A stretch of 35,348 nt of DNA, taken from positions 1 to 35,348 of the forward strand of contig NZ_JHEH01000029.1 of NCBI RefSeq assembly GCF_000715505.1, written 5' to 3'. This DNA comes from Thioclava dalianensis (GTDB taxonomy: Bacteria; Pseudomonadota; Alphaproteobacteria; Rhodobacterales; Rhodobacteraceae). Every line of letters starts with the position of its first letter. The stretch's first letter is position 1. The notes beneath the pieces are model-generated. The model was not told where the DNA came from, searched no databases, and saw only the letters and a list, made by a program, of their open reading frames with translations. Below are positions 1 to 35,348 of this stretch, in pieces. Position numbers and translations under genes: made by a program.

Positions 1-250
1 GCGGCCGCCATTCGCGCCATTGCGGTGCCCGCAACCGCTGCACGCGCCCGCCTTCCTGATCGATCAGCACCGGTGCATCGCGCCCGACCGCATCGCGCAG
101 ATCCGAGGTCAGACGCAGGATCTGCGAAGGCTCTTCGATATTGCGGGCAAAGAGAATGAAGCCCCAGGGATCGGATTCGCGAAAGAAATCGCGCTCACGC
201 GGCGACAGAGCCAACCCTTCGCAGCCGAAGATGACCGATGCGGCGCCCAT
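1..250 (-). CDS. nagZ: Beta-N-acetylhexosaminidase NagZ, N-terminal part (runs off left edge)
   Basis: This is the first ~83 codons of a family 3 glycoside hydrolase that releases N-acetylglucosamine from anhydromuropeptides in cytoplasmic peptidoglycan recycling. The translation begins MGAASVIFGCEGLALSPRER and contains the family-typical stretch GFILFARNIEEPSQI followed by LIDQEGGRVQRL, the conserved substrate-binding segment of NagZ N-termini. The ATG at 250 shares one base with the stop of the SPOR gene (TGATG), which implies translational coupling and fixes the start. The catalytic Asp/His part lies outside the window. The gene order argS-SPOR-nagZ is common in Rhodobacterales, which supports the call. 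Confidence 0.9.
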   Translation of the reverse strand, partial: MGAASVIFGCEGLALSPRERDFFRESDPWGFILFARNIEEPSQILRLTSDLRDAVGRDAPVLIDQEGGRVQRLRAPQWREWRP

Positions 251-1293
251 CAGCGGGCCACCGTCGGAATGCAGTTTTGCTGCTCGGCCTGAAGCGCCAC
301 GCAGAACTGGCGCGCCTCGGTCACATCGGCAAAGCCCACCACGCGCAGGCGATAGAAATTGCGCCCGCCCGATGTGGCTTGCTGGATCACGCGTTTCTTG
401 CCTTCCATCAGCCCGCCGAACCGGCTCTCGGCCTGATCCCACGCGGTTTTCGCATCCTCGGGCGTGTCGAACGCGCCAAGCTGCGCCATCCGCGTGCCGC
501 TGGCAATCGCATCCGGGGCCACATCGACCACCGGCGCGGCGCGTGACTTACCGCTCATCTGAGTTGTTACAGCCCGCTCAAGCGCTGCGGCCAAAAGCGC
601 ATCCCCACGCTCGGGACGTTCCTGCGGGCGCGGCGAGACAGCAACGCCCGGCACCGAGGCCGGGATCACGTCCGTATCCTGCGCGGGCGTGTCGGTCGCG
701 ACATCCTCGGGACGCGCCTCGGGGGTGGCGGGGCTCGCAGCCCCCGGCTCCACGGGAATTTCGGGCGCGGCGGCAGGGAGTGTCTCGCCGGGCTGCGGCA
801 GATCGACCGCCGCATCGACAAGCGCGGTCTCCGCGGTGTTGACACCGAGCGCATTCGCCGGAGGAGCTGCCTGCGGATCCTTCTCGGCCTGACGCACCAT
901 CTCGCCCATCGGCAAATCTTCTTTGGAGAGCCCCTCAGGGGGCGGTGCGAGCGTCACGCGATCAGGTGCCGGGGCCGCCGATCCGGTGCCTGCGACGTCA
1001 TTGACGGACAGGCCGGTATGGCGCGCCAGCTCTCCGCCCGGATCTTCCGGAGCGATCCGGGCCGGCCCGTCGATCGCGCGGATCACGGGCACGCCGTTCA
1101 AATCGCGCATCGCAAGCTTGTAGCCCCAATACACGAGCCCACAAATCATCGCGACCGAGGTCAGCGCACCGGCCAGATGCACCAGCCGTGAGACCGGAGC
1201 CCGGCCTTGCGTTCCCACATCCTGAAGGGAGGGCCCATGCGGACCTGTCTCGTACCCATAGGCACCGCTTGAGCGGTCGTCATAAGCTGCCAT
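250..1293 (-). CDS. SPOR-domain membrane protein
   Basis: A 347-residue single-pass inner-membrane protein. Residues 1-35 are a short cytoplasmic tail, and about 36-60 form a hydrophobic helix (LVHLAGALTSVAMICGLVYW). Residues ~65-265 are a long Pro/Ala/Glu-rich periplasmic linker, and ~266-347 form a SPOR domain (RMAQLGAF...YRLRVVGF...EARQFC). SPOR domains bind denuded glycan strands at the division septum, so a septal envelope role is inferred, in keeping with the adjacent peptidoglycan-recycling gene nagZ. The ATG at 1293 has GAGG about 9 bases upstream. It follows argS by 56 bases and overlaps nagZ by one base. The linker is low complexity and probably variable between species. Confidence 0.85.
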   Translation of the reverse strand: MAAYDDRSSGAYGYETGPHGPSLQDVGTQGRAPVSRLVHLAGALTSVAMICGLVYWGYKLAMRDLNGVPVIRAIDGPARIAPEDPGGELARHTGLSVNDVAGTGSAAPAPDRVTLAPPPEGLSKEDLPMGEMVRQAEKDPQAAPPANALGVNTAETALVDAAVDLPQPGETLPAAAPEIPVEPGAASPATPEARPEDVATDTPAQDTDVIPASVPGVAVSPRPQERPERGDALLAAALERAVTTQMSGKSRAAPVVDVAPDAIASGTRMAQLGAFDTPEDAKTAWDQAESRFGGLMEGKKRVIQQATSGGRNFYRLRVVGFADVTEARQFCVALQAEQQNCIPTVAR

Positions 1294-1305
1294 GCGCGTC
1301 GCCTC

Positions 1306-1344
1306 GCCGCCGGTTGCCCGGCTGTTACTGCCTCATCCGGCGGC
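1306..1344 (-). other. GC-rich stem-loop between argS and the SPOR gene
   Basis: GCCGCCGG (1306-1313) is the exact reverse complement of CCGGCGGC (1337-1344), with a 23-base loop. It has no T-run, so it is not a normal terminator. It may modulate readthrough or mRNA decay between argS and the SPOR gene. The function is inferred. Confidence 0.35.
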
Positions 1345-1349
1345 GTGCG

Positions 1350-3095
1350 TTAACGCATCTCTTCAGCCGGAGTGACCCCAAGAATAGCAAGACCTGAGGA
1401 AATAACAACGGCACAGGCGCGTGCGAGCGCGATTTTCGCCGACGAGGCAGCCTCATCGCCCTCTTGCAAGAAGCGCAGCTCGGGGACATCATTGCCCCGG
1501 TTCCACAGCGCGTGAAGATCGCTTGCGAGATCAAAGAGATAGAAGGCCACGCGGTGCGGCTCACTGGCCCGTGCGGCGATCTCGATCAGGCGTGGATATT
1601 CGGCGATCTTCTTGACCAGCTCCAGCTCGGCGGGATGCCACGGAGCAGGCAGCTCGGCCTGAGCCAGACGGGCATCCGACATATCCCAGCCCGCCTCTTG
1701 TGCCTTGCGCAGAACCGAGCAGACCCGGGCATGGGCGTATTGCACGTAAAAGACCGGGTTGTCCTTGGATTGCTCCAGCACCTTGGCGAAGTCGAAATCC
1801 AGCGGCGCATCGTTCTTGCGCGTGAGCATGTGGAAGCGGGTCACATCGGCGCCCGCCTGCTCCACCACATCGCGCAGGGTCACGAAAGTGCCCGCACGTT
1901 TGGACATCTTGAAGGGCTCGCCATTCTTGAACAGCTTCACCAGCTGCACCAGCTTGATATCGAGCGTGACCTTGCCCTCGGACAAGGCCGACACCGCCGC
2001 CTTCATCCGCTTCACATAGCCCCCGTGATCGGCGCCGAAGACGTCGATCAGCAAATCGAAACCGCGTTCGATCTTGGTCCAGTGATAGGCGATATCGGGG
2101 GCGAAATAGGTCCAGCCGCCATCGGATTTCTTCACCGGGCGGTCGACATCGTCGCCAAACTGGGTCGAGCGGAACAAGGTCTGCTCGCGCTCTTCCCAAT
2201 CCTCGGGCAGCTTGCCCTTGGGCGGGTCGAGCACGCCTTCATAGATCAGCCCCAGATCCTCAAGCCGCTGAAGCGCCGCCTCGATCCGTCCGGTGCCGTA
2301 AAGCGCCTTCTCGGAGGAGAACACATCCATCTTCACGCCCAGCGAAGCCAGATCGCCGCGGATCATATCCATCATCTGCTCGGTGGCAAATTCGCGCAGC
2401 TCGGCCAACCAGTCTTCTTCCGGCTTTTCAAGCAGTTCGCGCCCGTACTTCGCCTTGATCGCTGCCCCCACCGGGATCAGGTAATCGCCCGGATACAGGC
2501 CCTCGCGGATCGCAGGCTCCAGCCCGCATGCCTCGCGGTAGCGCTCATAGGCCGAACGTGCCAGCACATCGACCTGCGCGCCGCCATCATTGATGTAATA
2601 TTCGCGCGTGACGTCATAGCCTGCGAAATCCAAAAGGCTCGCCAGCGCGTCGCCAAACACTGCGCCACGGGTATGGCCCACATGCATCGGACCGGTCGGG
2701 TTGGCAGAGACGAACTCGACATTGACCCGCACGCCCTGCCCGAGCGCCGAGCGCCCGTAATCGGCACCGCTCTTGAGCACATCGCGGGTAACTTCGGCCC
2801 AGACACCCGGATCCAGCCGCAGATTGATGAATCCCGGCCCTGCCACATCGGCGCTCACGATCCGCCCGTCGCCTGCCAGCTTTTCGGCCAGCCCCTCTGC
2901 GATGTCGCGCGGCTTGGCTTTCGCGGGCTTGGCCAGCACCATCGCGGCATTGGTCGCCATATCGCCATGCAACGGATCGCGCGGCGGCTCGACCGCAACA
3001 TTGGCATAATCCAGCCCCGCCGGCAGCACGCCTTGCGAAACCATCTCGTCGAGCGCGGCAATCACGGCCACGCGAATATCAAAAAACAGGTTCAT
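1350..3095 (-). CDS. argS: Arginyl-tRNA synthetase
   Basis: A cytoplasmic class I aminoacyl-tRNA synthetase that charges tRNA-Arg with arginine using ATP; 581 residues, normal for the family. The N-terminal tRNA-binding extension (about 1-110) is followed by the HIGH-type signature HVGH at 138-141 (in [11 protein letters not shown]), the catalytic-domain motif YYINDGG (166-172), KMSKR at 396-400 and a C-terminal anticodon-binding helical domain. The ATG at 3095 (MNLFFDIR) is chosen because an AAGGA lies just upstream and ArgS proteins typically begin here; the frame stays open further upstream but without family similarity. It is the first gene of the argS-SPOR-nagZ operon, divergent from the gene at 3241. 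Confidence 0.97.
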
Positions 3096-3186
3096 ATCAT
3101 TGGTCCTTGCTTGCGCTCTCCCCTGCCAGAGCCCGCGCGCGACGTCAATGGTGCGCACGGCCCGCGATGCCGACCTAGCGTCAGAC

Positions 3187-3214
3187 TTGGGAACCTGCGC
3201 AATCGTTGTTAGAT
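3187..3214 (+). promoter_or_regulatory. Candidate sigma-70 promoter of the hemolysin III-like gene
   Basis: TTGGGA (3187-3192) and TTAGAT (3209-3214) are separated by 16 bases and lie 27 bases before the ATG at 3241. This is pattern matching only; the spacer is slightly short. Confidence 0.3.
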
Positions 3215-3240
3215 TGGGGCAGCCCAAAAGGATCACCGCA

Positions 3241-3885
3241 ATGACACGCTATCAACTGACCCATTCATTCCGCGAACATCTGGCCGATGGCGTGGTCCAT
3301 GTGCTGGGCGTGGCCTTCGCGGTGGCTGCGGTCTCTGCGATGATCGTCTGGGCTGCGCTGAGCATCCCCTCGCCCCATATCTGGCCGCTCGCGGTCTACT
3401 CGGCGGGGCTTGTGACCTCATTTGGGCTTTCTGCCGCCTATAACCTGACGCTTCACGCCCCGACCCGGGCTGTGCTGCGGCGCTTCGATCACGCCGCGAT
3501 ATATATGCTGATCGCTGCGACCTACACGCCGCTGGCCCTTTTGGGGATGGGCGGCGCTTGGGGCTGGGGGCTGACCGGGGCGGTCTGGCTGATGGCCGCG
3601 ATCGGGATGGTGATGAAGCTAGGCTTTTTTCATCGCTCCGAGCGCGCGGGCTTTGCGCTCTATCTTGCGATGGGTTGGCTGGGTGTGATCGCGGCATGGC
3701 CGCTCTTTACTTCACTGCCCACGTCAGCGCTTGTGCTGGTGGTGGTCGGCGGGCTGACCTACACGGCGGGCACGCTGTTTTACCAATTCGAGCGCATCCC
3801 GTTCTCGCGGGCAATCTGGCACGCGATGGTGCTGGCCGCCGCCGCCACCCATTACGCAGCCGTGCTGGTGATCTCGCAGCCCTGA
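3241..3885 (+). CDS. Hemolysin III / PAQR-family integral membrane protein
   Basis: A 214-residue polytopic inner-membrane protein with about seven hydrophobic helices. It carries the family's signature residues: SAAYNLTLH near the second helix, [17 protein letters not shown] in the middle and [19 protein letters not shown] at the C-terminus. The conserved Ser, Asp and His residues match the metal-dependent hydrolase-like site of the PAQR superfamily. The family is named hemolysin III, but a hemolytic role is doubtful; a membrane-lipid or stress role is more likely, and the substrate is unknown. The ATG at 3241 is preceded by AAGGA. It is monocistronic, divergent from argS and convergent with tgt 21 bases downstream. 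Confidence 0.85.
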
Positions 3886-3906
3886 GCGCCGCGGGCTGCG
3901 CCGGCG

Positions 3907-5034
3907 TTACAGCGGCTCGATATCGCCCTGCGCCCGCAGCGCGTGGAAATCGGCCACGAAAGCGGCCAGGCGCCCCTCTGAGATCGCCGCGCGGAGACCT
4001 GCCATAAGCTCTTGATAGTAATGCAGGTTATGCCATGTCAGCAGCATGCCCGAGATCATTTCCTGCGAGCGGAACACGTGATGCAGATAGGCGCGCGAAT
4101 AGTTGCTGCAGGCCGGACAGCTGCACGCCTCATCAAGCGGGCGCGGATCGTCGGCATGGCGCGCGTTCTTGATATTGACCTGACCGCGCCGGGTCCAAGC
4201 CTGCCCGGTACGCCCCGAGCGCGAGGGCAGCACGCAATCCATCATATCGATGCCACGCTCCACCGCGCCCACGATGTCATCGGGCTTGCCCACACCCATC
4301 AGATAGCGCGGCTTGTCCTCGGGCAGCATGTCGCAGGCATAGTCGAGCACGCCGAACATCGCCTCTTGCCCCTCGCCCACGGCAAGCCCGCCGACCGCAT
4401 ATCCGTCAAAGCCGATTTCTTTTAGTTTCTCGGCACTTTCGGCGCGAAGCTCACGCGTTACACCACCTTGCTGAATGCCAAAAAGCGCATGTCCGGGGCG
4501 GTCGCCAAAGGCATCGCGCGAGCGCTGCGCCCACCGCATTGAGAGCCGCATTGAGGCGGCCACCTCGGCCTCCGTGGCGGGCAGCGCGGGGCATTCGTCG
4601 AAACACATCACGATATCCGAGCCCAGCAGCTTCTGGATCTCCATCGAGCGCTCAGGCGTCAGCATATGTTTCGAGCCGTCGATATGCGAGGCAAAGCGCA
4701 CGCCTTCCTCGGTCAGCTTACGCAGACTCGCAAGGCTCATCACCTGAAACCCGCCGCTATCGGTGAGGATCGGTTTGTCCCAATTCATGAATGTATGCAG
4801 CCCGCCCAAACCCGCGATCCGCTCGGCGGTGGGGCGCAGCATCAGGTGATAGGTGTTGCCCAGCAAGATATCGGCCCCGGTGGCGGCCACCGATTCCGGC
4901 ATCATCGCCTTGACCGTCGCAGCCGTCCCCACCGGCATGAAGGCGGGCGTGCGAATCTGACCGCGCGGGGTGTCGATCACGCCCGTGCGCGCCGCGCCAT
5001 CGGTGGCATTTCGGGTGAAGCTGAACTTGGTCAT
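3907..5034 (-). CDS. tgt: Queuine tRNA-ribosyltransferase (tRNA-guanine transglycosylase)
   Basis: A 375-residue TIM-barrel enzyme that swaps guanine-34 of GUN-anticodon tRNAs for the queuosine precursor preQ1. Visible motifs are DSGGFQ with catalytic Asp92, IQQGG (188-192) and GGLAVGE (215-221) of the base pocket, and the nucleophile Asp266 in [14 protein letters not shown]. Zinc ligands are Cys304, Cys306 and Cys309 (CSCPAC) with His335 (TWHN). All catalytic and metal residues expected from the Zymomonas enzyme are present. It lies downstream of pepA-holC on the same strand, separated from holC by a hairpin with a T-rich tail, so it probably has its own promoter within 5035-5125. Confidence 0.97.
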
Positions 5035-5081
5035 ATGCGCGCTCCTGCAACTCAGGGCGCGGGTTTAGACCGGGCGGGCGC

Positions 5082-5117
5082 AAAAGAAAAGCCGCCCTTG
5101 ACGGGCGCGTGGGCGGC
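5082..5117 (-). terminator. Rho-independent terminator after holC
   Basis: Read on the minus strand, GCCGCCC (5117-5111) pairs with GGGCGGC (5097-5091) across a 13-base loop and is followed by TTTTCTTTT (5090-5082). It sits directly after the holC stop, so it should end the pepA-holC transcript before tgt. Confidence 0.75.
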
Positions 5118-5125
5118 GCAATGGC

Positions 5126-5581
5126 TCAGCTCTCGGCCTTCTTCTGCCAGCGCCCGCTTTCCTCCGACCAATAGGCCGCCTTCGCGCCCTCAGAGGTCAG
5201 CGCTTTCCACTGCGCCCGCGCCTTTTGCAGCGCCTCTGGGTCGTGACCGTCAAACAAGATCCAGACCCGCTCATGGGTATCAGCCTCGGAGGCCGCCACC
5301 TCGGCACCATCCACCGCCATCACCGCCTGCCGCCCGTCGCCAGAGGGCGCCATGGTCAGCAAGATCGGCTGGAGCACATCATGCGGCCCGCCCGCCATTC
5401 CATGCGGCAAGAAGCTGGTCTCGCCCAGCGACCACAGCGCCAGATCAAGCTGCTCAAGGCGCGCCAGATCGCGCCCGCGCAGCTCGATCTTCCAACCCTG
5501 CTCAAGCGCCCGACTGGCCAGATTGCTCAGGACCTGTTCGGGCGCGGATTGGGTGAGATGGTAGAAGTTGATCAACCCCAT
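5126..5581 (-). CDS. holC: DNA polymerase III chi subunit
   Basis: A 151-residue protein starting MGLINFYHLTQSAPEQVL, typical of HolC, the clamp-loader accessory subunit that links the replicase to single-strand binding protein. Conserved features are the GW.I.LRG segment near 28-36, the DLALWSLGETSFLPHG stretch with its Trp/Phe/Leu/Pro/His pattern, and the C-terminal RAQWKAL..GAKAAYWSEE. The ATG at 5581 lies one base after the pepA stop, so the pair is translationally coupled; pepA-holC is a widespread proteobacterial pairing. A terminator follows at once. Confidence 0.92.
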   Translation of the reverse strand: MGLINFYHLTQSAPEQVLSNLASRALEQGWKIELRGRDLARLEQLDLALWSLGETSFLPHGMAGGPHDVLQPILLTMAPSGDGRQAVMAVDGAEVAASEADTHERVWILFDGHDPEALQKARAQWKALTSEGAKAAYWSEESGRWQKKAES

Positions 5582-5582
5582 C

Positions 5583-7046
5583 TCACGCCTCGAACCGGTC
5601 CCGGATCAGCCGATCCAGCGTCATCACGCCCCAGCCAGTCGGCCCCTTTGGCGCAAGATCGGTCGCAGAGGGCGGCAGCGCAACACCGGCGATATCGATA
5701 TGGCACCACGGCACCTCGTCGCGCACGAAGCGCTTGAGGAAAGCGGCGGCAATAATCGCACCGCCCGAGCGACCGCCGACATTGCGAACATCGGCCAGCC
5801 GCGACTTCAGCTCCTTGTCATAGGCGGGTTGCAGCGGCATGTGCCACGCCCCTTCCCCCTCGGCCTTGGCCGCTTTAAGAATGTCGCCTACGAATTTGTC
5901 ATCATTAGCAAAAAGCCCCGCGTTCTCATGACCGAGCGCGACAATCACGGCGCCCGTCAAGGTCGCGAGATTGATCATCGCTGTGGGCTTGAAGCGCTCT
6001 TGCGCATACCAAAGCACATCGGCCAGAACGAGCCGCCCCTCGGCATCGGTATTGATCACCTCGATCGTGTCGCCCTTCATGGATTTGACGATATCGCCGG
6101 GACGCTGAGCCCGCCCGTCGGGCATGTTCTCGACCAGCCCCACCAGCCCCACGACATTGGCCCGCGCCTTGCGCAGCGCCAGCGCCCGCATCACGCCCGA
6201 GACGGTGCCCGCACCGCCCATATCCATCGTCATCGCTTCCATGCCGCCTGCGGGTTTGATCGAAATCCCGCCCGTGTCGAACACGACGCCCTTGCCGACG
6301 AGTGCAAGCGGAGCCTCATCGCCGCCGCCATTCCACTGCATGACCACCACTTTAGAGGGCATCTCGGAGCCCTGTCCGACACCCAAAAGCGCGCCCATAC
6401 CCAGCTCGCGCAGCTGCGGCTCTTCAAGGATCTCGACCTCAAGGCCCAGCTCCTGCATGGCTGCCAAACGGGCCGCGAAATCATCTGTGGTCAGGATATT
6501 GGCCGGTTCATTGACCAGATCGCGGGTGAAAAACACGCCCTCTGCCAGCGCGGCATGGGGGGCGGCCTGCGCGGCCAGCGCCTCGGGATCGGCAGTCATG
6601 AAGGTGACCGGGCCAAACGCGTTCTCGGCGGTGGTGTGATAGTTGAACCGGTAGGCCCGCAGCACCAGCCCAAAGGAAATCTCGGCGGCGCGGGTCACCC
6701 CCTCGGCCAGAACGATCACGCCGCGCTCGCCCAAGCGCGCACCGATCCGCCCGCCTGCCTTGCGCGCCTGCGCGACATCGGCGCGGCGGTCAAGTTTGAC
6801 GATCTGCACGGCCTCTGCGGCCAGTCCTGCGGGCCAGCCCAGCTCAATCGAATCGCCTTGCCCGAGCTTTGAGAACGCCTCCGAGGCCAGCGCCCGCTTG
6901 AGCGCGCCTTTCATCGCCCGGTCTAGCTTGCGCGCAACCTGCCCCAGCTTGCCCTCAGCATTGACACAAAGCGCAATCCGGCCTGCAAATCCGGCAAGAA
7001 CCTCAGGATCGGTTTCTTTGAAGGCTAAAGCTGCGGGCTGGGTCAT
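5583..7046 (-). CDS. pepA: Leucyl aminopeptidase (cytosol aminopeptidase, M17)
   Basis: A 487-residue dizinc aminopeptidase that removes N-terminal residues from peptides in the cytoplasm. The N-terminal macro-like domain spans ~1-165. The catalytic domain carries VGKGVVFDTGGISIKP with Lys252 and Asp257, catalytic Lys264, Asp275 in TMDMGGAG, and NTDAEGRL with Asp334, Glu336 and Arg338. All metal and catalytic positions of the family are intact. The start MTQPAALAF at 7046 has GGAGAG upstream, and the open frame beyond it has no family similarity. In some bacteria PepA also binds DNA; nothing here shows that. It heads the pepA-holC operon and is divergent from lptF. Confidence 0.96.
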   Translation of the reverse strand: MTQPAALAFKETDPEVLAGFAGRIALCVNAEGKLGQVARKLDRAMKGALKRALASEAFSKLGQGDSIELGWPAGLAAEAVQIVKLDRRADVAQARKAGGRIGARLGERGVIVLAEGVTRAAEISFGLVLRAYRFNYHTTAENAFGPVTFMTADPEALAAQAAPHAALAEGVFFTRDLVNEPANILTTDDFAARLAAMQELGLEVEILEEPQLRELGMGALLGVGQGSEMPSKVVVMQWNGGGDEAPLALVGKGVVFDTGGISIKPAGGMEAMTMDMGGAGTVSGVMRALALRKARANVVGLVGLVENMPDGRAQRPGDIVKSMKGDTIEVINTDAEGRLVLADVLWYAQERFKPTAMINLATLTGAVIVALGHENAGLFANDDKFVGDILKAAKAEGEGAWHMPLQPAYDKELKSRLADVRNVGGRSGGAIIAAAFLKRFVRDEVPWCHIDIAGVALPPSATDLAPKGPTGWGVMTLDRLIRDRFEA

Positions 7047-7203
7047 GCGGGTCTCTCCATCAGGGCCGCCCGCGCCATCGCTTGGGCAGGCAGGCAAGGT
7101 TTCGCGGGTGAGCCTAGACCTGCCTCCAGAAAATGAAAAGCGCCCCACTTGTCGCCTTTCTTTGACCTGCGCGACACGATAGAGAGAGGAAAACCTGTCG
7201 GGG

Positions 7204-8343
7204 GTGAAGAGGTACGTGACGCAACTGGACAGATATCTGTTGTCCAAATTGATGGCGCTGTTTGGGTTTTTCGCCCTTGTTCTGGTGTCGGTCTATTGGG
7301 TCAACCGCGCTGTGCTGTTGTTCGACAGCCTGATTGCCGATGGCCAGACCGCACTTGTGGTGCTGGAATTCACAGCGCTCACCTTGCCTTACGTGATCCG
7401 CATCGTGCTGCCGGTCGCGGCCTTTGCCGCAACGATCTATGCGATCAACCGGCTTGATCAGGACAGCGAATTGGTGGTGATGCGCGCAACCGGCGCGTCG
7501 AACTGGCGTCTGGCGCGGCCCGTGGTTGTGTTCGGGCTGATTGCCTCGGTGATGATGGCGGTGCTGGTGAATGTGCTGGTGCCCGCCGCACGTGAGCGGC
7601 TGGCGGATCGCCAGCAGGAAGTGGCACAAAACGTCACCGCGCGGCTTCTCGTCGAGGGGACGTTTCAGCATCCCGCGCCGGGCGTAACCATCTATATCCG
7701 CAAAATCTCGGATCTGGGCGAGCTGGAGGGGCTGTTTCTCTCGGATCGCCGCGACCCGAACCGCGCCACGATCTACACCGCCGACAAAGCGCTGATCGTG
7801 CGCTCTGACAGCGGCCCGAAGCTGGTGATGTTCGACGGCATGGCGCAGTCGCTCCAGCAACCGGGAAACCGGCTGGCGATCACGCGCTATGCGAACTTCA
7901 CCTATAATCTCAACGGCTTGATCAACACCAACTCAGACCGCAAGCGCGATCTTTCAGAGGTCTCTACCCTGTCGCTGATCCGCCCCGATGCCAAGCTGAG
8001 CGCCCAGACCGGTGCCACGCCCGCGCAAATCTGGCTGGAGCTGAACCGACGCATCAGCCAGCCGCTGCTGGCACCCGTGGCGGCCCTGATTGGCTTTGCC
8101 GCGCTGATGATCGGGACGTTCTCGCGCTTTGGGATGTGGCGACAGATGGCGCTGGCGATTGGCGGGTTGATCATCGTACAGGCCCTGCAAAACAGTTGCG
8201 AGGCGGCCTCTTCTGCCGATCCACAGCTCTGGCCGCTGCTCTATGTGCCCGCGATTGGCGGCGGGGTGATCGTGCTGCTGATGCTGTGGTGGTCGGGCCG
8301 CCCGATGCGGGTGCGCGCCGCCCCGGCAGGAGGCGCGCCATGA
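7204..8343 (+). CDS. lptF: LPS export permease LptF
   Basis: One of the two transmembrane subunits of the LptB2FG ABC transporter, which extracts LPS from the inner membrane. About 379 residues: two N-terminal helices (about 15-37 and 57-80), a coupling region DSELVVMRATGAS, a third helix (~105-127), a periplasmic beta-jellyroll (about 135-270) that hands LPS to the bridge, and three C-terminal helices. The start is ambiguous: GTG at 7204 has a distant GAGAGGA, whereas GTG at 7216 (MTQLDRYLL, closer to relatives) has AAGAGG only three bases away. It heads the lptF-lptG-lptD-surA-pdxA-rsmA run and overlaps lptG by four bases (ATGA). Confidence 0.93.
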   Translation: MKRYVTQLDRYLLSKLMALFGFFALVLVSVYWVNRAVLLFDSLIADGQTALVVLEFTALTLPYVIRIVLPVAAFAATIYAINRLDQDSELVVMRATGASNWRLARPVVVFGLIASVMMAVLVNVLVPAARERLADRQQEVAQNVTARLLVEGTFQHPAPGVTIYIRKISDLGELEGLFLSDRRDPNRATIYTADKALIVRSDSGPKLVMFDGMAQSLQQPGNRLAITRYANFTYNLNGLINTNSDRKRDLSEVSTLSLIRPDAKLSAQTGATPAQIWLELNRRISQPLLAPVAALIGFAALMIGTFSRFGMWRQMALAIGGLIIVQALQNSCEAASSADPQLWPLLYVPAIGGGVIVLLMLWWSGRPMRVRAAPAGGAP

Positions 8344-9458
8344 CGCTCTCGATCTATCTCGCGCGGCGGTTCATACGCTCGTTCCTTGTCGTGCTGGCGA
8401 GCTTTTGGGGAATATTGTTCCTGATCGATCTGGTCGAGGAGGTCCGGCGGTTTTCCGATGCCAAGCTGAGCCTGCCGCAGTTGGCCGTGCTGTCGCTGCT
8501 CAACATCCCGACGACGCTTTATAACATCTTGCCGCTGATCGTCATGCTCTCGGCGGTGGCGCTGTTCATCGCGCTGGCGCGACGCTCTGAGCTAGTGGTG
8601 ATCCGGGCCTCGGGCCAGTCGGGGCTGCGGCTGTTGGCCGCGCCCTTGATCGTCGCGCTGATCATCGGGCTGCTGGCTCTGTTTGTGGGCAATCCGCTCG
8701 CGAGCGCCACCGAGAAGCGCTACGACGCCCAGCTTGAGCATTATCAGGCCGATGGCGGCTCGGCGGTGTCGATCGGGCGCGAGGGTGTCTGGATGCGCCA
8801 AAGCGCCGGCCATGCCGCCGATGGCGCAGCCCTCGCACAGGCGGTGATCCATGCGACCCGCGCCAATGCCGATGCGACGACGCTTTATAATGTCACCTTC
8901 CTGATTTTCGATCCGCAAAATGGCCCGTTCCGGCGGATCGATGCCGCCAAGGCGCAGCTTGAGCCGGGGCACTGGGTGCTTGACGATGTGAAGGATTGGC
9001 CGCTTGGCAGTTCGACCAATCCCGAGCGCGACGCCAAGACCGCCAAGACGCTGACGCTGGCCTCCGATCTGACAGTGGAGCGGATTCGCGACAGTTTCGG
9101 CCAGCCCTCTGCCGTGCCGATCTGGCAATTGCCGAGCTTCATCGCACAGCTCGAAGAGGCCGGATTTTCGGCGCGCCGCCATATGGTGTGGTTCCAGATG
9201 GAGCTGGCCTTGCCGCTGGTGCTGGCCGCGATGGTTCTGATTGCAGCAAGCTTCTCGATGGATCATATCCGGGCCGGTGGCACCGGCATGAAGGTGCTTT
9301 TGGCACTTGCCGCTGGGCTGGGACTATTTTTTCTGCGCAATATCGCGCAGGTTCTGGGCGATAACGGGCAAATCCCGGTCATGCTCGCGGCCTGGGCGCC
9401 GCCGGTTATCGGTCTGATGCTGCCCTTGGCTCTCTTGTTGCACCGGGAGGATGGATGA
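8340..9458 (+). CDS. lptG: LPS export permease LptG
   Basis: The second transmembrane subunit of the LPS extractor, 372 residues with the same plan as LptF: N-terminal helices (about 15-37, 55-80, 98-120), a periplasmic jellyroll to about residue 270, and three C-terminal helices (VLAAMVLIAASF, VLLALAAGLGLFFL, VMLAAWAPPVIGLMLPLALLL). The coupling-helix motif ARRSELVVIRASGQS matches ELVVMRATGAS in the upstream LptF, as expected for two paralogues that both contact LptB. The ATG at 8340 overlaps the lptF stop, and its own stop overlaps the lptD start. The lptB ATPase gene is not in the window. Confidence 0.93.
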   Translation: MTLSIYLARRFIRSFLVVLASFWGILFLIDLVEEVRRFSDAKLSLPQLAVLSLLNIPTTLYNILPLIVMLSAVALFIALARRSELVVIRASGQSGLRLLAAPLIVALIIGLLALFVGNPLASATEKRYDAQLEHYQADGGSAVSIGREGVWMRQSAGHAADGAALAQAVIHATRANADATTLYNVTFLIFDPQNGPFRRIDAAKAQLEPGHWVLDDVKDWPLGSSTNPERDAKTAKTLTLASDLTVERIRDSFGQPSAVPIWQLPSFIAQLEEAGFSARRHMVWFQMELALPLVLAAMVLIAASFSMDHIRAGGTGMKVLLALAAGLGLFFLRNIAQVLGDNGQIPVMLAAWAPPVIGLMLPLALLLHREDG

Positions 9459-11692
9459 TGGTGGCGCGCGAATGGACGGCGGCCCTGAGCGGGAAGATGG
9501 TGCGCGTCGCGACGCTGAGCGCTGGCGTGGCCTTGGCCCCTCTCGCCGCATCGCCCGTGATGGCTCAGAGCCTGGGCGCGACCGGCCCGAACAGCGCTGC
9601 GATCCCGACCACGGATGAGCTGGCGACTTTGCTGGCCGACAAGGTGCAGATCGAAGGCCAGAGCACACTTGTGGCCAGCGGCAATGTTCAGGTCTATTAC
9701 CACTCCAATCGGCTCACCGCGACGCGGGTGGTCTATGACCGTTCCAAGGATACGCTGCGCATCGAGGGGCCGATCCGTCTGGAGCAACCGGGCCGCGCGG
9801 GCTCGATCATTGTGGCCTCGCAGGCCGAGCTGTCCCCCGATCTGCGCACCGGCATCTTGCTGAGCGCGCGCATGGTGATGGCGCGCGAATTGCAGCTTGC
9901 CGCCGCCTCGATTGAGCGCAAGAGCGACACGCTCACCGTGATGAACCGCGTCGTGACCTCGTCCTGCCGGGTCTGCACAATCGACCCCACGCCGCTCTGG
10001 GAGATCCGCGCGCGCAAGGTCGAGAGCAATACTCAAACCCGCCAGATCACCTTTTACGACGCCCAGTTCCGCGCCTTCGGCGTGCCCGTGGCCTATCTGC
10101 CGAGGCTGCGCATGCCCGCCCCCGGCGTGCGCCGGATGTCGGGCCTTCTGCGCCCATCCGTGCGCACGACATCGGGTTTGGGTGTCGGCCTCAAGCTGCC
10201 TTATTTTTTCGCGCTCGGACCCTCGCGTGATCTGACCGTCACGCCCTATATAGCGGGCTCCTATACCCGCACATTGGGGCTGCGCTATCGGCAGGCCTAT
10301 AACTGGGGCAATCTCGAACTGAGTGGTGCCGCATCGCGCGACAGCATCCGCAAAGGCGTCACGCGAGGCTATCTGTTTGGCAATCTGGACGCCACGCTGC
10401 CCGACGACTTCAAACTCGACGCGCAATTGCGGCTGGTGAGCGACGACGCCTATCTGCTCAATTACGGGATCTCAGATACCGACCGGCTCTGGTCGGGCGT
10501 CAATCTCGAACGGGTGCGCCGCAATGAGCTGATCACCCTGCGCGCGGGCAACACGCATACGATTCGCGCAGACGAAAGCAATTCGATCGAGCCGATGCTG
10601 TCAGGAACTGCACAATGGGTGCGCAGCTTCTCGCCGGGTCAGATCGGGGGGCTGGCCACGCTGCGTCTATCAACGCTGGCCGCACGGCGCGCCTCGGATT
10701 CTCTTCTCGACAGCAATGGCGACGGCATCCCCGACGGGCGCGACATGGTGCGCGGCTCATTCACCGCGGACTGGCAGCGCAACTGGTTGCTGCCGGGCGG
10801 CGTTCTGGGCTCGATTCAGGCGCAATATGCCGCTGATATCATCGAGACCAAATCCGACCCGAATTTCCCCCGCACGATTTTGCGTGGCCAACCGACGCTT
10901 GCAACCGAACTGCGCTGGCCTTGGGTCAAATCGAGCGGTCGGGCCGCTTACGTGATCGAGCCGATTGCGCAGTTGGTCTTTGCGCCCAACCAGCTCAAGG
11001 CGTCGCCCAATGAAGATTCGACCCTGCCCGAACTTGACGAGGGTAACCTCTTTTCGCTGTCGCGCTTTCCCGGAGAGGATGCGCGCGAGACCGGGCTGCG
11101 GGCCAATCTCGGGCTTGGCTGGACACGCTATGACGCATCGGGCTGGTCGCTGGGTGTGGTCGCAGGGCGCGTGTTCCGGCAGCGCGATCTGGGCCAGTTC
11201 GCGCCCGAGACGAGCATCGGGGGGATACGCTCGGACTGGATGGTCTCGAGCCATCTGAGCCTTGCCAGCGGGCTGACGCTTGCCAACCGGATGCTGTTTG
11301 ACGACGATTTCACGGTCTCGCGCGAAGAGATGCGCCTTGCGTGGCAGGCCAAGCGCTATCAGGTGAGCGCGGGCTATCTCTGGCTTGAGGCCAACGCAGC
11401 AGAGATGCGCCCCGATCCGCTCTCCGAGCTGGAGCTGGCCACGACCTTCAAGATCAAGTCCGACTGGTCGGGCAGCTTCGGCACCCGCTACGACTTCACC
11501 GCCAACCGCGCAGCCCGCGCCGATCTGGGGCTGACCTACACGAACGAATGTCTTCAGGTTGATCTTTCCCTCTCGCGCCGCTTCACTTCCTCAACTAGTG
11601 TAAGCCCGGAAACGGATCTTGGCCTGTCGGTGCAACTTGTGGGCTTTGGTGCGTCGAACGGCGCGGCGGTGGCCCGGTCCTGTGCACGCTAG
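9455..11692 (+). CDS. lptD: LPS-assembly outer-membrane protein LptD
   Basis: A 745-residue outer-membrane translocon that receives LPS from the periplasmic bridge. Residues ~1-38 are a signal peptide (cut near PVMAQS). Residues ~55-165 form the OstA/LptA-like jellyroll (KVQIEGQSTLVASGNVQVYY). The rest is a beta-barrel rich in alternating aromatic/polar strands. Cys171 and Cys174 (SSCRVC) plus a Cys in YTNECLQV and Cys743 at the very C-terminus match the pattern of disulfide-forming cysteines in LptD. Two ATGs, at 9455 and 9458, are possible; GGGAGG is better spaced for the second. The gene overlaps lptG and is followed by surA, the chaperone for LptD in enterobacteria. Confidence 0.94.
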   Translation: MMVAREWTAALSGKMVRVATLSAGVALAPLAASPVMAQSLGATGPNSAAIPTTDELATLLADKVQIEGQSTLVASGNVQVYYHSNRLTATRVVYDRSKDTLRIEGPIRLEQPGRAGSIIVASQAELSPDLRTGILLSARMVMARELQLAAASIERKSDTLTVMNRVVTSSCRVCTIDPTPLWEIRARKVESNTQTRQITFYDAQFRAFGVPVAYLPRLRMPAPGVRRMSGLLRPSVRTTSGLGVGLKLPYFFALGPSRDLTVTPYIAGSYTRTLGLRYRQAYNWGNLELSGAASRDSIRKGVTRGYLFGNLDATLPDDFKLDAQLRLVSDDAYLLNYGISDTDRLWSGVNLERVRRNELITLRAGNTHTIRADESNSIEPMLSGTAQWVRSFSPGQIGGLATLRLSTLAARRASDSLLDSNGDGIPDGRDMVRGSFTADWQRNWLLPGGVLGSIQAQYAADIIETKSDPNFPRTILRGQPTLATELRWPWVKSSGRAAYVIEPIAQLVFAPNQLKASPNEDSTLPELDEGNLFSLSRFPGEDARETGLRANLGLGWTRYDASGWSLGVVAGRVFRQRDLGQFAPETSIGGIRSDWMVSSHLSLASGLTLANRMLFDDDFTVSREEMRLAWQAKRYQVSAGYLWLEANAAEMRPDPLSELELATTFKIKSDWSGSFGTRYDFTANRAARADLGLTYTNECLQVDLSLSRRFTSSTSVSPETDLGLSVQLVGFGASNGAAVARSCAR

Positions 11693-11746
11693 AGGTAGCT
11701 GGACCGCATGATCGCTGAGACTGGAATGAACGGATACAGGCACGCT

Positions 11747-12982
11747 ATGACGAAGATGACCCGACTGCTCCCCCTTCTCGCTTTGGCGCTGATGACGCTC
11801 GTGTCGATTGGGCTGCGGCCCGTCACGGCGCAATCGCGCAGCTTCGCGCCCGTGGTGACCGTCAATGGCATGGGCATCACCGCCTATGACATCGATCAGC
11901 GGCAGCGCTTCATGCAGCTTCTCGATGCCTCGGGCACCTCGCGCAAAGATGCCGAGGAGGCGCTGATTCAGGATCGTCTGCGGATTTGGGCCGCCAAACA
12001 GATCGACCTGACGATTGATGATGCCGCGTTGCAAAGAGGCATGGCGGAATTCGCGGGCCGCGCGAATATCTCCGCCGAGAAATTCGTGGCGACCCTTCAG
12101 CAAAACGGCGTCGACCCGGCCACCTTCCGAGAATTCGTCCGCGCAGGCATGCTGTGGCGCGAGGTTGTGCGTGCCCGTTTCGGGCCGCAGGTCAACATCA
12201 CCAAATCCGATATCGACCGCGCGATGATGCCGGAATCTCAGGTCGGCAAAGGCGTCCGCGTGCTGATCTCGGAGGCGATCATGCCAGCCCCTCCCGGTCG
12301 CGAAGATGCTGCGATGAGCGAAGCCCGCCAGCTGTCCGCCGCCCGCGGTCAGGCCGCTTTCGGAGCACTCGCCTCGCAATATTCCGCCTCGCAATCGCGC
12401 GCTCAGGGCGGGCGTGTCGACTGGATGCCGCTGAGCAATCTGCCCGCGCCACTGCGCGCCAAGATCCTCGCGCTCAAGCCCGGCACCGCGACCGCTCCGA
12501 TTCAGCTGCAGGGCGCTGTGGCCGTGTTCATGCTGCGCGCAATCGGCGATGGCGCGCCCGATCGGGGCCCGCTCTCGCTGAGCTACATGACCTTCAACCT
12601 CGGCCCCGCGGGCAGCGAGCAGGCGCAGCGCTTGGCCTCGAAAGTGGCTGCGAATGCGCGTCGCTGTGACGAGCTTTACACCATCGCCAAGGGCATGCCC
12701 GCCTCGGCGCTCGTGGCGCATGACAATGTGGCCCAGTCGCAGATCCCGACAGATATCGGCGTGACGCTGGCGCATCTCGATATCGGGGAGACCGAAGTGA
12801 TGCAGCGCGGCGGTGCCGCCCAACTGGTGATGCTGTGCGACCGCACCGAGACGCCGCAGGGCGATGCAACGGCGCCGAGCCGCGATGCGGTACGCTCCCA
12901 GCTTGAGAACAGCGCGCTGAGCTCCTATGCGCAAGGCTATCTGGCCGATCTGGAGGCCGACGCCATCATCGTGCGCAAATGA
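11747..12982 (+). CDS. surA: SurA-like periplasmic chaperone / parvulin peptidyl-prolyl isomerase
   Basis: A 411-residue secreted protein. The start at 11747 gives a short basic n-region and clean signal peptide (MTKMTRLLPLLALALMTLVS, cut near VTA/QS at 28) with ACAGG six bases upstream; in-frame ATGs at 11708 and 11726 are alternatives. Residues ~33-150 form the SurA N-terminal domain (VNGMGITAYDIDQRQRFM). A parvulin-like domain follows (~165-260; FGALASQYSASQSRAQGGRVDWMP). A weakly conserved second region is seen to ~375 and a C-terminal helix (SYAQGYLADLEADAII) closes the fold. Its role is folding outer-membrane barrels, including the neighbouring LptD. The stop overlaps the pdxA start (ATGA). 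Confidence 0.88.
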   Translation: MTKMTRLLPLLALALMTLVSIGLRPVTAQSRSFAPVVTVNGMGITAYDIDQRQRFMQLLDASGTSRKDAEEALIQDRLRIWAAKQIDLTIDDAALQRGMAEFAGRANISAEKFVATLQQNGVDPATFREFVRAGMLWREVVRARFGPQVNITKSDIDRAMMPESQVGKGVRVLISEAIMPAPPGREDAAMSEARQLSAARGQAAFGALASQYSASQSRAQGGRVDWMPLSNLPAPLRAKILALKPGTATAPIQLQGAVAVFMLRAIGDGAPDRGPLSLSYMTFNLGPAGSEQAQRLASKVAANARRCDELYTIAKGMPASALVAHDNVAQSQIPTDIGVTLAHLDIGETEVMQRGGAAQLVMLCDRTETPQGDATAPSRDAVRSQLENSALSSYAQGYLADLEADAIIVRK

Positions 12983-13977
12983 GCACGCCAGATCACGAAC
13001 GCCCGGTCATCCTAAGCTGCGGTGACCCCTCGGGCATCGGCCCGGAACTGGCGGCGCGCGCCTGGGAGCATTTTGGCGCGCGCCTGCCCTTCGTCTGGCT
13101 TGGCGATCCCGCGCATCTGCCGCGCGGCACCAAGATCCGCGAGATCGCGCAGCCCTCAGAGGCCGTGACCCATTCGGGCAGTGCTCTGCCGGTTCTGCCC
13201 CACGCGTTTCCCGCAGCGGCCCGGCCCGGCGATCCCGATCCCGAAAACGCCCGCGCCGTGATCGATGTGATCGCGCGCGGTGTTGATCTGGTGATGCGCG
13301 GCGAAGGCTCGGCGCTGACCACCGCGCCGATCCACAAAAAAGCGCTCAAGGACGGGGCGGGCTTCGCCTTTCCGGGACACACGGAATTTCTGGCCCATCT
13401 CGCAGGGGTCGAGCGGGTGGTGATGATGCTGGCCTCCTCCAACATCAAGCCGCCGCTGCGCGTCGTGCCCGCCACGATCCATATCGGGCTCTCCGAGGTG
13501 CCCAGCACCCTGACGCCGCAGCTGTTGCGCGACACGGTGCGCATCACAAATGCCGGCCTGCGCGCCGATTTCGGTTTCACAATGCCGCGGATCGCGATTG
13601 CGGGGCTCAACCCGCATGCCGGTGAAGGCGGCGCGATGGGGCGTGAAGAGCTGGATTGGATCAGGGATGAGATCGCGAGCCTGCGCGCCGAGGGCTTTGC
13701 GCTCTCCGGGCCGCTGCCCGCCGATACGCTGTTTCACGACCGTGCGCGATCGCGCTATGATGCGGTGATCTGCGCCTATCACGATCAGGCGCTGATCCCG
13801 ATCAAGACGCTCGATTTCGATGGCGGCGTGAATGTGACGCTGGGCCTGCCCTTCGTGCGCACCTCGCCCGATCACGGCACCGCCTATGACATCGCGGGCC
13901 AAGGCCGGGCCAATCCCGCCTCGCTGATCGCAGCGCTTGAGATGGCCGCACGGATGGGGGCGGCGCGTCATGGCTGA
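12979..13977 (+). CDS. pdxA: 4-hydroxythreonine-4-phosphate dehydrogenase
   Basis: A 332-residue NAD-dependent enzyme of the DXP-dependent pyridoxal phosphate pathway. It begins with ILSCGDPSGIGPE, typical of the family. Metal-binding His168 (ATIHIGL), His213 (NPHAGEGG) and His268 (AYHDQ) are all present, as are TTAPIHK (114-120), FPGHTEF (131-137) for substrate binding and the C-terminal RTSPDHGTAYDIAG. It overlaps surA by four bases. The surA-pdxA-rsmA order is the same as in Escherichia coli, so the arrangement is ancient. Confidence 0.97.
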   Translation: MSTPDHERPVILSCGDPSGIGPELAARAWEHFGARLPFVWLGDPAHLPRGTKIREIAQPSEAVTHSGSALPVLPHAFPAAARPGDPDPENARAVIDVIARGVDLVMRGEGSALTTAPIHKKALKDGAGFAFPGHTEFLAHLAGVERVVMMLASSNIKPPLRVVPATIHIGLSEVPSTLTPQLLRDTVRITNAGLRADFGFTMPRIAIAGLNPHAGEGGAMGREELDWIRDEIASLRAEGFALSGPLPADTLFHDRARSRYDAVICAYHDQALIPIKTLDFDGGVNVTLGLPFVRTSPDHGTAYDIAGQGRANPASLIAALEMAARMGAARHG

Positions 13978-14004
13978 GTGCGGCGTTTGTGGCAGCCTTG
14001 GGAG

Positions 14005-14039
14005 CCTCCGGCGGGGATATTTTCGTCAAGAGGAAGGGG
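14005..14039 (+). repeat. Dispersed intergenic element (copy X)
   Basis: The pdxA-rsmA gap holds a GCCTCCGGCGGGG block, then ATATTTT, then CGTCAAGAGGAAGGGG. The second half matches the two copies near 29240-29300 (TATTT ... CAAGATGAA). From memory, similar elements are scattered between genes in Rhodobacteraceae. Here the AGGAAGG end also seems to provide the ribosome-binding site for rsmA. Confidence 0.45.
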
Positions 14040-14046
14040 CGCGGTC

Positions 14047-14892
14047 GTGAGTGCGATCGACGGGTTGCCGCCTCTGCGCGCGGTCTTGCAGACCCATGAT
14101 CTGGTTGCAAAAAAGAGCCTCGGGCAGAATTTTCTTCTGGATCTGAACCTGACCGCGAAAATCGCGCGGGCAGCCGGAAATCTGGCCGGATCGGATGTGC
14201 TGGAGATCGGCCCCGGCCCGGGCGGTCTGACCCGTGGGCTTTTGGCCGAGGGCGCGCGCCGGGTGCTCGCAATCGAGAAAGATCCGCGCTGCATTCCCGC
14301 GCTCAACGAGATTGCGGCGGCCTATCCCGACAGGCTTACGGTGATCGAGGGCGACGCGCTGGAGGTCGATCCGCTGGCCCATCTGCGCCCGCCGATCAAG
14401 ATCGCGGCCAACCTGCCCTATAATGTGGGTACCGAATTGCTGGTGCGCTGGCTGACGCCTGCGGTCTGGCCGCCCTTCTGGGAAAGCCTGACGCTGATGT
14501 TTCAGCGCGAGGTGGCCGAGCGGATCGTGGCCCAGCCGGGGGATCGGCATTACGGTCGGCTGGCGATTTTGGCGCAATGGCGCGCGCAGGCCCGGATCGT
14601 GATGAGCCTGCCGCCCGAGGCCTTCACCCCCGCGCCCAAGGTGCATTCGGCGGTGGTGCATCTGCGCGCCCTGCCCGAGCCGCTTTATCCCGCCGATCCC
14701 AAAGTGCTGTCGCGGGTCGTGGCGGCAGGGTTCAACCAGCGGCGCAAGATGCTGCGGGCCTCGCTGAAATCGGTGGCCCCCGATATCGAGGCCAAGCTGG
14801 AGCAGGCCGGGATTGCGCCCACCGAGCGGGCCGAGCAGGTCAGCATCGAGCAGTTCTGCCGTCTCGCCCGGATTGTGGCGGGCACGGAGTAA
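14047..14892 (+). CDS. rsmA: 16S rRNA (adenine-1518/1519) dimethyltransferase
   Basis: An S-adenosylmethionine-dependent methylase (KsgA) that dimethylates two adjacent adenines in the 3' hairpin of 16S rRNA during 30S maturation. With the GTG start at 14047 it has 281 residues, the family norm. The signature [11 protein letters not shown] precedes the cofactor loop [15 protein letters not shown], the acidic EKD, the EGDALEVD segment and the catalytic NLPYNVGTE. The C-terminal [14 protein letters not shown] is also characteristic. The GTG was preferred over an earlier in-frame GTG at 13978 because AGGAAGGGG precedes it and the extra residues look non-family. It is the last gene of the plus-strand run. 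Confidence 0.95.
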
Positions 14893-14910
14893 CCTCTAGA
14901 CCTTCCTATG

Positions 14911-14942
14911 AAAAAGCCCACGCCGAGGCGCGGGCTTTTTTT
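14911..14942. terminator. Bidirectional terminator between rsmA and the DUF4167 gene
   Basis: AAAAAGCCC (14911-14919) pairs with GGGCTTTTT (14932-14940); inside, CGC pairs with GCG around CGAG with one A-C mismatch. A T-run on the plus strand and the matching A-run on the other side let it stop both converging transcripts. Confidence 0.88.
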
Positions 14943-14962
14943 CTAATAAACGGCAGCAACGC

Positions 14963-15769
14963 TCAGTCCGAAGAGGACTCAGGCGCGGCTTCCTTGGCCT
15001 CGGCCTTGGGCGCTTTCGCGGCTTTGGCAGGCTTCTCAGCCTTCTCTGCGGTCTCGGGCTTGTCCGCCTTGGGCGCACGCGGTTTGCGCGGCGCACGGGC
15101 GCGTTTGGGCTTTTCGGCCTTCTCGCCGGACTGAGCCGGATCCGAGGTCGCAGCGCTGCGGCTTTCGGGCGTCTCCACGATATCCGACTCAGAGCCGTTT
15201 TGCTCGGGCGCGGGCATCGGCGGCATCATCGAGCTGCTATCGTCGGATTTCGCGACCGACTCGCTGCGCTGGGGCGCCTCTTGGCGGGGCTGATCCTCGC
15301 CGCCAGACGGGGGGCTATTGCGGTTTTGCTGTGCGCCACCGTTGCGGTTCCCGTTCTGATGGTTCCCGTTTTGCTGGTTGCCGTTCTGATGCGGCTGAGC
15401 GTTCTGGTTGGGCTGACCATTCTGATGGTTGCCGTTCTGATTGCCCGATTGCGCGCCGTCCTGGCCGCCAGAGCCGTCATTGTTCTGGCGTTGCTGGTTG
15501 CGGGCCTCTTGTTCGCGGGCCTGCTCCTTTTGTGCTTCACCCAACATGCGGGTGTAATGCTCGGCATGTTGCAGGAAGTTCTGCTCGGCCACGCGATCAT
15601 TTCCAAGCTGGGCATCGCGCGCCAGCGTCAGATATTTTTCGATGATCTGCTGGGGCGTGCCACGGACCTTGCCTTCGGGACCGGAGCTGTCAAAGACCCG
15701 GTTGACGACATTGCCCATGGAACGTTGGCGGTTCGACTTGTTACGCGAACGGGATTTGGAAGATCTCAT
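14963..15769 (-). CDS. DUF4167 domain protein with Asn/Gln-rich and Lys/Ala-rich tails
   Basis: A 268-residue protein of unknown function. Residues ~1-85 are the conserved DUF4167 domain: a basic start (MRSSKSRSRNKSNRQRSMGN), then VFDSSGPEGKVRGTPQQI and a helical part (LARDAQLGNDRVAEQNFLQH). Residues ~91-150 are almost entirely Asn, Gln, Gly and His with repeated HQNG units. Residues ~215-268 are Lys/Ala/Pro-rich (KRARAPRKPRAPK). The basic segments suggest nucleic-acid binding and the low-complexity middle suggests disorder or condensation; both are inference. It lies downstream of prfA-prmC, a linkage that recurs in Alphaproteobacteria. The start at 15769 matches family N-termini. Confidence 0.85.
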   Translation of the reverse strand: MRSSKSRSRNKSNRQRSMGNVVNRVFDSSGPEGKVRGTPQQIIEKYLTLARDAQLGNDRVAEQNFLQHAEHYTRMLGEAQKEQAREQEARNQQRQNNDGSGGQDGAQSGNQNGNHQNGQPNQNAQPHQNGNQQNGNHQNGNRNGGAQQNRNSPPSGGEDQPRQEAPQRSESVAKSDDSSSMMPPMPAPEQNGSESDIVETPESRSAATSDPAQSGEKAEKPKRARAPRKPRAPKADKPETAEKAEKPAKAAKAPKAEAKEAAPESSSD

Positions 15770-16068
15770 GGCTTTCTTTTTGGCTTTATGGAGCCCTATT
15801 GGGCGCATTTTTTCAGGGGCAGGCCCCGAAATGGGGCACGGGCCGCGCGGGAGAGATTTGGGATCGGCGCAGGCAAGAACCCTGCTATGACCCCGTGACC
15901 CGCAGTGTGAAGCTGAGCCGTGCCGGGGAGCTACACTCGCCTGACACAAGTACTGAGTAAGCATGCAGCGCCCGGTCTTTCAAGCCATTAAATGCGAGAA
16001 ATGCTTCAAACTGTCTGATTTCGGGGCAAAATGACGCAGGATCGGCGAAAATCAGCAAGCTGTGGGGG
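15770..16068. other. Non-coding leader region between prmC and the DUF4167 gene
   Basis: About 300 bases without a credible gene; frames stay open by chance but show no family similarity. A GCCCC-GAAAT-GGGGC stem-loop near 15833-15847 lies in what would be the 5' leader of the DUF4167 message. No convincing promoter boxes are visible. Confidence 0.5.
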
Positions 16069-16935
16069 CTATCCCCGAGCGCGCGCCCCGGTATCCATAG
16101 GTTTATAGGCCAGCACCACCCGGTCGCGCCCGTCAAGATCGGGCCGGATCTCGATGCGCTCAAACCCGTGGGCGGACAGCTCGGCGCTAACGGCTGCAGC
16201 CTGCGTCGGGCCAATTTCGAACATCAGCCGCCCGCCCGGCGTCAGATGGGCGCCTGCGTCTCGCGCCATCACGCGGTAGGGTTCAAGCCCATCGCCACCG
16301 GGGCTGAGCGCGAGATGGGGTTCCCAGTCACGCACATCGGGGCTCAGCCCCGCCATCTCATCGGCAGCGATATAGGGCGGGTTCGACACGATCAGATCAA
16401 ACTCTCCCGTCACCTGCGCGAGCCAATCCGAGGCGATCCACCGGGCGCGCGGATCGACGCCAAGATCCACGCCATTGCCCCGCGCAACCTCAAGCGCTTC
16501 GGGCGATAGATCGGTGCCCACGCCCTGTGCCCCGGGCATGGATTTCAGAAGCGAAATCAGGATGCAGCCGGTGCCGGTGCCCAGATCCAGAAGCCGCGTG
16601 AAGGGCGCCTCAAGCGCTGCGGCGATGAGGGTTTCGGTCTCGGGGCGCGGATCGAGCGTGTCGCGCGTGACGCGGAAACTGTCCTTCCAGAACAGCCGCG
16701 CGCCGATGATCTGCGAGACCGGCTGACGGCTCAGCCGTGCGGCGATGGCTTCCTCAAAACGATGGGCGGTCTCTGGCGGCAGCGGTTGGGCCAACCGCTC
16801 GCTCAGCGCATGGCGCGGCATGTCCGGACCGAACGCATGGGCCATCAGCACCCGCGCGTCGGCCCGCGCGATCCCCGCCGCCTCCAGCCGCGCGCCTGCC
16901 GCGTTCATCACCTGCAGACCGGTCTGCGCACTCAC
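16069..16935 (-). CDS. prmC: Peptide chain release factor N5-glutamine methyltransferase
   Basis: A 288-residue methylase that modifies the Gln of the GGQ loop of release factors. An N-terminal helical substrate-recognition domain (1-75) precedes the Rossmann methyltransferase. Diagnostic motifs are DPRPETE (95-101), [15 protein letters not shown] (116-130) for S-adenosylmethionine and NPPY (185-188), whose Asn/Pro/Pro/Tyr bind the target glutamine. The ATG at 16935 overlaps the stop of prfA, which encodes its substrate, so enzyme and substrate are co-translated. Confidence 0.96.
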
Positions 16936-17987
16936 CGCTCCATCTCCGCCAGCTTGCCCGCCTGATCATCGGCCACAAGCGCGTCGATCACCTCGTCGAT
17001 CTCGCCTTCCATGGCCTGCGCCAGCGCGTAGATCGTCAGGTTGATCCGGTGATCGGTGAGCCTGCCTTGCGGGAAATTATAGGTGCGGATGCGCTCCGAG
17101 CGATCGCCCGAGCCCACCTGCGACTTGCGGCTTTCGGCGCGCTCACTATCGGCACGAGCGCGCTCTGCCTCATAGAGACGCGCACGCAGCACCGCCATCG
17201 CATTGGCGCGGTTCTGGTGCTGGGATTTCTCGGAGCTGGTGACCACGATCCCGGTCGGGATATGGGTGATGCGCACCGCCGAGTCGGTGGTGTTGACATG
17301 CTGGCCACCTGCCCCGCTTGCGCGCATCGTGTCGATGCGAATGTCCGTCGCGGGGATGTCGATATCGACATCTTCGGCCTCGGGCAGAACCGCCACGGTG
17401 GCCGCCGAGGTGTGAATGCGCCCGCCCGCTTCGGTTTCCGGGACCCGCTGGACACGGTGTACCCCCGATTCGAACTTGAGGCGCGCAAAGACCCCCTCGC
17501 CCTCGATCCGCGCGACCGCCTCTTTGACGCCGCCGATCTCGGTCTCGGTCAGCTCCATCATCTCAAAGCGCCAGCCCTGTTTCTCGGCGTGCTTTTGATA
17601 CATCCGCAGCAGATCGCCCGCGAAAAGCGCCGCCTCCTCGCCGCCAGTGCCCGGCCGGATCTCAAGGATCGCGGGGCGCGCATCGGCGGAATCCTTGGGC
17701 AACAGCGCGAGCCGCAGCGCCTGCTCCATCTCGGGGATGCGCGCCTTGAGCCGGGGCAGCTCTTCCTCAGCCAGCCCCTTCATCTCGGGATCCTCCAGCC
17801 AGCCCTCCGCCTCGTCGAGATCGGCACGCGCAAGGCGATACGCCTCGATCTGGGTCACGACAGGTTTCAACTCGGAATATTCGCGGCTGATCTGGGCGAT
17901 CTTCGCAGGCTCTGCACCCGCAGAAAGCTGCGCTTCGAGAAACTCGAAACGCGCGAGGATCTGATCAAGTTTCTCTTCTGGAAGCAT
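16932..17987 (-). CDS. prfA: Peptide chain release factor 1
   Basis: A 351-residue class I release factor for UAA and UAG stop codons. The N-terminal coiled-coil domain spans 1-105. The PxT-type anticodon-mimic tripeptide appears as PET at 183-185 in [17 protein letters not shown], which marks RF1 rather than RF2. The catalytic loop is GAGGQHVN with GGQ at 227-229; Gln229 is the residue PrmC methylates. [17 protein letters not shown] follows, as in family members. The start [11 protein letters not shown] at 17987 has no strong Shine-Dalgarno sequence. It is first in the prfA-prmC-DUF4167 series. Confidence 0.97.
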
Positions 17988-18092
17988 GAGCTTGGATTAG
18001 GCCTGTGTTTGGGGCGCGGTCAAGAGAGCGCCAAGCAATTCTAGGTAAGTCAGATGTAGCGCAAGGCCGCCATGCGCCGAGACGCAAAAGCG

Positions 18093-18515
18093 TCATAGTT
18101 CAGCGAAAAACGGATCATCGGCATCCTTGAGCGAGCAGATATTGCCGTCGGGATCGAGAAAGCGCCCGGTGACGCCCCAATCATGGTGCGCGACGCTGAC
18201 CGCGATGCCGTGTTGGCGCAAAAGCTGGGCGGCGGCCTCGACATCGCGCACGTTGAAACGCAGCGCGGTAGGGTTTTCGTGAACCGTCTTTTTCTCGGCG
18301 CTCGCATGCCCCCCGGTCTCCACCATCAGATAGCCCGAGCCGAACCGCAAACAACACAGCCCCTCTTTCTCAAACCAGACCGGCAGACCGAGCATGTCGC
18401 GGTAGAAGCGCACGCATTGCTCAAAGCGCTCGGTGAACAAAATGATGCCGGGGGTGACCACCTGATCTGCGAGCGTTTCGGAAGACTGCATCGGCGGTGC
18501 CTGATCCTGAGCCAT
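18093..18515 (-). CDS. VOC-family (glyoxalase/bleomycin-resistance fold) protein
   Basis: A 140-residue protein with two beta-alpha-beta-beta-beta repeats. The first is ILFTERFEQCVRFYRDMLGLPVWFEKEG...LMVETGG, the second TALRFNVRDVEAAAQLLRQHGIAV...GRFLDPDGNICSLKD. Such proteins are metal-dependent lyases, dioxygenases or antibiotic-binding proteins; nothing here identifies the substrate. The Glu of LMVE is at a usual metal position, but the other ligands are unclear. It is a single gene divergent from the DUF59 gene; the start follows MAQDQ. A small GACGC-AAAA-GCGTC stem overlaps the stop. Confidence 0.8.
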   Translation of the reverse strand: MAQDQAPPMQSSETLADQVVTPGIILFTERFEQCVRFYRDMLGLPVWFEKEGLCCLRFGSGYLMVETGGHASAEKKTVHENPTALRFNVRDVEAAAQLLRQHGIAVSVAHHDWGVTGRFLDPDGNICSLKDADDPFFAEL

Positions 18516-18642
18516 ACGAAATCGCCTTTCGAATTAGGGGGATAGAAAATTGTTACCTTTTCATCGCATCCGCAGGCAGAGAGTGCAACGCCCCTCGCCC
18601 CTGCGAGAGGCGCTCTTCACGGCCCCGTCAGCCGCGCCTCCC

Positions 18643-18670
18643 TTTACCTGCCCGACAGATTCCCTATATA
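18643..18670 (+). promoter_or_regulatory. Candidate promoter of the DUF59 gene
   Basis: TTTACC (18643-18648) and TATATA (18665-18670) are separated by 16 bases and lie about 40 bases before the start. The AT-rich -10 region stands out in a high-GC background. Pattern evidence only. Confidence 0.4.
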
Positions 18671-18708
18671 AACAGTCGAGAAATCCGCGCTTAGCGAAAG
18701 AGATCCCC

Positions 18709-19074
18709 ATGACTGCCAGCCCCGACGAGCCGCTTGAAGGCGCGCCGCTGATCAAACCCTCAAGCACCGATCACCCGCTTTATGATCCCGTGGTCGATGC
18801 GTGCCGCACCGTCTATGACCCGGAAATTCCGGTCAATATCTATGATCTGGGCCTGATCTACACGATTGAGATCACGCCTGAGAACGACGCCAAAGTGATC
18901 ATGACCCTCACCGCGCCGGGCTGCCCGGTCGCAGGCGAAATGCCCGGCTGGGTGCATGATGCGGTGGCCTCGGTGGGCGGGCTGCGCGATGTCGATGTCG
19001 AGATGACCTTTGATCCGCAATGGGGCATGGACATGATGTCGGACGAGGCGCGTCTGGAACTGGGCTTCATGTAA
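18709..19074 (+). CDS. DUF59 / MIP18-family Fe-S assembly protein (SufT/PaaD-like)
   Basis: A 121-residue cytoplasmic protein with a short variable N-terminus and the DUF59 core. VVDACRTVYDPEIPVNIYDL carries the invariant DPE (37-39) and DLGL, and the motif TAPGCP (68-73) holds the conserved Cys72. The C-terminal FDPQWGMDMMSDEARLELG is typical. Members act in iron-sulfur cluster maturation (SufT, MIP18) or in assembly of phenylacetyl-CoA oxygenase (PaaD). Without paa genes nearby the general Fe-S role is likelier. It stands alone, with its own putative promoter, about 3 kb from an A-type Fe-S carrier gene. Confidence 0.88.
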   Translation: MTASPDEPLEGAPLIKPSSTDHPLYDPVVDACRTVYDPEIPVNIYDLGLIYTIEITPENDAKVIMTLTAPGCPVAGEMPGWVHDAVASVGGLRDVDVEMTFDPQWGMDMMSDEARLELGFM

Positions 19075-19079
19075 ACCCT

Positions 19080-19284
19080 GTGCGCCGGGGGGTGTCGCAG
19101 ACGGCTCCCGGTGCGCTGCCTGCTTCTGGCGATTGGGCAAGCCGGCAGCCCTCCCAAGGCGTTCCGCGCGCGTTGCGATGCCGCTCACGTCACATGCGTT
19201 GAAGATCAACCCCTTGAGGGGTTTGCGCGGATGTATGTCTTCGATCCCTTCGGCAACCGGATCGAACTCATGGAGCGGCTCTGA
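19080..19284 (+). pseudogene. Remnant of a VOC-family gene (frameshifted, internally deleted)
   Basis: The frame ending at the TGA of 19282-19284 reads EDQPLEGFARMYVFDPFGNR then IELMERL, a typical C-terminus of a glyoxalase-like VOC protein. About 60-100 bases upstream, a different frame reads LGKPAALPRRS, resembling the KPAALAARGG segment found much earlier in the same family. The N-terminus and the middle (metal-binding half) are missing, and no start with a ribosome-binding site serves this frame. I infer a decayed gene. It is not a copy of the VOC gene at 18093, whose sequence differs. Confidence 0.6.
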
Positions 19285-19501
19285 TCGCGCGCCCCGACCT
19301 CTGCGCGAAATTCTCGTCACCTAGCCCCGTGCCACAGCCACGCTTGCGGCTGCGCACCAATGGCAGAGTGCGCGCAGTTCCCGCTGTAACCTCTGCGCGA
19401 ACGCACAAATCTCCTGCACCGGGCCGCCTTGTCGTGCTGCATGAACACCCCATCTCCAAAGCCTCACTATCCAACCTCTCCAAAAGATTTCGAGGACTTC
19501 G

Positions 19502-20572
19502 ATGACCGATACGCTTTTCACGCCGACGAAACTGGGCCAGATCGAACTGGCCAACCGTTTCGTCATGGCCCCGCTCACCCGCAACCGCGCCCCTGATCTG
19601 GTTCCGACCGATCAAACCGTCGAATATTACCGTCAGCGCGCCAGTGCCGGGCTGATCATCTCCGAGGGCACGCAGATCTCGCCGATGGGTCAGGGCTATG
19701 CCTGGACGCCGGGGATCTACAATGACGCGCAGGTTGCGGGCTGGAAGAAAGTCACCGATGCCGTGCATGGTGCGGGCGGCAAGATGGTCGCTCAAATCTG
19801 GCATGTCGGTCGGATCTCGGTGCCGCAGCTTCTCGATGGGCGCGACCCGCTGGCCCCCTCGGCGATCGCGGCTGGCTCCAAGACCTTTGACGGCGAAGGC
19901 TTTGTCGCGACCACCACGCCGCGCGCGATGACGCTCGATGACATCAAGACGGTGCTGGAAGAGTTCCGCAACGCCTCCGAATGCGCCAAGGCGGCCGGGT
20001 TCGACGGGGTCGAGATCCACGCAGCCAACGGCTATCTGATCGATGAATTCCTGCGCGACACCTCCAATACGCGCACCGACAGCTATGGCGGCTCGATCGA
20101 GAACCGCACGCGCTTCCTGCGCGAGGTGGTCGATGTCGTGACCGAGGTCTGGGGTCCGGGCCGTGTCGGGATCCGTCTGTCGCCGTGGTCGAATGCCAAT
20201 AATGTTGGCATTTCGAGCGACACGCCCGCGCTGTTCGGCGCGGTGATCGACTATCTCAACACCAAGGACATGGCCTATGTGCACCTCGTCGAGGGGCAAA
20301 CGGGCGGTGCGCGCGACTGGCCCGCAGACGGGATCGAGACCCTGCGCGCCAAGTGCAAAGCCCCCTATATCGCCAATAACGGCTATGACAAGGCGATGGC
20401 CGAGCAGGCGCTGAACGATGGGGCTGCAGCCGTGGCCTTTGGTCGTCCGTTCATCGCCAACCCCGATCTGCCCAAGCGCTTCGCAAAAGGTGCAGAGCTC
20501 AATGCGCTCGATGGCGACACGCTGTATGGCGGTGGGGCGAAGGGCTACACGGATTACCCTGCTCTGGCCTGA
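19502..20572 (+). CDS. Old Yellow Enzyme family alkene reductase (NADH:flavin oxidoreductase)
   Basis: A 356-residue FMN-dependent TIM-barrel enzyme that reduces activated C=C bonds or nitro groups with NAD(P)H. It starts LFTPTKLGQIELANRFVMAPLTRNRA, followed by GLIISEGTQISPMGQGY. The substrate-anion pair His173 and Asn176 with proton donor Tyr178 lies in HAANGYLIDEFL. SYGGSIENRTRF (194-205), AYVHLVEG and GAAAVAFGRPFIANPDLP complete the FMN and phosphate-binding parts. It resembles NemA-type reductases; NemA is assigned to xenobiotic detoxification. GAGGA precedes the ATG. It is monocistronic, with a hairpin terminator just after it. Confidence 0.93.
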   Translation: MTDTLFTPTKLGQIELANRFVMAPLTRNRAPDLVPTDQTVEYYRQRASAGLIISEGTQISPMGQGYAWTPGIYNDAQVAGWKKVTDAVHGAGGKMVAQIWHVGRISVPQLLDGRDPLAPSAIAAGSKTFDGEGFVATTTPRAMTLDDIKTVLEEFRNASECAKAAGFDGVEIHAANGYLIDEFLRDTSNTRTDSYGGSIENRTRFLREVVDVVTEVWGPGRVGIRLSPWSNANNVGISSDTPALFGAVIDYLNTKDMAYVHLVEGQTGGARDWPADGIETLRAKCKAPYIANNGYDKAMAEQALNDGAAAVAFGRPFIANPDLPKRFAKGAELNALDGDTLYGGGAKGYTDYPALA

Positions 20573-20593
20573 GGCTGAGCACTTTCGCAACGG

Positions 20594-20622
20594 AAAATGC
20601 AGGCTTTTTAGCCTGCATTTTT
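20594..20622 (+). terminator. Rho-independent terminator of the alkene reductase gene
   Basis: AAAATGCAGGC (20594-20604) and GCCTGCATTTT (20611-20621) form a perfect 11-bp stem around a TTTTTA loop, with a T-run. The stem is at the same time the first copy of the tandem GCAGG-N8-CCTGC dyads. Confidence 0.85.
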
Positions 20623-20642
20623 CATATCGCAGGTAAAAATGC

Positions 20643-20672
20643 TTGCATACCTTATATAGCAGGCATTATAAC
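20643..20672 (+). promoter_or_regulatory. Candidate promoter of the SatD-like gene (possibly leaderless)
   Basis: TTGCAT (20643-20648) and TATAAC (20667-20672) are 18 bp apart. Transcription would then begin close to 20679, the A of the ATG, and no Shine-Dalgarno sequence is seen. The second and third dyads overlap the two boxes. Confidence 0.45.
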
Positions 20673-20678
20673 CTGCAT

Positions 20679-21284
20679 ATGAGCCTGACCTGTGTTCTCA
20701 CCGGCGATCTTGTCGCCTCATCGCGCCTCACGGGCGCGGATCTCGCCAATGCGCTGGAGCGGATCGAGCATGCCTTCACCACGCTCCGCCCCGCAGGCGC
20801 GCAGTGGCTCTTCGCGCGCAATCGTGGCGATGGCTGGCAGATCGCGATGGATACCCCCCCGCTACAGGCGCGGCTGGCGCTGCTGATCCGCGCCGAGCTG
20901 CGCAGCCTTGGGGCTGAGTACGAAACGCGGATCGCGATTGCGCAAGGCCGCGCCACGATCCCTGAGAGCGGCGATCTCAACAGCGCGCTTGGTCCGGCAT
21001 TCACGGCCTCGGGGCAATTGCTCGACACGCTCGAAGGCCCGCGCATCGCCCATGCCGAGCGCGGCGCTTTGGGGGCGGCACTGCGGCTGCTCGATCACCT
21101 CTCGGAGGGCTGGACCCCAGCGCAGGCGCGTGCGATGGCACCGATGTTGCACCCGGACCCGCCCACCCAGACGGCGGCGGCGCGCGCCATCGGCATCACC
21201 CGCCAAAGCCTTGCGCAGGCGCTTGGCGGGGCCGCCCATGACGCCATCATCGAGGCGCTTGCGATGATCGAGGCGATCCCATGA
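20679..21284 (+). CDS. SatD-like protein: cyclase-fold-like domain plus helix-turn-helix
   Basis: A 201-residue cytoplasmic protein. LTGDLVASSRL (8-18), RNRGDGWQIAM (48-58), YETRIAIAQG (81-90) and GPAFTASGQLLDTLEG (105-120) occur in the order and spacing of SatD-family proteins. They are reminiscent of the GD, RIGIxxG and GxxxNxAxRL elements of class III nucleotide cyclases, although the usual two metal aspartates are not obvious. Residues ~163-185 (TQTAAARAIGITRQSLAQAL) look like a helix-turn-helix. I recognise SatD from its pairing with DUF3307; the biochemical function is unknown. The ATG at 20679 lies inside the third tandem repeat. The stop overlaps the DUF3307 start (ATGA), so the two are co-translated. 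Confidence 0.7.
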   Translation: MSLTCVLTGDLVASSRLTGADLANALERIEHAFTTLRPAGAQWLFARNRGDGWQIAMDTPPLQARLALLIRAELRSLGAEYETRIAIAQGRATIPESGDLNSALGPAFTASGQLLDTLEGPRIAHAERGALGAALRLLDHLSEGWTPAQARAMAPMLHPDPPTQTAAARAIGITRQSLAQALGGAAHDAIIEALAMIEAIP

Positions 21285-22018
21285 CCGAGACCTTCACCCT
21301 GCTGATCTGCGCCCATCTTCTGACCGATTTCGCGTTTCAGAGCAATGGGATGGCGCAGGACAAGGCGCGGCGCAGGCCCGCGGCGCTGGCCGCACATCTG
21401 GCGATCCTTGCCGCGCTGAGCGCGCTGGTGCTGGCGCAGCTGTCACGCGAAGGACTGATCGCGCTGGCGCTGGTGGTGATCGCCCATCTGGTGATCGATC
21501 TGGCCAAGAGCTTCGCGCGCCCCACCCTCACCGCCTTCGTGCTCGATCAGACAGCGCATCTGGCCGCGACCGTCGCGATTGCAGCCCTGTTTCCGACCCT
21601 CTGGGCGCAGTCGTTCTGGGCGGGGCAGGTTTGGCTGCCCGGCGCACTCACGCTGATTGCGGGCGCTGTGCTCACGGTGCGCGCGGGCGGCTTTGCGGTG
21701 GGCCTGCTGATGGCGCGCTTTGGCGCCGATGCCCCGCCCGAGGGGCTGCCCGAAGGGGGCCGCCTGATCGGTCAACTCGAACGCGGCGTGATCTTTTTGC
21801 TGGTGCTGGCAGGCCAACCCTCGGCCATCGGCTTTTTGATCGCGGCCAAGTCGATCCTGCGCTTCGAGGCGGTCTCGAAAGGCGGCGCGAACCCGAAATC
21901 GGAATATGTGATCATCGGCACTCTGGCCTCTTTCGGATGGGCGCTGGCCGCAACTTATGCCACGCAGGCGCTGCTGAACGCACTTCCCCCCCTTGGAATC
22001 CTGCCCGCGCCAAACTAG
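21281..22018 (+). CDS. DUF3307 polytopic membrane protein
   Basis: A 245-residue inner-membrane protein with about six hydrophobic helices (near 1-20, 38-53, 58-76, 90-108, 117-145 and 165-185, plus a C-terminal helix near 207-232). Polar residues sit inside or beside helices in a family-like pattern: HLLTDFAFQ (12-20), HLVIDLAKS (69-77), DQTAHL (89-94), and a later ERG...AAKSILRF...EYVIIGTLASF block. The His/Asp pairs could bind metal or form an intramembrane active site; that is inference. It overlaps the SatD-like gene by four bases. No function is established to my knowledge. Confidence 0.75.
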   Translation: MTETFTLLICAHLLTDFAFQSNGMAQDKARRRPAALAAHLAILAALSALVLAQLSREGLIALALVVIAHLVIDLAKSFARPTLTAFVLDQTAHLAATVAIAALFPTLWAQSFWAGQVWLPGALTLIAGAVLTVRAGGFAVGLLMARFGADAPPEGLPEGGRLIGQLERGVIFLLVLAGQPSAIGFLIAAKSILRFEAVSKGGANPKSEYVIIGTLASFGWALAATYATQALLNALPPLGILPAPN

Positions 22019-22042
22019 ATTTGGATCAGAAGGAGTACCCCC

Positions 22043-22414
22043 ATGTTCAACGTACCCGGACAAGACCCTGTCACCCTCACCGATGCCGCCGTGGCCCATA
22101 TCGCCAAGCTGATGGCGCGTGAAGACGCCGCCGGTTTCCGCATTGGCGTCAAGAAGGGCGGCTGCGCGGGCATGGAATACACGATGGAGGTCGCAGCCGA
22201 GGCGGGTCCGATGGATATCGTCGTCGAGAAGGGCGAGGCCCGCGTGCTGATCGCGCCGATGGCGCAGATGTTTATGCTGGGCACCGAAATAGACTATGAG
22301 ACCGGCCTTCTGGAATCGGGCTTCAAGTTCCGCAATCCCAATGTGGTGGATGCCTGCGGCTGCGGAGAATCGATCAAATTCGCAGATATGGACGCCGCCG
22401 ACACCCAAGCGTGA
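22043..22414 (+). CDS. A-type iron-sulfur carrier protein (IscA/SufA/ErpA family)
   Basis: A 123-residue HesB-type protein that carries Fe-S clusters to apo-enzymes. The three ligand cysteines are Cys41 in KKGGCAGMEY and Cys105 and Cys107 in DACGCGES, the canonical C-x(n)-CxC pattern. The region RVLIAPMAQMFMLGTEIDYETGLLESGFKFRNPN is characteristic of the fold. AAGGAG precedes the ATG. It follows the DUF3307 gene by 24 bases and may share its transcript, but there is no clear functional link. SufA versus IscA/ErpA cannot be settled from this sequence alone. Confidence 0.92.
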   Translation: MFNVPGQDPVTLTDAAVAHIAKLMAREDAAGFRIGVKKGGCAGMEYTMEVAAEAGPMDIVVEKGEARVLIAPMAQMFMLGTEIDYETGLLESGFKFRNPNVVDACGCGESIKFADMDAADTQA

Positions 22415-22492
22415 GCGCGGGCATTTTTGCCCTTTGCGCGCCGAGCGTCACCCCCTAGTGTCGGCACGACCGAAATCTAGGAGTGAGAGCGC

Positions 22493-23236
22493 ATGCGCAA
22501 GAAACTGGCCGCCGGAAACTGGAAAATGAACGGGCTGCGCGCCAGTCTGAGCGAAGTCGAGGCGCTGATTGCGGCCCATCCTTCCCCCAGCTGCGAGGTG
22601 TTGCTCTGCCCGCCCGCCACGCTGATCGCAGCGATGGCGCAGGCAGCAGATGGCAAGATCTTCGTCGGCGCACAGGATTGCCACATGGCAGGCTCGGGCG
22701 CGCATACCGGCGATATCTCGGCTGCGATGATCGCGGATGCGGGTGCGGGGCACGCGATCTTGGGCCATTCCGAACGCCGCGCCGATCACGGGGAAGATGA
22801 CGCCATGGTCCGCGCCAAGACCGAAGCGGCGCTTTCGGGCGGTCTGGTCGCGGTGGTCTGCGTCGGCGAGACCGAAGCCCAACGCGATGCGGGCGAGACG
22901 CTCGATGTTATCGACAGCCAGCTTACGGGCTCCCTGCCCGACCATGCGACCGCGGCCAATACCGTGATCGCCTATGAGCCGGTCTGGGCGATCGGCACCG
23001 GGCGCACCCCGACGCTTGAGCAGATCGCCGAGGTGCATGATTTCATGCGCAAGACACTGACGGCCCGGTTTGGCGCCGAGGCCGACGGGATGCGGCTGCT
23101 TTATGGCGGCTCGGTCAAACCCTCCAACGCCGCCGAGATCTTTGCGACCTCCAATGTCGATGGCGCGCTGGTCGGTGGAGCGTCTCTCAAGGCCGCGGAT
23201 TTCGGCGCGATTATCGCAGCCCTCGACGCGGCCTGA
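22493..23236 (+). CDS. tpiA: Triosephosphate isomerase
   Basis: A 247-residue TIM barrel interconverting dihydroxyacetone phosphate and glyceraldehyde-3-phosphate. Catalytic residues are Asn9 and Lys11 (AGNWKMNG), His92 (LGHSERR) and Glu162 ([11 protein letters not shown]). The phosphate-binding loops [12 protein letters not shown] and [11 protein letters not shown] are intact. AGGAG lies a few bases before the ATG. It is slightly shorter than the E. coli enzyme, as usual in this group. It converges with the gene ending at 23244, with seven bases between stops and no visible terminator. Confidence 0.97.
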
Positions 23237-23243
23237 GACGCGC

Positions 23244-23813
23244 TCAACCTGTCGTGGCGCAATATGCGTCGCGATAGGTCTTGAGGGCTGCCAGCAACGG
23301 GTTGGCCGGATCGGGCCGTTCAAAATAATGCAGCGCGAAGCGGTAATGCGAGACGGGTGTCTCGTGCAGATCGCCGTTGCGCGCTGCGGCCAGCACCTGC
23401 GACGGGTCTGCGGGATCGGCTGCGACCCGCGACAGCGGCTGCGTGCCGCCCGGAAAGCGCAACACCAGCGCATCGCGCCCCGGCGTCTTTTGGTCCTGCG
23501 CCATCACCGGACGGACCTGTTTCAGATCCACGCGCAACACCTGCACCGGCGCCTTGAAGCCCAGCGTCATCAGCGCATCCTCAAAGCGGATCTTGCAGCC
23601 GTCCAGATGGATGCGATGCTCCATCGAGTGCAGATCCTTGCCCGCACGCACCCGGCGCATCGCCGCGCCATAATCCATCGCACCAAGGCTCGCCTGATCG
23701 ATATCATTGGAATAAGAGAGCGCCTCGATCTTCATGGCAAGGCTCGACTGGGTCTCGGCGAAAGCGGGCGTTGTCAGGCAAAGACAGGCCAGCAGGGCGG
23801 CATAGCGGTTCAC
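23244..23813 (-). CDS. Putative secreted protein of unknown function
   Basis: A 189-residue protein that I do not recognise. Residues 1-19 form a signal peptide (MNRYAALLACLCLTTPAFA). The mature part has two cysteines (in HLDGCKIRFED and the C-terminal RDAYCATTG) that could form a disulfide, no further hydrophobic helix, and patches such as EALSYSNDIDQASLGAMDYG and VSHYRFALHYF. A periplasmic location is inferred. The start is GTG at 23813 with GGAGG about ten bases upstream. It is monocistronic and divergent from the helicase. Codon use is like the neighbours, so recent transfer is not suggested. Confidence 0.7.
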   Translation of the reverse strand: MNRYAALLACLCLTTPAFAETQSSLAMKIEALSYSNDIDQASLGAMDYGAAMRRVRAGKDLHSMEHRIHLDGCKIRFEDALMTLGFKAPVQVLRVDLKQVRPVMAQDQKTPGRDALVLRFPGGTQPLSRVAADPADPSQVLAAARNGDLHETPVSHYRFALHYFERPDPANPLLAALKTYRDAYCATTG

Positions 23814-24140
23814 GGCGGCAATTCCTCCAGTTGAGATGGCATTGGTTTTAGCCAGCCCGCGCGCCCGGCTTCAAGGGCCCTCCCGCCGAGAAAGGCTTGA
23901 CTTCGTGTCAGATCTTCCCCATGTGATCCCCACAGGTTGCTGCGCTGCCGCGTGAGTAAGCCTGCGTCCCCTAAAGGCGCATCGGCAACCGCACCGAATT
24001 TCCGTTCCCCATCACGCAGGGTTCTCAACGCAAGTCGCACTCTCGCGGCTCGCACAAACCCTGTTGCGCGCAATCCCGAAAATCGGGGGACGTGCAGCAC
24101 ATAGCGTTTGCGTCCAAGACGCAGCGCCAAAGGATTTACT
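23814..24140. other. Intergenic region and structured 5' leader before the helicase gene
   Basis: About 330 bases with no credible gene. TTGACT at 23897-23902 could be a -35 box, but no good -10 follows. CAGGGTT (24017-24023) can pair with AACCCTG (24057-24063), and CCCGA-AAA-TCGGG forms a small stem just before the start. The long leader resembles those of regulated RNA helicases, but the role is inferred. Confidence 0.35.
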
Positions 24141-25457
24141 TTGTCCGAATTTACGACTCTCGGCCTCGCGCCGTCGCTGATCGAAGCCCTGACGCGCAAC
24201 GGTCTGACCCAACCCACTCCGATCCAGACGCGCGCGATCCCGCTCGCGCTGGCCGGGCGTGACGTGCTGGGTCTGGCCCAGACCGGCACCGGCAAAACGC
24301 TGGCCTTCGGCCTGCCGCTGATCGACCGCCTGCTTGCCGAACCCGGCAAACCCGCGCCGAAAACCGTCAAGGCGCTGATCCTCGCGCCCACCCGTGAACT
24401 GGTGAACCAGATCGCGGAAAACCTCAAAACCCTGACCAATGGCAGCCCCGTCAAGGTCGCAACCGTGGTCGGTGGCCAGTCGATCAACCGCCAGATCGGC
24501 CTGCTGCAAAAGGGCAATGACATCCTCGTGGCAACCCCGGGCCGCCTGATCGACCTGATGGACCGCCGCGCGGTGGATCTGTCGACCGTCAAGCATCTCG
24601 TGCTCGACGAGGCCGATCAGATGCTCGATATGGGCTTTATCCACGCGCTACGCCGGATCGCCCCGAAGCTGGGCACGCCGCGCCAGACCATGCTGTTCTC
24701 GGCCACCATGCCCAAGCAGATGGAAGAGCTTTCGCGCGCCTATCTCGTCAATCCCGAGCGCGTGCAGGTCACCCCTCCCGGCAAGGCCGCCGACAAGGTG
24801 ACCCAGACGGTGCACTATATGGATGGCAAAACCGCCAAGGGCGACAAGCTGCGCGAGATCCTGAGCGCCGATATGAAGGCGCTTACGCTCGTGTTCTCGC
24901 GCACCAAACACGGTGCAGAGAAGCTGATGAAGGGCCTCGTGGCCGATGGCTATAACGCAGCCTCGATCCATGGCAACAAAAGCCAGGGCCAGCGCGACCG
25001 CGCCATCAAAGCCTTCCGCGAAGGCACGATCAACGTGCTGGTGGCAACCGATGTGGCCGCACGCGGCATCGACATCCCGGGCGTCTCCTACGTGATCAAC
25101 TTCGATCTGCCCGAAGTGCCCGACGCCTATGTCCACCGGATCGGGCGCACCGCGCGCGCGGGCCGCGAGGGTGAGGCGATGTCGTTCTGCACCCCCGAGG
25201 ATGTCGACCTGCTGGTGCAGATCGAGAAGCTGATGAAGATCGAGATCCCGACCGCATCGGGCGAGCGTCCCAATGCCGCCAACCGGCCCTCCGTGCGCAA
25301 CCAGCGCGGCCGCTCGGCAGGCAAATCGGGCGGCGGACGTCGCGGCAATGGTGGCAATGGCAGCGCCCAGAAGCAGTCCAAGCCGCAAAGTGCTGCACCC
25401 GGCGCGAATAACGGTCAGGCCAAGCGCCGCCGTCCGCGCCGTCGCACCGCAGCCTGA
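24141..25457 (+). CDS. DEAD-box ATP-dependent RNA helicase (RhlE-like)
   Basis: A 438-residue helicase that unwinds RNA in cold adaptation, ribosome assembly or mRNA decay. The Q motif PTPIQ (26-30) precedes motif I AQTGTGKT (46-53), motif Ia APTREL, GG, TPGR (132-135), DEAD variant DEADQ (156-160), SAT (187-189), then VFSRTK, the ARGIDIPGV motif and [10 protein letters not shown]. The tail after ~375 is Arg/Gly/Asn-rich and basic ([19 protein letters not shown]), a common RNA-binding extension. A TTG at 24141 is chosen because AAAGGA sits six bases upstream; an earlier TTG at 24108 has no such site. A strong terminator follows. Confidence 0.93.
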
Positions 25458-25483
25458 TCTCGGCCCAATGCCATGAAGTTGAA

Positions 25484-25512
25484 GGGGCGCGCAGCGATTG
25501 CGCGCCCTTTTT
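25484..25512 (+). terminator. Rho-independent terminator after the helicase gene
   Basis: GGGCGCGCA (25485-25493) pairs perfectly with TGCGCGCCC (25499-25507) around GCGAT, followed by TTTTT (25508-25512). Confidence 0.9.
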
Positions 25513-25657
25513 GCCAGTCCAAGACAGCACAGACCTGCCGATCACTTTATGCTCATCAATTCGTGCATTGCTGCTCCTGCGTGCACATCTGACAACAGAG
25601 ACGAGCGTTGCCCTAAGCGGCAACCAATTTGAAACTGTTACCGAAAGTCGGAAAATT

Positions 25658-26566
25658 ATGGTGTTTTCTCTTCTTCGCCGCACGACCGGACTGTCCGCTC
25701 TTGGCCTGACACTCGCCGTTGGGACCAGCCTCGCAGCTCTGCCCGCTCTGGCCGATCAGGCCGCCACGACGGCCACGGACAAGGCAGCCCCTGCCGCCGA
25801 TGCCACGGCGGCTGCGACCCCGGCGCCGCTCAAGACGATCGACGCGCCCGCCCCCGTGCAGGCCACGCTCGACAAGCTGACGAACGGCTCCACCAAGATC
25901 CTCAAAGCTTTTGAGGCGCCCAACGGGTTGATCGGCTTGGCCGTGACCATGGGGCCGCAAAAGAATGCGATCCTCTATGCCACGCCCGATGGCAAATACA
26001 TGATGCAGGGGATGATCTTTGACGCCGACGGGCAGAACCTGACCCAGATCGAAGCCCAGCAAGTGCTGCCCCAGCCCCCGGGCGCGGCCGAGAACTTCGC
26101 CTCGCTCGACAAGACCCACAGCTTTGTCTGGGGCAAAGCCTCGGCCTCCAAAGAGATGTGGATCCTGTTCGATCCCAACTGCATTTATTGCCACAAAACC
26201 TATGAGGCGCTCAAACCCGCCGTCAAAGCGGGTAAGGTAAAGGTGCATGTGATTCAGGCCGGTTTCCTCAAGCAGGACTCGCTGGCCAAGGCCGCCGCGA
26301 TCCTGAGCGCGAAAGACCCGGCTGCCGCCCTTGCCACGGATGAGGAAAAATTCGACGAGGCCAAGGAAGAAGGCGCCATCAAGGGCGATACCTCCAATGC
26401 GGATGCCGTGGCCGAAGTGAAGAAAAACAACGAATGGATGCAAGCCCAAGGCATCGGCGGCACGCCCTACATCCTGTTCAAGGACAGCGATGGCAAGCCG
26501 CAGGAAGTCAAAGGCTACGATTCCGATATCGACGGGCTTCTGGCCAAGATCGGCACTGCCAGCTAA
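25658..26566 (+). CDS. DsbC/DsbG-like periplasmic thiol:disulfide protein
   Basis: A 302-residue secreted thioredoxin-fold protein. Residues 1-32 are a signal peptide (cut near ALA/DQ), ~34-60 are a low-complexity Ala/Thr/Pro linker, ~62-140 resemble the DsbC/G dimerisation domain, and ~155-300 are the thioredoxin domain. That domain has the active-site CIYC (175-178, in FDPNCIYCHK) and the cis-proline loop GGTPYI (267-272). It likely isomerises disulfides or protects thiols in the periplasm; DsbG is the closest idea, from the placement of the domains. A GGAAAA lies upstream of the ATG at 25658. A hairpin terminator follows, so it is probably a single-gene unit. Confidence 0.85.
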   Translation: MVFSLLRRTTGLSALGLTLAVGTSLAALPALADQAATTATDKAAPAADATAAATPAPLKTIDAPAPVQATLDKLTNGSTKILKAFEAPNGLIGLAVTMGPQKNAILYATPDGKYMMQGMIFDADGQNLTQIEAQQVLPQPPGAAENFASLDKTHSFVWGKASASKEMWILFDPNCIYCHKTYEALKPAVKAGKVKVHVIQAGFLKQDSLAKAAAILSAKDPAAALATDEEKFDEAKEEGAIKGDTSNADAVAEVKKNNEWMQAQGIGGTPYILFKDSDGKPQEVKGYDSDIDGLLAKIGTAS

Positions 26567-26587
26567 TCGGCACTGCCTTGAGACAAT

Positions 26588-26623
26588 AAGACCGGGCGGG
26601 CGCGATCCCTGCCCGGTCTTTTT
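26588..26623 (+). terminator. Rho-independent terminator after the DsbG-like gene
   Basis: AAGACCGGGC (26588-26597) and GCCCGGTCTT (26611-26620) form a perfect 10-bp stem followed by TTT. A matching A-rich flank may let it also stop the converging LysR transcript. Confidence 0.85.
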
Positions 26624-26653
26624 CTGTCCAATCGCGCGGAAACCGACGGTCTC

Positions 26654-27520
26654 TCAGACGCCCTCAATCGCCGCCCGCTGCGCACGGATCCCCGCGACGA
26701 GCGCCTGCGCCACCGCCTCCACCCGGCGCGAACCCGCCAGATCCGCATGGGTCACCAGATAGATCGGACGCGCAATCCGAGTGCCATCAGGCAGCGCCGC
26801 GCTCAGCAGGTTCAACCCTGCTGGACGCGCCAGAAAATGCGGCAAGACGGCACAGCCGATCCCGCGCGCAACTGCATCAAGTTGTCCCGCTAAGGTGTTG
26901 ATCCCAAACCATCCCTGATCTTCCGCCCCAAAGGCAAGAGACCAGCTGCGCGGCACGGACATGCTGGCCCCGTCAGTCCAGGTGACATGCCGCGCAGGCC
27001 GCGCGCCGCCGGGCGGGCCATAGAGACCAAACCCCATATCCGCCAGATGCCGCACCTTGAGATTGCCGCTTTCGGGCCGCACCATGCGCAAGGCGAGATC
27101 GGCATCATGGCGGTGCAGATTGACCGTCAGTGTCGAATAGGCCAGCTCCACGCTCAGCCCCGGATTCTCCGCCAGCAACGGCGCCAGCGCGCCCGTGATC
27201 ACGGTGCCGACAAGGCTCTCGATACTGGCGATCCGCACCATCCCCCGGATCTCGTCTTGAGCCCGAGCAGCGATCCGCATCCCCTCCAGCGCGCCCTCCG
27301 CCGCCTCAGCCTGCGCCATCAGCGCGCGCGCCTGATCGGTCGGCAGGTAGCCGCTTTGATGGCGCAGGAAAAGCGGCACGCCAAGCGCCGCCTCCATCCG
27401 CTCGACCCGGCGCGAAATCGTGGCCACGCCAAGCCCGAGACTGCGCGCCGCCGCACTCAAAGTGCCCTCGCGCATCAGCGCAAGATAGATCCGCAGGTCA
27501 TCCCAGTTTAGTCGCTCCAT
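26654..27520 (-). CDS. LysR-family transcriptional regulator
   Basis: A 288-residue regulator. The N-terminal winged helix-turn-helix (1-60) reads DDLRIYLALMREGTLSAAARSLGLGVATISRRVERMEAALGVPLF in two overlapping parts, the family signature. A linker helix leads to an effector-binding domain (~90-285) with GMVRIASIESLVG and the C-terminal LPHFLARPAGL. It is divergent from an EamA exporter gene across a 102-base region that holds a perfect ATGA-N11-TCAT dyad, so control of that exporter is likely. The effector is unknown. Confidence 0.92.
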   Translation of the reverse strand: MERLNWDDLRIYLALMREGTLSAAARSLGLGVATISRRVERMEAALGVPLFLRHQSGYLPTDQARALMAQAEAAEGALEGMRIAARAQDEIRGMVRIASIESLVGTVITGALAPLLAENPGLSVELAYSTLTVNLHRHDADLALRMVRPESGNLKVRHLADMGFGLYGPPGGARPARHVTWTDGASMSVPRSWSLAFGAEDQGWFGINTLAGQLDAVARGIGCAVLPHFLARPAGLNLLSAALPDGTRIARPIYLVTHADLAGSRRVEAVAQALVAGIRAQRAAIEGV

Positions 27521-27532
27521 TCCGCTTTCCGA

Positions 27533-27555
27533 TTATGAAAAATAGGATCTCATAA
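27533..27555. promoter_or_regulatory. LysR-type operator (TTATGA-N11-TCATAA)
   Basis: TTATGA (27533-27538) and its exact reverse complement TCATAA (27550-27555) are 11 bases apart in the lysR/EamA divergent promoter. This fits the T-N11-A rule for LysR-type binding sites. Confidence 0.6.
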
Positions 27556-27622
27556 AACTCTATATATTTCCAAATTTAGATCAACGATCTTCCGACCAGT
27601 GATCCAATCCGGAGCCTCCCCC

Positions 27623-28543
27623 ATGACCGTTCTCTCCCCAACCGCCCCCGCAACCCTCCCGCGTGAAAGCACCGCCTTCGGGCTCAGCGCGCTGGCCGCC
27701 CTGTTCTGGGGTTCGAATTTCGAAGCCACCCGCTTCGTGCTGAACGACCTGCCCCCCTGGACGGCAGCCGCCGGCCGTTTCGCAATTGCCGCAACCGCGA
27801 TCCTGCTCTGGTTGGCGCTTCGCCACGGGATCAACCTGCGCGTCCTGCGCCGAAACTGGCGGGCCTTCGTGACGCTCGGCGTGCTCGGCGTGGCCGGGTT
27901 CAACGCGGCGCTGTTTCTCGGCCTGCAAACCGCAAGCCCGGTGAGCGGCGCGCTGATCATGGCGACCAGCCCGCTGAGCACAAGCCTGATCGATGCGCTG
28001 ATCGAGCGCCGCAGGCCCCGCGCGATTGCATTGCTCGGCATGGTGATTTCGCTGCTTGGCGTGGGCCTCACCGTCGGCGCGTTCAGCGGAACCCATTTCG
28101 CCAGCGGTGACTGGCTGATCCTCGTCGGATCGCTGGGCTGGGCGCTTTACCCGATCGGCTGCCGCCGCTGGGTGCGCGATGCAAGCCCGATCGAGACCGC
28201 GAGCTGGACGATGGTGAGCGGTGCTGTGGCGCTCGCCATCGCGGCCTTTGCCTTCGAGCAGCCGCTGCACGGTCTTGCCACGGCCTCGAGCGCGACGTGG
28301 GAGGCGCTGATCTGGATGGCGCTGGCAGGCTCGGTGCTGGCCTATCTCTTCTGGCAAACCGGCATCGCGCGACGCGGCCCGGGCCCGACCTCGATCCTGT
28401 TCAACCTCGTGCCGGTCTCGGCGCTGGTGATCGCGGCTGCGTTTGGCGAGATCCCGAATGCCTCGCAACTCGCGGGCGTCGCCGTGGCGATCTTCGGTGT
28501 GCTGCTGGCCAGCGGACGGCTGCGCCTGCCACACCGCGCTTAA
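27623..28543 (+). CDS. EamA/DMT-superfamily exporter
   Basis: A 306-residue inner-membrane transporter with about ten helices arranged as two EamA repeats. The first is ALAALFWGSNFEATRFVL...PWTAAAGRFAIAA; the second is GDWLILVGSLGWALYPIG...LAGSVLAYLFWQTGIARRGPGPTSILFNLVPVSALV. Such proteins export amino acids or metabolites, but the substrate is not visible. The ATG at 27623 has GGAG eight bases before it. It is divergently paired with the LysR gene, which probably regulates it. Its stop overlaps the stop of tag on the other strand by sharing TTAA. Confidence 0.9.
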   Translation: MTVLSPTAPATLPRESTAFGLSALAALFWGSNFEATRFVLNDLPPWTAAAGRFAIAATAILLWLALRHGINLRVLRRNWRAFVTLGVLGVAGFNAALFLGLQTASPVSGALIMATSPLSTSLIDALIERRRPRAIALLGMVISLLGVGLTVGAFSGTHFASGDWLILVGSLGWALYPIGCRRWVRDASPIETASWTMVSGAVALAIAAFAFEQPLHGLATASSATWEALIWMALAGSVLAYLFWQTGIARRGPGPTSILFNLVPVSALVIAAAFGEIPNASQLAGVAVAIFGVLLASGRLRLPHRA

Positions 28544-29145
28544 GGGGCCATGAACCGCGCGCGCGCCGCCTCGGCGCGCGCGCGATGCGCACAGCCCGGC
28601 ATGTGATCATTGACCATCCCCATCGCCTGCATGAACGCATAGATCGTTGTGGGGCCGACAAATTTCCAACCATCCTTGCGCAACGCCTTGGACAGGCGCT
28701 CAGACGCGGGCGTCTTGGCAGGGATCTCCCCCGGCGGATGCTCGGGCACCTCGGGCGCAAAGGACCAGATCCAACGTGCAAGCGAGCCCTCACGCGCCAC
28801 CGCCACCTGCGCCCGAGCGGCATTGTTGATCACAGCCTCGATCTTGCCGCGATGACGCACGATCCCCGCATCGCCCAGCAACCGCGCCACATCCTGAGGC
28901 CCATAGCCCGCCACGATGTTGAAATCGAACCCGTCAAACCCTGCGCGGAAATTCTCGCGCTTGGCCAGAATGGTGCGCCAACTCAAGCCCGCCTGAAACC
29001 CTTCGAGCGACAGCTTCTCGAAAAGCCTGATATCATCGGCCACAGGATAGCCCCACTCAGTGTCATGATAGGCCAGATAGGGCTCCCATCCCGCGCACCA
29101 GAAACAGCGCGCCTGCCCGTCGGGCCCGGTGAAGATCTTTGCCAT
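28540..29145 (-). CDS. tag: DNA-3-methyladenine glycosylase I
   Basis: A 201-residue base-excision enzyme that removes 3-methyladenine from alkylated DNA. Start MAKIFTGPDGQARCFWC at 29145 has GGAGG five bases upstream. The zinc-site residues Cys14 (or Cys17), His27 (AYHDTEWG), His181 and Cys185 (DHMPGC) match the Tag zinc snap. Glu48 in SLEGFQAGLSW is the conserved base-recognition Glu. KFVGPTTIYAFMQAMGMVNDH is highly typical. It lies downstream of the TRAP genes but behind strong hairpins, so it is likely expressed on its own. Confidence 0.95.
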   Translation of the reverse strand: MAKIFTGPDGQARCFWCAGWEPYLAYHDTEWGYPVADDIRLFEKLSLEGFQAGLSWRTILAKRENFRAGFDGFDFNIVAGYGPQDVARLLGDAGIVRHRGKIEAVINNAARAQVAVAREGSLARWIWSFAPEVPEHPPGEIPAKTPASERLSKALRKDGWKFVGPTTIYAFMQAMGMVNDHMPGCAHRARAEAARARFMAP

Positions 29146-29198
29146 GCCGCCTCCGCTCTGCAACACCCCATAATGGCCCGGCCCGCGGACAGAGAAAA

Positions 29199-29213
29199 GG
29201 GGGCTCTGCCCCC
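29199..29213. other. Short GC hairpin in the tag-dctM gap
   Basis: GGGGGC (29199-29204) and GCCCCC (29208-29213) pair around TCT. Together with the elements at 29235-29300 it forms one composite intergenic element of a Rhodobacteraceae-like kind. Confidence 0.5.
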
Positions 29214-29234
29214 TCTTCGGCTGCGCCGAATTCA

Positions 29235-29300
29235 CCCCCGAGGTATTTGCATCAAGATGAAAGGGACGCCTCATTCATCTTGGCCCAAATACCTAACCCC
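29235..29300. repeat. Inverted pair of the dispersed TATTT-CAAGATGAA element (large hairpin)
   Basis: Copy A (29235-29264) contains GGTATTTG-CAT-CAAGATGAA; copy B on the other strand (29274-29300) contains the same GGTATTTG and CAAGATGAA blocks. They can fold as an 8-bp and a 9-bp stem separated by a 3x3 internal loop. A third, diverged copy lies at 14005-14039. Confidence 0.7.
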
Positions 29301-29328
29301 AGGTGGCCAAAGCGCCCCGTTATGGCAA

Positions 29329-29349
29329 GAGGGGGGCGATGCCCCCCTC
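29329..29349. terminator. Strong GC hairpin after dctM
   Basis: GAGGGGGGC (29329-29337) and GCCCCCCTC (29341-29349) form a perfect 9-bp stem around GAT, just beyond the dctM stop. There is only a short T stretch on the minus strand, so termination may be inefficient or factor-assisted. Confidence 0.55.
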
Positions 29350-29354
29350 CTTCT

Positions 29355-30743
29355 TTATTTCACCACCGTCTCTGGTCCCATCGTGGAGTTTGGCAACCAT
29401 GTCGAGAGGAAGGGTACATATGTCACCAAGATCAGGAACACGAAGAGCACCGCGAGGAAGGGCAGCGCCGCGCGGACCACGCGCATGATCGGCATGCCCG
29501 CCACGCCAGAGGTCACGAAGAGGTTGAGCCCCACAGGTGGCGTGATCATACCGATCTCCATGTTCACCACCATGATGATGCCCAGATGGATCGGATCGAC
29601 CCCCAGCTGCATCGCAATCGGGAAGACCAGCGGCGCCACGATCAGGATCAGCCCCGAGGGTTCCATGAACTGTCCACCGATCAGCAAGATCACGTTGACG
29701 ATCACAAGGAACATGATCTTACCCAGCCCCGCGCCGATCAGGGCCTCGGTGATCTTTTGCGGGATCTGCTCATCGGTGAGCACGTGTTTGAGGATCAGCG
29801 CGTTGGCGATGATGAACATCAGCGTGATGGTCAGCTTACCGGCCTCGAACAGCGTGTCGCGGGTGGCTTTGTGAAAGAACACTTCAAGGATCGCCTGCGG
29901 CCGTTTGCGCAGCGAGAGCTTGGTCTCGCCCTGATCGAGCGGGCCCATGTCGCGATAGATGAAGTTTGCCACGATCCACGCATAGACGGCAGCGACGGCA
30001 GCGGCTTCGGTCGGGGTAAAGATACCACCGGTGATGCCCGGGATGCCGTAGAGACCGACCATGATGATCACGATCAGCATCAGCCCCCAGAACGCGTCGC
30101 GGAAGCTCGCCCAGATCTCGCCCCAGCCCTGCCACTCACCGCGCGGCAAATTCTTGCGGATCGCGATGAACAGGATCGTGGCCATCAGCATCGCACCGGC
30201 CAGCAGACCCGGAATGACGCCTGCGAGGAACATCCGCCCCACCGACACGTCGGTCGCCGACGCATAGACCACCATCACGATCGAGGGCGGGATCAGGATG
30301 CCCAGCGTGCCTGCGTTACAGATCACGCCTGCGGCGAAATCCTTGGAGTAGCCGACCTGACGCATCGCTGCGATCACGATCGAGCCGATGGCGACCACGG
30401 TGGCCGGGCTCGACCCCGACAGCGCGGCAAAGAGCATACAGGCAAACACGCCCGCAATCGCCAGACCACCCGGAAGGTGCCCGACACAGGCGATGGCAAA
30501 ACGGATGATCCGCTGCGCAACCCCACCCGTTGACATGAAGGAGGAGGCGAGGATGAAGAACGGAATCGCCAGCAGCGTCGCGTGATTGTCCATCGCGTCG
30601 TAGAGCGACTGTGCGATGCCTGCGAGCGAGGTATCCGAGAACACCAGCAGGAACAGCGTCGAGGCCAGGCCGAGCGAGATTGCAATCGGCACGCCCACGA
30701 GCATGAATCCGATCACCATGACGAAAAGCAGAAGGATGTCCAT
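29355..30743 (-). CDS. dctM: TRAP transporter large permease (DctM-type)
   Basis: A 462-residue inner-membrane protein with about 12-14 helices, the ion-coupled permease of a tripartite ATP-independent periplasmic transporter. It begins MDILLLFVMVIGFMLVGVPIAISLG. Family motifs include FFILASSFMSTGGVAQRI, GSSPATVVAIGSIVIAAM (Na+ and substrate site area), GILIPPSIVMVVYA, a second GMITPPVGLNLFV and FMEPSGLILIVAPL. Uptake is driven by a sodium or proton gradient; the ligand is set by DctP. The ATG at 30743 lies three bases after the dctQ stop with AAGGA inside dctQ, so the two are coupled. Confidence 0.95.
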   Translation of the reverse strand: MDILLLFVMVIGFMLVGVPIAISLGLASTLFLLVFSDTSLAGIAQSLYDAMDNHATLLAIPFFILASSFMSTGGVAQRIIRFAIACVGHLPGGLAIAGVFACMLFAALSGSSPATVVAIGSIVIAAMRQVGYSKDFAAGVICNAGTLGILIPPSIVMVVYASATDVSVGRMFLAGVIPGLLAGAMLMATILFIAIRKNLPRGEWQGWGEIWASFRDAFWGLMLIVIIMVGLYGIPGITGGIFTPTEAAAVAAVYAWIVANFIYRDMGPLDQGETKLSLRKRPQAILEVFFHKATRDTLFEAGKLTITLMFIIANALILKHVLTDEQIPQKITEALIGAGLGKIMFLVIVNVILLIGGQFMEPSGLILIVAPLVFPIAMQLGVDPIHLGIIMVVNMEIGMITPPVGLNLFVTSGVAGMPIMRVVRAALPFLAVLFVFLILVTYVPFLSTWLPNSTMGPETVVK

Positions 30744-30746
30744 GGC

Positions 30747-31430
30747 TCACCTGTCCTTGTTCATATGGGCCACGTCGGCGATCTGGTCCTCAGCCTCGTG
30801 GCTGACAATCAGGGCCGTACGGGTGCCGCGCGCCACGCCAATCGCGGCTTGGATGCAGCGGATCAGCAGCAAGGCGACGCCAATCGGCAAGATCAGATAG
30901 GGCAAGAAGCGTGGCAGCTTGTCATAGGCATCGCCCTGATTGACGAGATTGCCCAGCCAGACGGCGAGCCAATGCGCAATCGGGATCTGATCCGTCTGAT
31001 AAAAGGCCCGGTCGCGGGTCGCTTCAAACCCGGTCGGGAACCAGCGCCCGCTGGTCTGATCGAGACCGGCAAAGGGGGCCCAGTAGTCCCACGCCCCCTT
31101 GAGCAGCAACACCGCGTAGAGAATGCAAAGTGCTGCGGCAAACAGGCTGAGCGCCTTGCGCGGACCGGGCCGCAGCATGTTGACGATCGCATCCACGCCC
31201 AGATGCGCCGTGACCTTGACCGCGTAGGACATGCCCAGCAGCACCAGCCAGGCGAAAAGGATCAGCGTGACTTCCAGCCCCCAGATCAATGAGTCGTTGA
31301 AGAGGTAGCGCAGAAGGACGTTGATGAAGGTGATCGCGGTCATCAAGCCGAGGATCAGCGCGATCGCGCCCTCCTCGAAGTGATGGATCGCGCGCGACAA
31401 GCGGGTGCGCGGCTCATATCGCTGCGTCAT
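30747..31430 (-). CDS. dctQ: TRAP transporter small permease (DctQ-type)
   Basis: A 227-residue membrane protein with four helices (about 20-42, 50-72, 90-112 and 175-200). The motif GLMTAITFINVLLRYLFNDSLIWGLEVTLILFAWLVLLG, given here as overlapping family segments, is the DctQ hallmark, followed by HLGVDAIVNMLRPGPRKAL. It supports DctM and contacts the loaded binding protein. It has a longer loop between helices 3 and 4 than many DctQs (about 115-170). GGAGAG precedes the ATG. Two stem-loops separate it from dctP upstream. Confidence 0.93.
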   Translation of the reverse strand: MTQRYEPRTRLSRAIHHFEEGAIALILGLMTAITFINVLLRYLFNDSLIWGLEVTLILFAWLVLLGMSYAVKVTAHLGVDAIVNMLRPGPRKALSLFAAALCILYAVLLLKGAWDYWAPFAGLDQTSGRWFPTGFEATRDRAFYQTDQIPIAHWLAVWLGNLVNQGDAYDKLPRFLPYLILPIGVALLLIRCIQAAIGVARGTRTALIVSHEAEDQIADVAHMNKDR

Positions 31431-31467
31431 GGCTCTCTCCGATGGCGGCTGGGGCTTGGGTTAAGAG

Positions 31468-31491
31468 GGCGCGCCAGATCTCGGGCGCGCC
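31468..31491 (-). other. Stem-loop in the dctP-dctQ gap (dctQ-proximal)
   Basis: Two copies of the self-complementary GGCGCGCC (31468-31475 and 31484-31491) flank an eight-base loop that itself contains AGATCT. No T-run follows. Confidence 0.6.
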
Positions 31492-31499
31492 GCAGGTTG

Positions 31500-31534
31500 C
31501 TCTGGGCGCAGAGGCAATCGCTCTGCGCCCAGAG
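31500..31534 (-). other. Strong stem-loop directly after dctP
   Basis: CTCTGGGCGCAGAG (31500-31513) and CTCTGCGCCCAGAG (31521-31534) form a perfect 14-bp stem with a seven-base loop, 12 bases after the dctP stop. Without a T-run it is likelier to protect the dctP message from 3' decay than to end transcription fully. Confidence 0.75.
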
Positions 31535-31546
31535 GCATGGTCGAGA

Positions 31547-32557
31547 TCAGTTCTTGGCGTTGATCGCCTGAGCTGCGTCGATATTCTCTTGACCCACATC
31601 GTCGGTGAACTGAGCCCAGACCGGCTTCATCACGTCGACCCATTGCTGGCGCTGCTCGGGCGTCAGCTCGCGGATCACGCCGCCTGCATCGAGGATCGCC
31701 TGACGCGATTGGGCCTCGACGTCGTTGATCGCGGCGTTGCGCTCTTTGGTGACGCCATCGAGGATCGATTTGAGCTGATCGCGCACAGCCGGATCAAGGC
31801 TCTGCCACCAGTCGACCGAGGTCACGACCATATAGTCAAGCAGGCCGTGGTTGGTCTCGGTGGTGCCGTCCTGCACCTCGTAGAACTTCTGGCCGTAGAT
31901 GTTGGACCAAGTGTTCTCCTGACCGTCAACCACGCCCGTCTGCAGCGCACCGTAGACTTCCGAGAAAGCCATCGGCTGCGGGCTTGCCCCCAGTGCTTTC
32001 ATCTGAGCGATCAGCACGTCGGAGGGCTGCACGCGGAATTTCAGGCCTTTGGCGTCAGACGGCAGGATCAGCGGCTTGTTGGCCGAGAACTGCTTTAGAC
32101 CGGAATGCCAGAAATCGAGCCCTTGCAGGCCGCGACGCACCATTGCGTCCTTCATCTTCTGGCCGACCGGGGAGTTTTGGAATTCGTCCACCGCTTCCAT
32201 GTTTTTGAACATGAAGGGCAAGTCGAAGATCCGGTAAACCTTGGTGAAGGTCTCGAATTTCGACAGGCTGGGCGCGGCCATCTGCACGTCGCCCTGCAGC
32301 ATCGCCTCAAGCACCTGATCATCGTTGTAGAGCGTCGAGTTCGGGAACAGCTCGACACAGGCCTTGCCGTCCATCTCTTCGTTCACGCGCTTGGCAAACA
32401 GAGCCGCTGCGATCCCCTTGGGGTGCTTGTCCATGTTGGTGACGAAGCTGAACTTGATGACCATCTCGCCGGGGTCGCATTTCGTCGGATCGGCCGATGC
32501 GATCGTAGCCGTTGCCAACAGTGCGAGCGCCGAGACGGCGGCAGTGAGTTTCTTCAT
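31547..32557 (-). CDS. dctP: TRAP transporter substrate-binding protein (DctP family)
   Basis: A 336-residue periplasmic protein with a signal peptide (1-22, cut near ASA/DP). KFSFVTNMDKHPKGIAAALF opens the fold. Arg175 in GLKFRVQPSD is the conserved carboxylate-binding arginine of TRAP proteins, and Asn215 lies in VDGQENTWSNIYGQKFYEVQ. ALGASPQPMAFSEVYGALQTG is also typical. A carboxylate-bearing ligand is therefore likely; C4-dicarboxylate is the default but not proven. The start at 32557 has GGGAGGA upstream. It is first in the dctP-dctQ-dctM operon, and the hairpins after it would favour the high binding-protein level such systems need. Confidence 0.94.
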   Translation of the reverse strand: MKKLTAAVSALALLATATIASADPTKCDPGEMVIKFSFVTNMDKHPKGIAAALFAKRVNEEMDGKACVELFPNSTLYNDDQVLEAMLQGDVQMAAPSLSKFETFTKVYRIFDLPFMFKNMEAVDEFQNSPVGQKMKDAMVRRGLQGLDFWHSGLKQFSANKPLILPSDAKGLKFRVQPSDVLIAQMKALGASPQPMAFSEVYGALQTGVVDGQENTWSNIYGQKFYEVQDGTTETNHGLLDYMVVTSVDWWQSLDPAVRDQLKSILDGVTKERNAAINDVEAQSRQAILDAGGVIRELTPEQRQQWVDVMKPVWAQFTDDVGQENIDAAQAINAKN

Positions 32558-32631
32558 GATGTCCTCCCAGACTGTAGTATGCGCCGGTCCTCTCCGACAC
32601 TTGCCAGCAGCATTCCGCGCATCTGCATTTC

Positions 32632-32650
32632 GTTCAACAGTTTCGTGAAC
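32632..32650. promoter_or_regulatory. Inverted repeat GTTCA-N9-TGAAC upstream of dctP
   Basis: GTTCA (32632-32636) and TGAAC (32646-32650) are exact reverse complements nine bases apart, immediately next to the longer palindrome. It could be a second regulator site or part of the same one. Confidence 0.3.
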
Positions 32651-32654
32651 CCCA

Positions 32655-32676
32655 TGTGAAAAACATGTTTTTAACA
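32655..32676. promoter_or_regulatory. Near-perfect palindrome upstream of dctP (candidate operator)
   Basis: The core AAAAACATGTTTTT (32659-32672) is a perfect 14-bp palindrome. With one mismatch it extends three more pairs each side (TGT and ACA). It lies about 100 bases before dctP in the AT-rich promoter zone. Confidence 0.5.
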
Positions 32677-32729
32677 AGAATTTCAGATAGATAGGGAATC
32701 ACCCGGCGCGTCACCGATTCGCAGGCGTG

Positions 32730-32771
32730 CGAAAACCCGCACAGCACCCAGCACCGCTGTGCGGGTTTTCG
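32730..32771. terminator. 16-bp-stem terminator after dnaE2
   Basis: CGAAAACCCGCACAGC (32730-32745) pairs perfectly with GCTGTGCGGGTTTTCG (32756-32771) around a ten-base loop. The minus-strand 3' arm ends in TTTT, suiting the dnaE2 stop at 32806. It also shields the dctP promoter. Confidence 0.8.
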
Positions 32772-32805
32772 CCCGGCGCGAGGGCCCGACCCCGGTCCGC
32801 GCGGA

Positions 32806-35348
32806 TCAGTGAAAATCGCGGCTTGGAAACAACCGCTTGGCCTGATCGCGCGGATGATGGGCGCGCGGTGGGTAGCGTGGCGGTCTGGGCGCATCGTCGG
32901 CCTGCGGCTGGGTGATGCCCACGACCGTCTCCAGAGGGTGGCCCAGATCGGCGATCCGGCCTGACAGATCCTCGACCTGCTCGGCGATCACATGCACCAC
33001 GATCCCTTCGCGCTGGATCTGCCCGGTGACGCGCAACAGCCGCCCCCCCATGACGATGCGGCGGAACCGCTCATAGACGCGGGGCCAGACGACGATATTG
33101 GAGACGCCCGTCTCATCCTCCAAAGTCAAAAAGATCACCCCCGAGGCCGTGCCGGGACGCTGGCGGGTGATCACAAGCCCACACACGCTGATGCGGCGCG
33201 CAGAGACGCAGGTCAGCTGGTCATGCGGTACGATGCCGGGGATCGTGGGGCGCAGGATCTCCATCGGATGGGCGCGCAGAGACAGGCGCAGCGCGAGGTA
33301 ATCCTCCACCACCTCCTCGCCCAGATGCATCGCGGGCAGCGTCACATCCGGCTCGCGCAGCCCCTCGCCATCCAGCGGATCGGCGAAAAGCGGCAACGGC
33401 GCGGGGGCGCGGATCGCACGCACCGCCCACAGCGCATCGCGCCGGGTCAGGTTCATGCCGCTGAACGCATCGGCCTCGGCCAGACGCTCCAAGGTGGCGG
33501 GCGCAACACCGGCGCGCAGCCACAAGCTTTCGGGATCGGGATAGCCGTTGCCGCGCGCCCCCACGATCCAGCCCGCATCCTCTTGGCGCAGCCCCTTGAT
33601 CTGACGAAACCCCAAACGCAGCGCCAAGCTGCCATCGGCGCGCCGCTCCAGCGTGTTGTCCCAGACGCTGTGATTGACGCAGACCGGGCGCAGCTCCACC
33701 CCATGTTCGCGGGCGTCGCGCACGATCTGGGCGGGGGCATAAAACCCCATCGGCTGGGAATTGAGCAGCGCGCAGGCAAAGATCGCCGGGTGATGACATT
33801 TGAGCCAAGACGACACATAGGTCAGCATCGCGAAAGCCGCAGCATGGCTTTCGGGAAAGCCGTAATCGGCAAACCCCTCGATCTGGGAAAAGCAGGCTTG
33901 GGCGATCTCGGGACTGTAGCCATTCTCTTGCATCCCCGCCACGAAGCGGTCGCGATGCGCGCCAATCGTCCCCATCCGGCGGAATGAGGCAAGCGAGCGG
34001 CGGAGCTGATCGGCCTCCTCGGCAGTATAGCCCGCCCCCACCACGGCAATCTGCATCGCCTGTTCCTGAAACAAAGGCACACCAAGGGTCTTACGGGTGA
34101 CCTCGGCCAGCGCCGGGCCGAAGGGCTCGGGCGCCTCCAGCCCCTGACGGCGGCGGATATAGGGCTGCACCATGCCGCCCTGAATGGGACCGGGCCGCAC
34201 AATGGCCACCTCGATCACCAGATCGTAGAATTCCGCAGGCCTCATACGCGGCAGGAAGTTCATCTGAGCGCGGCTCTCGACCTGAAACACCCCCACCGCA
34301 TCGGCGCGCGTCAGCATCTCATAGGTCGCGCGGTCTTCCTGTGGCACGCGATCAAGCGTCAGAACCTGCTTTTCATGCTGCTCCAGCAGATCGAACGCCT
34401 TGCGAATGCAGGTCAGCATCCCAAGGCTCAGCACATCGACCTTCAAGATCCCCAGCGCGTCGATGTCATCCTTGTCCCATTCGATGACGGTGCGCGCCTC
34501 CATCGCAGCATTTTCAATAGGGCACAGCTCATCAAGCCGTCCCTGCGTGATGATGAACCCGCCGACATGCTGCGACAGGTGGCGCGGAAAGCCGATGATC
34601 TCATTGATCAGCCCGATGGTCTGCGCCAAGCGCCGGTCGTCTGGGTTCAGCCCCAGCTCGCGCATCCGCGCCGGATCCGCCCCGCCATTGGACATCCCCC
34701 AGATCTGGCCCGAGAGGCTTGCGGTGACATCTTGCGACAGCCCCATCACCTTGCCCACTTCGCGGATCGCAGCGCGGGTGCGAAAATGGATCACCGTGGC
34801 ACAGAGCCCCGCGCGGTGGCGGCCATAGCGCTCATAGATCCACTGGATGATCTCCTCGCGGCGCTCATGCTCGAAATCCACGTCGATATCGGGCGGCTCG
34901 CCGCGATGGCGCGAGATGAACCGCTCGAACACCATGCCTATCATATCGGGGCTGACATCGGTGATGCCCAGCAGATAGCAGATGATCGAATTGGCCGCAG
35001 AGCCGCGCCCCTGACACAGGATGCCCCGGCGGCGCGCCTCGCTCACAATGTCATGCACGGTCAGGAAGTAAGAGGCATAGCCCAGCTCGCCGACAAGGCT
35101 CAGCTCCTTTTGCAGCAAGCCCTGCACACGCGCATCACAGCCATCGGGATAGCGCCGCGCCAGACCTGCATGCGCCAGCCGCTCCAGCCGGAGCTGCGGC
35201 GGCTCGCCCTGCGAGCTCTCATCAGGATAGTCGTATTTCAGCTCCGAGAGATCGAAGCTGCACCGGGTCGCGATCTCCAAGCTGCGGCGCAGGGCGGCGG
35301 GATGATGGCGAAACAGGCGCGCCAGATCGGCGGCGGGCTTGAGCCGCC
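32806..35348 (-). CDS. dnaE2: Error-prone DNA polymerase DnaE2/ImuC (N-terminus beyond right edge)
   Basis: About 847 residues of a C-family polymerase alpha subunit used in damage-induced mutagenesis with ImuA and ImuB. The frame stays open to the window edge (RLKPAADLARLFRHHPAALR before LEIATRCSFDLSELKYDYP), so the N-terminal PHP domain is cut off by the window, not by mutation. GQGRGSAANS and the catalytic aspartates in PPDIDVDFEHERREEI are present, as are GFADYGFPESHAAAFAMLTYVSSWLK and, near the end, an OB-fold domain (VFLTLEDETG-like, here GVIFLTLEDETGVSNIVVWP). The C-terminus SRDFH is typical of DnaE2. imuA and imuB would lie upstream, outside the window. Confidence 0.95.
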   Translation of the reverse strand, partial: RLKPAADLARLFRHHPAALRRSLEIATRCSFDLSELKYDYPDESSQGEPPQLRLERLAHAGLARRYPDGCDARVQGLLQKELSLVGELGYASYFLTVHDIVSEARRRGILCQGRGSAANSIICYLLGITDVSPDMIGMVFERFISRHRGEPPDIDVDFEHERREEIIQWIYERYGRHRAGLCATVIHFRTRAAIREVGKVMGLSQDVTASLSGQIWGMSNGGADPARMRELGLNPDDRRLAQTIGLINEIIGFPRHLSQHVGGFIITQGRLDELCPIENAAMEARTVIEWDKDDIDALGILKVDVLSLGMLTCIRKAFDLLEQHEKQVLTLDRVPQEDRATYEMLTRADAVGVFQVESRAQMNFLPRMRPAEFYDLVIEVAIVRPGPIQGGMVQPYIRRRQGLEAPEPFGPALAEVTRKTLGVPLFQEQAMQIAVVGAGYTAEEADQLRRSLASFRRMGTIGAHRDRFVAGMQENGYSPEIAQACFSQIEGFADYGFPESHAAAFAMLTYVSSWLKCHHPAIFACALLNSQPMGFYAPAQIVRDAREHGVELRPVCVNHSVWDNTLERRADGSLALRLGFRQIKGLRQEDAGWIVGARGNGYPDPESLWLRAGVAPATLERLAEADAFSGMNLTRRDALWAVRAIRAPAPLPLFADPLDGEGLREPDVTLPAMHLGEEVVEDYLALRLSLRAHPMEILRPTIPGIVPHDQLTCVSARRISVCGLVITRQRPGTASGVIFLTLEDETGVSNIVVWPRVYERFRRIVMGGRLLRVTGQIQREGIVVHVIAEQVEDLSGRIADLGHPLETVVGITQPQADDAPRPPRYPPRAHHPRDQAKRLFPSRDFH

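Follow-up and report, generated by a model that had tools for sequence, protein, structure and literature searches.

A conserved, phased array of palindromes as the probable autoregulatory operator of a SatD-like gene in Thioclava dalianensis

The SatD family of proteins (PF16264) takes its name from the secretion and acid tolerance protein D of Streptococcus mutans. Neither SatD nor DUF3307, the family of the protein encoded beside it at the locus described here, has a known molecular role in the literature that we searched, where both terms are scarcely mentioned; the parts of that literature that were available hold no description of SatD as a regulator or of the array reported below, and the term 'SatD family' itself appears in the available part of one paper (PMC10326533). 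In Streptococcus pyogenes, in which satD is carried by 178 of 249 genomes, it alone among the accessory genes falls, according to the available portion of a second paper, into the top quarter by essentiality (PMC11323703). A gene that is essential when present yet dispensable as a gene is what would be expected of a repressor or antitoxin guarding a harmful partner; this inference is ours and is not drawn in the available portion of that paper.

The SatD-like gene of T. dalianensis and the DUF3307 gene behind it resemble toxin–antitoxin and other repressor-guarded modules in their regulator-first order, in the 4-bp overlap of the two frames, in the palindromes at their promoter and in the spread of such pairs on plasmids. 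The anatomy that we required for this comparison, namely an overlapping two-gene operon with palindromes over the promoter, is present, although the operator function of the palindromes is inferred, the regulator differs from those of toxin–antitoxin modules in having a cyclase-like domain, and there are no data on toxicity of the DUF3307 protein or on its neutralisation. With class III adenylyl and guanylyl cyclases the SatD-like protein shares a predicted fold and two metal aspartates, but it differs from them in a variable asparagine position and a fused helix-turn-helix. Pycsar systems consist of a pyrimidine cyclase and a membrane effector. The pair likewise places a cyclase-fold protein beside a membrane protein, and on a Sphingomonas insulae plasmid a gene annotated as a Pycsar system effector adjoins a SatD-type/DUF3307 pair (L176, 2763–2973); the SatD-like protein differs in its helix-turn-helix, in a catalytic residue that seems to have been lost and in the lack of a PADLOC match. 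When ten proteins were compared with PADLOC, only helix-turn-helix resemblance was found, in two of them (best E 8.8e-5, L181), and no model matched the cyclase-like or membrane parts of any of the ten; a known defence system was accordingly rejected as an identity for the pair.

The stretch of DNA that was analysed (the window) comprises 35,348 nt of contig NZ_JHEH01000029.1 (GCF_000715505.1), read on the forward strand. Within it the SatD-like gene (20679–21284, + strand) encodes 201 residues, and its frame begins at ATG 20679 and reads MSLTCVLTGD, matching the conserved start of its relatives. The overlapping gene for the DUF3307 membrane protein (21281–22018, + strand) matches PF11750 with E 9.3e-22 and 77.8 bits against a cut-off of 23; the structural model of its product was poor (pLDDT 52.5). 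A DUF3307 relative follows the SatD-like gene at all 82 loci with long flanks. Ahead of the pair, at the end of a suf operon, lies a DUF59 gene (18709–19074, + strand) that we take to be sufT-like, and 24 bases after the DUF3307 gene lies a sufA/iscA-type gene (22043–22414, + strand), which matches PF01521 and which matches sufA_proteo below the cut-off of that model. Relatives of these two genes flank the pair upstream at 72 and downstream at 78 of the 82 loci, respectively. Twenty sufT loci lack the pair in their flank; sufA lies at most 321 bp away at 14 of these, other genes occupy a gap of 1.1–1.3 kb at four, and sufA was not found in the flank at two. Comparison of sufT loci with and without it thus suggests that the SatD–DUF3307 pair is optionally inserted into the suf operon in this family. 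The sufT–sufA junction (L184–L211; 19074–22043 in the window) seems to take varied inserts, including little or nothing, the SatD–DUF3307 pair, an old-yellow-enzyme-like gene (L205, and ahead of the pair in the window) and other genes (L197, L200 and L202). A short frame at 19111–19284, between sufT and the old-yellow-enzyme-like gene, ends FDPFGNRIELMERL and resembles what we take to be the remnant of a glyoxalase-type (VOC) gene.

Just upstream of the SatD-like gene lie three dyads of the form GCAGG-N8-C(C/T)TGC, all given here on the + strand: GCAGG-ctttttag-CCTGC (20599–20616), GCAGG-taaaaatg-CTTGC (20629–20646) and GCAGG-cattataa-CCTGC (20659–20676). As the first-pass annotation of this DNA had claimed, each dyad stands at the same offset, 5, of a repeat unit (20594, 20624 and 20654), and the dyad starts follow one another at an exact period of 30 bp. 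The accompanying claim that the dyads share one face of the DNA is only approximately right, because 30 bp corresponds to 2.86 turns at 10.5 bp per turn, and the distance is mostly 29 or 30 bp across the family and 28–29 bp in distant relatives. With at most one mismatch allowed, the pattern has nine matches in the window against 3.46 expected (s.d. 1.75), a number reached by none of 100 dinucleotide-preserving shuffles; dyads 1 and 3 alone match it perfectly. In an array scan of 440 window tiles that was blind to the identity of the half-site, the SatD-like array ranked first with a score of 14, followed by one tile at 9 (half-site GCGCC) and others at 7 or below.

The two downstream dyads coincide with promoter-like sequences. 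The right arm of dyad 2 contains the TTG of a candidate −35 box (TTGCAT, 20643–20648, + strand), and 18 bp after that box a candidate −10 box (TATAAC, 20667–20672, + strand) lies inside dyad 3. An overlap of these dyads with both a promoter and the start codon had been proposed; the promoter-like boxes are indeed there, but the ATG begins two bases beyond the end of dyad 3. A simple consensus scan called no promoter at the array region. At the 100 homologous loci with arrays that are described below, TAT occurs inside the last dyad at 55, inside the penultimate dyad at 10 and inside the first at 12, whereas the penultimate dyad has TTG in its right arm at 89 and, as the reverse complement, in its left arm at 65; a possible start codon lies 20 or 21 nt downstream of the first base of the last dyad at 55. 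The asymmetry of dyad 2, with CTTGC in place of CCTGC, would be accounted for by retention of the TTG of the −35 box. The same right arm is found in dyad 2 at six of the seven loci of the GCAGG class (L006, L007 and L036–L039); the seventh (L153), which has two scored dyads and belongs to another lineage, does not fit the pattern. Judging from the sequence, we infer that transcription would start at about 20679, near the A of the ATG, and would yield a leaderless mRNA.

The N-terminal two thirds of the SatD-like protein are predicted to adopt a class III cyclase-like fold. The best of five AlphaFold2 models, for which seven sequences were used, had a pLDDT of 84.7 and a pTM of 0.85 (model means 60.5 to 84.7), and in this model the helix-turn-helix that had been called likely for the gene product is found at the C-terminus, with a recognition helix at about residues 175–183. 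In a Foldseek search of the PDB at E ≤ 0.001, all 25 matches were class III cyclases (Rv1264, Ma1120, CyaC and others), with E values of 1.9e-4 to 9e-4, a probability of 1.00 and TM scores of 0.43–0.51 by query length, which satisfied our criterion for this fold as far as a predicted model can. A profile of 31 relatives also matched Ma1120 (HMMER, E 0.001) with both metal aspartates aligned. These metal-binding residues, D10 and D51, are each present in 130 of 130 homologues, D10 partly by selection since a GD motif was required for entry into the set. The catalytic asparagine, in contrast, did not meet its criterion: position 109, a column chosen by eye with an asparagine motif that we presume to be the correct one, is V in 43, T in 40 and E in 16 of the 130 proteins. 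At the position of the arginine, 68 of the 130 have R. As far as sequences can tell, the catalytic asparagine seems to have been lost, and cyclase activity of the SatD-like protein is improbable; a cyclase-like fold that keeps both metal aspartates without the asparagine would be expected to bind a nucleotide without cyclase activity, which remains an inference. No Guanylate_cyc match was found with Pfam in the T. dalianensis genome, and a cyclase of its own was rejected at that level.

The relationship to SatD is distant. The window protein has no match to the Pfam SatD model (PF16264) at E ≤ 1 and does not meet the curated cut-off; the model finds a match in the same genome only elsewhere (C4), below the cut-off, and it matches one of 31 scanned relatives (E 0.0028). 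Profile–profile comparison with hhalign, on the other hand, aligned our A2 profile with three SatD-type proteins (A3, among them that of L157, which is below the Pfam cut-off) at a probability of 99.6 over 187 columns, and with five SatD-type proteins (A4) at 98.8 over 185 columns, and our criterion of homology to SatD over both domains was met. A DUF3307 neighbour is, moreover, common at plasmid SatD-type loci. The label 'SatD-like' is therefore kept here in the sense of distant homology, without a Pfam match.

A single-sequence search detected a SatD-like protein in 66 of 295 genomes of the family, and a profile search did so in 97 of 390 of the order, seven of the latter being weak partial matches. 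From the loci that were fetched we assembled 130 different proteins, counting identical ones once; L042 (in which no SatD-type frame was seen) and L078 (partial) were left out, and L055, L117, L126 and L150 were dropped for lack of the TGD motif. Over the 160 bases that precede the conserved TGD codon we searched for dyads of any half-site with a spacer of 8 and a period of 28–31 bp, using a threshold score of 8. The first-pass annotation had asked that the repeats be sought upstream of homologous genes, and there they are: phased arrays precede 100 of the 130 homologues. The threshold was reached by two of 130 pieces of the same coding sequences and by none of 130 mononucleotide-shuffled upstream pieces. 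Within the 28–31 bp allowed, the distance from dyad to dyad is 29 bp in 104 cases, 30 bp in 54, 28 bp in 14 and 31 bp in two. The half-sites at the 100 loci are GCAAG (45), TCAAG (15), GCAAC (10), GCACC (8), GCAGG (7), GAAAG (4), GCAAA (3), GCAGC (2) and six singletons. No array above threshold was found for the remaining 30 homologues, of which 20 have another helix (TKQT, TQQS/T, RSRQM-like or SQQ) and 10 the ordinary one. Two groups without arrays, one comprising L043, L109, L112, L115, L120, L129, L131 and L132 and the other L051, L123, L135, L140–L142, L146 and L148, make up part of the genus with code g294, and g56, and have the recognition helices TKQT, SQQG, TQQS/T and RSRQM-like.

From lineage to lineage, changes in the half-site go along with changes in the SatD-like protein's C-terminal helix-turn-helix. 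For base 1, residue 175 has the highest mutual information of all columns, both in the full set (0.66; next 0.54) and among 73 representatives of less than 60% identity (0.66; next 0.56), and division by entropy leaves it in front in the full set (0.49; next 0.19). Arg175 goes with G1, and Pro, Thr, Ala, Lys or Gln with T or A, at 98 of 99 loci, the exception being L098 (His). That the best column for base 1 falls at the start of the predicted recognition helix (175–183) speaks for a direct contact. At base 5, Lys180 goes with C at 97 of 98 loci (exception L114, Arg) and Lys173 does nearly as well (96 of 98); Lys180 is favoured, because L097 and L110, which combine Lys173 with Gln180, keep GCAAG. 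By mutual information over entropy, base 5 is ranked first with residue 84, outside the helix (0.55), ahead of residues 173 (0.37) and 180 (0.28), behaviour that would be expected of a clade marker. No helix residue is outstanding in the raw ranking for base 2, and neither base 2 nor base 4 points to one helix residue in particular.

How many times the two sides have changed together is harder to establish. The tree that we built from residues 5–150 is weak, with good support for 18 of its 96 inner branches. Three loci were left out of the tree test as ties: L122 at base 1, where Pro175 accompanies a GCAAG dyad and a TCAAG dyad, and L075 and L076 at base 5. On this tree base 1 switched independently about four times and base 5 once; of the supported independent pairs two of two agree, and the best tree offers four pairs. 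With so few independent switches and a tree so weakly resolved, a sign test cannot reach 0.05.

Arrays of the same design also precede more distant SatD-type genes. Pfam SatD was found in 4 of 299 genomes of the phylum (three above the cut-off); the A2 profile gave matches in 6 of 385 genomes of the class, three of them from the organism's own family and three partial. Among plasmid records, the protein of L157 matched 16 and that of L155 matched six, whereas neither the window protein nor that of L156 had a match; the SatD of L157 had no match among phage records. The 15 distant loci comprise four from genomes and 11 opened from the 22 matching plasmid records, and a DUF3307 gene is annotated beside the SatD-type gene at 8 of the 11 plasmid loci (L172–L177, L180 and L181). 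With spacers of 6–10 and periods of 27–31 bp allowed, 12 of the 15 upstream pieces scored at least 18 of 20 and nine at least 19, compared with 6 and 2, respectively, of 98 other pieces of the same loci. When the spacer was fixed at 8, eight of the 15 beat all 100 shuffles; L178, L181 and L172 stood weakly above theirs (4, 2 and 3 of 100 as good), and L156 and L174 were not outstanding (43 and 24 of 100 as good). No array was found at L175 or L176, the loci of Pseudomonas fragi and Sphingomonas insulae, even on a second look at other stretches. In Vibrio lentus the sequence TTAGCC-N6-GGCTAA occurs three times, 28 bp apart, and clear arrays are also present in Enterobacter kobei, Pseudoalteromonas, Sphingomonas parapaucimobilis, Segatella copri (Bacteroidota) and the archaeon Halorientalis; the array is weaker in Agrobacterium pAt and weak in Salinivibrio. 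Across these loci, from Gammaproteobacteria, Bacteroidota, an archaeon and others, the half-sites differ while the architecture stays constant, with a period of 28–29 bp. By eye, the region upstream of the Halorientalis satD (L180, 1020–1185) holds four GTTCG...CGAAC palindromes, apparently as two pairs at 29 bp, the last of which ends just before the ATG. SatD-type and DUF3307 genes are carried even by the 3.77-kb E. coli plasmid pEC34A, which has five annotated features (L181, 1156–2845).

We consider it likely, with considerable confidence, that the array serves the SatD-like gene's own promoter as its operator, with the SatD-like protein as the repressor; binding, contacts, repression, cooperativity, leaderless start and nucleotide sensing are all inferred. 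The covariation of half-site and helix-turn-helix makes the SatD-like protein the likely binder and so points to autoregulation; the autorepression suggested in the first pass is supported to that extent, its sign being inferred and binding data being absent. According to this model, SatD-like dimers would bind each palindrome through the C-terminal helix-turn-helix, with Arg175 reading the outer G and residue 180 reading base 5. The spacing of 28–30 bp would line up two to four dimers, which would occlude the −35 box at dyad 2 and the −10 box at dyad 3 and thereby shut off a leaderless SatD–DUF3307 operon, possibly with the sufA gene behind it. The N-terminal cyclase-like domain would most likely bind a nucleotide that sets repression.

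Alternatively, the SatD-like protein might activate its own promoter. We think this improbable, although it is not excluded: the array extends upstream of the −35 box and no data show the sign of regulation, but the −35-like and −10-like boxes fall within the last two dyads, a position that is usual for repressor sites.

Similarly improbable is that another regulator, such as an Fe-S or iron regulator of the suf operon, binds the array and that the SatD-like gene is only its target. The position of the pair between sufT-like and sufA-like genes invites this explanation, but the half-site changes with the SatD-like helix, and similar arrays precede plasmid SatD-type genes (one is archaeal) for which the gene tables show no suf gene up to 1.2 kb away; L171 lacks such a table. 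Nor was a second array of this motif with AT-rich spacers seen in the T. dalianensis genome (4.18 Mb, 98 contigs): a search for GCARG-N8-CYTGC followed by GCARG after 9–14 bases gave nine matches, of which four are the SatD-like array itself and five, known by sequence only, have mostly GC-rich spacers. A second operon under the same operator was also sought in this genome and rejected, as the three single-pattern sites inspected all lie inside open frames, one of them apparently within what we take to be glmU.

Read as RNA, dyad 1 forms a 14-bp stem with a 4-nt loop (20592–20623; −21.9 kcal/mol, z −8.6), with T at the end of the 3′ arm; the other two dyads likewise fold more stably than shuffled sequence (z −2.5 for dyad 2 and −3.5 for dyad 3). 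That the dyads act as RNA hairpins, in a terminator or leader, and not as DNA operators is nonetheless very hard to credit, because any palindrome folds as RNA, because hairpins would leave unexplained the phasing, the covariation with the helix of a protein and the promoter-like boxes located within dyads 2 and 3, and because a terminator scan called no terminator at dyad 1, although dyad 1 may have a double role and its hairpin might additionally terminate transcripts arriving from upstream.

Autorepression through the array remains the reading we prefer: the SatD-like protein most likely represses its own operon, whereas its roles as guard of an effector and as nucleotide sensor are inferred only. 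More speculatively, and as a possibility that we rate as doubtful, SatD proteins might constitute a new class of transcription factor, with a nucleotide-sensing cyclase-fold domain joined to a helix-turn-helix, that in bacteria and archaea silences a harmful DUF3307 effector through phased operators; a change in a nucleotide signal, upon stress or phage infection, would then release the effector, and the pair would be an unrecognised module akin to toxin–antitoxin or defence systems. If true, a guarded effector would explain why satD alone among the accessory genes of S. pyogenes reaches the top quarter of essentiality, and the array at least suggests a simple reason for that unexplained observation. 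For the SatD family as a whole, the array provides a concrete and testable function, that of an autoregulator, and supplies a natural code that relates a base of the operator to the recognition helix.
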